Of a DNA stretch of 46,903 bases, positions 1-46,903 are shown piece after piece (the first letter of the stretch is position 1; each line of letters starts with the position of its first letter). The notes under the pieces are model-generated. The model made no database searches and was not told the DNA's origin. It saw only the letters and a list, made by a program, of their open reading frames with translations. The translations under genes were made by a program, and so were the position numbers. The stretch comes from Gammaproteobacteria bacterium (GTDB taxonomy: Bacteria; Pseudomonadota; Gammaproteobacteria; Steroidobacterales; Steroidobacteraceae), in the NCBI GenBank assembly GCA_027365225.1, contig DAHXNV010000015.1, positions 1 through 46,903 on the forward strand. Reading direction: 5' to 3'.

Positions 1-1
1 A

Positions 2-430
2 AGGTATGCCAGCGAGTGTGGCTACGCCGTCACCGGCGTCGATTCATCGCCCGCAATGATTGCCAAGTTTCGAGCGCGACTTCCTGGTCAGCAGACCCTT
101 GTCTCAGACATGCGGACGCTGTGTCTCGGGCGGCTCTTTCATGGCGTTCTCGCCTGGGACAGCTTCTTCCATTTGAACCACGAAAATCAGAGGCGGATGT
201 TCCCGGTATTCCGGGCGCACGCCGCGCCACGCGCCGCGCTGATGTTCACGAGTGGACCTGCGCATGGCGAGGCCATTGGTCGCGTTGAAGGAGAGCCCCT
301 GTATCACGCCAGCCTTGATGCTGCCGAATACCAGAATTTGCTGGAAGCCGCAGGTTTTGGCGTCGTCGCCAAGGTGGCAGAAGACAAGACTTGCGGCGGC
401 CGCACGGTTTGGCTCGCCCAGTTCCATTAA
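2..430 (+). CDS. SAM-dependent class I methyltransferase (5' end outside window)
   Basis: The reading frame is open from the first bases of the window, so the N-terminus is missing; 142 residues remain. The visible part starts inside the nucleotide-binding fold: GYAVTGVDSSPAMI is the end of strand 2 with the acidic residue that binds the SAM ribose. The later segments VLAWDSFFHL and LMFTSGPAHGEAIG fit small class I methyltransferases. The substrate cannot be told from sequence. It lies beside the 3' end of a tRNA-Leu gene on the opposite strand. Family assignment is by recognition of motif order; no function beyond methyl transfer is claimed. Confidence 0.8.
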   Translation, partial: RYASECGYAVTGVDSSPAMIAKFRARLPGQQTLVSDMRTLCLGRLFHGVLAWDSFFHLNHENQRRMFPVFRAHAAPRAALMFTSGPAHGEAIGRVEGEPLYHASLDAAEYQNLLEAAGFGVVAKVAEDKTCGGRTVWLAQFH

Positions 431-793
431 GCCGTTTCCAACTGGTCCCGGCTTTGAGCACCGCATGGTCGCGGGGCGCAGGTCCGGACAACCTCGCGTG
501 AGTCTCCAACGACTGTTCGGATCCGCAACCCGCCCGTCAACTTCAGGCGGTCGCCCCGGTGGCTGCCGTATGTAAGGGTGGGAACCGGGGCAGGGCCGCA
601 AGGGACGACAGTCGCAGGGAAGCCGGTCCTGCTGATGCGCAGGAAGACCTCCGTTCCCGCAGGTAGGAATGAATGCAGCCTTCCGCTGCCGATCAGCTCC
701 GGCTGGTTAGCGCCTCGGATATCTCGATTGCCTCGCGAACGATGAGGAGGTCGTCGAACGCTGGCGCCAAGTCGGAGCCTGAAAAGGCGGGTC
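431..793. other. Intergenic stretch without a recognisable gene
   Basis: This 363-bp stretch lies between the methyltransferase stop and the tRNA-Leu 3' end. Open frames exist on both strands, but none has a recognisable protein motif, and the minus-strand one reads through the tRNA gene. No integrase, terminator or further RNA gene was recognised. Confidence 0.5.
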
Positions 794-1107
794 TGCCCGA
801 GGTCGGAGTCGAACCGACACGCTTTTAAGGGCGGCGGATTTTCATCCCACTTCGACTTTCGTCGCCTCCGGGGCAAAGGCTGTCGGAGTTCGTGGGCTGG
901 AGCACGCCTTCACCGTAGCCTTGCGGCCGTAGGTGCCCGCCGTCTGCTCTCTACACCTTCCCCGCATCACGTGGGGCTTGGCTCGGCATGAGCTCGAAAT
1001 GCTTCAGGGCCTCTACCGAGTTTGACGGGCTTCACCTCGGGGATTTCTCCGCGAGGGCTCAAGTTGTCGTCTGAGTCCGCTGCGTCTACCAATTCCGCCA
1101 CTCGGGC
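794..1107 (-). tRNA. tRNA-Leu(CAA) split by a group I intron
   Basis: Read on the minus strand, the exons are 1107-1073 and 842-794. Together they fold into a class II tRNA. The acceptor stem is GCCCGAG (1107-1101) with CTCGGGC (801-795), 7 of 7 pairs, and the discriminator is A at 794. The D-arm region GCGGAATTGGTAGACGC is typical of tRNA-Leu. The anticodon stem GCGGA (1080-1076) pairs with TCCGC (838-834). The spliced loop is CTCAAAA, giving anticodon CAA. A 15-nt variable arm (833-819) and T-arm GTCGG-TTCGACT-CCGAC (818-802) follow. The CCA end is not encoded. The loop is interrupted after C34 by 230 nt. Removing the insert restores a canonical tRNA-Leu; leaving it in gives no tRNA. Confidence 0.93.
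843..1072 (-). ncRNA. Group I self-splicing intron in the tRNA-Leu anticodon loop
   Basis: The 230-nt insert ends in G (843), the expected terminal guanosine of group I introns. It carries the conserved core: CGAGCCAAGC, then GGTGTAGAGAGCAGACGGC (minus strand, 957-939), then GGTGAAGGC and TGCTCCAG. P7 can form between GAGCA in the first core segment and TGCTC (904-900). The internal guide GAG (1060-1058) pairs with exon bases CUC (1075-1073) to form P1. The layout matches the Azoarcus tRNA-Ile and especially the cyanobacterial tRNA-Leu(UAA) introns as I remember them, including the TTGAG guide region and the GCGAAAGC/ACGAAAGT hairpin near the 3' end. No homing endonuclease frame fits inside. 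Confidence 0.93.
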
Positions 1108-1118
1108 ACGAAGCGGTG

Positions 1119-1124
1119 AGTATA
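1119..1124 (-). promoter_or_regulatory. Probable -10 box of the tRNA-Leu gene
   Basis: TATACT on the minus strand lies 11 bp upstream of the tRNA 5' end, as expected for a sigma-70 promoter. No good -35 hexamer is seen at 17 bp spacing. Confidence 0.4.
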
Positions 1125-1188
1125 CGGCGGCGCGGGCAATGTGGATACCGGTGCAGGGTGCGGGAGGGCTGGGCGCTCCGTGTACCAT

Positions 1189-2247
1189 GTGCGAGTGGAA
1201 CGTAATGACTTCTCCTACGATCTTCCGGCCGATCGGATTGCCCAGTACCCGCTCGCGGAGCGCTCGGCCAGCCGCCTGCTGACACTCGATCGCACGAGCG
1301 GCGCATGGGCGGACCGTGCGATGCGCGACCTCCCCGATCTGCTACGCCCGGGTGATCTGCTGGTCCTGAACGACACTCGCGTCGTGGCCGCGAGGCTGCG
1401 CGGCGCCAAGCCCTCTGGCGGGCAGGTCGAGGTGCTGCTCGAGCGGGCGGTCGCTGAGCGCGAGGCGCTCGTGCAACTGCGGGCGAGCAAGCCGATCCGC
1501 CCGGGACTGCGGATCACGAGCGCCGGCGGGGTGCTGGAGGTGCTCGGGCGCGAGGCCGATCTGTGGCGCATCCGCCTGCCCGCCGCCGTGCTGGAATTCT
1601 TCGACCAGTGGGGAGAGATCCCGCTGCCCCCTTATATCCAGCGCGCCGCTGATGCGTCGGATCGCGAGAGGTATCAAAGCCTGTTTGCGCGCGAACCTGG
1701 CGCCGTCGCCGCGCCCACTGCGAGCCTGCACTTCGATGCGCCGCTCCTGCAGGCGATCGCCGCCCGAGGCGTCGAGCGGGCGTTCGTGACACTGCACGTC
1801 GGCGCAGGTACATTTCAGCCGGTGCGCGCCGAGCGCCTGGACGAGCACGTCATGCACGCCGAGCGGGTCACGGTGAGCGCGGCGACGTGTGAGGCGATTG
1901 GCCGGGTCCGCGCGGCGGGCGGCCGGGTAGTGGCCGTCGGGACGACTGTGGTTCGGGCGCTCGAATCGGCGGCGCTCGCCGCGGCCGAGCATGGCGCGGC
2001 AGCTCTCGAGCCCTGGTCCGGAGAGACCCGGCTGTTCATCCGTCCGGGCTTTCGCTTCAGGGTGATCGACGCGCTGCTGACCAATTTTCACTTGCCCGAA
2101 TCGACGCTGCTGATGCTCGTGTGCGCCTTCGCGGCCCGCGAGCCCGTCCTGCGCGCCTATCGGCACGCCGTCGCGGCTGGCTATCGCTTCTTCAGCTATG
2201 GGGACGCGATGTTCCTGGCCGATGAGCCACGCGCCGCGGCCTTGTGA
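1189..2247 (+). CDS. queA: S-adenosylmethionine:tRNA ribosyltransferase-isomerase
   Basis: QueA transfers and isomerises the ribose of SAM onto preQ1 in the wobble position of tRNA, giving epoxyqueuosine. The product is 352 residues, close to the E. coli length of about 356. Family segments are clear: LVLNDTRVVAARLRG, TLHVGAGTFQPVR and TNFHLPESTLLMLVCAF. I chose the GTG at 1189 because it gives MRVERNDFSYDLP, matching the usual QueA N-terminus. The frame remains open to an ATG at 1141, and a GTG at 1195 is a rival. It leads a queA-tgt-yajC-secD-secF cluster, with tgt starting 45 bp later and acting in the same queuosine pathway. Confidence 0.96.
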   Translation: MRVERNDFSYDLPADRIAQYPLAERSASRLLTLDRTSGAWADRAMRDLPDLLRPGDLLVLNDTRVVAARLRGAKPSGGQVEVLLERAVAEREALVQLRASKPIRPGLRITSAGGVLEVLGREADLWRIRLPAAVLEFFDQWGEIPLPPYIQRAADASDRERYQSLFAREPGAVAAPTASLHFDAPLLQAIAARGVERAFVTLHVGAGTFQPVRAERLDEHVMHAERVTVSAATCEAIGRVRAAGGRVVAVGTTVVRALESAALAAAEHGAAALEPWSGETRLFIRPGFRFRVIDALLTNFHLPESTLLMLVCAFAAREPVLRAYRHAVAAGYRFFSYGDAMFLADEPRAAAL

Positions 2248-3417
<1,170 letters not shown>

Positions 3418-3478
3418 TGCCGGCCCTTCGCTCCCGGGGCCCGCTCTCGCCTCCGGGGAGCCTTCCCGAGGATAAAAC

Positions 3479-3811
3479 ATGAATGCATTGATTCCCCTGG
3501 CCCGGGCGGCCGCCGCCGCCCCGGCATCGAGCGGTAGCCAGCTCGCGCCCCTGCTGGTGATGGGCGGCTTCATCGTCGTGTTCTACTTCCTGCTGATCCG
3601 CCCGCAGCAGAAGAAGGCCAAGCAGCACCAGATCCTGATCTCCAAGCTCGCTCCCGGCGATGAGGTCGTCAGCGGCGGCGGGCTGCTCGGGCGCATCACC
3701 GAGGTTGGCGAGCACTTCGTGACCCTCGAGGTCGCCGAGAACGTGCGCGTCAAAGTGCAGCGGGGCCAGATCACTACCCTGATGCCGAAGGGCACCCTCA
3801 AGAGTGCCTGA
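3479..3811 (+). CDS. yajC: Sec translocon accessory protein YajC
   Basis: YajC is the small inner-membrane subunit of the SecDF-YajC complex that helps preprotein export. The 110-residue protein has one N-terminal membrane segment (about residues 22-40), then the family hallmark RPQQKKAKQH. A soluble domain with GDEVVSGGGLLGRI follows. A Shine-Dalgarno-like GAGGAT lies just upstream. secD starts 42 bp downstream, so the three genes very likely form one transcript with tgt. Confidence 0.96.
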   Translation: MNALIPLARAAAAAPASSGSQLAPLLVMGGFIVVFYFLLIRPQQKKAKQHQILISKLAPGDEVVSGGGLLGRITEVGEHFVTLEVAENVRVKVQRGQITTLMPKGTLKSA

Positions 3812-3853
3812 TTTTCGCATTCCGTCCGTGTCTCGATAAACTCCGGAAAGTCC

Positions 3854-5728
3854 ATGCTCGAGTACCCTCGCTGGAAGTACATCCTGATCGTCGTGGTGCT
3901 GCTCGTGGCGCTGCTGTTCGCGCTGCCCAACGTGTTCGGCCAGGCGCCGGCCTTGCAGCTGGTGCACGCGGACCACACTCCGGTGACCGCCGCCGAGGCG
4001 CGCAGCGTGTCGGCCTACCTCAAGAAGCAGAAGATTCCGTTCACGGGCACCTACCTGCAGAACGGGCGCCTGATCGTGCGGTTCGCCGCCGAGTCGGCGC
4101 AGTTTCGGGCCCAGGACGCGATCGACGGGCAGTTCAAGAAGGAATACCTCTCGGCGCTGACGCTGGTGCCGCGCACGCCGGCCTGGCTGCGTGATCTGGG
4201 CCTGAAGCCCATGCCGCTCGGGTTGGATTTGAGCGGTGGCCTGGAGCTGCTGTACCAGGTCGATACGCACAGCGCCGTCAAGCAGTTGGTGCGGATGTAT
4301 ACACAGGATGCCGCGCATGCGCTGGCCGCCGCGAATGTCCCGGTGACGAGCATCACGGACGTGGCCACGGGGGGCGGGGATCTGCCCAATACCGTGCGGA
4401 TCACGCTCGGCCCCAAGGCGGATGCCAAGAAGGCCGCCACTGCGCTGGCCCATTCGCTGCAGGGACTGTCGGTGAGCTCCTCGACAGGATCCTCCGGCAC
4501 CGTCCTCTCGGCGACCGTGCCGTCGGCGATGATCAACCAGCGCGAGAATTACGCGATCGAGCAGGCCATCACCATTCTGCGCAACCGGGTCAATGCGCTC
4601 GGGGTGTCCGAGCCGATCGTGCAGCGCCAGGGCAACGATCGCATCGACGTGCAGCTGCCCGGCGTGGAGAACATGGCTGAAGTCAAACATCTGCTCGGTC
4701 AGACCGCGATGCTCGAGTTCCACCTGAACGATACGGAGAACAGTCCGTACCAGGCGGAGCAGACCGGCAACGTGCCGCTCGGCGACAAGCTGTACACGAA
4801 TACTCCGGACGGCCAGCCGATTCTGTTGAAACGCGAGGTGATCGCCACCGGCGATCAACTGACGGGCGCCACGGTCAGCGAGGGACCGCAGGGTCCGCAG
4901 GTCAATGTGACGCTCGACAGCCGCGCCGGCGAGAACATGCTGCGCACCACGAAGGAGAACGTTGGCAAGGCAATGGGCGTGGTGCTGATCACCAAGCGCG
5001 TGGTGACGCGCGAGGTGGACGGCAAAAAAGCGTCCCACGTGGTCACGACGGACAAGGTGATCAACGATGCCACCATCGACGGGGTCTTCAGCAACCAATT
5101 CATGATCACCGGCCTGACGCTCGGTGGTGCCCAGGATCTGGCGATCCTGCTGCGTTCGGGCTCGTTCCTCACGCCCATCAGTCTCGTCGGTCAGAGCGTC
5201 ATAGGCCCGAGCCTCGGCGCGGAGAACATCAAGATGGGCATCGGGGCGCTGGTGCTCGGTATGGCCGGCGTGCTCATCTTCATGTTCGTTTATTACAAGG
5301 TCTTCGGCTTGGTCGCCGATGCGGTGCTCGTGTCGAACGTGGTCCTGCTGACGGCGTTGTTGTCGATGATGCATGCCTCGCTTTCGCTGCCGGGGATCGC
5401 CGGCATCATCCTCACGGTGGGCATCGCAGTGGATGCGAACGTGCTGATCTACGAGCGTATCCGCGAGGAGCTGCGCAAAGGTGTCTCGCCCCAGGCGGCG
5501 ATCCGCGCCGGCTTCGACAAAGCGTTCTCGGCGATCCTCGACTCCAACGTCACCACCGGAATCGCCGGACTGGTCCTGTGGATCTTCGGCACCGGAGCGA
5601 TCCGCGGCTTCGCGGTAGTGTTGACTCTCGGCATCGGCACGTCGATGTTCACCTCGTTGATGGGCAGCCGGGCCCTGGTGACGCTCATGTACGGCGGCCG
5701 GCGCAAGCTCGCGCGGTTGCACATCTAG
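3854..5728 (+). CDS. secD: Protein translocase subunit SecD
   Basis: SecD is an RND-type membrane protein that uses the proton gradient to complete protein export on the periplasmic side. At 624 residues it matches the usual length of about 615. It has an N-terminal membrane helix (about residues 7-27), a large periplasmic domain with the conserved LGLDLSGGLELL, and a C-terminal block of membrane helices from about residue 455. That block includes GIILTVGIAVDANVLIYERI, the SecD/SecF signature. It sits between yajC and secF with short spacers, as in many proteobacteria. Confidence 0.97.
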   Translation: MLEYPRWKYILIVVVLLVALLFALPNVFGQAPALQLVHADHTPVTAAEARSVSAYLKKQKIPFTGTYLQNGRLIVRFAAESAQFRAQDAIDGQFKKEYLSALTLVPRTPAWLRDLGLKPMPLGLDLSGGLELLYQVDTHSAVKQLVRMYTQDAAHALAAANVPVTSITDVATGGGDLPNTVRITLGPKADAKKAATALAHSLQGLSVSSSTGSSGTVLSATVPSAMINQRENYAIEQAITILRNRVNALGVSEPIVQRQGNDRIDVQLPGVENMAEVKHLLGQTAMLEFHLNDTENSPYQAEQTGNVPLGDKLYTNTPDGQPILLKREVIATGDQLTGATVSEGPQGPQVNVTLDSRAGENMLRTTKENVGKAMGVVLITKRVVTREVDGKKASHVVTTDKVINDATIDGVFSNQFMITGLTLGGAQDLAILLRSGSFLTPISLVGQSVIGPSLGAENIKMGIGALVLGMAGVLIFMFVYYKVFGLVADAVLVSNVVLLTALLSMMHASLSLPGIAGIILTVGIAVDANVLIYERIREELRKGVSPQAAIRAGFDKAFSAILDSNVTTGIAGLVLWIFGTGAIRGFAVVLTLGIGTSMFTSLMGSRALVTLMYGGRRKLARLHI

Positions 5729-5741
5729 TAGGGGCGCGGAC

Positions 5742-6677
5742 GTGGAATTCTTCAGCCATCAAACAAACTTTCGGTTCATGGCCACACGCAAGGTGTGGTT
5801 CGCGCTGTCCATCGTGCTGATGATCGCCTCGCTTGCGCTGCTCGCCACGCGGGGCTTGAACTGGGCCGTCGATTTCACGGGCGGCGTGACCGCCCAGGCG
5901 AGCTTCCCGCAGTCGGCGGATCTGTCGACGGTGCGCTCGCAGCTTGCGGCCGCCGGCTTTCATGATGCCGTGGTGACCTATGTCGGCAGCGCTCGTGTCG
6001 TCTCCATACGCCTGCCGCCGGAGCGGGACCAGACTTCCACCGAGTTGAGCGGCCGCATCGAGCACGCCCTGCAGAAGGTCAACCCGGGGGCGACGGTCTC
6101 TTCGCTGTCGGTGGTCGGTCCGCAGGTCGGCTCGGAGCTGAAACACAGCGCGATGTGGGCGCTCGCCTTCACGCTGCTGTTCATCTTCCTGTACATTGCC
6201 TGGCGCTTCCACACCTGGCGGCTCTCCCTCGGCGCCATTCTCGCGGTGGTGCACGATCCCATCCTGGTGCTCGGCTTCTTCGCCCTGTCGCACATCTCGT
6301 TCGATCTGAATGTGGTGGCGGCGGTGTTGGCCGTGATCGGCTATTCGCTGAACGATACCGTCGTGGTATTCGATCGAATCCGCGAGCGCTTCGAAGGCAA
6401 TCGCCGCCTGGCGCCGGAGGTGGTGCTCGATCAGGCGATCAACCAGACGCTGTCGCGAACGATCATGACCAAGGTGGTGACTTCCATCGTGGTGGTGGCG
6501 CTGCTGGTGCTCGGCGGACCGGTGCTGCGGGGCTTTTCCGCGGCGCTGCTGATCGGAATTCTCGCGGGAACCTACTCTTCGATCTACATCTCGAGCGCCA
6601 TCGCGCTGCAGTGCGGGTTGACGGCCGAGCATATCTTCCCTACCGTCAGGAAGACCGCCGTCGATCATCTGCCCTGA
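5742..6677 (+). CDS. secF: Protein translocase subunit SecF
   Basis: SecF partners SecD in the SecDF-YajC export complex. The 311-residue protein has the family pattern: a first membrane helix (about residues 18-35), the motif NWAVDFTGGV at the start of the periplasmic loop, and five further helices with GYSLNDTVVVFDRIRE. The start is a GTG at 5742, only 13 bp after secD. A later ATG (residue 13) is possible but would trim the conserved N-terminus. Confidence 0.96.
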   Translation: MEFFSHQTNFRFMATRKVWFALSIVLMIASLALLATRGLNWAVDFTGGVTAQASFPQSADLSTVRSQLAAAGFHDAVVTYVGSARVVSIRLPPERDQTSTELSGRIEHALQKVNPGATVSSLSVVGPQVGSELKHSAMWALAFTLLFIFLYIAWRFHTWRLSLGAILAVVHDPILVLGFFALSHISFDLNVVAAVLAVIGYSLNDTVVVFDRIRERFEGNRRLAPEVVLDQAINQTLSRTIMTKVVTSIVVVALLVLGGPVLRGFSAALLIGILAGTYSSIYISSAIALQCGLTAEHIFPTVRKTAVDHLP

Positions 6678-6710
6678 GGCGCGCGCGGCGCCGTTATCGG
6701 AGGGACGCCC

Positions 6711-7511
6711 ATGCAGGCACTGCTCAACATCGCCGTACGCGCCGCGCGGCGCGCCGGGGAAGTGATCGTGCGCAACCTGAACAATCTCGAGGCGCTGACG
6801 GTCACGGCCAAGAGCCGCAACGATTTCGTCTCCGAAGTCGATCGGGCGGCGGAGGCGCAGATCATCGCGATCATTCGCCGGCACTATCCTCAGCATGCGA
6901 TTCTCGCCGAGGAGAGCGGGGCGATGGGCGAGAGCGACACCCGGTGGATCATCGATCCGCTCGATGGCACGACGAATTTCCTGCACGGCTTCCCGGTGTT
7001 CGCGGTGTCGATCGCCTGTGAGATCAAGGGTCGGATCGAGCACGCCGTCGTGTACGACCCGATGCGCCAGGAACTGTTCACCGCCTCGCGCGGCGGCGGA
7101 GCGCACCTCGACAACCGCCGCATCCGGGTGAGCAAGCAACGCTCGCTCGAGGGCGCGCTGATCGGTACGGGCTTCCCGTTCCGCGCCAATGACCGGTACA
7201 TCGATGCGTATTTCGCCATGTTGAGGGCAGCGTCGCAGAGCACCGCGGGAATCCGCCGGCCGGGCGCAGCGGCGCTCGATCTGGCGTACGTGGCGGCGGG
7301 TCGCACCGACGGGTTCTGGGAACTCGGGCTTGCGCCCTGGGACACGGCGGCCGGCACACTGCTGGTGCAGGAAGCCGGTGGCCACATCGGCACGCTGACC
7401 GGGGAGCCCTACCGCCAGGGCGGCTACATCGTCGCCGGGACCCCGAAGGTCTATGCGGCGATGATCGAGTTGTTCGCCCCGCTCGTGCCGGAGGACTTGC
7501 GGGGCCGCTGA
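6711..7511 (+). CDS. suhB: Inositol-1-monophosphatase family protein SuhB
   Basis: SuhB hydrolyses inositol monophosphate and, in E. coli, also acts in rRNA transcription antitermination. Metal-site motifs are intact: EESG, then DPLDGTTNFLHGFPVF, and the C-terminal WDTAAGTLLVQEAGG. The 266-residue length matches E. coli SuhB. It lies between secF and trmJ; in E. coli suhB and trmJ also adjoin, ahead of the isc genes. Whether it has the antitermination role here is inference. Confidence 0.95.
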   Translation: MQALLNIAVRAARRAGEVIVRNLNNLEALTVTAKSRNDFVSEVDRAAEAQIIAIIRRHYPQHAILAEESGAMGESDTRWIIDPLDGTTNFLHGFPVFAVSIACEIKGRIEHAVVYDPMRQELFTASRGGGAHLDNRRIRVSKQRSLEGALIGTGFPFRANDRYIDAYFAMLRAASQSTAGIRRPGAAALDLAYVAAGRTDGFWELGLAPWDTAAGTLLVQEAGGHIGTLTGEPYRQGGYIVAGTPKVYAAMIELFAPLVPEDLRGR

Positions 7512-7635
7512 TGCTCGTCTCCTGCAACGAGCGTCGCGGGTGCGCGGCGGCGCGCGCCGGTGCCGTCCACACAGAGTAACGCAGGCGCGGTCCGCCGGGC
7601 GGGAGTGGCCCGCTGGGCGGCACGGGAGCCGATCG

Positions 7636-8394
7636 ATGAGTTCACCGGATATACGCATCATCCTGGTCGAGCCGACGCATCCGGGCAACATCGGAGCGGT
7701 GGCCCGGGCCATGAAGAACATGGCTCTGGAGCAGCTCGTGTTGGTGAGTCCCCGGCAGTTCCCGCACCCGCAGGCCACGGCGCGCGCCTCGGGGGCCGAT
7801 GATCTGCTCGCGCGCGCCCGGGTGGTCGGGTCGCTGCCGGAGGCGCTCGCGGGTTGCGGCCTCGTTGCGGCCACTACCGCGCGCGCCCGCGATCAGTACT
7901 TTCGCGTGCTGGACGTGCGCGATGCGGCCGTGCGCTTGATGCGGGAGAGCGTGCGGGGCCCCGCGGCGGTGTTGTTCGGATCCGAGCGCACCGGATTGAC
8001 CAACGAGCAGCTCGAGGCGGCGCATCTGCTCGTTCGAATTCCCGCGAGCGACGCCTATCCCTCGCTCAATCTGGCCATGGCCGTGCAGCTGGTGGCCTAT
8101 GAGCTCTTTCGGGCGCGGGGCCTCGACACCGAACCTGTGCCCGAGGCGGGATCGCTCGCGGACCCCGCACAGCTCACGCGGCTGTACGAGCATTTCGCGA
8201 CGGTGCTCGAGGAGGTCGATTTCCGCGATCGCACCCAAAGCGGTACTCACCTGATGGCGCGCATCCGTCGTCTCTTCCAGCGCGCCGAGTTGGACCGCAA
8301 TGAAGTCAATATCTTGCGTGGCTTTCTCTCGGCCGTGCAGGGCCGGCGCCGGCATGCCGGGGAAGGTAACCCCCCGCAAGCCCGGGGCGAGTGA
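7636..8394 (+). CDS. trmJ: tRNA (cytidine/uridine-32-2'-O)-methyltransferase TrmJ
   Basis: TrmJ is a SPOUT-class enzyme that methylates the ribose of residue 32 in several tRNAs. The 252-residue product has the N-terminal IILVEPTHPGNIGAVARAMK and the knot motifs VLFGSERTGLTNEQL and IPASDAYPSLNLAMAVQLV. I chose the ATG at 7636 over upstream in-frame codons because it begins at the family N-terminus and has GGGAG shortly before it. In E. coli the next gene would be iscR; here it is a cysteine desulfurase. Confidence 0.95.
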   Translation: MSSPDIRIILVEPTHPGNIGAVARAMKNMALEQLVLVSPRQFPHPQATARASGADDLLARARVVGSLPEALAGCGLVAATTARARDQYFRVLDVRDAAVRLMRESVRGPAAVLFGSERTGLTNEQLEAAHLLVRIPASDAYPSLNLAMAVQLVAYELFRARGLDTEPVPEAGSLADPAQLTRLYEHFATVLEEVDFRDRTQSGTHLMARIRRLFQRAELDRNEVNILRGFLSAVQGRRRHAGEGNPPQARGE

Positions 8395-8476
8395 TGCAGT
8401 GCGCTCAAGAGCGGCCTCGGGGTTGAGCAAGCGGTGTCAAGCCGGTCCGGACGTGCACAATGACGGGTGCACGACG

Positions 8477-9973
8477 ATGAGCGCATCCCAGCCCATTTAT
8501 CTCGATTATGCGGCCAGCACCCCGGTGGATCCCGCCGTGGCCGACGCCATGGCATCCTGCCTGCGGGAGGAGGGCGGGCGCGGCAATCCTTCCTCGCAGC
8601 ACCTCTACGGCCGACGGGCGGCGCAGCGGATCGAGGCCGCGCGAGCTGAAGTCGCCGATCTGATCGGTGCGCACCCGCAGGAGATCGTGTTCACTTCCGG
8701 GGCCACGGAGTCGGACAACCTCGCCATACTCGGCGCGGCGCGCGCCGGTAGGGAACGCGGCCGCCACGTCGTCAGCTCCCGCATCGAGCACAAGGCGGGC
8801 CTCGATCCGTGCAAGCGCCTGGAGCAGGAGGGCTTCGCGGTCACACTGGTCTCGCCCGCGCGTACGGGTCGGATCGATCCGGACGCGGTCGCGGCGGCAT
8901 TACGCGCCGATACGACCGTGGTGTCGATCATGTGGGTCAACAACGAGACCGGCGTGATTCAGGACGTCGCGGCGATCGGTGCGCTATGCCGTGAGCGCGG
9001 GGTGTTGTTTCATACCGATGCCGCACAGGCAGTGGGCAAATTTGCGCTCGAGGTGCGCACCTTGCCGATCGATCTGATGTCCTTCACGGCCCACAAGCTC
9101 TATGGCCCCAAGGGCATCGGCGCGCTGTACGTGCGCGCCGGCGTACGCCCGTGGGTGCTGCCGCTGACATTCGGGGGCGGACAGGAGCACGGCATGCGCC
9201 CGGGCACCCTGCCGACGCATCAGATCGTCGGCTTCGGCGCCGCGTGTGTCCGTGCGCGCTGCGCCCTGCAGCGCGAGGGCGAGGCGCAGCGGATCATGAG
9301 CCTGCGCGAGCGACTCTGGGGGGAGTTGAGCACGCTCGAGGGGGTGCTGCTCAACGGCGAGGGGACCGCGCGGGTCCCGGGTATTCTCAATGTGTCCTTC
9401 GAGGGCGTGGAAGGCGAGAGTCTGCTGCACGGCCTGTCCGAGCTGGCGCTCTCGAGCGGCTCGGCGTGCAACTCGGCCTCGGCCGAGCCGTCGTATGTGT
9501 TACGCGCCCTCGGCCGGGATCGCGAGCTGGCGCAAAGCTCGCTGCGCCTGAGTCTCGGGCGCTTCACCCGCGAAGCCGAAATCGATGCCGCCGCGGCGGC
9601 CATCCGGCGCGAGGTTCGGCGGCTGCGGGCCCTGTCACCGGCTGCCGACATCCCCGTCGGCCGCGGGGAGTGTGGCGCGCAAGTCCTCGGCGAAGCGGGC
9701 GGGCCGGGTCGCGAGGTGTGGATCCGCTTCCGGCTGCAGGTGCGGGGAGGAATCGTGCACGACGCGTCATACCGGGTTTACGGCTGTCCGCACACCCTGG
9801 CCGCGGCGGCCTGGCTTGCGGGGCTCGTGCGGGGGCGAAGCCGCGACAGCCTCATTCCGGGAACGCCAAGCGAGTGGGCGCGTGTGCTGGAGGTCCCGGT
9901 GGAGAAGCTCGGACGTTTGCTCACGCTCGAGGATGCGCTACGCGAGTGCCAACGCCAGTGGCCAGCGGTGTAG
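8477..9973 (+). CDS. IscS-type cysteine desulfurase with a degenerate IscU-like C-terminal domain
   Basis: Residues 1 to about 390 are a group I (IscS-type) cysteine desulfurase, which takes sulfur from cysteine for iron-sulfur cluster and tRNA thiolation pathways. PLP lysine K207 sits in [12 protein letters not shown]. The mobile-loop cysteine C331 sits in [19 protein letters not shown], the IscS rather than SufS pattern. The protein is 498 residues, about 95-100 longer than IscS. The extra tail has the IscU/NifU pattern: a beta segment [18 protein letters not shown], then [19 protein letters not shown], which matches the IscU segment around its second cysteine (C437 here). In my alignment the positions of the first and third ligand cysteines and the conserved aspartate are replaced. 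It is therefore probably not a working cluster scaffold. IscA follows 32 bp downstream. Confidence 0.88.
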
Positions 9974-10005
9974 AATGTTGCTGTCCTCACAACGTTCCGA
10001 GTGAA

Positions 10006-10329
10006 ATGGCCATCTCCCTGACCGAGTCCGCCGCCCATCGCATCCAGAGCTTCCTCGCCGCGCGCGGGCACGGGGTCGGCTTGCGGCTCGGCGTGCGCAA
10101 GACCGGCTGCTCCGGTTTCGCTTACGTCGTCAATTACGCGGAAGCGCAGCAGCCTGGGGACGTGGTGTTCGAGGATCGGGGCGTGCAGGTGTACGTCGAT
10201 CCGGCAAGCCTGCCGCTGATCGATGGGACCGTCGTGGATTTCGTCAAGCAGGGCCTGAATGAGGCCTTTCGCTTCCGCAACCCCAACGTCAAGGGCGAGT
10301 GCGGCTGCGGCGAGAGCTTTTCGGTCTAG
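10006..10329 (+). CDS. iscA: A-type iron-sulfur carrier (IscA/ErpA family)
   Basis: A-type carriers bind and deliver [Fe-S] clusters or iron to target proteins. The 107-residue protein has the three cluster cysteines: [11 protein letters not shown] and the C-terminal [11 protein letters not shown]. Length and motif spacing equal E. coli IscA. IscA, ErpA and SufA cannot be fully separated by eye; the name rests on its place directly after the desulfurase. No hscB, hscA, fdx or iscX follows; the next gene is ndk. Confidence 0.92.
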
Positions 10330-10425
10330 GCCGGCGGGAGGGCGGCGCTCGCCACGGCGCGGGCCGCGACCCCGGCGGATGTCAAAAAGCCGTTTGCAAT
10401 CCGCTACTTCGGCGGATGCGGTAAA

Positions 10426-10455
10426 TTGCCTAGGCCCGGTGACAGCAGGTACACT
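10426..10455 (+). promoter_or_regulatory. Candidate promoter upstream of ndk
   Basis: TTGCCT (10426-10431) and TACACT (10450-10455) are spaced by 18 bp and each match the sigma-70 consensus at 4 of 6 positions. The predicted start would give an ndk leader of about 85 nt. The 219-bp gap after iscA suggests that ndk begins its own transcript. Confidence 0.3.
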
Positions 10456-10548
10456 GTCGGACTTGATGACTGCCCGGTGCGCCCTTTGCGGGCACGATGC
10501 GCCGGCCAACCGTATCCGTATCGCATTCCGTTCCCGAAAGGTCACCGC

Positions 10549-10977
10549 ATGGCGCTCGAGCGCACCCTGTCCATCGTCAAACCCGACGGCGTCGGCCGCA
10601 ATCTCATCGGCGAGGTCTATCGGCGCTTCGAGACCGCCGGCCTGGCCGTCATCGCCGCCCGCATGCTGAGGCTTTCCCAGCGCGAGGCCGAGGCGTTTTA
10701 CGCCGTGCACCGCGAGCGCCCGTTCTTCAACGACCTGGTGCTTTACATGACATCGGGTCCGGTGATGGTGCAGGTGCTCGAGGGGGAGCAGGCAATCGCG
10801 CGCAACCGCGAGATCATGGGTGCAACCGACCCGAAGAAGGCCGCGCCGGGCACCATTCGGGCGGATTTGGCCGAGAGCATCGAGCGCAACGTGGTGCACG
10901 GATCGGATGCGCCGCAGACCGCCGCGCGCGAGATCGGCTTTTTCTTCAGTGCCACGGAGCTGCACCCGCGCGGTTGA
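10549..10977 (+). CDS. ndk: Nucleoside diphosphate kinase
   Basis: Ndk transfers the terminal phosphate of ATP to other nucleoside diphosphates through a phosphohistidine. The 142-residue protein begins [18 protein letters not shown]. It has the active-site histidine H117 in [12 protein letters not shown], the same position as in E. coli. The frame is open further upstream, but the ATG at 10549 gives the standard N-terminus. It is followed 16 bp later by rlmN, the usual neighbour. Confidence 0.97.
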
Positions 10978-10993
10978 GGCCGCAGCAAGACCC

Positions 10994-12112
10994 ATGAGCG
11001 TCTCCGCCACGACCACGAATCTGCTGGGTCTGCCCCGGCCCGAGCTCGAGCGGTTCGTTGCGGGACTCGGCAGCAAGCCGTTTCGGGCCCGGCAGCTGAT
11101 GCACTGGGTGTACAAGCGGGCCGAGCCGTCTTTCGAGCTGATGACGGATCTCGCCAAGACCTTCCGCGCCGAGCTGCAGGAGCAGGCGTGCGTGCGCGCG
11201 CCGCAGATCATCACCGAGCACCGCTCGGCCGACGGTACGCGCAAATGGCTGCTGCGGGCCGACGGCAGCCAGGCGTTCGAGATGGTTTACATTCCGGAGC
11301 CCGACCGCGCGACGCTGTGCATCTCCTCGCAGGTCGGGTGCGCCCTCGATTGCGCCTTCTGCTCGACCGCGCAACAGGGCTTCAACCGGAATCTGACCAC
11401 TGCGGAGATCGTCGGCCAGGTGTGGCTCGCGAACCGCCTGCTGGCCGGCACCGTGGCCGATCTGGCGCGCGAGCGCGCGGTCACCAACGTCGTGCTGATG
11501 GGTATGGGTGAGCCGCTGGCGAACTTCCGCAACGTGGTGCCGGCGCTCGATATATTTCTCGACGATTGCGCCTTCGATCTGTCGCGGCGCCGGGTGACAC
11601 TGTCGACCTCGGGACTGGTGCCGCAGATCTACAAGCTTGCCGAGCACAGCAATGTGGCTTTGGCGGTGTCGCTGCATGCGCCCGACGATGCGCTGCGCAA
11701 CGAGCTGGTGCCCATCAACCGCGTCCATCCGATTGCCGAGCTGCTGGCGGCCTGCTGGCACTATATCGATGAGCGCAACGGCCGCAGCGTCACGTTCGAG
11801 TACGTGATGCTCGAAGGGGTGAACGATTCGCGCGCCCAGGCGCGGGCGCTGGCCAAGCTGCTCGCCGGCCGTCCGGCCAAGGTGAACCTGATTCCGTTCA
11901 ACCCGTTTCCCGGCACGCGCCTGCGGCGCTCGGGGCCCGAGGTGGTCCGTACGTTCCGCGACGAGCTGCTGCGGCACGGCGTACTGGCGACCGTGCGCCG
12001 CACGCGAGGCGATGATATCGACGCGGCCTGCGGGCAGCTGGCCGGACGCGTCATCGATCGCACGACCGTGCGCCTCGGCAGCCGCTCGGTCGGCATGGTG
12101 GTGCGGGCATGA
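10994..12112 (+). CDS. rlmN: Dual-specificity 23S rRNA/tRNA adenine-C2 methyltransferase RlmN
   Basis: RlmN is a radical-SAM enzyme that methylates C2 of A2503 in 23S rRNA and A37 in some tRNAs. The 372-residue product carries the cluster motif C116-x3-C120-x2-C123 (CALDCAFC). It also has the SAM-binding LMGMGEPLANF and the C-terminal DIDAACGQLAG, whose cysteine forms the covalent intermediate. Its stop codon overlaps the pilF start (ATGA), so the two genes are likely translationally coupled. Confidence 0.97.
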   Translation: MSVSATTTNLLGLPRPELERFVAGLGSKPFRARQLMHWVYKRAEPSFELMTDLAKTFRAELQEQACVRAPQIITEHRSADGTRKWLLRADGSQAFEMVYIPEPDRATLCISSQVGCALDCAFCSTAQQGFNRNLTTAEIVGQVWLANRLLAGTVADLARERAVTNVVLMGMGEPLANFRNVVPALDIFLDDCAFDLSRRRVTLSTSGLVPQIYKLAEHSNVALAVSLHAPDDALRNELVPINRVHPIAELLAACWHYIDERNGRSVTFEYVMLEGVNDSRAQARALAKLLAGRPAKVNLIPFNPFPGTRLRRSGPEVVRTFRDELLRHGVLATVRRTRGDDIDAACGQLAGRVIDRTTVRLGSRSVGMVVRA

Positions 12113-12870
12113 GATCCATCCTGCGGGCAATGTTGCTCGGGTTGCTGGGCGCGCTGGTCCTGTACGGCTGCACCAATCCGCAGGTGATCCGGCGGCGGCA
12201 TCGGGCGGCCGTATACAACACCGAGCTCGGCATCGCCTATCTGCAGCGCGGCGCGCTCGCCCTCGCCAAGGCGAGGCTGGATCAGGCGGAGCGGGAGAAT
12301 CCGGACAGTCCGAACGTGCAGAGCGCCCGCGCGCTGCTGTTCGAGCGGCTGCGCGAGCCGGCGCGCGCCGACCGCGCCTTCCGGCGGGCGCTCGATCTTG
12401 CGCCGCATGACCCGGACTATCAGAACGATTACGCCGTGTACCTGTGCAGCACCGGCCATTACGCGCGGGGCGTGAAGTACTTCCTGGAGGCTGCGCGCAA
12501 TCCGCTTTACCTGACCCCCGCCGACGCCTTCGACAATGCGGGAGTCTGTCTGCGCGCGGAACATCATGACGCCGCCGCGACCCGGATGTTCAAAGCGGCG
12601 CTCGCGATCAATCCGGGATTCTCGAGCGCGGTCTGGGAACTCGCCGATCTCGATTACAAGCACGGCCGGTTGCAGCAGGCGCACTCGGAGCTGGTTCGGT
12701 ATCTGTCCACCCACCATGAGACGGCGGATCTGCTGCTGCTGGCCGTGCGGGTCATGCTTGCGCAGGGCGATACGCTCGATGCGGTGCTGTACGGGCGCCG
12801 GCTGCAATTGGACTATCCGGACTCGGCGCAGGCGCATGCCTTGTCCAAGCTCGGACTGAAGTCGGGCTGA
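12109..12870 (+). CDS. pilF: Type IV pilus assembly lipoprotein PilF (PilW), TPR protein
   Basis: PilF is the outer-membrane lipoprotein that guides PilQ secretin assembly. The 253-residue protein has a lipoprotein signal ending in LYGC (cysteine about residue 21). TPR helices follow, with repeats such as AYLQRGALALAKARLDQAE and AFDNAGVCLRAEHHDAA. The rlmN-pilF-rodZ order is standard in gammaproteobacteria. The start overlaps rlmN by 4 bp and rodZ begins 5 bp after its stop. Confidence 0.93.
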   Translation: MRSILRAMLLGLLGALVLYGCTNPQVIRRRHRAAVYNTELGIAYLQRGALALAKARLDQAERENPDSPNVQSARALLFERLREPARADRAFRRALDLAPHDPDYQNDYAVYLCSTGHYARGVKYFLEAARNPLYLTPADAFDNAGVCLRAEHHDAAATRMFKAALAINPGFSSAVWELADLDYKHGRLQQAHSELVRYLSTHHETADLLLLAVRVMLAQGDTLDAVLYGRRLQLDYPDSAQAHALSKLGLKSG

Positions 12871-12875
12871 GCGCG

Positions 12876-13718
12876 ATGGCGGAGGAACTCGGCGGCGAGC
12901 CGCGCCGCGAGGCCGGCTGCGGGGTGGGCGCGCAGCTGCGCGCCGCGCGCGAACGCGCCGGATTGACGATCGGAGAGGCGGCGCGGAAATTGCTGGTGGG
13001 CGAGCAGGTGCTCGAGGCGCTCGAATCCGAGCGATTCGAGGCGCTCGGCGCGTCCATCTACGTCAAAAGCTACCTGCGCCGCTACGCGGACCTGCTGGAC
13101 GAGCCGGCGGCGCCGCTGTACGAGCGGCTCGCCTCGCGCCTCGTCATGCCGACGCCGGATCTGACGCGCGCGCCGCGCGCCGCGCGGCCCAAGGCCGGCT
13201 TCGCGGGTCGCATTCTGGGCGCGCTCGCCGTGCTGGTGGTGGTGGGGCTGGCCTGGTGGGGCTGGTCGCATCGGCGCCAGGCGGAGGCGGTTCCGGTGGG
13301 CTCCCGGCGGGTTTCGAGGCGGTTGCTGGCCGTGCCGGTGGCGCGCGCGGGGGCAGGATCGGCGCGTGCGGCCCCTGAGCCGGTGGCGCCCGCGCCGGCG
13401 GTGAGCCCGCGCGCCGCCGTTGCACCGGGCGCAGCTACCGCCCGGATTACGCTGCGCTTCCCCGCGGCCAGCTGGGTCGCGGTGATCGACGCTGCCGGCC
13501 GCTCGATCTATCGCGGCATGGTCGCCGCCGGAGCGAGGCGCTCGTTCGAGGGACGTGCGCCGCTGCACGTGGTGCTCGGCTATGCCAGCGGCGTCGCGGT
13601 GCGGATCGACGGCCGCCCCGCATCCATTGCTTCCTACGTGGGACGGGATCATGCCGTCTCCTTCGACATCACCGCCGGCGGACGGGTGCTGCCCGCGCCG
13701 CCGGGTGCTGGAGGTTGA
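12876..13718 (+). CDS. rodZ: Cytoskeletal cell-shape protein RodZ (HTH plus DUF4115)
   Basis: RodZ links the MreB cytoskeleton to the wall-elongation machinery. An N-terminal helix-turn-helix domain (about residues 18-90, GAQLRAARERAGLTIGEAAR and YVKSYLRRYADLL) is cytoplasmic. One membrane helix follows (about residues 108-130), then an Ala/Pro-rich linker and a periplasmic DUF4115 domain (ITLRFPAASWVAVIDAAGR). At 280 residues it is shorter than E. coli RodZ (337), mainly in the linker. The hisS TTG follows 1 bp after the stop; ispG, which usually lies between them, is absent. Confidence 0.9.
   Translation: MAEELGGEPRREAGCGVGAQLRAARERAGLTIGEAARKLLVGEQVLEALESERFEALGASIYVKSYLRRYADLLDEPAAPLYERLASRLVMPTPDLTRAPRAARPKAGFAGRILGALAVLVVVGLAWWGWSHRRQAEAVPVGSRRVSRRLLAVPVARAGAGSARAAPEPVAPAPAVSPRAAVAPGAATARITLRFPAASWVAVIDAAGRSIYRGMVAAGARRSFEGRAPLHVVLGYASGVAVRIDGRPASIASYVGRDHAVSFDITAGGRVLPAPPGAGG
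13710..13714 (+). promoter_or_regulatory. Shine-Dalgarno site for the TTG start of hisS
   Basis: GGAGG lies inside the last codons of rodZ, 5 bp before the TTG at 13720. It is the main reason for choosing that rare start, and it implies coupled translation. Confidence 0.7.
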
Positions 13719-13719
13719 G

Positions 13720-15009
13720 TTGACAGAGCAGATTCAGCCGGTTCGGGGCATGAACGACGTGTTGCCGGCGGAGATGGCCGCATGGCATGTCATCGAGACG
13801 GCCGCGCGCGAGCTGCTGAGCGGCTACGGATATCAGGAAATCCGTGTGCCGGTGGTCGAGCGGACGGAGTTGTTCAAGCGGGCGATCGGCGAGCACACCG
13901 ATGTGGTTGAGAAGGAGATGTATACCTTTGTCGATCAGGGCGGCGAGAGCCTGACGTTGCGCCCGGAGGGCACCGCGGGCGTGATGCGCGCAATCATCTC
14001 CAACGGCATGCTGCGCGGCCAGCGCCACAAGCTCTGGTGCGCCGGACCGATGTTCCGTCACGAGCGGCCGCAGCAGGGGCGCTACCGGCAATTTCACCAG
14101 ATCAGTGTCGAGGCAGTCGGCTACCTCGGTCCGGATGTCGATGTCGAGCTGATCGCGCTGTGCGCGCGTCTGTGGCGCCGATTGGGACTGCAGCGCGTGC
14201 GCCTGGAAATCAATTCCCTGGGTACGGCCGAGTCGCGGCGCGCGTACCGCGAGCGGCTGGTGGAGTACCTGCAGGCCCATCAGGATCAGCTCGATGCCGA
14301 CAGCCGGCGCCGGCTGCAGGGCAATCCGCTGCGCGTGCTCGACAGCAAGAACCCGCAGATGCGCGCGCTCATCGACGCTGCCCCGCTGCTGACCGAGCAC
14401 CTCGATCCGCAGTCGCAGGAGCACTTTCAAGGCGTTTGCGCCGCGCTCGAGGGGCTCGGCATTGCCTTCCGGGTCAATCCGCGCCTGGTGCGCGGGCTCG
14501 ATTACTACAGCCGCACGGTGTTCGAGTGGATCACCGATGCGCTCGGGGCCCAGGATGCCGTATGCTCCGGGGGCCGCTACGATGGGCTGATTGCCCAGCT
14601 CGGGGGTGAACCGACGCCGGGCATCGGATTCGCGATGGGCATCGAGCGGCTGGTGGCGCTGCTGAGGCAGGGCGCCCCGTGCGCCACCCCCTCGAGCGCG
14701 GATGTCTATATCGTTGTGAGCGGCCCGCATGCCTCGGGTTTCAGCCTCGGGCTGATCGAGCGGCTGCGTGATGAGCTGCCGGGCCGGCGTTTCGAGCTCA
14801 ACCTCGGCGGTGGCACTCTCAAGACCCAATTCCGCCGGGCTGACCGCAGCGGTGCGGCCCTGGCGGTGATCCTGGGAGACGATGAGCTGCAGAGGGGCGT
14901 GGCGGCCTTGAAACCTTTGCGCCGTGAAGCCGGTCAGAGCGAGAGTCCGCTGTCCGCCCTGGCTGCGGCAATCGAATCGGCCTTGGCTGTGGCTGCCGCA
15001 CAGACTTGA
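13720..15009 (+). CDS. hisS: Histidine-tRNA ligase
   Basis: HisS charges tRNA-His. The 429-residue product has the class II synthetase motifs and both histidine motifs: RPEGTAGVMRA, LVRGLDYYSRTVFEW and GGRYDGLI. A C-terminal anticodon-binding domain begins at about residue 330. The TTG at 13720 gives MTEQIQPVRGMNDVLP, the expected N-terminus, and GGAGG lies 5 bp upstream. yfgM follows after 15 bp. Confidence 0.96.
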   Translation: MTEQIQPVRGMNDVLPAEMAAWHVIETAARELLSGYGYQEIRVPVVERTELFKRAIGEHTDVVEKEMYTFVDQGGESLTLRPEGTAGVMRAIISNGMLRGQRHKLWCAGPMFRHERPQQGRYRQFHQISVEAVGYLGPDVDVELIALCARLWRRLGLQRVRLEINSLGTAESRRAYRERLVEYLQAHQDQLDADSRRRLQGNPLRVLDSKNPQMRALIDAAPLLTEHLDPQSQEHFQGVCAALEGLGIAFRVNPRLVRGLDYYSRTVFEWITDALGAQDAVCSGGRYDGLIAQLGGEPTPGIGFAMGIERLVALLRQGAPCATPSSADVYIVVSGPHASGFSLGLIERLRDELPGRRFELNLGGGTLKTQFRRADRSGAALAVILGDDELQRGVAALKPLRREAGQSESPLSALAAAIESALAVAAAQT

Positions 15010-15024
15010 ATTCGAGGAGGGGAC

Positions 15025-15726
15025 GTGGACGCTTATCTTGACGAACGTGAACGATGGGAGGCGCTCCTAGGCTGGCTGCGCACGAACGGACCGGCCATCC
15101 TGGCGGGCGTGGCGATCGCGGCCTTGGGCTATGCCGGCCTGCGCTGGTGGGACGGGCGCCTCAACGGGCGCGACATGGCCGCCAGCGTGCTGTACGAGCG
15201 CATGGAGAGCGCCTTCTCAAGGGGGGATCAGTTGGCTGCGTTCGCCGCCGCCGGGCACTTGGAGCGTGATTACGGCGCCACCCCCTATGCGGATCAGGCG
15301 CGGCTCGCCTCGGCGGCCGCGTTCGTGCAGACCGGGCACCTGAAGCGGGCCGCTGCCGAGCTCGCCGTGGTCATGAATCATGCGCACGATCCGATCCTGA
15401 GCCTGATCGCCCGGTTGCGTCTGGCGCGCGTGCAGATCGCGCTGCATCAGGCGCAGGAGGCGCTCGATACCCTGGACGCGGTGAATCCTGGCGCCTTCGC
15501 GCCGCGCTATGACGTAGTGCGCGGCGATGCATACAATGCCATGGGCAACAAGAGCGAGGCGCTCGGGCAATACCGCCTGGCGCGCGCCAGCAATTCCGGG
15601 GGGGAGATCGACTCGCAGCTGCTCGGACTCGAGATCTCCGAGCTCGCCGCCAACCAGCCCCGCGCGCACTCTGCCGCGCATCAGACCCGCCCGAGCCCGC
15701 CGGTCGCCCGGCCGGGCATCCACTAG
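15025..15726 (+). CDS. yfgM: YfgM-type membrane-anchored TPR protein
   Basis: YfgM is an ancillary SecYEG/periplasmic chaperone-network protein anchored in the inner membrane. The 233-residue product has a short cytoplasmic head, one membrane helix (about residues 24-42), then a TPR-like periplasmic domain with the AAGHLERDYGATPYADQARL segment typical of the family. The start is a GTG with AGGAGG at 15015-15020, 4 bp upstream. It sits between hisS and bamB, as in E. coli. Confidence 0.9.
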   Translation: MDAYLDERERWEALLGWLRTNGPAILAGVAIAALGYAGLRWWDGRLNGRDMAASVLYERMESAFSRGDQLAAFAAAGHLERDYGATPYADQARLASAAAFVQTGHLKRAAAELAVVMNHAHDPILSLIARLRLARVQIALHQAQEALDTLDAVNPGAFAPRYDVVRGDAYNAMGNKSEALGQYRLARASNSGGEIDSQLLGLEISELAANQPRAHSAAHQTRPSPPVARPGIH

Positions 15727-15750
15727 CCACCGGAACCGATACGCAGCGCG

Positions 15751-16947
15751 ATGAGACTCTTGCACACGAACATCAAGCGATCCATGCGGGTCTGCGCGGC
15801 GGCGCTTCTGGCTGTCAGCCTCCTTGCCGCCTGCTCGCACAAGCAGATCGATCAACCCGCCAAGCTTGCCCCCATCAAGTCGACCTTGCGGGTCCACACG
15901 ATCTGGACGGCCTCGGTCGGGGGCTTCCATCCCTTCGGCTTGTGGGAAGGCCAGACCGCCTACCTGTTGCTCGGCCTCGGGCTGACCGTGCAAGGCAACC
16001 GGCTGTTTGCCGCGGGCCACGACGGACTGGTCACGGCATTCAATGTGCACTCCGGTCGACGGCTCTGGAGCGTGGATGCGCACGCCCCGCTCGGCGGTGG
16101 ACCGGGCGTGCACGGCAGCTTGCTGGTGCTCGGAGCGACCGACGGTCAAGTGATCGCTTTCGATGCCGCCAATGGCAAGCGGCTCTGGGGGGTACGCCTG
16201 CCCGCGGCGGTGATTTCCGCCCCCGCCGTGTCGGCCCATTTGGTCGCCGTCCGCACGATCGACGGCATCCTGCATGCCCTGTCGGCCAAGAACGGAAAGG
16301 AGCTGTGGGAGACCCCGCAACCCATACCTTCGCTGACGTTGCGCGGCGCAGCGGTGCCGGTCATCAGCCACGGCTTGGTGGTCAGCGGCTTTCCCAACGG
16401 CAAGGTGCTCGCGGTGGATGCGGCGGACGGCTCGACCAGATGGCTGGCGACCGTCTCCAATCCCAACGGGCGCACCGCCATCGCCCGGCTCGCCGATCTC
16501 GACGGCCCGGTGGCCGTGGCCGGCAAGAATGTGTACGCCGTGGGCTATCACGGCACGGTCGACATGTTGTCGCTCAAGAATGGTCATCCCTGGTGGACAC
16601 ACAAGGCGTCGAGTTTCCGGGGTGTGACGCTCGGCCGGCATGCGGTGTACATCGCGACGGCGGACGGCGCGGTCGAGGCGCTGAACCGCAAGAACGGCTC
16701 TGTCATCTGGCGGCAGCCCGCGCTGCGCTACCGCGCGGTCACCCAGCCGGCGGTGAGTAAAGATGGCGTGATCGTGGCGGACTATCAGGGCTATGTCAGT
16801 TGGATGAACAAGCGGACGGGAGCGTTCGAGGCGCGGCGGGGGACCGGGGGCGTGCGGGTCTCGAATCCGCCGGTGGTGGTCGGCAACGAAGTGATCGTGA
16901 TCAACGACCTCGGCGAGATCACCGCATTTCGCGTCTCGCCCAAGTAG
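15751..16947 (+). CDS. bamB: Outer membrane assembly lipoprotein BamB
   Basis: BamB is the beta-propeller lipoprotein of the BAM complex that inserts outer-membrane proteins. A signal peptide ends in the lipobox LAAC. The rest is a PQQ-like propeller with repeated segments such as GRRLWSVDAHAPLGGGPGV and GKRLWGVRLPAAVISAPAV. Length is 398 residues against about 392 in E. coli. The ATG at 15784 is a rival start that would leave a tighter signal peptide. The hisS-yfgM-bamB-der order is conserved. Confidence 0.95.
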   Translation: MRLLHTNIKRSMRVCAAALLAVSLLAACSHKQIDQPAKLAPIKSTLRVHTIWTASVGGFHPFGLWEGQTAYLLLGLGLTVQGNRLFAAGHDGLVTAFNVHSGRRLWSVDAHAPLGGGPGVHGSLLVLGATDGQVIAFDAANGKRLWGVRLPAAVISAPAVSAHLVAVRTIDGILHALSAKNGKELWETPQPIPSLTLRGAAVPVISHGLVVSGFPNGKVLAVDAADGSTRWLATVSNPNGRTAIARLADLDGPVAVAGKNVYAVGYHGTVDMLSLKNGHPWWTHKASSFRGVTLGRHAVYIATADGAVEALNRKNGSVIWRQPALRYRAVTQPAVSKDGVIVADYQGYVSWMNKRTGAFEARRGTGGVRVSNPPVVVGNEVIVINDLGEITAFRVSPK

Positions 16948-16969
16948 CCGTGAACGGACGCGGCGCCTG

Positions 16970-18337
16970 ATGCTGCCCGTCGTCGCGCTGGTGGGTCGGC
17001 CCAATGTCGGCAAGTCGAGCCTGTTCAACGTTCTGACCGGGACGCGCGATGCCATCGTTGCCGATGTGCCGGGCCTGACCCGCGATCGTCAGTACGGTTT
17101 CGGCCGGGTCGGTCCCATGCCCAGCGTGCTGGTCGACACCGGCGGGCTCATCGAGAATCCCACGGGCCTGGAGGCGCAGATGCGCGCGCAGACCGAGCGG
17201 GCGGTCGAGGAAGCCGACCGTGTGGTGTTCGTGGTCGATGCGCGCTCGGGTCTGACGCCGCAGGATCAGTTTGTCGCGCGCGCGTTGCACCGCGCCGGCA
17301 AGCCCGTAACCGTGGCGCTGAACAAGAGCGAGGGACTCGACACCGAGGTGGCAGCCGCGGAATTCCACGCGCTCGGATTCGGCGAGCCGATCGGGATCTC
17401 GGCCAGCCACAGCCAGGGGTGTGACGAACTGATGGCGGCCGTGCTGCGCGACGTTGCCGCCGCGTCGGCCGATCGGGAGGCAGAGGATGCGGTGCGCATC
17501 GCCGTCATCGGTCGGCCTAACGTCGGCAAGTCGACGCTGGTCAACCGACTCATCGGCGAGGAGCGCGTAATCGCGAGCGACCAGCCCGGCACGACGCGCG
17601 ACAGCATCCTCGTGCCCTTCGAGCGCGACGGCCGCCGGTTCACGTTGATCGATACGGCGGGCGTGCGGCGCCGGGCGCGGGTGGCGGACACGATCGAGCG
17701 GGCGAGCGTCGCGAAGACGCTGCAGGCGATCGACGAGGCCCACGTCGTCGTCATGGTGCTCGATGCGCACGAGACGGTCGCCGAGCAGGACGCGAGCGTG
17801 CTCGGCATCGCCCTCGAGCGCGGCCGGGCGTTGATCATCGCGGTCAACAAATGGGACGGTATCGCCGCCGAGCAGCGCGAGGCGGTCCGCAACCAGCTTG
17901 CCCTGAGGCTCGATTTCGTGCCGTTTGCACCGGTGCACTTCATTTCGGCACGGCACGGCACCGGCGTCGGGGAGCTCGTGCAGGCGACGGTGCGCGCCTA
18001 TGAGGCCGCGATGCGGGAGATGCCCACCCGCGAGTTGACCCGTGCGCTCGAGCACGCCATTACGATGCATCAGCCGCCCCTGGTCCGGGGCCGGCGCATC
18101 AAGCTGCGCTATGCCCACCAGGGAGGGCGTAATCCACCGCGGGTGGTGATTCACGGGAATCAGACCGCCGCGGTGCCTGGCGCGTACACACGCTATCTCA
18201 TCAACGTGTTTCGCAAGACGTTCGATCTGTTCGCCACGCCCGTGGTCATCGAGTACCGCACGGATCGGAATCCATACGACAGACCATCTGGAGGCAAGCG
18301 CTCCGGGGGATCGCGCCGGGGCCGCGAGCGGCGCTGA
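16970..18337 (+). CDS. der: Ribosome assembly GTPase Der (EngA)
   Basis: Der is a double-domain GTPase needed for 50S subunit maturation. Two G1 motifs, GRPNVGKSS and GRPNVGKST, lead two tandem G domains. The G3 motif is DTGG in the first and DTAG in the second, and NKSEG and NKWDG are the G4 motifs. A C-terminal KH-like domain follows (KLRYAHQGGRNPPRVVIHGN). It is 455 residues long. It ends the bamB cluster and converges with the gcdH gene 21 bp away; no clear terminator hairpin is seen between them. Confidence 0.97.
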   Translation: MLPVVALVGRPNVGKSSLFNVLTGTRDAIVADVPGLTRDRQYGFGRVGPMPSVLVDTGGLIENPTGLEAQMRAQTERAVEEADRVVFVVDARSGLTPQDQFVARALHRAGKPVTVALNKSEGLDTEVAAAEFHALGFGEPIGISASHSQGCDELMAAVLRDVAAASADREAEDAVRIAVIGRPNVGKSTLVNRLIGEERVIASDQPGTTRDSILVPFERDGRRFTLIDTAGVRRRARVADTIERASVAKTLQAIDEAHVVVMVLDAHETVAEQDASVLGIALERGRALIIAVNKWDGIAAEQREAVRNQLALRLDFVPFAPVHFISARHGTGVGELVQATVRAYEAAMREMPTRELTRALEHAITMHQPPLVRGRRIKLRYAHQGGRNPPRVVIHGNQTAAVPGAYTRYLINVFRKTFDLFATPVVIEYRTDRNPYDRPSGGKRSGGSRRGRERR

Positions 18338-18358
18338 GGCGCGCTGCGCTGGAGCGTC

Positions 18359-19528
18359 TCAGAACGCGTTGTATCCGGTCAGCTCGCGACCGACCGAGAG
18401 CTGGTGGATGGTCTCCGTGCCCTCGTAGGTGATGACGCTCTCGAGGTTCAGCATGTGGCGGATCGGCACGTACTCGGCGCTGATGCCGGCCCCGCCGAGC
18501 AGATCGCGACTGTCACGCGCCACCTCGAGCGCCGCGCGACAGTTGTTCCACTTGGCGAGCGATACCTGCACGGGCTGCAGCGCGCCGCGATCCTTCAGGC
18601 GGCCGAGCTCGAGCGCCAGCAGTTGCGCGCCGGTGATCCGGCGGGCCATCTCGGCCAGCCGGATCTGCACGGCCTGATTCTGGGTCAGCGGACGGCCGAA
18701 CAGCGCTCGGCCGCCGCCGTACTCCAGCGCCTGCGCCAAGCAGGCCTGCGCGGCTCCGACCACTCCCCAGGCGATGCCGTAGCGAGCTTGTGTCAGGCAC
18801 GACAACGGCCCCTTCAGGCCCGTCACCCCGGGCAGCACGTTCTGCGGAGGAACCACCACGTCATCGAAGAACAGCGCCGAAGTGATCGAGGCGCGCAGCG
18901 AGAATTTGCGCTCGATCAGCTGGGTGGTGAACCCCGGCATGTTCTTCTCGAGGAGGAATCCGCGGATACCGTCGTCGGTTTGCGCCCACACCACGGCCAG
19001 GTCGGCGATCGAGCCGTTGGTGATCCACATCTTCGCGCCGTTCACAATCCAATCGCGGCCGCGCTGGCGGGCGTGGGTCTTCATGTTGGCCGGATCGGAG
19101 CCGCCTTGCGGCTCGGTCAGGCCGAAGCAGCCGATGAGCTCCCCGCGCGCCATGGCCGGCAGATACCGCTCCTTCTGTTCCGGGGAGCCGTACGCGTGGA
19201 TCGGATACATGCACAGCGACGATTGCACCGATACGAAGCTGCGAATGCCCGAGTCGCCACGTTCCAGCTCCTGGCAGATCAGGCCATAGCAGATCGCATT
19301 CAAGCCCGCGCAACCGTACCCGCTCAGCGAGGGGCCGAGCAGACCGAGCGAGGCGAGCTCGGGCACGAGCTCGATTGGAAAGCGGTGCGACTCGAAGCAT
19401 TCGCGGATGATGGGCAGTACGCGTGCATCGACGAGGCGGCGCACGGAGTCCTGCACCATCCGCTCCTCTTCGGTAAGCGAGGCGCGCACATCGTAGAGGT
19501 CCAGAGGATCGAGCGTTTGGGTCGACAC
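18359..19528 (-). CDS. gcdH: Glutaryl-CoA dehydrogenase (acyl-CoA dehydrogenase family)
   Basis: The enzyme oxidises and decarboxylates glutaryl-CoA to crotonyl-CoA in lysine and tryptophan breakdown. The 389-residue product has the FAD-binding CFGLTEPQGGSDPANMKT, and the sequence GYGCAGLNAICYGLICQELE aligns with known glutaryl-CoA dehydrogenases. The catalytic glutamate (E369) is in TYEGTETIHQL, followed by GRELTGYNAF at the C-terminus. The start is a GTG. No other catabolic gene is nearby. Assignment to gcdH over other acyl-CoA dehydrogenases rests on these segments. Confidence 0.88.
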   Translation of the reverse strand: MSTQTLDPLDLYDVRASLTEEERMVQDSVRRLVDARVLPIIRECFESHRFPIELVPELASLGLLGPSLSGYGCAGLNAICYGLICQELERGDSGIRSFVSVQSSLCMYPIHAYGSPEQKERYLPAMARGELIGCFGLTEPQGGSDPANMKTHARQRGRDWIVNGAKMWITNGSIADLAVVWAQTDDGIRGFLLEKNMPGFTTQLIERKFSLRASITSALFFDDVVVPPQNVLPGVTGLKGPLSCLTQARYGIAWGVVGAAQACLAQALEYGGGRALFGRPLTQNQAVQIRLAEMARRITGAQLLALELGRLKDRGALQPVQVSLAKWNNCRAALEVARDSRDLLGGAGISAEYVPIRHMLNLESVITYEGTETIHQLSVGRELTGYNAF

Positions 19529-19715
19529 GCGAATCCACTCCCAAAAAATGCCGGAGCGGCCCGGCGCGCAGGCCGCGGTGAAGCGGGCGATGATACCCTA
19601 CTCGCCGGTAGATTCGCCCGCGCGATCGGCGCGGCGGCGGGGCGGGCACGTCCAGGATAAATACGTTGCGCGCTCGGACTTGCCGTTTCGACCGAAGTCG
19701 CCGACAGTATCGGCC

Positions 19716-21008
19716 ATGACCGCGCGTCACTGTCCGGCCTTGTTCGTGAGCGCACCGGCCTCGGGTCAGGGCAAGACGATGGTGACCGCCGCGCTGGCAC
19801 GCTTGCACAGCGCCCGCGGCCTGCGGGTCCGTGTCTTCAAAGTGGGTCCGGACTTCCTGGATCCGACCATCCTCGCATGCTCCGCCGGCGCGGCCGTCTA
19901 CCAGCTCGACGGGTGGTTGGGGGGCGAGGCGCATTGCCGCCGGCTGCTGTACGAGGCGGCGCAGCGAGCCGATTTGATCCTGCTCGAAGGTGTCATGGGG
20001 TTGCACGACGGCACGCCGAGCAACGCCGAGTTCGCCCGCAGTCTCGGCGTTCCGGTCGTGGCAGTGATCGATGCCGAGGCCATGGCTCAGACCTTCGGTG
20101 CCGTGGCCCTGGGCCTGGCGAATTACCTCCCGCAGCTACCCTGGTACGGGGCGTTCGGCAATCGAGTGGCCAGCGAGCGTCACGCGCAGCTCCTGCGCGA
20201 GGGCATGCCGAGCGGGATGCGCTTGCTCGGCACGCTGGCGCGCGAGGACGCATGTGAGCTGCCGGACCGGCACCTCGGCTTGGTGCAGGCGCAGGAGGTC
20301 GATGATCTCGATGAGCGGCTGGCGGGCGCTGCGCGTCTGATCGCCGCCACAGAGCTCGCCGCCCTGCCGCCGGCGGTCGAGTTTCCGGCGGTGGAGCCCG
20401 TGGCGCTGACGCCGCTGCTGGCCGGGGTGCGCATCGGTATCGCGCGCGACCGCGCGTTCTCGTTCATTTATCAGGCCAACCTCGATCTGCTGGAGGCGCT
20501 GGGCGCGCGGCTGGAGTTCTTCTCGCCGCTCACGGACCCGATGTTGCCTGCCGTGGACAGCGTGTATCTGCCGGGCGGCTATCCGGAGCTGCATCTCGAT
20601 GCGCTCAGCGCCAACCGTGCCTTCGCCGCCGCGCTCCTGCGTCACGCGCAGGCGGGCAAGCCGCTCTACGCCGAGTGTGGCGGGCTGCTCTATCTGCTCG
20701 AGTCGGTGACCGACATGCGCGGACGGCGCGCCATCATGAGCGGCATCCTGCCCGGCAACGCGCTGATGCACGCGCGCCTGAAAGGTCTCGGCTATCAATC
20801 CGCGCCGATGCCCGGCGGAATGCTGCGCGGCCATACCTTCCACCATTCGACCATCGAGACGAACCTGCCGCCGGCGGCGTGCGCCGAGCGGCGGGAAGAC
20901 GGCGCCGCGGGGGAGCGCATTTACGTGCAACAGCGGGTGGTGGGCAGCTATTTTCACGCCTATTTCCCCTCCAACCCCATCGCCGCCGCGCGATTGTTTC
21001 AACCGTGA
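19716..21008 (+). CDS. cobB: Cobyrinate a,c-diamide synthase (CobB/CbiA)
   Basis: The enzyme uses ATP and glutamine to amidate the a and c side chains of cobyrinate in cobalamin biosynthesis. The N-terminal ATPase domain starts with the P-loop SAPASGQGKTMV and has FKVGPDFLDPTILA and EGVMGLHDG. The C-terminal class I glutaminase has YLPGGYPELH, the nucleophile cysteine in YAECGGLLYLLE and a histidine in GSYFHAYFPSNP. Length is 430 residues. No other cobalamin gene or recognisable cobalamin riboswitch is in the window, so it is an isolated member of the pathway here. Confidence 0.93.
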   Translation: MTARHCPALFVSAPASGQGKTMVTAALARLHSARGLRVRVFKVGPDFLDPTILACSAGAAVYQLDGWLGGEAHCRRLLYEAAQRADLILLEGVMGLHDGTPSNAEFARSLGVPVVAVIDAEAMAQTFGAVALGLANYLPQLPWYGAFGNRVASERHAQLLREGMPSGMRLLGTLAREDACELPDRHLGLVQAQEVDDLDERLAGAARLIAATELAALPPAVEFPAVEPVALTPLLAGVRIGIARDRAFSFIYQANLDLLEALGARLEFFSPLTDPMLPAVDSVYLPGGYPELHLDALSANRAFAAALLRHAQAGKPLYAECGGLLYLLESVTDMRGRRAIMSGILPGNALMHARLKGLGYQSAPMPGGMLRGHTFHHSTIETNLPPAACAERREDGAAGERIYVQQRVVGSYFHAYFPSNPIAAARLFQP

Positions 21009-21081
21009 CCCGGCGCGGGTGGCCGACCCCCGGGCCGTCGGCGCCGGCTCGCAGAGCGCCTCGGAACGGGAGTTCGCACCC

Positions 21082-21693
21082 ATGTCTGCCACGGTCATAG
21101 GGCCGGATGGACGGCGCCGATGCGCCTTTTGCATTGCCGCCCCGCAATACGTGGCCTATCACGATACGGAATGGGGTTTCCCGGTTGCCGATGATCGCCG
21201 GGTGTTCGAGAAGCTGAGTCTCGAGGGTTTCCAGTCGGGTCTGAGCTGGTGGACCATTCTGCAGAAGCGCGACCGCTTCCGCGCCGTCTTTCATCAGTTC
21301 GACATCGCGCGGATCGCCCGATTCACCTCCCGGGATGTTGCCCGGCTGCTCGGGGATGCCGGCATCGTGCGTCACCGCGGCAAGATCGAGGCGGTGATCC
21401 ACAATGCGCGGCGGGCCGAGGAACTCATCGGCCGCGAGGGGTCGCTTGCGGCGTTCGTGTGGCGGTATGCGCCGCCGCACACCGCCCGGGCGGCTCGCTC
21501 GCCGGTGTCGACATCGCCCGAGTCGATCGCGCTGTCGCAGGCCCTGAAGAGGCTCGGCTGGCGGTTCGTGGGCCCAACGACAGCGTACGCCTTCATGCAG
21601 GCGATGGGCTTGATCAATGACCATGCCGAAGCCTGCGTGGTCCGGGCGCAAGCGGAACACGCGCGCCGCCGATTCACTCGGCCAGGTCTCTAG
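21082..21693 (+). CDS. tag: DNA-3-methyladenine glycosylase I
   Basis: Tag removes 3-methyladenine from alkylated DNA. The 203-residue protein has the zinc-snap ligands of the family: cysteine in RRCAFC, histidine in YHDTEWGFPV, and the C-terminal pair in NDHAEACVV. The base-recognition segment FEKLSLEGFQSGLSWWTIL is intact. I chose the ATG at 21082, which gives the usual N-terminus; the frame is open to an earlier codon at 21019. It follows cobB by 73 bp in the same orientation but has no functional link to it. Confidence 0.95.
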   Translation: MSATVIGPDGRRRCAFCIAAPQYVAYHDTEWGFPVADDRRVFEKLSLEGFQSGLSWWTILQKRDRFRAVFHQFDIARIARFTSRDVARLLGDAGIVRHRGKIEAVIHNARRAEELIGREGSLAAFVWRYAPPHTARAARSPVSTSPESIALSQALKRLGWRFVGPTTAYAFMQAMGLINDHAEACVVRAQAEHARRRFTRPGL

Positions 21694-22399
21694 GCTGCGC
21701 CGACCGACCCGTCTGCCGCCCGATTCGCGGGCGGGCCGCGCCGCGGCGCAAGCGCCTGGCAAACCCACCGAGATTGTCATGCCGGACCACGGCACCGAGC
21801 GCCGCGCTCTCGTCATCGGGCGCCTGATCGACGCCCCGCAGCCCCGCGGGTCCGTATTCGCGACGGCGGCGGGTAAAGCGTGGCGGTTCAACGGCCGGCG
21901 GGCGTCGGGTCCGCCGCGTTCCCAAGGGCCCGCATGCCCTCGCGAGGCGCGGGTCGGCCGAGACAGGACGGATTTCACTCCAGCGAGCGCGGTTTCGATG
22001 TCCGGGCTGTTCTCCCTGAAGAGGGATACCGCGACAGGTGGGGGTGCGTATGATGGTCAAGGTCGTAACGAGTTGGCGCGAGCACTCCCGCGCCGGCGGC
22101 GTCGCTGCGGCGGACGCCGGCCTCCTTGCGGAATAGACCCGGCGACCGACCTCGCGGGCTTGAATGGACGGCGTGGGCGTGAGCGGTGGCTTGCGCCCGT
22201 GGAGTGGAATACCGGCTGAACGAGGGCTGAATGCGGCGTTGCCCACTGACGGGCCTGCCGCCCGCGCGAAGAATTCTCGCGGCCGCGCGAGCCCGGCTCG
22301 CTTGATTGCACCACCGGTTTTGCTAAGGTCCCCACCGACATCCGCACCGCAATGTTTGCCATAAAGCGCCACACGGACGGCCGCAGGAGCAAGCGAGAC
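21694..22399. other. Long intergenic stretch with no confident gene
   Basis: This 706-bp stretch lies between tag and the HAD phosphatase. Open frames are present on both strands but look like composition-driven frames rich in Arg, Pro and Ala. The single suggestive piece is on the plus strand near 21779: RALVIGRLIDAPQP resembles the start of SRPBCC/AHSA1 domain proteins but decays at once. I see no RNA gene or clear terminator. Confidence 0.45.
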
Positions 22400-23206
22400 A
22401 TGACGACGAAACACTACATGCTGGCGTCAGACTTCGACCAGACGCTCAGTTTCAATGATTCCGGGCACGTGCTCGCGGAGCTGCTCGGTGTCGGTGATTT
22501 CCAACAGAAGGTGGACGGACTGGCGCGCAGCAACCTGGTGCAGCAGGGCGGCGAACTCGCCTACCTGATCCGACACGATCCGGATTTCCGCGGCGTGCGT
22601 CGCGAGCATTTGATCGAGGCGGGGCGGCGCGTGCGCCTGAAGGCCGCGTTGCCGACGCTGGTGAGCGTTCTGCGCAACGGGGTCGAGGAGAGTCGCTTCT
22701 CGTTCTTCGTCGTTTCCGCGGCGCCGCGCGAGGTAGTGGTATCGGCGCTCGCCGATGTCGTGCCGGCGGAGCACATCTACGGCACCGAGTTCGAATACGA
22801 CCCGGTGTCGGGCGAGGTGAGCAGCATCAAGCGCGTGGTGGCCGGTTACGGCAAGGTGGCGGTGATCGACGAGTTGAGCCGGGAGCATGACATTCACCCG
22901 GACCGCGTCATCTACGTCGGGGACGGCAGTTCCGACGTGCATGTCATGCTGCATGTCAACAATGGCGAGGGCTTCACCATCGCGGTGTCGGAGAATCGCC
23001 AGCTTGCGCGCATCGCCCGCTGCACCGTGCTCAGCGACAACGCGTGCAGCGTGCTCGTTCCGGTGTTCGATCAGTTGCTCGACATGCGCATGCCCGAGAT
23101 TCGGCGCGTGTTCGAGGCTAACGGCCTGCGCCTGGAGGAGTGGGAGCGGGCGCGCACCAACCGTGTGCTGATCCGCGAGACGCCGGGCGCCCCGGCGGCG
23201 GTGTAA
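22400..23206 (+). CDS. HAD-superfamily phosphatase (phosphoserine phosphatase-like)
   Basis: The 268-residue product is a class I HAD hydrolase. The nucleophile motif is DFDQTLS (D11, D13). A motif II region follows in FFVVSAAPREVV, and motif III/IV is YVGDGSSDVHVM. The cap region between residues 20 and 100 is helical. The overall shape is that of phosphoserine phosphatase or related small-metabolite phosphatases; the substrate cannot be named. The ATG at 22400 follows an AGGAG about 12 bp upstream; an earlier in-frame ATG at 22352 adds an unlikely basic leader. A small membrane-protein gene follows 5 bp after the stop. Confidence 0.8.
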   Translation: MTTKHYMLASDFDQTLSFNDSGHVLAELLGVGDFQQKVDGLARSNLVQQGGELAYLIRHDPDFRGVRREHLIEAGRRVRLKAALPTLVSVLRNGVEESRFSFFVVSAAPREVVVSALADVVPAEHIYGTEFEYDPVSGEVSSIKRVVAGYGKVAVIDELSREHDIHPDRVIYVGDGSSDVHVMLHVNNGEGFTIAVSENRQLARIARCTVLSDNACSVLVPVFDQLLDMRMPEIRRVFEANGLRLEEWERARTNRVLIRETPGAPAAV

Positions 23207-23211
23207 GGCCC

Positions 23212-23466
23212 ATGACCGTTTCCCCGGCGGATGTGCTTGGGTGGACTGCCACTGCGGTGTTCGTGGCGTCTTACTTCTTCTCCCGGCCGTCGCTGTTGCG
23301 CGGCCTGCAGATGGTCGGGGCGGCGCTTTGGATCTTGTACGGAATCCGCATCGCCGCGCTGCCCGTGATTGCCGCCAATGCGCTGGTGTTCTCCGCGGCG
23401 GCATGGACGCTGGCGCGGGGCCGGGCGCGCGCCCGACGCGAGGCATCGGCCGGCGCGGCGCCGTAG
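23212..23466 (+). CDS. Small membrane protein, PQ-loop/YgjV-like
   Basis: The 84-residue protein has about three hydrophobic segments: DVLGWTATAVFVASYFF, MVGAALWILYGIRIAALPVI and AANALVFSAAAWTLA. A basic tail follows. The pattern of a glycine-tryptophan pair in the first helix and an N-A pair in the third resembles small half-SWEET or YgjV-type inner-membrane proteins. Function is unknown. It begins 5 bp after the HAD phosphatase gene and is probably co-transcribed with it. Confidence 0.65.
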   Translation: MTVSPADVLGWTATAVFVASYFFSRPSLLRGLQMVGAALWILYGIRIAALPVIAANALVFSAAAWTLARGRARARREASAGAAP

Positions 23467-23522
23467 GCGCGCCGCGCAGGGGCCGAACGCGCGGCAGGAG
23501 CGAGCGCGCAGCCCGGGCTCGG

Positions 23523-24059
23523 TCAGCCGGTTTCGCTTGCCGGCGGGGTGATCGCCGGCTGGCGGCTGCGGCGCAGCACGCCGAGGGAGTATGCGAAGTA
23601 ATAGGCGATGAACGTGCCGGAAATCGCGAACGTCAGCGGACTCTCGGGCGGCAACGGCGCGCCGTGCGGATTTACCGCCGTAGCGACCGCAAGCTGGTGG
23701 TATACGTCCAGAAAGTCGTAGACCATCCAGAGGAGAAACGACACCGTGACGATCAAGCCGACATACGTGTGCGGCGTATAGAAGCGGCCCTCGGGGGTGG
23801 ACTCGAAGCGCGTATGCCGCACGCCGAGGCCAGCGAGCGCGGCCCCGCAGGCGCCCCCGGCGAGCAGGGCGGCCAGCGTGCGCAACTCGGCGCTCGCGAG
23901 CAGGATGGCCAGGACGCCGAAGACGGCAAAGAGCGCGATGCGCACCGTCAGGCGGCGCGGCTTTACGCGCTGGCGGCCGAACGCGCGCCGCACGCGCAGG
24001 TAGATCCGCACGCCGATCAGTGCCGCGACGAGGATCAGTACGATGACATTGGCATGCAT
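23523..24059 (-). CDS. CcdC-like (DUF1453-type) membrane protein
   Basis: The 178-residue product has about five membrane helices: one at residues 3-18, two around residues 40-80 and two in the C-terminal half. Between them lies a conserved-looking loop, TRFESTPEGRFYTPHTYVG. The early basic stretch RVRRAFGRQRVKPRRLTVR sits on the cytoplasmic side. This arrangement matches a family of uncharacterised proteobacterial membrane proteins related to CcdC. I chose the ATG at 24059, which places the first helix at the N-terminus; the frame is open to 24119. It converges with the small membrane-protein gene. Confidence 0.7.
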   Translation of the reverse strand: MHANVIVLILVAALIGVRIYLRVRRAFGRQRVKPRRLTVRIALFAVFGVLAILLASAELRTLAALLAGGACGAALAGLGVRHTRFESTPEGRFYTPHTYVGLIVTVSFLLWMVYDFLDVYHQLAVATAVNPHGAPLPPESPLTFAISGTFIAYYFAYSLGVLRRSRQPAITPPASETG

Positions 24060-24330
24060 GTGGGTTGCACGGTCCTGCCGGGTCGGATACTCATGCCCGC
24101 CGCCGCGGCGATCGGGCACGCAATGAGGACGGGTCGCTCGCGTGTCCGGTGCGAATACCCGCTGCGGTGGCGGTTCGCGCCGCCCACGGCCGCAGAGCCG
24201 GCGGCGCGCATCATCATGGGGCGCGCTGATGCTGCGGCGAAGATCGTTGCTCGAGTAGGCGGTTCCAACGTTACGCTACCGTGTGCATGCGGGCTGCCGG
24301 ATGCTGCGAGTCCGGCCGTCAGGCTGGCGG

Positions 24331-25935
24331 TCACTCCCACTCGATCGTGGCAGGCGGTTTGCCGCTGATGTCGTAGACCACGCGCGAGATGCCCTCAACC
24401 TCGTTGACGATCCGCCGGGAGACGACGTCGAGGAAGTCATACGGCAGGCGCGCCCAGTGCGCGGTCATGAAGTCGATGGTCTCTACGGCGCGCAGTGCAA
24501 TGACATAGTCATAACGGCGGCCATCGCCCATGACGCCGACCGAGCGCACGGGCAGGAATACCGCAAAGGCCTGGCTGGTGCGATCGTACAGATCGTGACG
24601 GCGCAGCTCCTCGATGAAGATCGCGTCCGCCCGGCGCAGCAGGTCGGCGTATTCCTTGCGCACTTCCCCGAGGATGCGTACGCCGAGGCCGGGCCCGGGG
24701 AACGGGTGGCGATGGACCATCTCGCGCGGCAGCCCGAGCTCGATGCCGAGCCGGCGCACCTCGTCCTTGAACAGCTCGCGCAGCGGCTCGAGCAACTCCA
24801 GGTGCATTGTCTCGGGCAAGCCGCCGACGTTGTGATGCGACTTGATCACGTGGGCTTTGCCGGTGCGCGCGCCGGCCGATTCGATGACGTCGGGGTAGAT
24901 GGTGCCCTGGGCGAGGAAGTGCACTCCCTGCAGCGCACGCGCCTGCTCGTCGAAGACTTCGACGAAGGTGCGGCCGATGATCTTGCGCTTGGCTTCCGGG
25001 TCGGTGATGCCGGCGAGAGCGGCGAGGAAGCGCTGCTCGGCGTCCACGCGGATTACCCGCACGCCGAGGTGCTCGGCGAAGGTGCTCATGACCTGATCGC
25101 CCTCGCCGAGGCGCAGCAGGCCGTGATCGACGAAGACGCACACCAGCTGCTCGCCTATGGCGCGCTGCACGAGTGCCGCGACCACCGAGGAATCGACGCC
25201 GCCGGAGAGGCCAAGCAGCACCTTGCGCGCACCGACCCGCGCGCGTACGCGCGCGATCGCCTCCTCGATGATGTTGTCCGTGCTCCACAAGGCCGCGCAG
25301 CCGCAGATCTCCCGCACGAAGCGTTCGAGCAGGCGCGCCCCCTGTCTCGTGTGCGTCACCTCGGGATGAAACTGCACGCCGTAGAAACGCCGCTGCTCGT
25401 CGCACATCGCCGCATACGGGATCGAGCCCGTGCTCGCGCAGCCGATGAATCCGGCCGGCAGCGTCGCGACGCGATCACCATGACTCATCCACACCTCGAG
25501 CACCGCGCGGCCACGCGGGTCGCGCCGGTCCTGGAGCTCATCGAGCAGCCGGCAGGGAGCGGTGAGCGTCACTTCCGCGTACCCGAACTCCCGTTCGGCG
25601 GACCCGATCACCCGGCCGCCGAGCTGCTGGGCCATGGTCTGCATGCCGTAACAGATGCCGAGCACGGGCACGCCGAGCTGGAAGACCGCGGCCGGGGCTG
25701 CGGGGGCGGCGGCGCCGGTGACCGACTCGGGACCACCGGAGAGGATCACGCCCCGCGGCTTGAACCGCCGCACGCTCTCATCCGTGATGTCCCAGGGATG
25801 GATTTCGCAATAGACACCGAACTCCCGTACGCGGCGCGCGATGAGCTGGGTGTATTGGGCGCCGAAGTCCAGTACGAGGATGCGGTCGGCGTGGATGTCC
25901 GCGTGCGGCGCCTGGGCCGGAGTCGGGCTGGTCAT
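24331..25935 (-). CDS. guaA: GMP synthase (glutamine-hydrolysing)
   Basis: GuaA converts XMP to GMP, the last step of guanine nucleotide synthesis. The N-terminal glutaminase domain has the nucleophile cysteine C95 in [12 protein letters not shown] and the histidine in QFHPEVTHT. The ATP-pyrophosphatase domain has the loop [11 protein letters not shown]. The C-terminal dimerisation domain ends in [13 protein letters not shown]. The length of 534 residues fits the family. It lies 10 bp downstream of guaB on the same strand, forming the classic guaBA operon. Confidence 0.98.
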
Positions 25936-25945
25936 GCGCGCTCGA

Positions 25946-27412
25946 TCAGGACACCCGGTAGTTGGGCGCCTCCTTCGTGATGCTGACGTCGTGCACGTGG
26001 CTCTCGCGGATGCCGGCCGCGGTTACGCGCACGAATACCGGCTGGGTGCGCATTTCCGTGATGTTGTGACTGCCCGTATAGCCCATGGCCGCGCGCAGCC
26101 CGCCCGCCAGCTGCTGCAGGATCGCCACCAGGCTGCCTTTGTACGGCACCCGCCCCTCGACGCCCTCCGGCACGAGCTTCTCGAGCTCCGTGGCGGCATC
26201 CTGGAAGTAACGGTCCGCGGAACCGTGGCGCTCGGCCATGGCGCCGAGCGAGCCCATGCCGCGATATGACTTGTAGGAGGCGCCCTGGTAGAGTTCCACA
26301 TCCCCGGGAGACTCCTCGGTGCCGGCAAACAGGCTGCCGATCATGACCGCGTGCGCGCCGGCGACGATCGCCTTGGCGAGGTCGCCCGAGAAGCGGATCC
26401 CGCCGTCGGAAATCAGCGTCACATCGCTGTCACGCAGTGCTTCGGCTATGTTGGCGACCGCCGAGATCTGCGGCACGCCCACACCGGCGACGATGCGCGT
26501 CGTGCAGATCGATCCCGGACCGATGCCGACCTTGACGGCGTCGGTCCCGGCAGCGACCAACGCCCGCGCCGCCTCGGCAGTGGCGATATTGCCGGCGATC
26601 ACCTGCTGATCGGGCCAGCGCTTCTTGATGCGCTCGATCGTGCCGATCACTCCGCGGGAGTGGCCGTGAGCGGTGTCGACCACCACCACGTCCACGCCGG
26701 ATTCGCGCAAGGCGGCCACGCGATCCAGGGTGTCGGCGGTCGTGCCGACGGCGGCCCCGACGCGCAGCCGGCCGCTCTCATCCTTGCAGGCGCGCGGGAA
26801 TTCCCGCGCCTTCTGAATGTCCTTGACCGTGATCATCCCGGCCAGCTCCTGAGCGTCATTGACCACGAGCACCTTCTCGATGCGGTGCTTGTGCAGCAGA
26901 GCCAACACCTCTTCCTTGGGGGTCGTCTCGCGCACGGTGATCAGGCGCTCCCTCGGGGTCATGACCGAGGAGACCGGCGCGTCGAGCTTCTCTTCGAAGC
27001 GCAGATCGCGATGTGTGACGATGCCCACGACCTTCTTGCCGAGCACGACCGGAACGCCGGAGATGCCCCGCGAGCGCGTCAGGTCGAGGACTTCGCGGAT
27101 GGTCATGGTCGGCGGCACCGTGATCGGATCCTTGATCAGGCCGCTCTCGAACTTCTTTACGCGTCCGACCTCGCGCGCCTGGGCTTCGATGCTCATGCTC
27201 TTGTGAACGATGCCGATGCCGCCCTCCTGGGCGATGGTGATCGCCAGCCGCGCCTCGGTGACGGTGTCCATGGCGGCCGAGAGCAGCGGCACGTTCAGGC
27301 GGATGCGCCGGGTCAGTTGCGTGGAGAGGTCCACCTCGCGGGGCAGAACCTCGGAATAGGCGGGCACGAGCAGGACGTCGTCGAACGTCAGAGCTTCTTC
27401 GAGGATTCGCAT
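25946..27412 (-). CDS. guaB: Inosine-5'-monophosphate dehydrogenase
   Basis: GuaB oxidises IMP to XMP with NAD, the committed step to guanine nucleotides. The 488-residue length equals E. coli GuaB. The TIM barrel is split by two CBS domains (about residues 95-205). The active-site loop is [16 protein letters not shown], and the flap follows at [14 protein letters not shown]. The frame stays open upstream to 27697, but [20 protein letters not shown] from the ATG at 27412 is the standard N-terminus. No Shine-Dalgarno sequence precedes it, and the promoter lies so close that the mRNA may be leaderless. Confidence 0.97.
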
Positions 27413-27417
27413 AGCTA

Positions 27418-27446
27418 ATTCTACGCATGGGGCGCCTGGGGGTAAA
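27418..27446 (-). promoter_or_regulatory. Probable guaB promoter
   Basis: On the minus strand TTTACC (27446-27441) and TAGAAT (27423-27418) are spaced by exactly 17 bp. The -10 box matches the consensus at 5 of 6 positions and ends 5 bp before the guaB ATG. The predicted start of transcription therefore falls on or next to the start codon. The whole guaB-xseA divergent gap is only 58 bp. Confidence 0.5.
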
Positions 27447-27470
27447 CCTCGGTGGTATCGTGGATCCCAT

Positions 27471-28868
27471 ATGTCGAGCGCAGATCCGAGCGGATTCGAG
27501 GCCAATACTCCCGTTCCGAGGGTTTTCACCGTTGCCCGCCTGAATCGGGAGGTACGCACACTGCTCGAGCGTGGCCTCGGGGTGGTGTGGGTCGAGGGGG
27601 AACTGTCGAACCTTGCCCAGCCCGTCTCGGGCCATTGGTACTTCTCGCTCAAGGACCGGGAGGCGCAGGTGCGCTGCGCGATGTTCCGCGCGCGCAATGC
27701 CGCCGTCGCGTTCGCACCGAAGGCAGGTCAGCAGGTGCTGGCGCGCGGGCGCGTCAGCCTGTACGAGCCGCGCGGGGATTACCAGCTGATCGTCGAGCAG
27801 CTCGAGGAGGCCGGTATCGGCGCCTTGCAGCGCGAGTTCGAGCGGCTCAAGGCAAAGCTCGCGGCCGAGGGGCTGTTCGCACGGGAGGTCAAGCGCCCCC
27901 TGCCGCGGTTTCCCCGCCGTATCGGCGTCGTCACGTCGCCGACCGGTGCGGCCATCCGGGACGTGCTCAATATCCTCGGGCGCCGGTTTCCCCCGGCCGA
28001 GGTGCGGGTGTATCCCGTGCCGGTGCAGGGTGCGGCGGCCGCGCCGGCAATCGTCGAGGCCCTCGCGCTCGCCTCCGAGCGAGCCGACTGCGATGTGCTG
28101 ATCCTGGCGCGCGGTGGCGGCTCACTCGAGGATCTCTGGGCATTCAACGACGAGCGGGTCGCGCGCGCGATCCGCGCCTGCTCGCTTGCGGTCATCAGCG
28201 GCGTGGGACACGAAATCGATTTCACGATTGCCGATTTTGCCGCCGATGCGCGCGCGCCGACCCCGTCGGGCGCCGCGGAGATGGCCGTACCTGACCGCGC
28301 GGCGCTGCTCGAGGCCCTCGCCCGCACCGGGGCGCGTCTTGCCACCGGGATGCGTCGGGAGTTGCGTGTGGCCGTGAGCCGCATGGATTCCGTGGGCGCG
28401 CGGTTGAGGCTGGCACACCCTGGACTGCGGTTGGCGCATCAAGGGCAGCGACTCGACGACCTCGAGCTGCGGCTTGCGGCCGCCCTGCGGGGCAGCCTGC
28501 AGGGCGCGCAGCACCGCCTGTCCCGGCTGGAGGCGCGGCTCCAGCCGCACTCCCCGCAGCGCCTCGCCGGCGATCTACGGGTCCGTATCGAGCGCCTGAC
28601 GACACGGCTGAAGTACGCAATGGACGGCGAGCTGTCGCGGCTGCTGCACAGGCTGGATCTGGCGCAGCGCACGCTCCAGACCGCCAGTGCGCTGGCAACC
28701 CTGGCACGCGGTTTTGCCATCGTGACGCGCGCCGACGGTACGCTCGTGACCGATGCGGCGGCAGTCTCTCCCGGCGAGCAGATCGAGACGCGTCTGGCGA
28801 GCGGGCGCCTGCGCTCGCGCGTCATCGCCGTGACGGGCCCGCGGACCGACTCGGGGTCCAAGACCTGA
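27471..28868 (+). CDS. xseA: Exodeoxyribonuclease VII large subunit
   Basis: XseA is the catalytic subunit of exonuclease VII, which degrades single-stranded DNA. The 465-residue product has the N-terminal OB domain ([20 protein letters not shown]). The catalytic region follows, with [36 protein letters not shown] and [19 protein letters not shown] long coiled-coil C-terminal part completes it. It is divergent from guaB, as in E. coli. The small subunit gene xseB is not in the window. Confidence 0.96.
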
Positions 28869-28872
28869 CGGC

Positions 28873-29325
28873 ATGTCGAGCGATGTACATTTCATGCGGC
28901 TGGCGCTGCAGCAGGCCGAGCGGGCCGGACGATGCGCGGAGGTGCCGGTGGGGGCGGTGCTGGTGCGGGACGGAGTGCTCGTCGCACAAGGGGCCAACTG
29001 CCCGATCGGCACGTGCGATCCGACGGCGCACGCGGAAATCATCGCGCTGCGCGCCGGCGGTCAGGCGCTCGGCACGTATCGGCTGAATGGTACCACGCTG
29101 TATGTCACCCTCGAGCCGTGCGCGATGTGCGCGGCGGCGATCGTACACGCCCGCGTGCGCCGGCTCGTGTTCGGCGCGTGGGATGCGCGTGCGGGAGCGG
29201 CCGGCAGCACCGTGAATCTGTTCGCGCTGCCGGCGCTGAACCACCGCGTCGACATCTTCGGGGGCGTGCTGATGGAGGAATGCGCGGCACTGCTGAAGGG
29301 CTTTTTCGACGCGCGCCGCCCTTGA
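28873..29325 (+). CDS. tadA: tRNA-specific adenosine deaminase
   Basis: TadA deaminates A34 of tRNA-Arg(ACG) to inosine. The 150-residue protein has the zinc site H53-A-E55 in TAHAEIIALR, with C83 and C86 in LEPCAMCAAAI, and the family segment GAWDARAGAAGS. It starts 4 bp after xseA, so the two genes are probably co-transcribed. It converges with mltF 27 bp later. Confidence 0.95.
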   Translation: MSSDVHFMRLALQQAERAGRCAEVPVGAVLVRDGVLVAQGANCPIGTCDPTAHAEIIALRAGGQALGTYRLNGTTLYVTLEPCAMCAAAIVHARVRRLVFGAWDARAGAAGSTVNLFALPALNHRVDIFGGVLMEECAALLKGFFDARRP

Positions 29326-29352
29326 GCCGCCGGCGCGCTGCGGCCCGCCGCC

Positions 29353-30798
29353 TCAGCTTCCCGACACGGTGGGCGAGCGCTCGACGGGCTTGGTGTCGGC
29401 GGTCTCGATGATGCCCTCCTCGGGCGGTTGCCACTCGAGCAGGTGCAGGAACTCGCGCACGCGCGCGACGTATATGACCGGCTGCCAGCCCTGAGCGTAG
29501 CCGTATTCGGTTTGCATGTACCAGCGTGGCACGGTGAGCAGCGGCAGCACGTGACTGACCTGCTTCCAGGAGTCGGGGTTCTTGCCGAGCCGCTGCGCGA
29601 GGACGCGCGCGTCTTCGACGTGTCCGAAACCAACATTGTAGGAGGCTACCGCGAACCAGATCCGATCGGGCTCGGGGATGTGATCGGGCCACATCTTGAG
29701 CACCTGGGCGAAGTAGCGCGCGCCGGCGAAGATGCTCGCCTTGGCGTTGGCGCGATCGGCCACGCCCATCTCCTGCGCCGTGTCGGCGGTGAGCATCATG
29801 ACACCCTTGGCTCCAGTGGCCGAGATAGCCCTGGGATTCCAACGCGATTCCTGAAATCCCATCGCCGCGAGCAGCCGCCAGTCGAGGTGATAGCGCGCGG
29901 CGGCTTCCTTGAACCAAGGCTCATAGCGCGGCAGGCGCTCGAGGAAGTCGACCTCGAACAGGTGCGGCTGCCTGATCAGGAACGAAGTCGCGTTCCCGGA
30001 ATCCTTGCGCATCAGCTTGTTGAGCTGCCCCGATCGGCGCAGCGAGTTGAAGAAGCCGTTAACCACGCGCAGCAGCTCGGGCGCATCCCGGCGCACGACC
30101 CACTGTACCGGACGTCGCTGAGGCAGCGTGAATGCGACGCGGACATCCGGGTACAAGTAATACGCGTAACCGTACGCCCGCGCATCCACGACGGCATATC
30201 CCGCCCGTCCGCTCGCGACGTCCTGCAGCGGCGATTCCTCGCCTGTCGTGCCTGCCCATTTCAGGAAGGGAGCGAGCCGTTTCAGCTTCTGGAGAACATC
30301 GACCTGCGGACTGCCGGCCCGGACCACGAGCTTGGCATATTGCAGCTGCGGCAGCCCGGTCGGGGCCTGCTCGCCCTGGCGGTAGATCACCAGCTGGGGA
30401 ATCTGCGCATAAGGAGCGGCGGGTTCGCCGACGTGCTGCCACGCGGCATCGGCAGTGATCTGGGCGGCCGCGATATCGGCGCGGCCCGACGCCAGCGCAG
30501 CCTGCAAGGCCGCCTCGTCCGGTACCGTGAGGATCTTCAGGCGGACGCCGAGCTCATCGGCGAACTTGCGTGCCAAGTCGTAGTCGAGGCCCGTCGGTCC
30601 CTGCGGCCCGATGTAGTAGCAAGTAGGCAGATTGAGCGTGACCACCCGCAGCTCGCCCTGCGCACGAATCCGGTCCAAGAGCGTGCGCGTGGTCGAGCCC
30701 TGCACGAGCATCGCCATAGCCGAAACGGCCGCGATCGTCCCGAGCCGGTAGGCGGTACGTCCGAGGCGTGAGCCCATCCGTTTTGGCGCCAAGGGCAT
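29353..30798 (-). CDS. mltF: Membrane-bound lytic murein transglycosylase F
   Basis: MltF cleaves peptidoglycan and is attached to the outer membrane. The 481-residue product has an N-terminal hydrophobic segment. A periplasmic solute-binding-like domain comes next (about residues 45-270, TGLDYDLARKFADELGVRL). The SLT catalytic domain carries the glutamate E317 in AMGFQESRWNP, with GVMMLTADTAQEMGV following. I chose the ATG at 30798; the ATG at 30777 is also possible. tadA, mltF and purL are near neighbours in E. coli too. Confidence 0.93.
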   Translation of the reverse strand: MPLAPKRMGSRLGRTAYRLGTIAAVSAMAMLVQGSTTRTLLDRIRAQGELRVVTLNLPTCYYIGPQGPTGLDYDLARKFADELGVRLKILTVPDEAALQAALASGRADIAAAQITADAAWQHVGEPAAPYAQIPQLVIYRQGEQAPTGLPQLQYAKLVVRAGSPQVDVLQKLKRLAPFLKWAGTTGEESPLQDVASGRAGYAVVDARAYGYAYYLYPDVRVAFTLPQRRPVQWVVRRDAPELLRVVNGFFNSLRRSGQLNKLMRKDSGNATSFLIRQPHLFEVDFLERLPRYEPWFKEAAARYHLDWRLLAAMGFQESRWNPRAISATGAKGVMMLTADTAQEMGVADRANAKASIFAGARYFAQVLKMWPDHIPEPDRIWFAVASYNVGFGHVEDARVLAQRLGKNPDSWKQVSHVLPLLTVPRWYMQTEYGYAQGWQPVIYVARVREFLHLLEWQPPEEGIIETADTKPVERSPTVSGS

Positions 30799-30824
30799 AC
30801 TCCATGGAGGCAAAAAACCTGGCC

Positions 30825-30830
30825 TATAGT
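30825..30830 (+). promoter_or_regulatory. Probable -10 box of tRNA-Ser
   Basis: TATAGT lies 14 bp before the mature tRNA 5' end, the right distance for a short 5' leader. No good -35 hexamer is visible at 17 bp. Confidence 0.4.
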
Positions 30831-30844
30831 ACCATCGCCCGCCC

Positions 30845-31150
<306 letters not shown>

Positions 31151-31388
31151 GTAGGCTTTCGAGCAAGTCTAGGCGCGTAATCGTCGCCCGGCAGATTCGG
31201 CGAAGGATGCTCACTGTAGGTTCACCAGCGCCGCACCCCGCGGGCCGATGGGGGGACGCGGCGCGGCCCCCATCGCCCGGGCGGTCTGACCGTGCCGCCG
31301 GGCTCGCAAGCAGCGCCTGGGCCGCCCCTGCGCGGCGCCTCGCGGGACTGCGCTGGCCGACCGATGGCGGTGCCGGCTCCGGGCGCAC

Positions 31389-32312
31389 TCAGCCGAGCGG
31401 TTTGTGCGCGGTCAGGTACAGCATGCGATCGGTGCTGATTCCCGTGGGATCCTCGACCAGCGGCCGCATGCTCCGCTCGAATAACTGCCGTTCTTCGGCG
31501 GTGAAATGCTCGGCCATGATGGCCGTCAGGGGCGGGGCGAGCGGATGCGGGGAGCTGTTGATGAACACGTCCCACGAGCGCACGATCGAGGGAAAGGTAT
31601 CGATGTGCAGTTCCAGATGCAGCTCTGGGAAGCCGGCGCTCTTGGCGAACTGGATCACGTCGCGTTCCGAATAGTTGGCAATCGGGCTGCTGCGGATCTT
31701 TTCCTCCGTGTCCGGATATTGCGCGGCCTTCCAGCGATGCAGCAGCGTCATGAACGGGCTCACGCCTTCGGGCGGCTTGGACTCTATGACCGTGCGGATG
31801 GCAGATGCCGCCAGCGCTTCATCCATAAATACCGGCTCGGCGAGCGAGATTCGTCCGCCGGGCTTGAGGATCCGATGGAATTCACGCAGCGCGGCAGTTT
31901 TGTCCGCAACGTAGGCTAAAACGGAACGGGTGACGACGACGTCGACGGATGCGTCGGCTATGTCATCGAGCCGATCAGCCGGACAATGCAGAAAGGTGCA
32001 CTGGTCGCGCACGCCACGCTCGAGCGCCTGTGCCTCGGCATGGCGCAGCATCGGCTCGGACACATCGGTCAGCAAGACCCGCAGCGTCGAGCCCACGCGC
32101 TCGATGGCTCGAAGAGCGACGACCCCCTCGCCCGTACCGACGTCCACCAGCGTCTGCCCGGGGCGAAGCTGTGCGCCGTCGAGCAATCGCTCGACATAAC
32201 GGTCAACCGCCGCTCGCATGACCAGTTGGAACTGCGTGTCGTCCCCGTGCCGCCGGTGCAGCAGCCATTGCGACCACTGGTCTTCCGCCGGAATCTTGGC
32301 CTCACCGCCCAT
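31389..32312 (-). CDS. SAM-dependent class I methyltransferase
   Basis: The 307-residue product has motif I LVDVGTGEGVVALRAI, motif II RVLLTDVSEPMLRHA and the post-motif segment VDVVVTRSVLAYVADKTAALREFHRILKPGG. This is the UbiE-like small-molecule type. The C-terminal part (about residues 190-300) is helical and not recognised. The substrate is unknown. I chose the ATG at 32312, which begins close to the conserved fold; the frame is open to 32519 with a low-complexity leader. It stands alone between the tRNA-Ser repeats and a universal stress gene. Confidence 0.75.
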   Translation of the reverse strand: MGGEAKIPAEDQWSQWLLHRRHGDDTQFQLVMRAAVDRYVERLLDGAQLRPGQTLVDVGTGEGVVALRAIERVGSTLRVLLTDVSEPMLRHAEAQALERGVRDQCTFLHCPADRLDDIADASVDVVVTRSVLAYVADKTAALREFHRILKPGGRISLAEPVFMDEALAASAIRTVIESKPPEGVSPFMTLLHRWKAAQYPDTEEKIRSSPIANYSERDVIQFAKSAGFPELHLELHIDTFPSIVRSWDVFINSSPHPLAPPLTAIMAEHFTAEERQLFERSMRPLVEDPTGISTDRMLYLTAHKPLG

Positions 32313-32579
32313 GCCCCGCCCCGAGCCGCCTATTGTGAAGCGCGCATTGTATTCGAGGGCGCGCGTGGATGTGACTGCGGCTGTGGCGGGGTCTCGCCGG
32401 GCAGCTCGTGCATCGAGCCGGTGGAGGCAGGCGTGCCGCGCTTGGCCGTCATGCGAAGCGTGCCAGTGCGTACCGTGAGCGCCGTGCCCTAGAAGTTCAT
32501 CTGACGCTGGGGGAGGCACGCCATCGTGTCGGAGCGCAGATGACCGATGCGGTGGGCGCAGGTGCGCACAGTGCGCCGC

Positions 32580-33041
32580 TCAGGCGGCGTGCTGCGGCTG
32601 CGGCACGCGCAACAACAGCACGGGGACCGGCGAGTGATGCATGATGTATTCGGCGTTGCTGCCGAGCAGCAGGCGAGTGATGCCGCGCCGTCCATGCGTG
32701 CCGCAGACGATCAGGTCGGCGGGCCATTGTCGGGCGCGCCGCACGACGCACTCCCCGACCGGCACGCCGAGTTCCTCGATGAGCGCGGTGTGCACCGCAA
32801 TGCCGCCGGCGCGTACCTGCTGCGCGGCCTGCTCGAGCAGCTCCGCGCCGACCTCGCGCAGCGCCTTCGCTCCGGCATCGAGATTGACCGCGGCGATGTC
32901 GCCGGCGGCGACCGGCCATTTGTCGACCACGTGCAGCAGCAGGATCTCGGCGCCTTGGTCGCGCGCCACGCTGATCGCTTCGCGCAGGCCGCGCTCGGAG
33001 GTCGAGCCGCTGCCGATCGGGACGAGGATTTTCTTATACAT
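32580..33041 (-). CDS. Universal stress protein, UspA family
   Basis: The 153-residue product is a single UspA domain. It starts with the usual KKILVPIGSGSTSERGL. It has the nucleotide-binding motif GTHGRRGITRLLLGS, in the G-2x-G-9x-G-S form that marks ATP-binding members. NAEYIMHHSPVPVLLLR follows at the end. The physiological role cannot be told. A small membrane-protein gene lies 33 bp upstream on the same strand, so the two may be co-transcribed. Confidence 0.92.
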   Translation of the reverse strand: MYKKILVPIGSGSTSERGLREAISVARDQGAEILLLHVVDKWPVAAGDIAAVNLDAGAKALREVGAELLEQAAQQVRAGGIAVHTALIEELGVPVGECVVRRARQWPADLIVCGTHGRRGITRLLLGSNAEYIMHHSPVPVLLLRVPQPQHAA

Positions 33042-33074
33042 TCTCGGCCTCGCGATGATTGGAGCGGATACAGA

Positions 33075-33323
33075 TTACCCTCGCTCGATCCGCGCGGCAC
33101 GCCCCTGCTCGTGGATCCGGGTCCGCCAGCGCCGTATGGCCACGACGACCCAGATCGCCTCCACCACGCCGAACGGCCATGCGCCTTGTAGGAATCCGTA
33201 AACCGATGCCAGAGCGCAGCCGGCGGCGAACCCCAGGACGTAAATCGGGCGGCGCGCCTCGAGCGCGTAGAACACGAGCATCGCCGCCACCGCGAACAGT
33301 CCGAACAGGGTCAGGGGCCGCAT
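33075..33323 (-). CDS. Small hypothetical membrane protein
   Basis: The 82-residue protein has about three hydrophobic segments: LTLFGLFAVAAMLVFYAL, YVLGFAAGCALASVYGFL and WPFGVVEAIWVVVAI. It ends in a basic tail, RRWRTRIHEQGRAARIERG. I do not recognise a named family. GC-rich third positions and tight spacing to the stress gene downstream support it as a real gene. Confidence 0.65.
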   Translation of the reverse strand: MRPLTLFGLFAVAAMLVFYALEARRPIYVLGFAAGCALASVYGFLQGAWPFGVVEAIWVVVAIRRWRTRIHEQGRAARIERG

Positions 33324-33360
33324 CGATTCATTGTAGAGGGCGAGGGCATCGCGCGTGCGA

Positions 33361-33385
33361 TGCCTTTATTATGTAAAAAAAGGCA
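33361..33385. repeat. AT-rich inverted repeat in a divergent intergenic region
   Basis: TGCCTTT (33361-33367) and AAAGGCA (33379-33385) form a perfect 7-bp inverted repeat around an 11-bp AT-rich centre. It lies between the minus-strand membrane-protein gene and the plus-strand c-di-GMP gene. It could be an operator or a promoter element; nothing else supports a choice. Confidence 0.4.
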
Positions 33386-33408
33386 GGGAGCCGGCAGGTC
33401 GAGGGGAA

Positions 33409-33624
33409 ATGCCCTACGAACCGGCGGTTGCGGCGACTGTGAACGCCGTCGTCGTCTGGAGCGGACGGTTCTTATATGAACTGGGCTGGGCCAAGTTCGG
33501 CCATTGCGTGACCACGGTGTCGAGCGAGCGTGCCTTGAAGAGAGCGAGCCTGCGCGGCCTGAGCGCTGCCTGCGGCACGGTGTCCCGGGGGCTTGTGCCC
33601 GTAACCGGATTGCCCGGGCCATGA
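33409..33624 (+). CDS. Possible small ORF coupled to the downstream GGDEF-EAL gene
   Basis: A 71-codon frame starts at an ATG with GAGGGG a few bases upstream. It ends in a TGA overlapping the next gene's ATG (ATGA at 33621-33624). It begins MPYEPAVAATVNAVVVW and matches no family I know. The overlap and ribosome-binding site are the only positive evidence; third-position GC is somewhat lower than in neighbouring genes. It may equally be untranslated leader. Confidence 0.3.
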   Translation: MPYEPAVAATVNAVVVWSGRFLYELGWAKFGHCVTTVSSERALKRASLRGLSAACGTVSRGLVPVTGLPGP

Positions 33625-35978
33625 TCGTCGCGACGATCGGGGCCGGGGTCGTCCTGCTGGGGGCAATGGCCGCGGCGGCGGTCGCGAGGCGCGCGCATCC
33701 GGCGCTTGAGCCGCAGCGGGGGACCGAACCGGCTGCCCCGGTCGAGCAGATCCTGTTCTTGAACCGCATGTACTCGACGCTCGCGCAGACCAATCAGCTC
33801 ATCGCGCGCTGCGAGTGCGAGGCGGTTCTGTTCGATCGGCTCTGTCACATCGCCGTGCATTATGGGGAGCTGCGCCTCGCCTGGGTCGGGCGGGCCGAGC
33901 CGGACTCCGGGCAGATCAAGCCGCTCGCCCGCTGCAGCGCCTCGCCCGAATTCGAGCGCTACCTCGATGGCCTGACCGTGCATACCAGCGCTGCTCGGGC
34001 CGAAGGCCAAGGTCCGGGGGGCGAGGCGTGGCGGGAAGGCCATCCGGTGTTCGTCCAGGATTTTCGCGCCGACCCGCGCATGGCGCCGTGGCGCAGCGGC
34101 GGCGAGCGCGTTACGTGGGGCTCCTGCGCGGCGCTGCCGCTGCGCCGCGGCGGTGTGGTGTCCGCCGTGCTGTTGCTCTACGACACTCAGCCCCAGGCCT
34201 TCACGCACGCCGTCCGCGACCTGCTCGAGCGGATGGTGGCGGACATTGAATTCGCCCTCGACCGCTTCGATCTGGTGGCCGAGAAGGAGCGGGCGGCGGC
34301 GGAACTGCGCATCGCGGCGCTTGCCTTCGAGGCGAGCGGCGCGATGCTGGTGACGGACCCGCAGGGCAGGATATTGCGCGCCAATCCGGCGGTGTGCGCC
34401 GCGTGCGGGTACGCGCAGCAGGAGTTGATCGGTCAGGAACTGACTTTACTGCTGGTATCCGACCGCCCCTCGCCGGCGCTCGCGCAGTTGTTCGCCCAAG
34501 TGCGCGAGGGCGGGCGCTGGCAGGGCGAGTTGTGGGGCCGGCGCAGGAGCGGGGCGGAGTTTCCGCTGTGGATCTGCCTGACCGGCGTGAGCGACGGCGC
34601 GCGTTGGACGCATTACATCGCGAGCCTGACGGATCTGTCGGATCAGAGGGACACCGAGCAGCGTATCTCGCGGCTGCTGAACTTCGATGCCCTCACCGGA
34701 TTGCCGAACCGGCGCCTGATGCTCGATCGGCTGCGCTCCGCCGTGCACTGGGCCGAGCACGCCGGCGGCCACGGCGCGGCGCTGTTGATCGGTCTGGACA
34801 ACTTCCAGGCCGTCAATGACATTCTCGGGCACCAGGCGGGCGACATCCTGCTGCAGCAGACCGCCGAGCGGCTGCGGGGCGTGGTGCCCGGGGACGACCG
34901 GGTGGGGCGCGTCGGCGGCGATGAGTTCCTGGTGGTTCTGGAGGATCTCGGGACGCGCGGCGCCCTCGCCGAGGATGCCGCCCGGCGGGAGGCCGAGCAT
35001 CTGCTCGCGGTGATCCTCCAGTCGCACCTGATCGGCGGCCAGATCGTCTCCTGCTCGGCCAGCATCGGCGTTGCGCCCTGGGGTGGCGCCGCCGGCGCCG
35101 GTTTCAACGAGCTGCTCAAGCAAGCCGACGTGGCGTTGCACGCGGCCAAGGACGGCGGCCGCAACGGTGTGCGGGTGTTCTGCCCGGGGATGCAGCTCGC
35201 GCTCGAGCGCCGCTCGCGGCTCGAGTCGCGCCTGCGGCACGAGTTCAGCACCGAGCAGCTGCAGTTGTATTTCCAGCGCCGGGTCGATGCGCACGGCAAG
35301 ACCCTCGGGGCGGAGGCATTGCTGCGCTGGCACGATCCGCAGCGTGGCATCGTCTCGCCGCTCGAGCTGGTGCCCGTGGCCGAGGAAATCGGCCTGATTC
35401 ATCAGATCGGCCGCTGGGTGCTCGAGGAGGCCTGCCGGCAGTTGCAGCAGTGGTCGCGCACCGGCGGCCGGCGCGCTCTGAAACTGGCGGTGAACATCAG
35501 TCCCAAACAGCTCGCCGCCGCGGATTTCGTCGCCCTGGTGTCGGACATCGTCGCCCGCGCGTCCATCGATCCGCGCCTGCTCGAGCTCGAGATCACCGAG
35601 GCGCTGCCGATTCACGATTTCGACGAGGTGATCCCCAAGCTGCAGGCGCTGCGGCGGCTGGGAATCTCCTTCGCGATCGATGACTTCGGCATCGGCTACT
35701 CGTCGCTGTCCTACCTGCGGCGATTGCCCGTGACGGTGCTGAAGATCGACCGCAGTTTCGTCGCCGGCATGTCGCACGCGAGCGGGGAGACTCTGGTGCA
35801 CACCATCGTGCAGATGGCCCGCAGTCTGGAGTTGGAAGTCATCGCCGAGGGTGTCGAGACGCAATGGCAATGGGACACGCTGATCCGGCACAGCTGCGAG
35901 CAGTATCAGGGCTTTCTGTTCGGCCGGCCGGTGCCGATCGAAGTGTTTGAGCGTGAGTCGGCCGCGGGCGCCGCATGA
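33621..35978 (+). CDS. GAF-PAS-GGDEF-EAL cyclic di-GMP protein with a substituted GGDEF metal site
   Basis: The 785-residue product has one N-terminal membrane helix (about residues 3-22), a GAF domain (about 45-235), a PAS domain (about 245-365), a GGDEF domain (about 370-530) and an EAL domain (about 545-785). GGDEF is intact at 432-436. However, the first aspartate of the D-x-D metal segment is G391 (GLDNFQAVND), and the RxxD inhibitory site is absent (PGDD). The EAL domain keeps E565 (AEALLRW), NISPKQL, ELEITE, DDFGIGYSS, KIDRSFV and AEGVET. It is thus probably a phosphodiesterase; cyclase activity is doubtful. I chose the ATG at 33621 because it starts the membrane helix. Confidence 0.9.
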   Translation: MIVATIGAGVVLLGAMAAAAVARRAHPALEPQRGTEPAAPVEQILFLNRMYSTLAQTNQLIARCECEAVLFDRLCHIAVHYGELRLAWVGRAEPDSGQIKPLARCSASPEFERYLDGLTVHTSAARAEGQGPGGEAWREGHPVFVQDFRADPRMAPWRSGGERVTWGSCAALPLRRGGVVSAVLLLYDTQPQAFTHAVRDLLERMVADIEFALDRFDLVAEKERAAAELRIAALAFEASGAMLVTDPQGRILRANPAVCAACGYAQQELIGQELTLLLVSDRPSPALAQLFAQVREGGRWQGELWGRRRSGAEFPLWICLTGVSDGARWTHYIASLTDLSDQRDTEQRISRLLNFDALTGLPNRRLMLDRLRSAVHWAEHAGGHGAALLIGLDNFQAVNDILGHQAGDILLQQTAERLRGVVPGDDRVGRVGGDEFLVVLEDLGTRGALAEDAARREAEHLLAVILQSHLIGGQIVSCSASIGVAPWGGAAGAGFNELLKQADVALHAAKDGGRNGVRVFCPGMQLALERRSRLESRLRHEFSTEQLQLYFQRRVDAHGKTLGAEALLRWHDPQRGIVSPLELVPVAEEIGLIHQIGRWVLEEACRQLQQWSRTGGRRALKLAVNISPKQLAAADFVALVSDIVARASIDPRLLELEITEALPIHDFDEVIPKLQALRRLGISFAIDDFGIGYSSLSYLRRLPVTVLKIDRSFVAGMSHASGETLVHTIVQMARSLELEVIAEGVETQWQWDTLIRHSCEQYQGFLFGRPVPIEVFERESAAGAA

Positions 35979-36097
35979 GCGGCGCAGGATTCCGTGATCC
36001 GCATCACGCGCGCCCGGCCGTGCGGGCGCGCTGCCTTGGCGCGAACGCGACCGGATCGACAATTCCGCGGACACCGGTCGGCTAGGATGGCGGGCGA

Positions 36098-38014
36098 ATG
36101 CAGACGACATCTTCAGAGCCGTACGTCGAGCCGGACTTGGGTGCCGGGGCGAGCTGCGCCCGGGGTCCGCCGGATCCGCTCGCGCCGGGCGATCGAGGCT
36201 GCCGGGGATCGCAGCCGGAGCTCGGTGCGCCGACCGAACATTCGGACGACCTGCAATGGTTGGTCGCGCTCGCCGCAGACGCGCAGCGCCCTCCCGCCGG
36301 ACATTCGGGCGTGCACCTGCTGTTGGCGCGGGCGAGCACACGCCTGCACAGTGCGCTCGGGGCGCTCTATGTGCCTGAGCGCCACCTGTGCCTGGTGCAC
36401 CGGACCGATTCCCCCGATGCCGGGGCGCTGGCCGCGTTGTGGGTGCGGGCGCGGGACAGGCTGAGCGTCTGGGCGTTGCAGAAGCGCGCGCCGCTGGTGC
36501 TCAATAATGCCGGAAAGTCCGGCGCGGCGGCGCCGCGCTGCAAGATTCTGCTCGTTCCTCTGTGCGCCGCAAGCGGTCCGTTGATCGGCGTGTTGGCATT
36601 CTTCAGGACTTCGGATTCGGGGGACTACCGCCGCCGCGATTGCGCTCTCGGGGCGCAGCTCGGCCGCCTGGCGCTCGCGAGGATCGAGACGCAGTTCGAT
36701 GCCCTGACGGGGCTGTTGACGCGCGAAGCTCTGGAGCAGTACCAAGCGTGTGGGCAGACCGAGCGTGCGGACCTCGATCAGAGCGTGCTCTATTTCGACG
36801 TCGACCAGACCCATGTCGTCAATGATCTGTACGGCTTCGAAATCGGCAACGAGATGCTGGTGAAGGTGGCCAATGTGCTCGCCCCGCCGCGCTTGCCCGA
36901 GGGCGCGCTCGCGGCGCGCATCTCGGCGGACCGCTTCGCGGTCGTGCTGCCCGATGCCGACACGAGCGGCGCCGCGGCGCTTGCCGGGCATCTGCAGGCG
37001 TCGATTCGCGGCCTGACCATCGGACCGCTCGATGATCCGATCGGCGTCTCCGTCAGCTGTGGCGTCGCGCCGCTGCTGGCGATGCCGCAGGGACTGTCGC
37101 GGGCGCTCGCGGCGGCGGAATTCGCCTGCAAGACGGCCAAGCACGGCGGCCGCGACCGGTTGAAGATCGACAGTTGCGACGACGGAACCATGCTGCGCGG
37201 ACATGTCGATGCGGTCACGGTGGGACAGCTGCGCACGGCGTTGAGGTCCGATCAGTTGCTGCTGTACGCCCAGCCGATCGTGCCGCTGCGCAATGCGGCG
37301 CTGCCGGGCGGCTACGAGGTGCTGCTGCGCCTGAACGATCCGTCCCAGGGTGTGGTGCTGCCGGGCATGCTGGTGCAGGTGGCGCACCGCTACCGGCTGC
37401 TGCCCATGATCGATCAGTGGGTGGTGCGCAAGACGCTACAGCTGCTCGCGGCGCACCGGGAGATGCTCGCGGCGCGCCGCCTCGGTATCTCGATCAATCT
37501 TTCCGGGCAGTCGATCGGCGATGAGGAATTCACGCGCGAGTTGGGTGAGATGCTGCGGGTCGCGCATCTGCCCGCCGGTTGCGTCACCTTCGAGATCACC
37601 GAGCAGGCCGCCGTGAGCAGCCTGGCGCGGGCCGAGGAGATGATCCGGCGTCTGGCGCCCTTGAACTGCCGCTTCGCCCTCGATGACTTCGGCACCGGGT
37701 CGAACTCCCTGGCCTATCTGAACGCCCTGCCCATCGCGCGGGTCAAGATCGATGGGACGTTCGTGCGCGATATCCTCACGAATTCACGCTCGCAGGCGAC
37801 GGTACGCGGCATCGTCGAGCTCGCGCGCGGTTTCTCCATCGACACCGTGGCCGAGTTTGTCGAGAGTGACGCCATCGCCAAACGGGTGCGCGAGCTCGGC
37901 GTGGATTACGCGCAGGGCTACGCGTTCGGCGTGCCCGAGCCGCTCGAGACCGTTTTGGCCGGACTGCATCGCGAGGCGTCGCGGCAGTCGCCGAGGCTGC
38001 GCCTCGAGGCCTGA
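36098..38014 (+). CDS. GGDEF-EAL protein with a degenerate GGDEF domain
   Basis: The 638-residue product lacks membrane helices. A GAF-like region (about residues 50-200) precedes a GGDEF domain (about 205-365) in which the signature is SADRF (276-280) although the DVD metal segment remains. The EAL domain (about 385-635) has E407 in YEVLLRL, SINLSGQSI, FEITEQAA, ALDDFGTGSNS and VKIDGTFV. It cannot make c-di-GMP by the standard mechanism; it may degrade it, with the GGDEF domain as a possible GTP sensor. It follows another GGDEF-EAL gene by 119 bp in the same orientation. Confidence 0.88.
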   Translation: MQTTSSEPYVEPDLGAGASCARGPPDPLAPGDRGCRGSQPELGAPTEHSDDLQWLVALAADAQRPPAGHSGVHLLLARASTRLHSALGALYVPERHLCLVHRTDSPDAGALAALWVRARDRLSVWALQKRAPLVLNNAGKSGAAAPRCKILLVPLCAASGPLIGVLAFFRTSDSGDYRRRDCALGAQLGRLALARIETQFDALTGLLTREALEQYQACGQTERADLDQSVLYFDVDQTHVVNDLYGFEIGNEMLVKVANVLAPPRLPEGALAARISADRFAVVLPDADTSGAAALAGHLQASIRGLTIGPLDDPIGVSVSCGVAPLLAMPQGLSRALAAAEFACKTAKHGGRDRLKIDSCDDGTMLRGHVDAVTVGQLRTALRSDQLLLYAQPIVPLRNAALPGGYEVLLRLNDPSQGVVLPGMLVQVAHRYRLLPMIDQWVVRKTLQLLAAHREMLAARRLGISINLSGQSIGDEEFTRELGEMLRVAHLPAGCVTFEITEQAAVSSLARAEEMIRRLAPLNCRFALDDFGTGSNSLAYLNALPIARVKIDGTFVRDILTNSRSQATVRGIVELARGFSIDTVAEFVESDAIAKRVRELGVDYAQGYAFGVPEPLETVLAGLHREASRQSPRLRLEA

Positions 38015-38117
38015 TGCGCCCGGGGCGCTCGCCCGCCACGCCATCTGTCCGGTCGCCGCGGCCCGCGTCGCGGTATCCTGGCCGCACGGGAGCGCGGCAC
38101 GGCGAGACGAGGGGGCG

Positions 38118-39023
38118 ATGAGCGAGCGACGACTCTACGGGGCGATCGAGGCCGGCGGCACGAAGATCGTGTGTGCCGCCGGGTACGATGCGCAGGGCGC
38201 GGTCTATCGGGCGGTCATTCCAACCGCGGCGCCGCAAGCGACGCTCGAGGCGGTCACGACGTTTTTCGCCGGCGTGGAGCGTGAGGCCGGGCCGTTCGCG
38301 GGCATCGGTGTGGCGGCATTCGGTCCGATCGATGTCGTGTGCGGCTCGCCGACCTGGGGCTCTGTGCTCGCCACGCCCAAGCCCGGCTGGTCGGGCGTCT
38401 CCCTGGTCGAGCCGCTGCGGCGTTTCAATTGTCCGATCGCGCTCGACACCGATGTCAATGCCGCCGCGCTCGCCGAGGCGCGCCTCGGCGCCGGGCGCGG
38501 CGTGCGCACGCTGGCCTATGTGACGGTGGGCACCGGGATCGGCGGGGGGGCAGTGATCGAGGATCGGTCGGTGAGTGGATTCCTGCACCCCGAGATGGGC
38601 CACATCCGGGTCCGGCGCGATCCGCGCGATGAGGGGTTTGCCGGGGTCTGTCCCTTCCACGGCGACTGTCTCGAGGGGTTGGCCAGTGGACCGGCCGTGC
38701 TCGCGCGCTGGGCAAGCCCGATGAGTGCGCTGCCGCCGGAACATCCGGGACACGCGCTCATCGGCGGCTATCTGGGCGAGCTCGCCGCGGCGATCGCCCT
38801 GATGCTCTCGAGCGAGCGGATCGTCTTCGGGGGTGGGGTGATGAGCGATGAGTGTCTCATCGCCCACATTCGTGCGGGCGCCCGCCGCACGCTCGCGGGT
38901 TATCTCCCGATCGATGCGCGTGCCGGGGGATTTGACCGATGGATTACACGGGCCGAGCTGGGCGATCGGGCCGGCACGGCCGGTGCGTTCCTGCTGGCGC
39001 AGGAACGTGCGCCGCGTCCTTGA
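38118..39023 (+). CDS. ROK-family sugar kinase, probable fructokinase
   Basis: The 301-residue product begins with the ATP-binding YGAIEAGGTKIVCA. It has the catalytic aspartate region ALDTDVNAAALAEA and GTGIGGG. The zinc-binding segment HPEMGHIRV followed by CPFHGDCLEGLASGPA is the pattern of bacterial ROK fructokinases such as YdhR/Mak rather than NagC-type regulators. GAGGGGGCG lies just upstream of the ATG. Substrate is inferred from family only; glucose or mannose are alternatives. It converges with the FHA gene 10 bp later. Confidence 0.85.
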   Translation: MSERRLYGAIEAGGTKIVCAAGYDAQGAVYRAVIPTAAPQATLEAVTTFFAGVEREAGPFAGIGVAAFGPIDVVCGSPTWGSVLATPKPGWSGVSLVEPLRRFNCPIALDTDVNAAALAEARLGAGRGVRTLAYVTVGTGIGGGAVIEDRSVSGFLHPEMGHIRVRRDPRDEGFAGVCPFHGDCLEGLASGPAVLARWASPMSALPPEHPGHALIGGYLGELAAAIALMLSSERIVFGGGVMSDECLIAHIRAGARRTLAGYLPIDARAGGFDRWITRAELGDRAGTAGAFLLAQERAPRP

Positions 39024-39033
39024 GGGCTGTGTT

Positions 39034-40254
39034 CTAACCCTCGTGCGTGCGCACGGGGCGTATGCTGCGCGGCATGTCCAGGGTCTGCGGATGCAGCGAC
39101 TCCTTGTACGCAGCGGCAAAGCCTTCGACGAAAGTCGGCGGAAGGTGGTCGGCCGGACGGTCGAGCAGATTCCGATAAAAGCTCGTGAACAGCCCCCAAT
39201 AGTGTGAGGGGTCGGGCTTTCCGCGCCGTCCCTGCGCGAAGCGGGTTTCCAGCTCGGCCGGATCGAGGCGGCCGAGGAATTCGATGAACGCGGCCCGGAA
39301 GGCCTGCACGAGCGCCAGCTCGTGCGCTTTGACTTCGTCGTGGCGCTCACGCAGCCAGCGGACCGCGTCAACCGCATGGGCTTCGTGCTGGGCGAACAGC
39401 GCGAGCAGCAGCTCCTCGACCGTCAGTTGCCCGAGCGGCGGGGTGTCGGGCTCCGATGGCGACAGCCGGATGTGGAAGCGGTCCCGGGCTTGAGCGCGCG
39501 AGCGCTCCAGGTCCTTCAGACCGACCAGCGCTTCGCGCAGCAATCGGCCGGCCAGATGCATCATCTGCGCCTGCGGCGGCATCTGTTCCGGCTTGACTCC
39601 GGCGCCTCGGCAGAACGCGCGCCATCCCGAATCGTCGGATGCAGGGTTGGCGCTTTCCTCGCGGGCGCCCGCCCGCGACGCTCGCCCCAGCCGCCGGGCC
39701 AGGGTGTCCTCGCCGCTGTCGGTTCGGGCACGAGCGCGCTCGGGCTCGGGAGCGGGAGGCGGCGGGTCTGGGCCGAAGACGCTCGCGGGCTGCGGCTGGC
39801 CCGTGCTTGCCGGCTCGGCGGCCAGCAGATCCTCCAGATTCAGCTCCGCCCCGATGTCGGTTTGCGCCGCCCCGAGCGGTTGCACCGCCATGATGCGTGA
39901 GGGCAGCACCGCCGAATCCGAGGTGTGCGCCTCGAGAGAGACCCCGATCTGATATTCCCCGAGACGCAGCACATCGCCGTCGCGCAGACGATAGCCCTCC
40001 GAGCCGCGCTGGGCGAGCGGCTCGGGCTTGTCGTTCACATAGACGCCGTTGGTGCTGAGGTCTTCGAGATAATAGCGTCCCTCGCGGCACGAGATGCGCG
40101 CATGCCGGGCCGAAACGTAGCGATGCGGATCGGGCAGAACCCAGTCGTTGTCGGCCGCGCGCCCGATGGAGCCGCCATCGGACCCGAACTCGGCGCTGTC
40201 CCGTCCGGACAGTTGCCGGCGCTGTCCGCTGATGACGCGCAGGCGAACCGTCAT
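39034..40254 (-). CDS. tagH: FHA-domain protein of the type VI secretion TagH type
   Basis: FHA domains bind phosphothreonine peptides. The 406-residue product has an N-terminal FHA domain (about residues 1-105) with the binding residues in GSIGRAADNDW, YVSARHARI and DLSTNGVYVND. A Pro/Ala-rich linker follows (about 140-215), then a C-terminal domain (about 220-400) with WRAFCRGAGV and HYWGLFTSFYRNLLD. This is the layout of the type VI-associated FHA protein (TagH/ImpI). No other type VI gene is in the window, so its role here is uncertain. Confidence 0.82.
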   Translation of the reverse strand: MTVRLRVISGQRRQLSGRDSAEFGSDGGSIGRAADNDWVLPDPHRYVSARHARISCREGRYYLEDLSTNGVYVNDKPEPLAQRGSEGYRLRDGDVLRLGEYQIGVSLEAHTSDSAVLPSRIMAVQPLGAAQTDIGAELNLEDLLAAEPASTGQPQPASVFGPDPPPPAPEPERARARTDSGEDTLARRLGRASRAGAREESANPASDDSGWRAFCRGAGVKPEQMPPQAQMMHLAGRLLREALVGLKDLERSRAQARDRFHIRLSPSEPDTPPLGQLTVEELLLALFAQHEAHAVDAVRWLRERHDEVKAHELALVQAFRAAFIEFLGRLDPAELETRFAQGRRGKPDPSHYWGLFTSFYRNLLDRPADHLPPTFVEGFAAAYKESLHPQTLDMPRSIRPVRTHEG

Positions 40255-40612
40255 GGCGCAGTGCTGGGGCTAGTCATGGCTGCTGGCGCCCGCGCCGGCT
40301 CGAAGCGGGGCGGTTCGGCGCCGTATGCGGATCGATCCCACGAGTGCCTCGACTGATCGAACTGGCTATGCTTTCAGTGCGCCTCACCGCGCCGTGCGCG
40401 CCGAGGACGGAGCTCGCGGCGCACAGGAACCCGGGGCGCAACGATCGCACGACGCTGCTGGCGCCTCGCGAGCCGGCGTGACCCGAGAGAGCCTGCGCAC
40501 CGGATCCTGCGAGCGCCGTCAGGAACGCGGTGCAATGCACGATCATGGTCGGACGCTGAACCCCTATAATGGTCACCTCCTCACTAAATTAGCAGCGCAC
40601 TCCGGCCAATCC
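40255..40612. other. Divergent intergenic region between the FHA gene and DUF1820
   Basis: The 358-bp region holds no confident gene. An open plus-strand frame runs through its second half into DUF1820, but residues before the DUF1820 start resemble no family. The only regulatory signal I can support is the TATAAT box at 40565. Confidence 0.5.
40565..40570 (+). promoter_or_regulatory. Consensus -10 box upstream of DUF1820-purL
   Basis: TATAAT is a perfect match, rare in this GC-rich DNA, and lies 42 bp before the DUF1820 ATG. The base at the -35 position does not show a good hexamer, so activator dependence is possible. Confidence 0.5.
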
Positions 40613-40951
40613 ATGGCAGCCAGTCACATTTTCCGAATTCTCTTCGTCAATCAGGGCAAGGTGTACGAGGTCTACGCCCGCAAGGTCCATCACGGCGAAC
40701 TGTTCGGCTTCATCGAAGTCGAGGATCTGGTCTTCGGCGAACGCTCCTCGGTGGTGCTCGATCCGTCCGAGGAGCGCATCAAGGGCGAGTTCAACGGGGT
40801 CAAGCGCACGTTTCTGCCGCTGCATTCGGTGTTGCGCATCGATGAGGTGAAGAAGCAGGGGGTGAGCAAGATTACGGCGCTCGAAGGCGGAGGGAACGTG
40901 GCGCAGTTTCCGATGCCGCTGTACTCCACGCCCCCGGTCGAGCCGAAATAG
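40613..40951 (+). CDS. DUF1820 family protein
   Basis: The 112-residue soluble protein begins MAASHIFRILFVNQGKVYEV. It continues with ARKVHHGELFGFIEVEDLVF and HSVLRIDEVKKQG, the pattern of the DUF1820 family found in many gammaproteobacteria. Function is unknown. The ATG at 40613 gives the family N-terminus. purL begins 6 bp after the stop, so the two are almost certainly co-transcribed. Confidence 0.88.
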   Translation: MAASHIFRILFVNQGKVYEVYARKVHHGELFGFIEVEDLVFGERSSVVLDPSEERIKGEFNGVKRTFLPLHSVLRIDEVKKQGVSKITALEGGGNVAQFPMPLYSTPPVEPK

Positions 40952-40957
40952 CAGCTC

Positions 40958-43900
40958 ATGGACGGGCCGCCGGTCGTTGCGCTGTCGGGGCGCTCGGCGC
41001 TCTCGGGCTTCCGGATCGAGAAGCTGCTCGCACGGCTGCGGACGCTCGACCCGGCGGTGAGCGTTCTCAGCGCGCGGTTCGTGCATTTCGCCGCGCTCGA
41101 TCGGTCGCTCACGGCCGATGAGCGGGAGCGCCTGGAGCGGCTGCTCACCTACGGTCCGCGGGACGTCCCGTCCGAGCTTGGCGGACAGACGCTGCTGGTG
41201 GTGCCGCGCGAAGGGACGATCTCGCCGTGGTCGAGTAAAGCCACCGACATCATCCGCGTGTGCGGCCTCGAGGCCGTCCAGCGCGTCGAACGGGGCGTCG
41301 AGTATCGGGTGAGGGCTGACCGCCCGCTCGCACCTGAGGCGCTCCAGCGCCTCGCGGGGGTCCTGCTCGACCGCATGACCGAAATGGCCCTGCTCGATAC
41401 GGCGCAGGCGGCTCGCCTGTTCGAGCACTCGCCGCCGCGGCCCGCGCGCCGGGTGGCGCTCGCCGGCGGGCGCGCCGCGCTCGATCGGGTCAACCGCGAG
41501 ATGGGTCTCGCGCTGTCGGGGGAGGAGCTCGACTATCTGCTCGCGAGCTTCCGCCAGCTCGGCCGCGATCCGACCGATGCCGAGCTGATGATGTTCGCGC
41601 AGGTGAACTCCGAGCATTGCCGCCACAAGATCTTCAATGCCCGCTGGATCATCGACGGGCAGGAACGCGCGCAGTCGCTGTTTGCGATGATTCGCCACAC
41701 GCACGAGCGCCATCCGCAGGGCGTGCTGTCAGCCTACCGCGACAATGCCGCGGTGATGGAGGGATCGCACGGCTGGCGCTATTTCGCCGATCCGCGCACC
41801 GGCGCCTATGTCGAGAGCGCCGAGATGATCGACATTCTGATGAAGGTCGAGACGCACAATCATCCCACCGCGATCTCGCCGTTCCCGGGCGCGGCGACCG
41901 GCGCGGGCGGGGAGATCCGCGACGAGGGCGCGACGGGGCGCGGCGCCAAGCCCAAGGCGGGATTGACCGGGTTCACCGTATCCAATCTGCGTATCCCGGG
42001 GTACGAGCGGCCATGGGAGCGGCCGTTCGGGCAGCCCGAGCGCATCGCCTCGGCGCTCACCATCATGCTCGAGGCGCCGATCGGCGCGGCATCCTTCAAC
42101 AACGAGTTCGGGCGGCCGGCGATCTGCGGATATTTCCGTACCTTCGAGCAGCGCTGTCCGGGTGATCCGCCCCACCGCGCGCGCGGTTACCACAAGCCCA
42201 TCATGATCGCCGGCGGGTTGGGTAACGTGCGCCGCGCCCACGTTGAGAAATCCACCGTCCCGGTGGGCGGCCGGCTGATCGTACTCGGTGGGCCGGCCAT
42301 GTTGATCGGCCTCGGCGGCGGGGCCGCCTCCTCGCTCGGCAGCGGCGCCTCGCACGCCGATCTGGACTTCGCGTCCGTGCAGCGCGGCAACGCCGAGATG
42401 CAGCGGCGGGCCCAGGAGGTGATCGACGGCTGCTGGGCGCTCGGCGCGGCCAACCCGATCCTGCTCATCCATGATGTCGGTGCGGGCGGATTGTCCAATG
42501 CGGTGCCCGAGGCGGCGGCGCACAGCCACCGCGGCGCGCGCATCGATTTGCGCGCCATTGCGAGCGCCGAGTCGGGTCTCTCGCCGCTCGAGCTGTGGTG
42601 CAACGAGGCCCAGGAGCGCTACGTCGTGGTGGTTGCCCCCGAGGATCTGCCCGTGCTCGGCGCCATCGCCGCGCGCGAGCGCTGTCCGCTCGCGGACATC
42701 GGCGCGCTCGATGCCACGGGCCGGCTGACGGTGCATGATCCGCTGCTCGGGGATGAGCCGATCGACGTGCCCCTCGAGGTGTTGTTCGGCAAGCCGCCGC
42801 GCATGACCCGCGCGGTGCGCAGTGTCCCGGGCGCCGCGGCGCCATGGGCTGCCGGCGCGCTCGATGTGCGCGCGGCGCTCTATCGCGTGCTGCGTCTGCC
42901 GGCGGTGGCGGACAAGACCTTTCTCGTCACCATCGGGGATCGCACGGTCGGCGGGCTGGTGAGCCGCGATCCGCTGGTCGGGCCCTGGCAGGTTCCGGTG
43001 AGCGACGTGGCGGTCACTCTGGCGGATCATCGCGGTCTGCGCGGCGAGGCGATGGCCATGGGCGAGCGCAGCCCGGTGGCGGTACTGGCCGCGCCGGCCT
43101 CGGGGCGCCTCGCCGTCGCCGAGGCGATCACCAACATCCTGGCGGCCGATGTCGCCACCCTCGCGCAGATCCGCCTGTCGGCGAACTGGATGGCCGCCTG
43201 CGGTGAAGCGGGGGAGGACGCGGCGCTCTACGAGACGGTGCGCGCCGTCGGGCTCGAGCTCTGTCCGGCGCTCGGGATCGCCATCCCGGTGGGCAAGGAT
43301 TCGCTCTCGATGCGCACCCGCTGGAGCGAGGGGGGCGTGGAGAAAACCGTGGTCGCGCCCGTCTCGCTCATCGTCTCGGCGTTCGCTCCCGTCGGCGATG
43401 TGCGCAAGACCCTCACCCCGGTGCTGCAGAGCGGGCCGGAGACGGCGCTGTGGCTGATCGATCTCGGCCGCCAACGGCTCGGCGGCTCGGCGCTCGCGCA
43501 GGTCCACGGTGAGATCGGCACCGAGCCGGCCGACCTCGACGATCCGCACCTGCTGGTGGGGTTGGCCGCGGCGCTAGCCGAGCTGCGCCGGGAGTCGCTG
43601 CTGCTCGCCTATCACGACCGTTCCGACGGCGGACTGATCGTGACAGTGCTCGAGATGGCCTTCGCCGGACGCTGCGGTCTGGAGATCGACCTGCCGGCCG
43701 AGCGCGGTGATCCGCTCGCGCAGCTGTTTGCCGAGGAGCCGGGCGTGGTGGTGCAGGTCACCGTGCGCGACGAGCGGCGCCTGCAGGGGATTCTGGCGCG
43801 CTGCGGGCTCGCCGCGCACGCCGTGCGTCTCGGGATGCCGCAACAGCAGCTGCGCGTGCGCATCACCCATGGCGGCGCGCCGCTGCTCGATGAGTCCTGG

Positions 43901-44854
43901 GGGGATCTGCGCGCCGCGTGGTCCGAGACCTCCTGGCAGATGCGCCGGCTGCGCGATGATCCACAGTGCGCCGACGAGGAGTACGCCGCGCAGATCGCCG
44001 CGGACGATCCGGGCCTGCAGGTCGAACTCAGTTTCGATCCTGAGGACGACATTGCCGCCCCGTACATCGCCCGCGGCGTGCGCCCGCGGATCGCCGTGCT
44101 GCGCGAGCAGGGTGTCAACAGCCATGCGGAGACGGCGGCGTTCTTCGATCGCGCGGGCTTCGCGCCTTGCGACGTGCACATGACGGACCTGATCGTCGGC
44201 CGGCACGCGCTGAAGGATTTCGTCGGCGCGGTGGCCTGCGGCGGGTTCTCCTATGGTGATGTGCTCGGCGCCGGCGAGGGCTGGGCGAAGTCGATTCTGT
44301 TCAACGATAGGTTGCGCGAGCAGTTCCAGGCGTTCTTCGAGCGCCCCGACACGTTTGCGCTGGGCATCTGCAACGGCTGTCAGATGTTCGCGGCATTGAA
44401 GAGCATCATTCCAGGCACGGCGCATTGGCCGCGCTTCGTGCGCAACCGCAGCGAGCAGTATGAATCGCGCTTTACCCTGGTTGAGGTGCTGCGCTCGCCC
44501 TCGGTGCTGCTCGCCGGCATGGAAGGCTCGTTCCTGCCGATCGCGGTGGCGCACGGCGAGGGGCGCGCGGAGTTCGAGCACGATGCGGCGCTCGAGGCCT
44601 GCCGGGCGAGCGGCCTGATCGCGTTCCGATATGTCGATCATCAGCGGCGCATCGCCACCACCTATCCCGACAACCCCAACGGCTCGCCCCTCGGCATCGC
44701 CGCGCTCGCGAACGCCGCTGGCCGCGTGACCCTCACCATGCCGCATCCCGAGCGCTCGGCCCGCTGCGTGCAGAACTCGTGGCGGCCCGAGGGCGCGGGC
44801 GAGTACAGCGGCTGGATGCGCCTGTTCAGGAATGCCCGCGCTTTCGTGGGATGA
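40958..44854 (+). CDS. purL: Phosphoribosylformylglycinamidine synthase, single large subunit
   Basis: PurL converts FGAR and glutamine to FGAM in purine synthesis. The 1298-residue length equals the gammaproteobacterial single-chain type (about 1295). The linker domain has MMFAQVNSEHCRHKIFNA, the catalytic half has VETHNHPTAISPFPGAATGAG and HDVGAGGLSNAVPE, and the second half has AYHDRSDGGL. The C-terminal glutaminase has nucleophile C1138 in LGICNGCQMF and ends with MPHPERSARCVQ. It follows DUF1820 and converges with the flagellar genes. Confidence 0.98.
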   Translation: MDGPPVVALSGRSALSGFRIEKLLARLRTLDPAVSVLSARFVHFAALDRSLTADERERLERLLTYGPRDVPSELGGQTLLVVPREGTISPWSSKATDIIRVCGLEAVQRVERGVEYRVRADRPLAPEALQRLAGVLLDRMTEMALLDTAQAARLFEHSPPRPARRVALAGGRAALDRVNREMGLALSGEELDYLLASFRQLGRDPTDAELMMFAQVNSEHCRHKIFNARWIIDGQERAQSLFAMIRHTHERHPQGVLSAYRDNAAVMEGSHGWRYFADPRTGAYVESAEMIDILMKVETHNHPTAISPFPGAATGAGGEIRDEGATGRGAKPKAGLTGFTVSNLRIPGYERPWERPFGQPERIASALTIMLEAPIGAASFNNEFGRPAICGYFRTFEQRCPGDPPHRARGYHKPIMIAGGLGNVRRAHVEKSTVPVGGRLIVLGGPAMLIGLGGGAASSLGSGASHADLDFASVQRGNAEMQRRAQEVIDGCWALGAANPILLIHDVGAGGLSNAVPEAAAHSHRGARIDLRAIASAESGLSPLELWCNEAQERYVVVVAPEDLPVLGAIAARERCPLADIGALDATGRLTVHDPLLGDEPIDVPLEVLFGKPPRMTRAVRSVPGAAAPWAAGALDVRAALYRVLRLPAVADKTFLVTIGDRTVGGLVSRDPLVGPWQVPVSDVAVTLADHRGLRGEAMAMGERSPVAVLAAPASGRLAVAEAITNILAADVATLAQIRLSANWMAACGEAGEDAALYETVRAVGLELCPALGIAIPVGKDSLSMRTRWSEGGVEKTVVAPVSLIVSAFAPVGDVRKTLTPVLQSGPETALWLIDLGRQRLGGSALAQVHGEIGTEPADLDDPHLLVGLAAALAELRRESLLLAYHDRSDGGLIVTVLEMAFAGRCGLEIDLPAERGDPLAQLFAEEPGVVVQVTVRDERRLQGILARCGLAAHAVRLGMPQQQLRVRITHGGAPLLDESWGDLRAAWSETSWQMRRLRDDPQCADEEYAAQIAADDPGLQVELSFDPEDDIAAPYIARGVRPRIAVLREQGVNSHAETAAFFDRAGFAPCDVHMTDLIVGRHALKDFVGAVACGGFSYGDVLGAGEGWAKSILFNDRLREQFQAFFERPDTFALGICNGCQMFAALKSIIPGTAHWPRFVRNRSEQYESRFTLVEVLRSPSVLLAGMEGSFLPIAVAHGEGRAEFEHDAALEACRASGLIAFRYVDHQRRIATTYPDNPNGSPLGIAALANAAGRVTLTMPHPERSARCVQNSWRPEGAGEYSGWMRLFRNARAFVG

Positions 44855-44962
44855 CGGCGCTCGCTCGGGGAACGCGGCAATTCCTCGCCGTGCAGTCCGC
44901 GGGGCCGGTTTCGGGCGCCGCGGATGGCGCGGGCCCTTCCGCGCACGCGTCGCGCCGCCGGG

Positions 44963-45352
44963 TCAGGCGGTCAGGTCCACCAGGGCGCTGTCGCCGTCGG
45001 CCCAGCTCTGCAGCAGCTCGGCCAGGTAGCGCAGGTCGCGGCTCGGAATCCGTTGCAGCACCTGACCGGTGGCGATGTTCGTCACCTCGGCCACGTGGAC
45101 GCCGGTCTGTGGATCGAAGCGCAGGAACAGCGCGCGGTCGGCCGCGACCAAGCGGGCGTTGATCCGGCCCACCGATTGCTCGATGGGCGCCGGCGCTGCC
45201 GGCGAATCGTGCGAGCCCGGGTCGGCGGCGCGGGCCGCGGCCCCCCGGCGGGCTTTGCGCGAGGGACCTTGCTTCGCGCCGGCCGAGGACGACCCGAATC
45301 CGGGACCTTCCGCCGAGTTCAGCGGGCCGATCGAAACGCGCTCCTCCGACAT
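44963..45352 (-). CDS. flaG: FlaG-family flagellar protein
   Basis: The 129-residue product has a disordered Ala/Gly-rich N-terminal part (to about residue 55). The C-terminal FlaG fold follows, with LFLRFDPQTGVHVAEVTN and GQVLQRIPSRDLRYLAELL. FlaG proteins influence flagellar filament length or cap function. I chose the ATG at 45352; an upstream in-frame start at 45373 is possible. It is the last of three genes fliD-fliS-flaG in reading order, whereas flaG more often precedes fliD. Confidence 0.75.
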   Translation of the reverse strand: MSEERVSIGPLNSAEGPGFGSSSAGAKQGPSRKARRGAAARAADPGSHDSPAAPAPIEQSVGRINARLVAADRALFLRFDPQTGVHVAEVTNIATGQVLQRIPSRDLRYLAELLQSWADGDSALVDLTA

Positions 45353-45395
45353 CGCACACGCCTCTGAAAGCACGGCCGGCCCGCCGGATGCGCCC

Positions 45396-45824
45396 TCAGC
45401 GCGGCGGGGTCCCGGGCGATGTCTGAGCGCGCACTTGCGCTCCGGTGGCGGCCCAGGCCTCGCGGATCTCGCCGAGCAGACTCAGTACCTCCCCGAGCGC
45501 CCCGGTGTCATTGTTCAGATTGGCGTGCAGCACCCGGCGCACCATGTAGTCGTACAGGTCGCTCAGGTTGCGCGCCAGCTCACCGCCCTTGTCGAGATCG
45601 AGGCTGCCGCGCAGTTCCCCGAGCAGCGTGACGGCGCTGTGCAGCAGACTCGCCTTGCGTGCGATCGCGCCTTGCTCGATGCAGCAGCGGGCCGTGCTCA
45701 GGCGGCCGAGTATGGCGTCGAACAGCGTCAGCACCAGGGCGTGCGGGTCGGCATTCGCCACGACACCGTATGCATCGACACTGCGATATGCGGCCAGTTT
45801 CGCTTGCGGGGAGTAAAGGCTCAC
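45396..45824 (-). CDS. fliS: Flagellar export chaperone FliS
   Basis: FliS binds the C-terminus of flagellin and prevents early polymerisation in the cytosol. The 142-residue all-helical protein has the family segments YSPQAKLAAYRSVDAYG, ANADPHALVLTLFDAILGRL and LSDLYDYMVRRVLHANLNND. The start is a GTG at 45824. It follows fliD by 70 bp on the same strand. Confidence 0.94.
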   Translation of the reverse strand: MSLYSPQAKLAAYRSVDAYGVVANADPHALVLTLFDAILGRLSTARCCIEQGAIARKASLLHSAVTLLGELRGSLDLDKGGELARNLSDLYDYMVRRVLHANLNNDTGALGEVLSLLGEIREAWAATGAQVRAQTSPGTPPR

Positions 45825-45894
45825 GTTTGCTCGCTCTCAGCCCTGATGCGCACTGTAGCGGCCCGGATCCCCGCCACTTGAGCCGCGCGAGTCC

Positions 45895-46903
45895 TCAGCC
45901 GCCGCTGGAGGTTCCTTTGGGGGCGTTCGGCAGCGCCGCGAATGCCTGGGTCAGATACGAGGAGGTCGTCTGCAGCTGCGAGAGCAGCACATTCAGCGAC
46001 GCATACTGCTGGGTGAGGCTCGCCTGCAGCGCGCTCATCTGCTGGCTGAGCTGCTGGCTCTGCTGGGTGAGCGCGTTGTTCTGCTGAACCAGCGACTGGC
46101 TGAGCGAGGCGATCGGACCGTTGCCGCCGAGCTGGGCGGTGAGCACGGTGTTCAGGCCCGAGGCGATCCCGCCGGTGCCGCTGAACAGAGTGCTGACCGA
46201 GCTGAAATGCGTGCTCAGGGCCACCGCCAGCTGCGCCGTGTTGAGACTCAAGCTCCCATCGCTGTTGGCCGTGATGCCGATGCTCGCGAGCGACGTGTAC
46301 GTCGCGGAGCCGGTATTCACCATGCCGTAGAGCGCGGCCTGGATCTGGCTCTGCGCGTCCGTCAAGGCCGAATTGCCCATCAGGGGGCCGGCGGTGTTCG
46401 TGGCCGCATCATAGCCCCCGAGCTGCGCGAGGTTCTGCTGCAGCGTATTGTAGGCCTTGACGAACGCCTGAATATTACCTTCGATCGTCGCGGTATTGTC
46501 CGCGATGGTCAGGGTCGCCGCCGAGGAGGTGGTGGCCTGCAGATTCAGCGTCACGCCGCTCAACGCGTCGGTGACGGTGTTGCTGGGACTGGTATAGGCA
46601 ATGCCCGCGATGCTGAAGCTGGCGTCCTGAGCCGCGGTCTGCTGGGTGTAGTTGGTGCTGCCACTGCCATAGGTCAGCGCCGACAGGCCGGTGCCGCTGG
46701 TCTCGGTGACCGACATCGTGTTCGCGGCGCCGGTGAGTGTGGAGGTGAGCACCAGATAGGCGCCGCTCGTGCCGGTGACGACGCTGGCTTCAATGCCGGG
46801 GTTGCCGCTGGCGGAATTGATGGTCGCGGCGATGCCGGCCAGCGTGTCGTTGCCGCTGCCGATGGTGACGGAGAAGCTGCTGCCCCCGAGCGACAGCTGC
46901 AAC
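45895..46903 (-). CDS. fliD: Flagellar hook-associated protein 2, filament cap (N-terminal part outside window)
   Basis: FliD caps the growing filament and folds incoming flagellin. The C-terminal 335 residues are present and the gene runs off the window end, so the visible left codon is not a true start. Ser/Thr/Gly-rich beta domains (SFSIAGIAYTSPSNTVTDAL) are followed by the FliD C-terminal domain with FVKAYNTLQQNLAQLGGYD. A Gln-rich heptad coiled coil follows near the C-terminus (QQNNALTQQSQQLSQQMSAL). The fliS gene downstream supports the identification. Confidence 0.92.
   Translation of the reverse strand, partial: LQLSLGGSSFSVTIGSGNDTLAGIAATINSASGNPGIEASVVTGTSGAYLVLTSTLTGAANTMSVTETSGTGLSALTYGSGSTNYTQQTAAQDASFSIAGIAYTSPSNTVTDALSGVTLNLQATTSSAATLTIADNTATIEGNIQAFVKAYNTLQQNLAQLGGYDAATNTAGPLMGNSALTDAQSQIQAALYGMVNTGSATYTSLASIGITANSDGSLSLNTAQLAVALSTHFSSVSTLFSGTGGIASGLNTVLTAQLGGNGPIASLSQSLVQQNNALTQQSQQLSQQMSALQASLTQQYASLNVLLSQLQTTSSYLTQAFAALPNAPKGTSSGG

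Follow-up and report, generated by a model that had tools for sequence, protein, structure and literature searches.

A tRNA-Leu(CAA) gene at 795-1107 on the reverse strand of the window, the whole stretch of 46,903 nucleotides of gammaproteobacterial DNA analysed here, is split after C34 by a 230-nt group I intron. It is very probable that this intron splices with its first cut at a C-G pair and that it belongs to a mobile lineage residing mostly in tRNA-Leu(CAA) of beta- and gammaproteobacteria. To our knowledge, a U·G wobble at the 5' splice site is near-universal in group I introns, and the C-G pair found in its place is a point absent from the first-pass annotation of this DNA, which had been made from the sequence alone. 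The parts of the locus are given in Table 1.

Table 1. Coordinates of the split tRNA-Leu(CAA) gene, its intron elements and the neighbouring gene in the window.
Feature	Position	Strand	Observation
5' exon of tRNA-Leu(CAA), positions 1-34, last base C34	1073..1107	-	ARAGORN on joined exons; same exon in intronless congeners
Group I intron, 230 nt	843..1072	-	Precise absence in 8/37 genus genomes; core model R1 143.7 bits (R1 built from 42 sequences, the window intron among them)
3' exon of tRNA-Leu(CAA), from A35 on	795..842	-	Discriminator A at 794
P1 guide GAG, pairs with exon C32-U33-C34	1058..1060	-	First G faces C34; C-G 83/83 CAA, U-G 8/8 UAA
P3 5' strand	1024..1030	-	Partner 935-944; helices 4 + 5: 97.1%, 99.5% of cells paired
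P3 3' strand	935..944	-	Partner 1024-1030
P4 5' strand UCGG	1016..1019	-	Partner 983-986; 100% paired
P4 3' strand CCGA	983..986	-	Partner 1016-1019
P7 5' strand GAGCA	945..949	-	100% paired; outer G-C 91/91
P7 3' strand UGCUC	900..904	-	Partner of GAGCA
P8 hairpin	913..933	-	Helices 11-13: 100, 98.4, 87.6% of cells paired
P9 with P9.1 and GAAA-capped P9.2	847..895	-	Helices 14-16
Terminal intron guanosine (omega G)	843..843	-	Present in window, invariant in 91 rows
queA, divergent neighbour	1141..2247	+	NCBIfam 451 bits

The first-pass annotation had named tRNA-Leu(CAA) as the host with 230 nt removed, and ARAGORN agrees with both: the joined exons are called as tRNA-Leu(caa), a class II tRNA-Leu, and with the intron option the unjoined gene is given a 230-nt intron ('gactc-Intron-aaaat'). 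Its expectation that standard annotation would miss the tRNA also held. Without the intron option ARAGORN calls no tRNA on the unjoined gene, its default scan of the window is likewise without the gene, and Rfam at the gathering score matches neither tRNA nor intron in the window. The covariance search proposed there as a check gave a sub-threshold match only, as RF00028 under a relaxed threshold aligns over its full length at 833-1082, scoring 19.2 bits (E 0.018) against a cut-off of 50 bits. In the own genome (assembly ~66% complete) a search with RF00028 gave no match. The gathering score is reached by none of 11 further intron-bearing tRNA loci (8 CAA) and by 6/20 class loci. Since the score is below threshold, Rfam alone is insufficient and was rejected as sole proof of the intron. 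The matter is settled by the intronless congener copies with abutting exons and by covariation, which outweigh the low score and uphold the claim that the insert is a group I intron. Folding energy was also rejected as proof, the near-exact intron stretch 842-1071 (one base off) folding no better than its shuffles (z -0.39). The intron is short, interrupts the anticodon loop of its tRNA and carries no endonuclease gene, as is usual for the tRNA type, and at 230 nt it is too short to hold a homing endonuclease gene; the 83 CAA introns aligned here measure 216-244 nt. For bacterial tRNA-type introns such as this one we assume the subgroup label IC3.

The comparison of related genomes with and without the insert, also suggested by the first-pass annotation, was made on 60 genomes, 37 of them in the window's genus (own included). 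A full introned tRNA-Leu(CAA) is present in 23/37 genus genomes (own included), the same gene without the insert and with abutting exons in 8/37, and neither the introned nor the intronless gene was found in 6/37. With a natural intronless copy as the query, no intact second tRNA-Leu(CAA) was found in the occupied genomes, the own assembly being ~66% complete; such a copy had been expected to speak against the reading. Over the 23 occupied genes the mean identity is 99.5% for exons and 80.0% for introns. The gene queA lies beside the tRNA in 15/23 occupied loci and in 4/8 empty genomes (L044, L045, L047, L048), and was not found in the available stretch of 8/23 occupied and 4/8 empty loci, some of which end early at contig ends. 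As queA adjoins both occupied and empty genes, the site is the same for that part of the loci only.

Two genomes show other arrangements of this gene. G029 (97% complete) holds only a 24-nt 3' remnant of tRNA-Leu(CAA) (L248, G029:C23:50025-50048), the full gene not being found. In L058 (G004:C200), the 3' part of an intronless tRNA-Leu(CAA), with the anticodon loop, recurs three times after the gene at a spacing of 4.7-6.0 kb, and the first interval contains a TOTE-type primase/helicase gene and a Fic gene. Of 11 long ORFs at this locus 7 were searched, and no integrase was found among them. The copies of the 3' part are perhaps attachment sites of islands, and an attachment site of this kind would be split by the intron.

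The distribution of the CAA introns was followed with an exact pattern scan of one genome per species, which required T33, C34, G-AAAA and AGAGNNNNGACGG, and left the base facing C34 free. The scan gave 92 loci, 22 of which duplicate introns from the genomes of the window's genus; as it demands a fixed pattern, its matches are close to that pattern and divergent CAA introns are missed. The hosts are nearly all Pseudomonadota, either by a record title of Proteobacteria, Pseudomonadota, Gammaproteobacteria or Burkholderiales or by the known placement of the taxon named there. They include Bordetella, Cupriavidus, Comamonas, Acidovorax, Polaromonas and Paraburkholderia, as well as Candidatus Vallotia, Rhodanobacter, Lysobacteraceae, Solimonas and Steroidobacteraceae MAGs. 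The gammaproteobacterial records among these carry the same introns, in line with the host lineage given by the first-pass annotation. One locus is alphaproteobacterial (L065, a MAG), and the exception by record name is one Mycobacterium (L074), a contig that is placed among proteobacterial introns and is suspected to be mis-binned. A wider pattern, applied to 196 genomes of the window's order, matched in 21; among the 27 matches listed, 20 are UAA and 7 are CAA, the latter spread singly over seven genomes of the window's genus. A match to the core model was obtained in 64/369 sampled gammaproteobacterial genomes, weak matches included. The gammaproteobacteria thus seem to hold many group I introns of this kind, whose host tRNAs are lost by ARAGORN default and by Rfam.

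The structure, P1-P9 and the acceptor stem, was drawn up manually on the window sequence and scored over 83 distinct CAA and 8 UAA introns (91 rows). Seven rows were left out, namely L041 and L118 (N; one contig), L123 and L140 (an earlier GAAAA inside the intron ends the pattern), and L094, L116 and L122 (unparsed); six of the seven could be checked, and have TC before the cut and TGAG after it. The group I core P3-P8 with the P3/P7 pseudoknot is present over the 91 rows, with 96.4% of 5632 cells paired. Pairs changing on both sides number 38/62 (33/55 in the intron and 5/7 in the acceptor stem); shuffles give 20.4 (sd 2.4), with 0/500 as high, and slid structures 9 to 20. Relatedness is not preserved in the shuffles, and a structure taken from one of the rows tends to outscore its slid versions. 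P4 is invariant across the 91 rows and hence neutral as covariation, and P6 has 99.3% of its cells paired. Three of the five P7 pairs have changed on both sides between two types of intron: P7 is GAGCA/UGCUC in 82/83 CAA introns, and GACUU, GACUA or GACUG, with pairs exchanged on both sides, in the 8 UAA introns and L065. By analogy with known relatives, the outer G-C of P7, found in 91/91 rows, is presumably the guanosine-binding pair. A conserved G-C pair in P7 is described as binding guanosine in the accessible part of one paper (PMC5192423). The omega G settles the 1-nt ambiguity of the junction, its invariance being partly by construction as pattern and parsing required a G before AAAA.

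The guide GAG is invariant in the 91 rows, and the base that its first G faces follows the host. C34 stands opposite this G in 83/83 distinct CAA introns aligned, and U34·G is formed in 8/8 UAA introns aligned. Likewise, three tRNA-Leu(UAA) hosts of gammaproteobacteria (L156, L157, L159) carry introns with the CAA-type GAGCA P7 and the same guide GAG, lying after U34. The exon also ends in U in 27/27 non-CAA class loci with both ends (L165, cut off at its 5' end, being left out), which is a reading and not a blind test as the exon ends were set by hand from tRNA continuity and the terminal G. The CAA introns thus depart from the U·G rule, which is usual rather than defining, and they are counted as a variant. 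Replacement of the U·G pair in Tetrahymena mutants reportedly weakens the first step, so unaided splicing at C-G could be poor. No natural case of C-G at the 5' splice site was found in the literature searched. On balance we favour, with some reserve, the reading that a horizontally mobile group I lineage has dispensed with U·G. In this reading the CAA anticodon imposes a Watson-Crick C-G pair, with which the lineage functions across dozens of species, and its core remains functional with U·G in tRNA-Leu(UAA). If this is true, splicing speed would set the supply of the UUG-reading tRNA. With U·G relatives that carry the same guide beside it, this natural C-G family lends itself directly to testing what the U·G pair does.

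In a tree of 118 introns, the GAGCA-P7 CAA introns and the three UAA introns of this P7 type fall together (96/96), with the three nested within the CAA introns; a CAA clade that excludes them is not rejected (p 0.496). The bootstraps of the tree had not settled (0.981), and L065 and L163 lie close to where long branches come together. One common origin for the whole set of CAA introns, L065 included, is only marginally rejected (p 0.049), this group having been named after the tree was seen and L065 being a long branch. The nearest neighbour of the GAGCA group is L158, a group I intron in tRNA-Ser(UGA) after U34, on a long branch beside the CAA lineage. Bacterial families are mixed in the tree; for example, a Comamonas MAG, a Lysobacteraceae MAG and an unclassified MAG group together (100/98). 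Sequence identities follow the same pattern. For example, identity between the isolates Cupriavidus basilensis and Rhodanobacter PCA2 is 92% for the intron and 92% for the exons, where lineage differences persist; between the MAGs Comamonas SCN 67-35 and Lysobacteraceae bin.379 it is 94% for the intron and 92% for the exons. Between beta- and gammaproteobacterial hosts, the introns are about as alike as the exons or more so (16 chosen loci, best 40 of 120 pairs). The control with flanks is weak, since cheap gaps give ~0.52-0.82 for most pairs, related or not, and the nearly identical exons of Burkholderiales are uninformative on transfer within that group. The likeness of introns across families, at or above that of exons, and the mixed tree speak for transfer of the intron only, at a fixed site, which may proceed by recombination or by reverse splicing.

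According to the mechanism proposed here, the intron GAG would pair with exon C32-U33-C34 to form P1, and a guanosine bound at the G-C pair of P7 would cut after C34, at a C-G pair in place of the usual U·G. The freed exon would then attack the junction behind the terminal intron G, so that C34 is ligated to A35 and the anticodon CAA is regained. The lineage would move between beta- and gammaproteobacteria at the same site, leaving the exons behind. We infer splicing in the cell, its independence of protein and the way of moving. A slower first step may be tolerated because tRNA-Leu(UAA) can also read UUG.

Splicing in the cell may instead require protein help, an RNA chaperone or a synthetase-like splicing factor offsetting the C-G pair. 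The weaker first step expected of C-G would favour such help, as would the core itself, which has no change obviously tied to C34 and is of the same type in the three UAA hosts. The tRNA introns of Azoarcus and Anabaena self-splice, however, and we regard a need for protein as unlikely. It is far less probable that the intron is a decayed relic in a tRNA pseudogene, tolerated because tRNA-Leu(UAA) reads UUG. The gene may be dispensable, as G029, 97% complete, lacks tRNA-Leu(CAA) except for its 24-nt remnant, and the use of UUG for 31/268 leucine codons in seven window genes is weak for or against a relic. A pseudogene was nevertheless rejected by exon conservation (99.5% across the 23 occupied genes) and covariation, as compensating changes keep the core helices and the guide GAG is invariant in 91 rows.

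The two readings that concern the cut and the source of the intron are less probable still. A 5' splice site after U33 would keep U·G, and the tRNA-Leu(UAA) intron L163 seems, by hand reading, to be cut there with the guide GGUC. In the CAA gene, however, this cut would remove C34 and shrink the anticodon loop to six bases or, with the 3' site shifted as well, change the anticodon to GAA; moreover, the base preceding the terminal G varies and the guide has no register with both U33·G and C32-G. The site was rejected on these grounds and is the least probable of all readings. Hardly more credible is a jump of the genus's own tRNA-Leu(UAA) intron into tRNA-Leu(CAA), even though the introns of both hosts share UUGAG at the guide and interrupt the anticodon at the same place. 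Their P7 differs by compensated pairs, and a tree with the UAA and CAA introns of the genus (7 + 22 rows) as one clade was rejected, its log-likelihood being 310 lower (AU p 0.001). Of the two origins offered by the first-pass annotation, transfer between genomes at the same tRNA is therefore supported, and a move from UAA to CAA within the genus is not. An older UAA-to-CAA jump, at the root of the CAA lineage, is possible.

Other tRNAs of the genus and class are also split. Hand reading of 30 class loci gave 2 CAA (the window one of them), 20 Leu(UAA), 3 Arg(CCU), 2 Lys(UUU), 1 Thr(UGU), 1 Ser(UGA) and 1 truncated. For several of these loci the names given by ARAGORN differ from the reading, with Thr(agt) for Lys(UUU), Tyr for Thr(UGU), Phe for L160 and Ser(cga) for L180. 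Within the genus, strong full-length non-CAA core matches occur in 17/37 genomes, the host Leu(UAA) being read in 11 and inferred in 6, and G015 has a weaker core match in a Leu(UAA) called by ARAGORN. Three loci (L249, L250, L252) are tRNA-Ile(CAU) genes with a group I intron after U36, called Gln by ARAGORN. The genus thus holds three introned tRNA kinds, Leu(UAA), Leu(CAA) and Ile(CAU), and G002 carries two of them. Similarly, a Burkholderiales MAG (L088) carries an introned tRNA-Leu(UAA) and an introned tRNA-Leu(CAA) at 827-1149 and 1415-1730, 265 bases apart, with introns of different lineages.

Plasmids carry such genes as well. In an E. coli plasmid (L255, CP042600.1), a gene called tRNA-Stop by ARAGORN is by hand reading a tRNA-Leu(UAA) with a ~220-nt group I intron; it is flanked by an IS26 transposase on one side and AAA-ATPase/predicted AAC(3) genes on the other. 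Nearly the same stretch is present in an Acinetobacter plasmid (L256, NZ_OR492670.1). Of the matching plasmid records, 1242/1256 cover at least 80% of the query; 4 records were read. The nearest introned tRNAs to the plasmid gene, among nine loci, are in two genomes of the window's family (80% over 311 nt), a possible hint at where the plasmid segment came from. In the Gordonia phage Daredevil (NC_048021.1), a stretch at 41863-41970, where no feature is listed, is 73.5% identical to the 3' core of the intron.

A group I intron in a bacterial tRNA-Leu(CAA) was not found in the literature searched by title and abstract start; most subscription papers were outside reach and a prior description is possible. 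Likewise, no paper in the literature searched was found on gammaproteobacterial tRNA-Leu(UAA) introns with the GAGCA P7 (L156, L157, L159). The bacterial host tRNAs named in the accessible parts of nine papers are tRNA-Leu(UAA), fMet, Ile2 and Arg, with Gly and Lys also in cyanobacteria, and the carriers named there are cyanobacteria and some alpha- and betaproteobacteria (PMC8450103, PMC3984707, PMC8172020, PMC6125680, PMC4033280, PMC11408192, PMC5733544, PMC3679873, PMC5192423). Group I introns in tRNAs of CPR genomes are mentioned in one of these excerpts, which leaves the host tRNAs unnamed (PMC8172020). Another, which names tRNA-Leu(UAA) as a host, places most bacterial and plastid tRNA introns at 37/38 (PMC4033280); the proteobacterial UAA introns of this analysis disagree with that position, as they lie after U34. 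Excerpts of two further papers give Ile2 introns of Acidovorax and Burkholderia (PMC8450103), and group I introns of Ile(CAU) and Arg(CCU) (PMC5733544).

Among these systems, the introns of tRNA-Ile(CAU) (Azoarcus, Acidovorax, Burkholderia) and tRNA-Arg(CCU) resemble that of the window as small group I introns in the anticodon loop. They differ in position, since the Ile(CAU) introns of this genus and the Arg(CCU) introns of the class lie after U36 and the window's lies after C34. The cyanobacterial tRNA-Leu(UAA) intron sits between bases 34 and 35 with U34·G at the splice site and, like that of the window, is a group I intron that interrupts a leucine tRNA within its anticodon. In contrast to this UAA-hosted family, the intron of the window has a host with the anticodon CAA, C34-G, a P7 of its own and a proteobacterial carrier, and its nearest relatives, in a tree without cyanobacteria, are proteobacterial CAA introns. 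Closest to the CAA introns among UAA introns are L156, L157 and L159, which have the lineage and the guide GAG in common with them and differ by the UAA host and U34·G.
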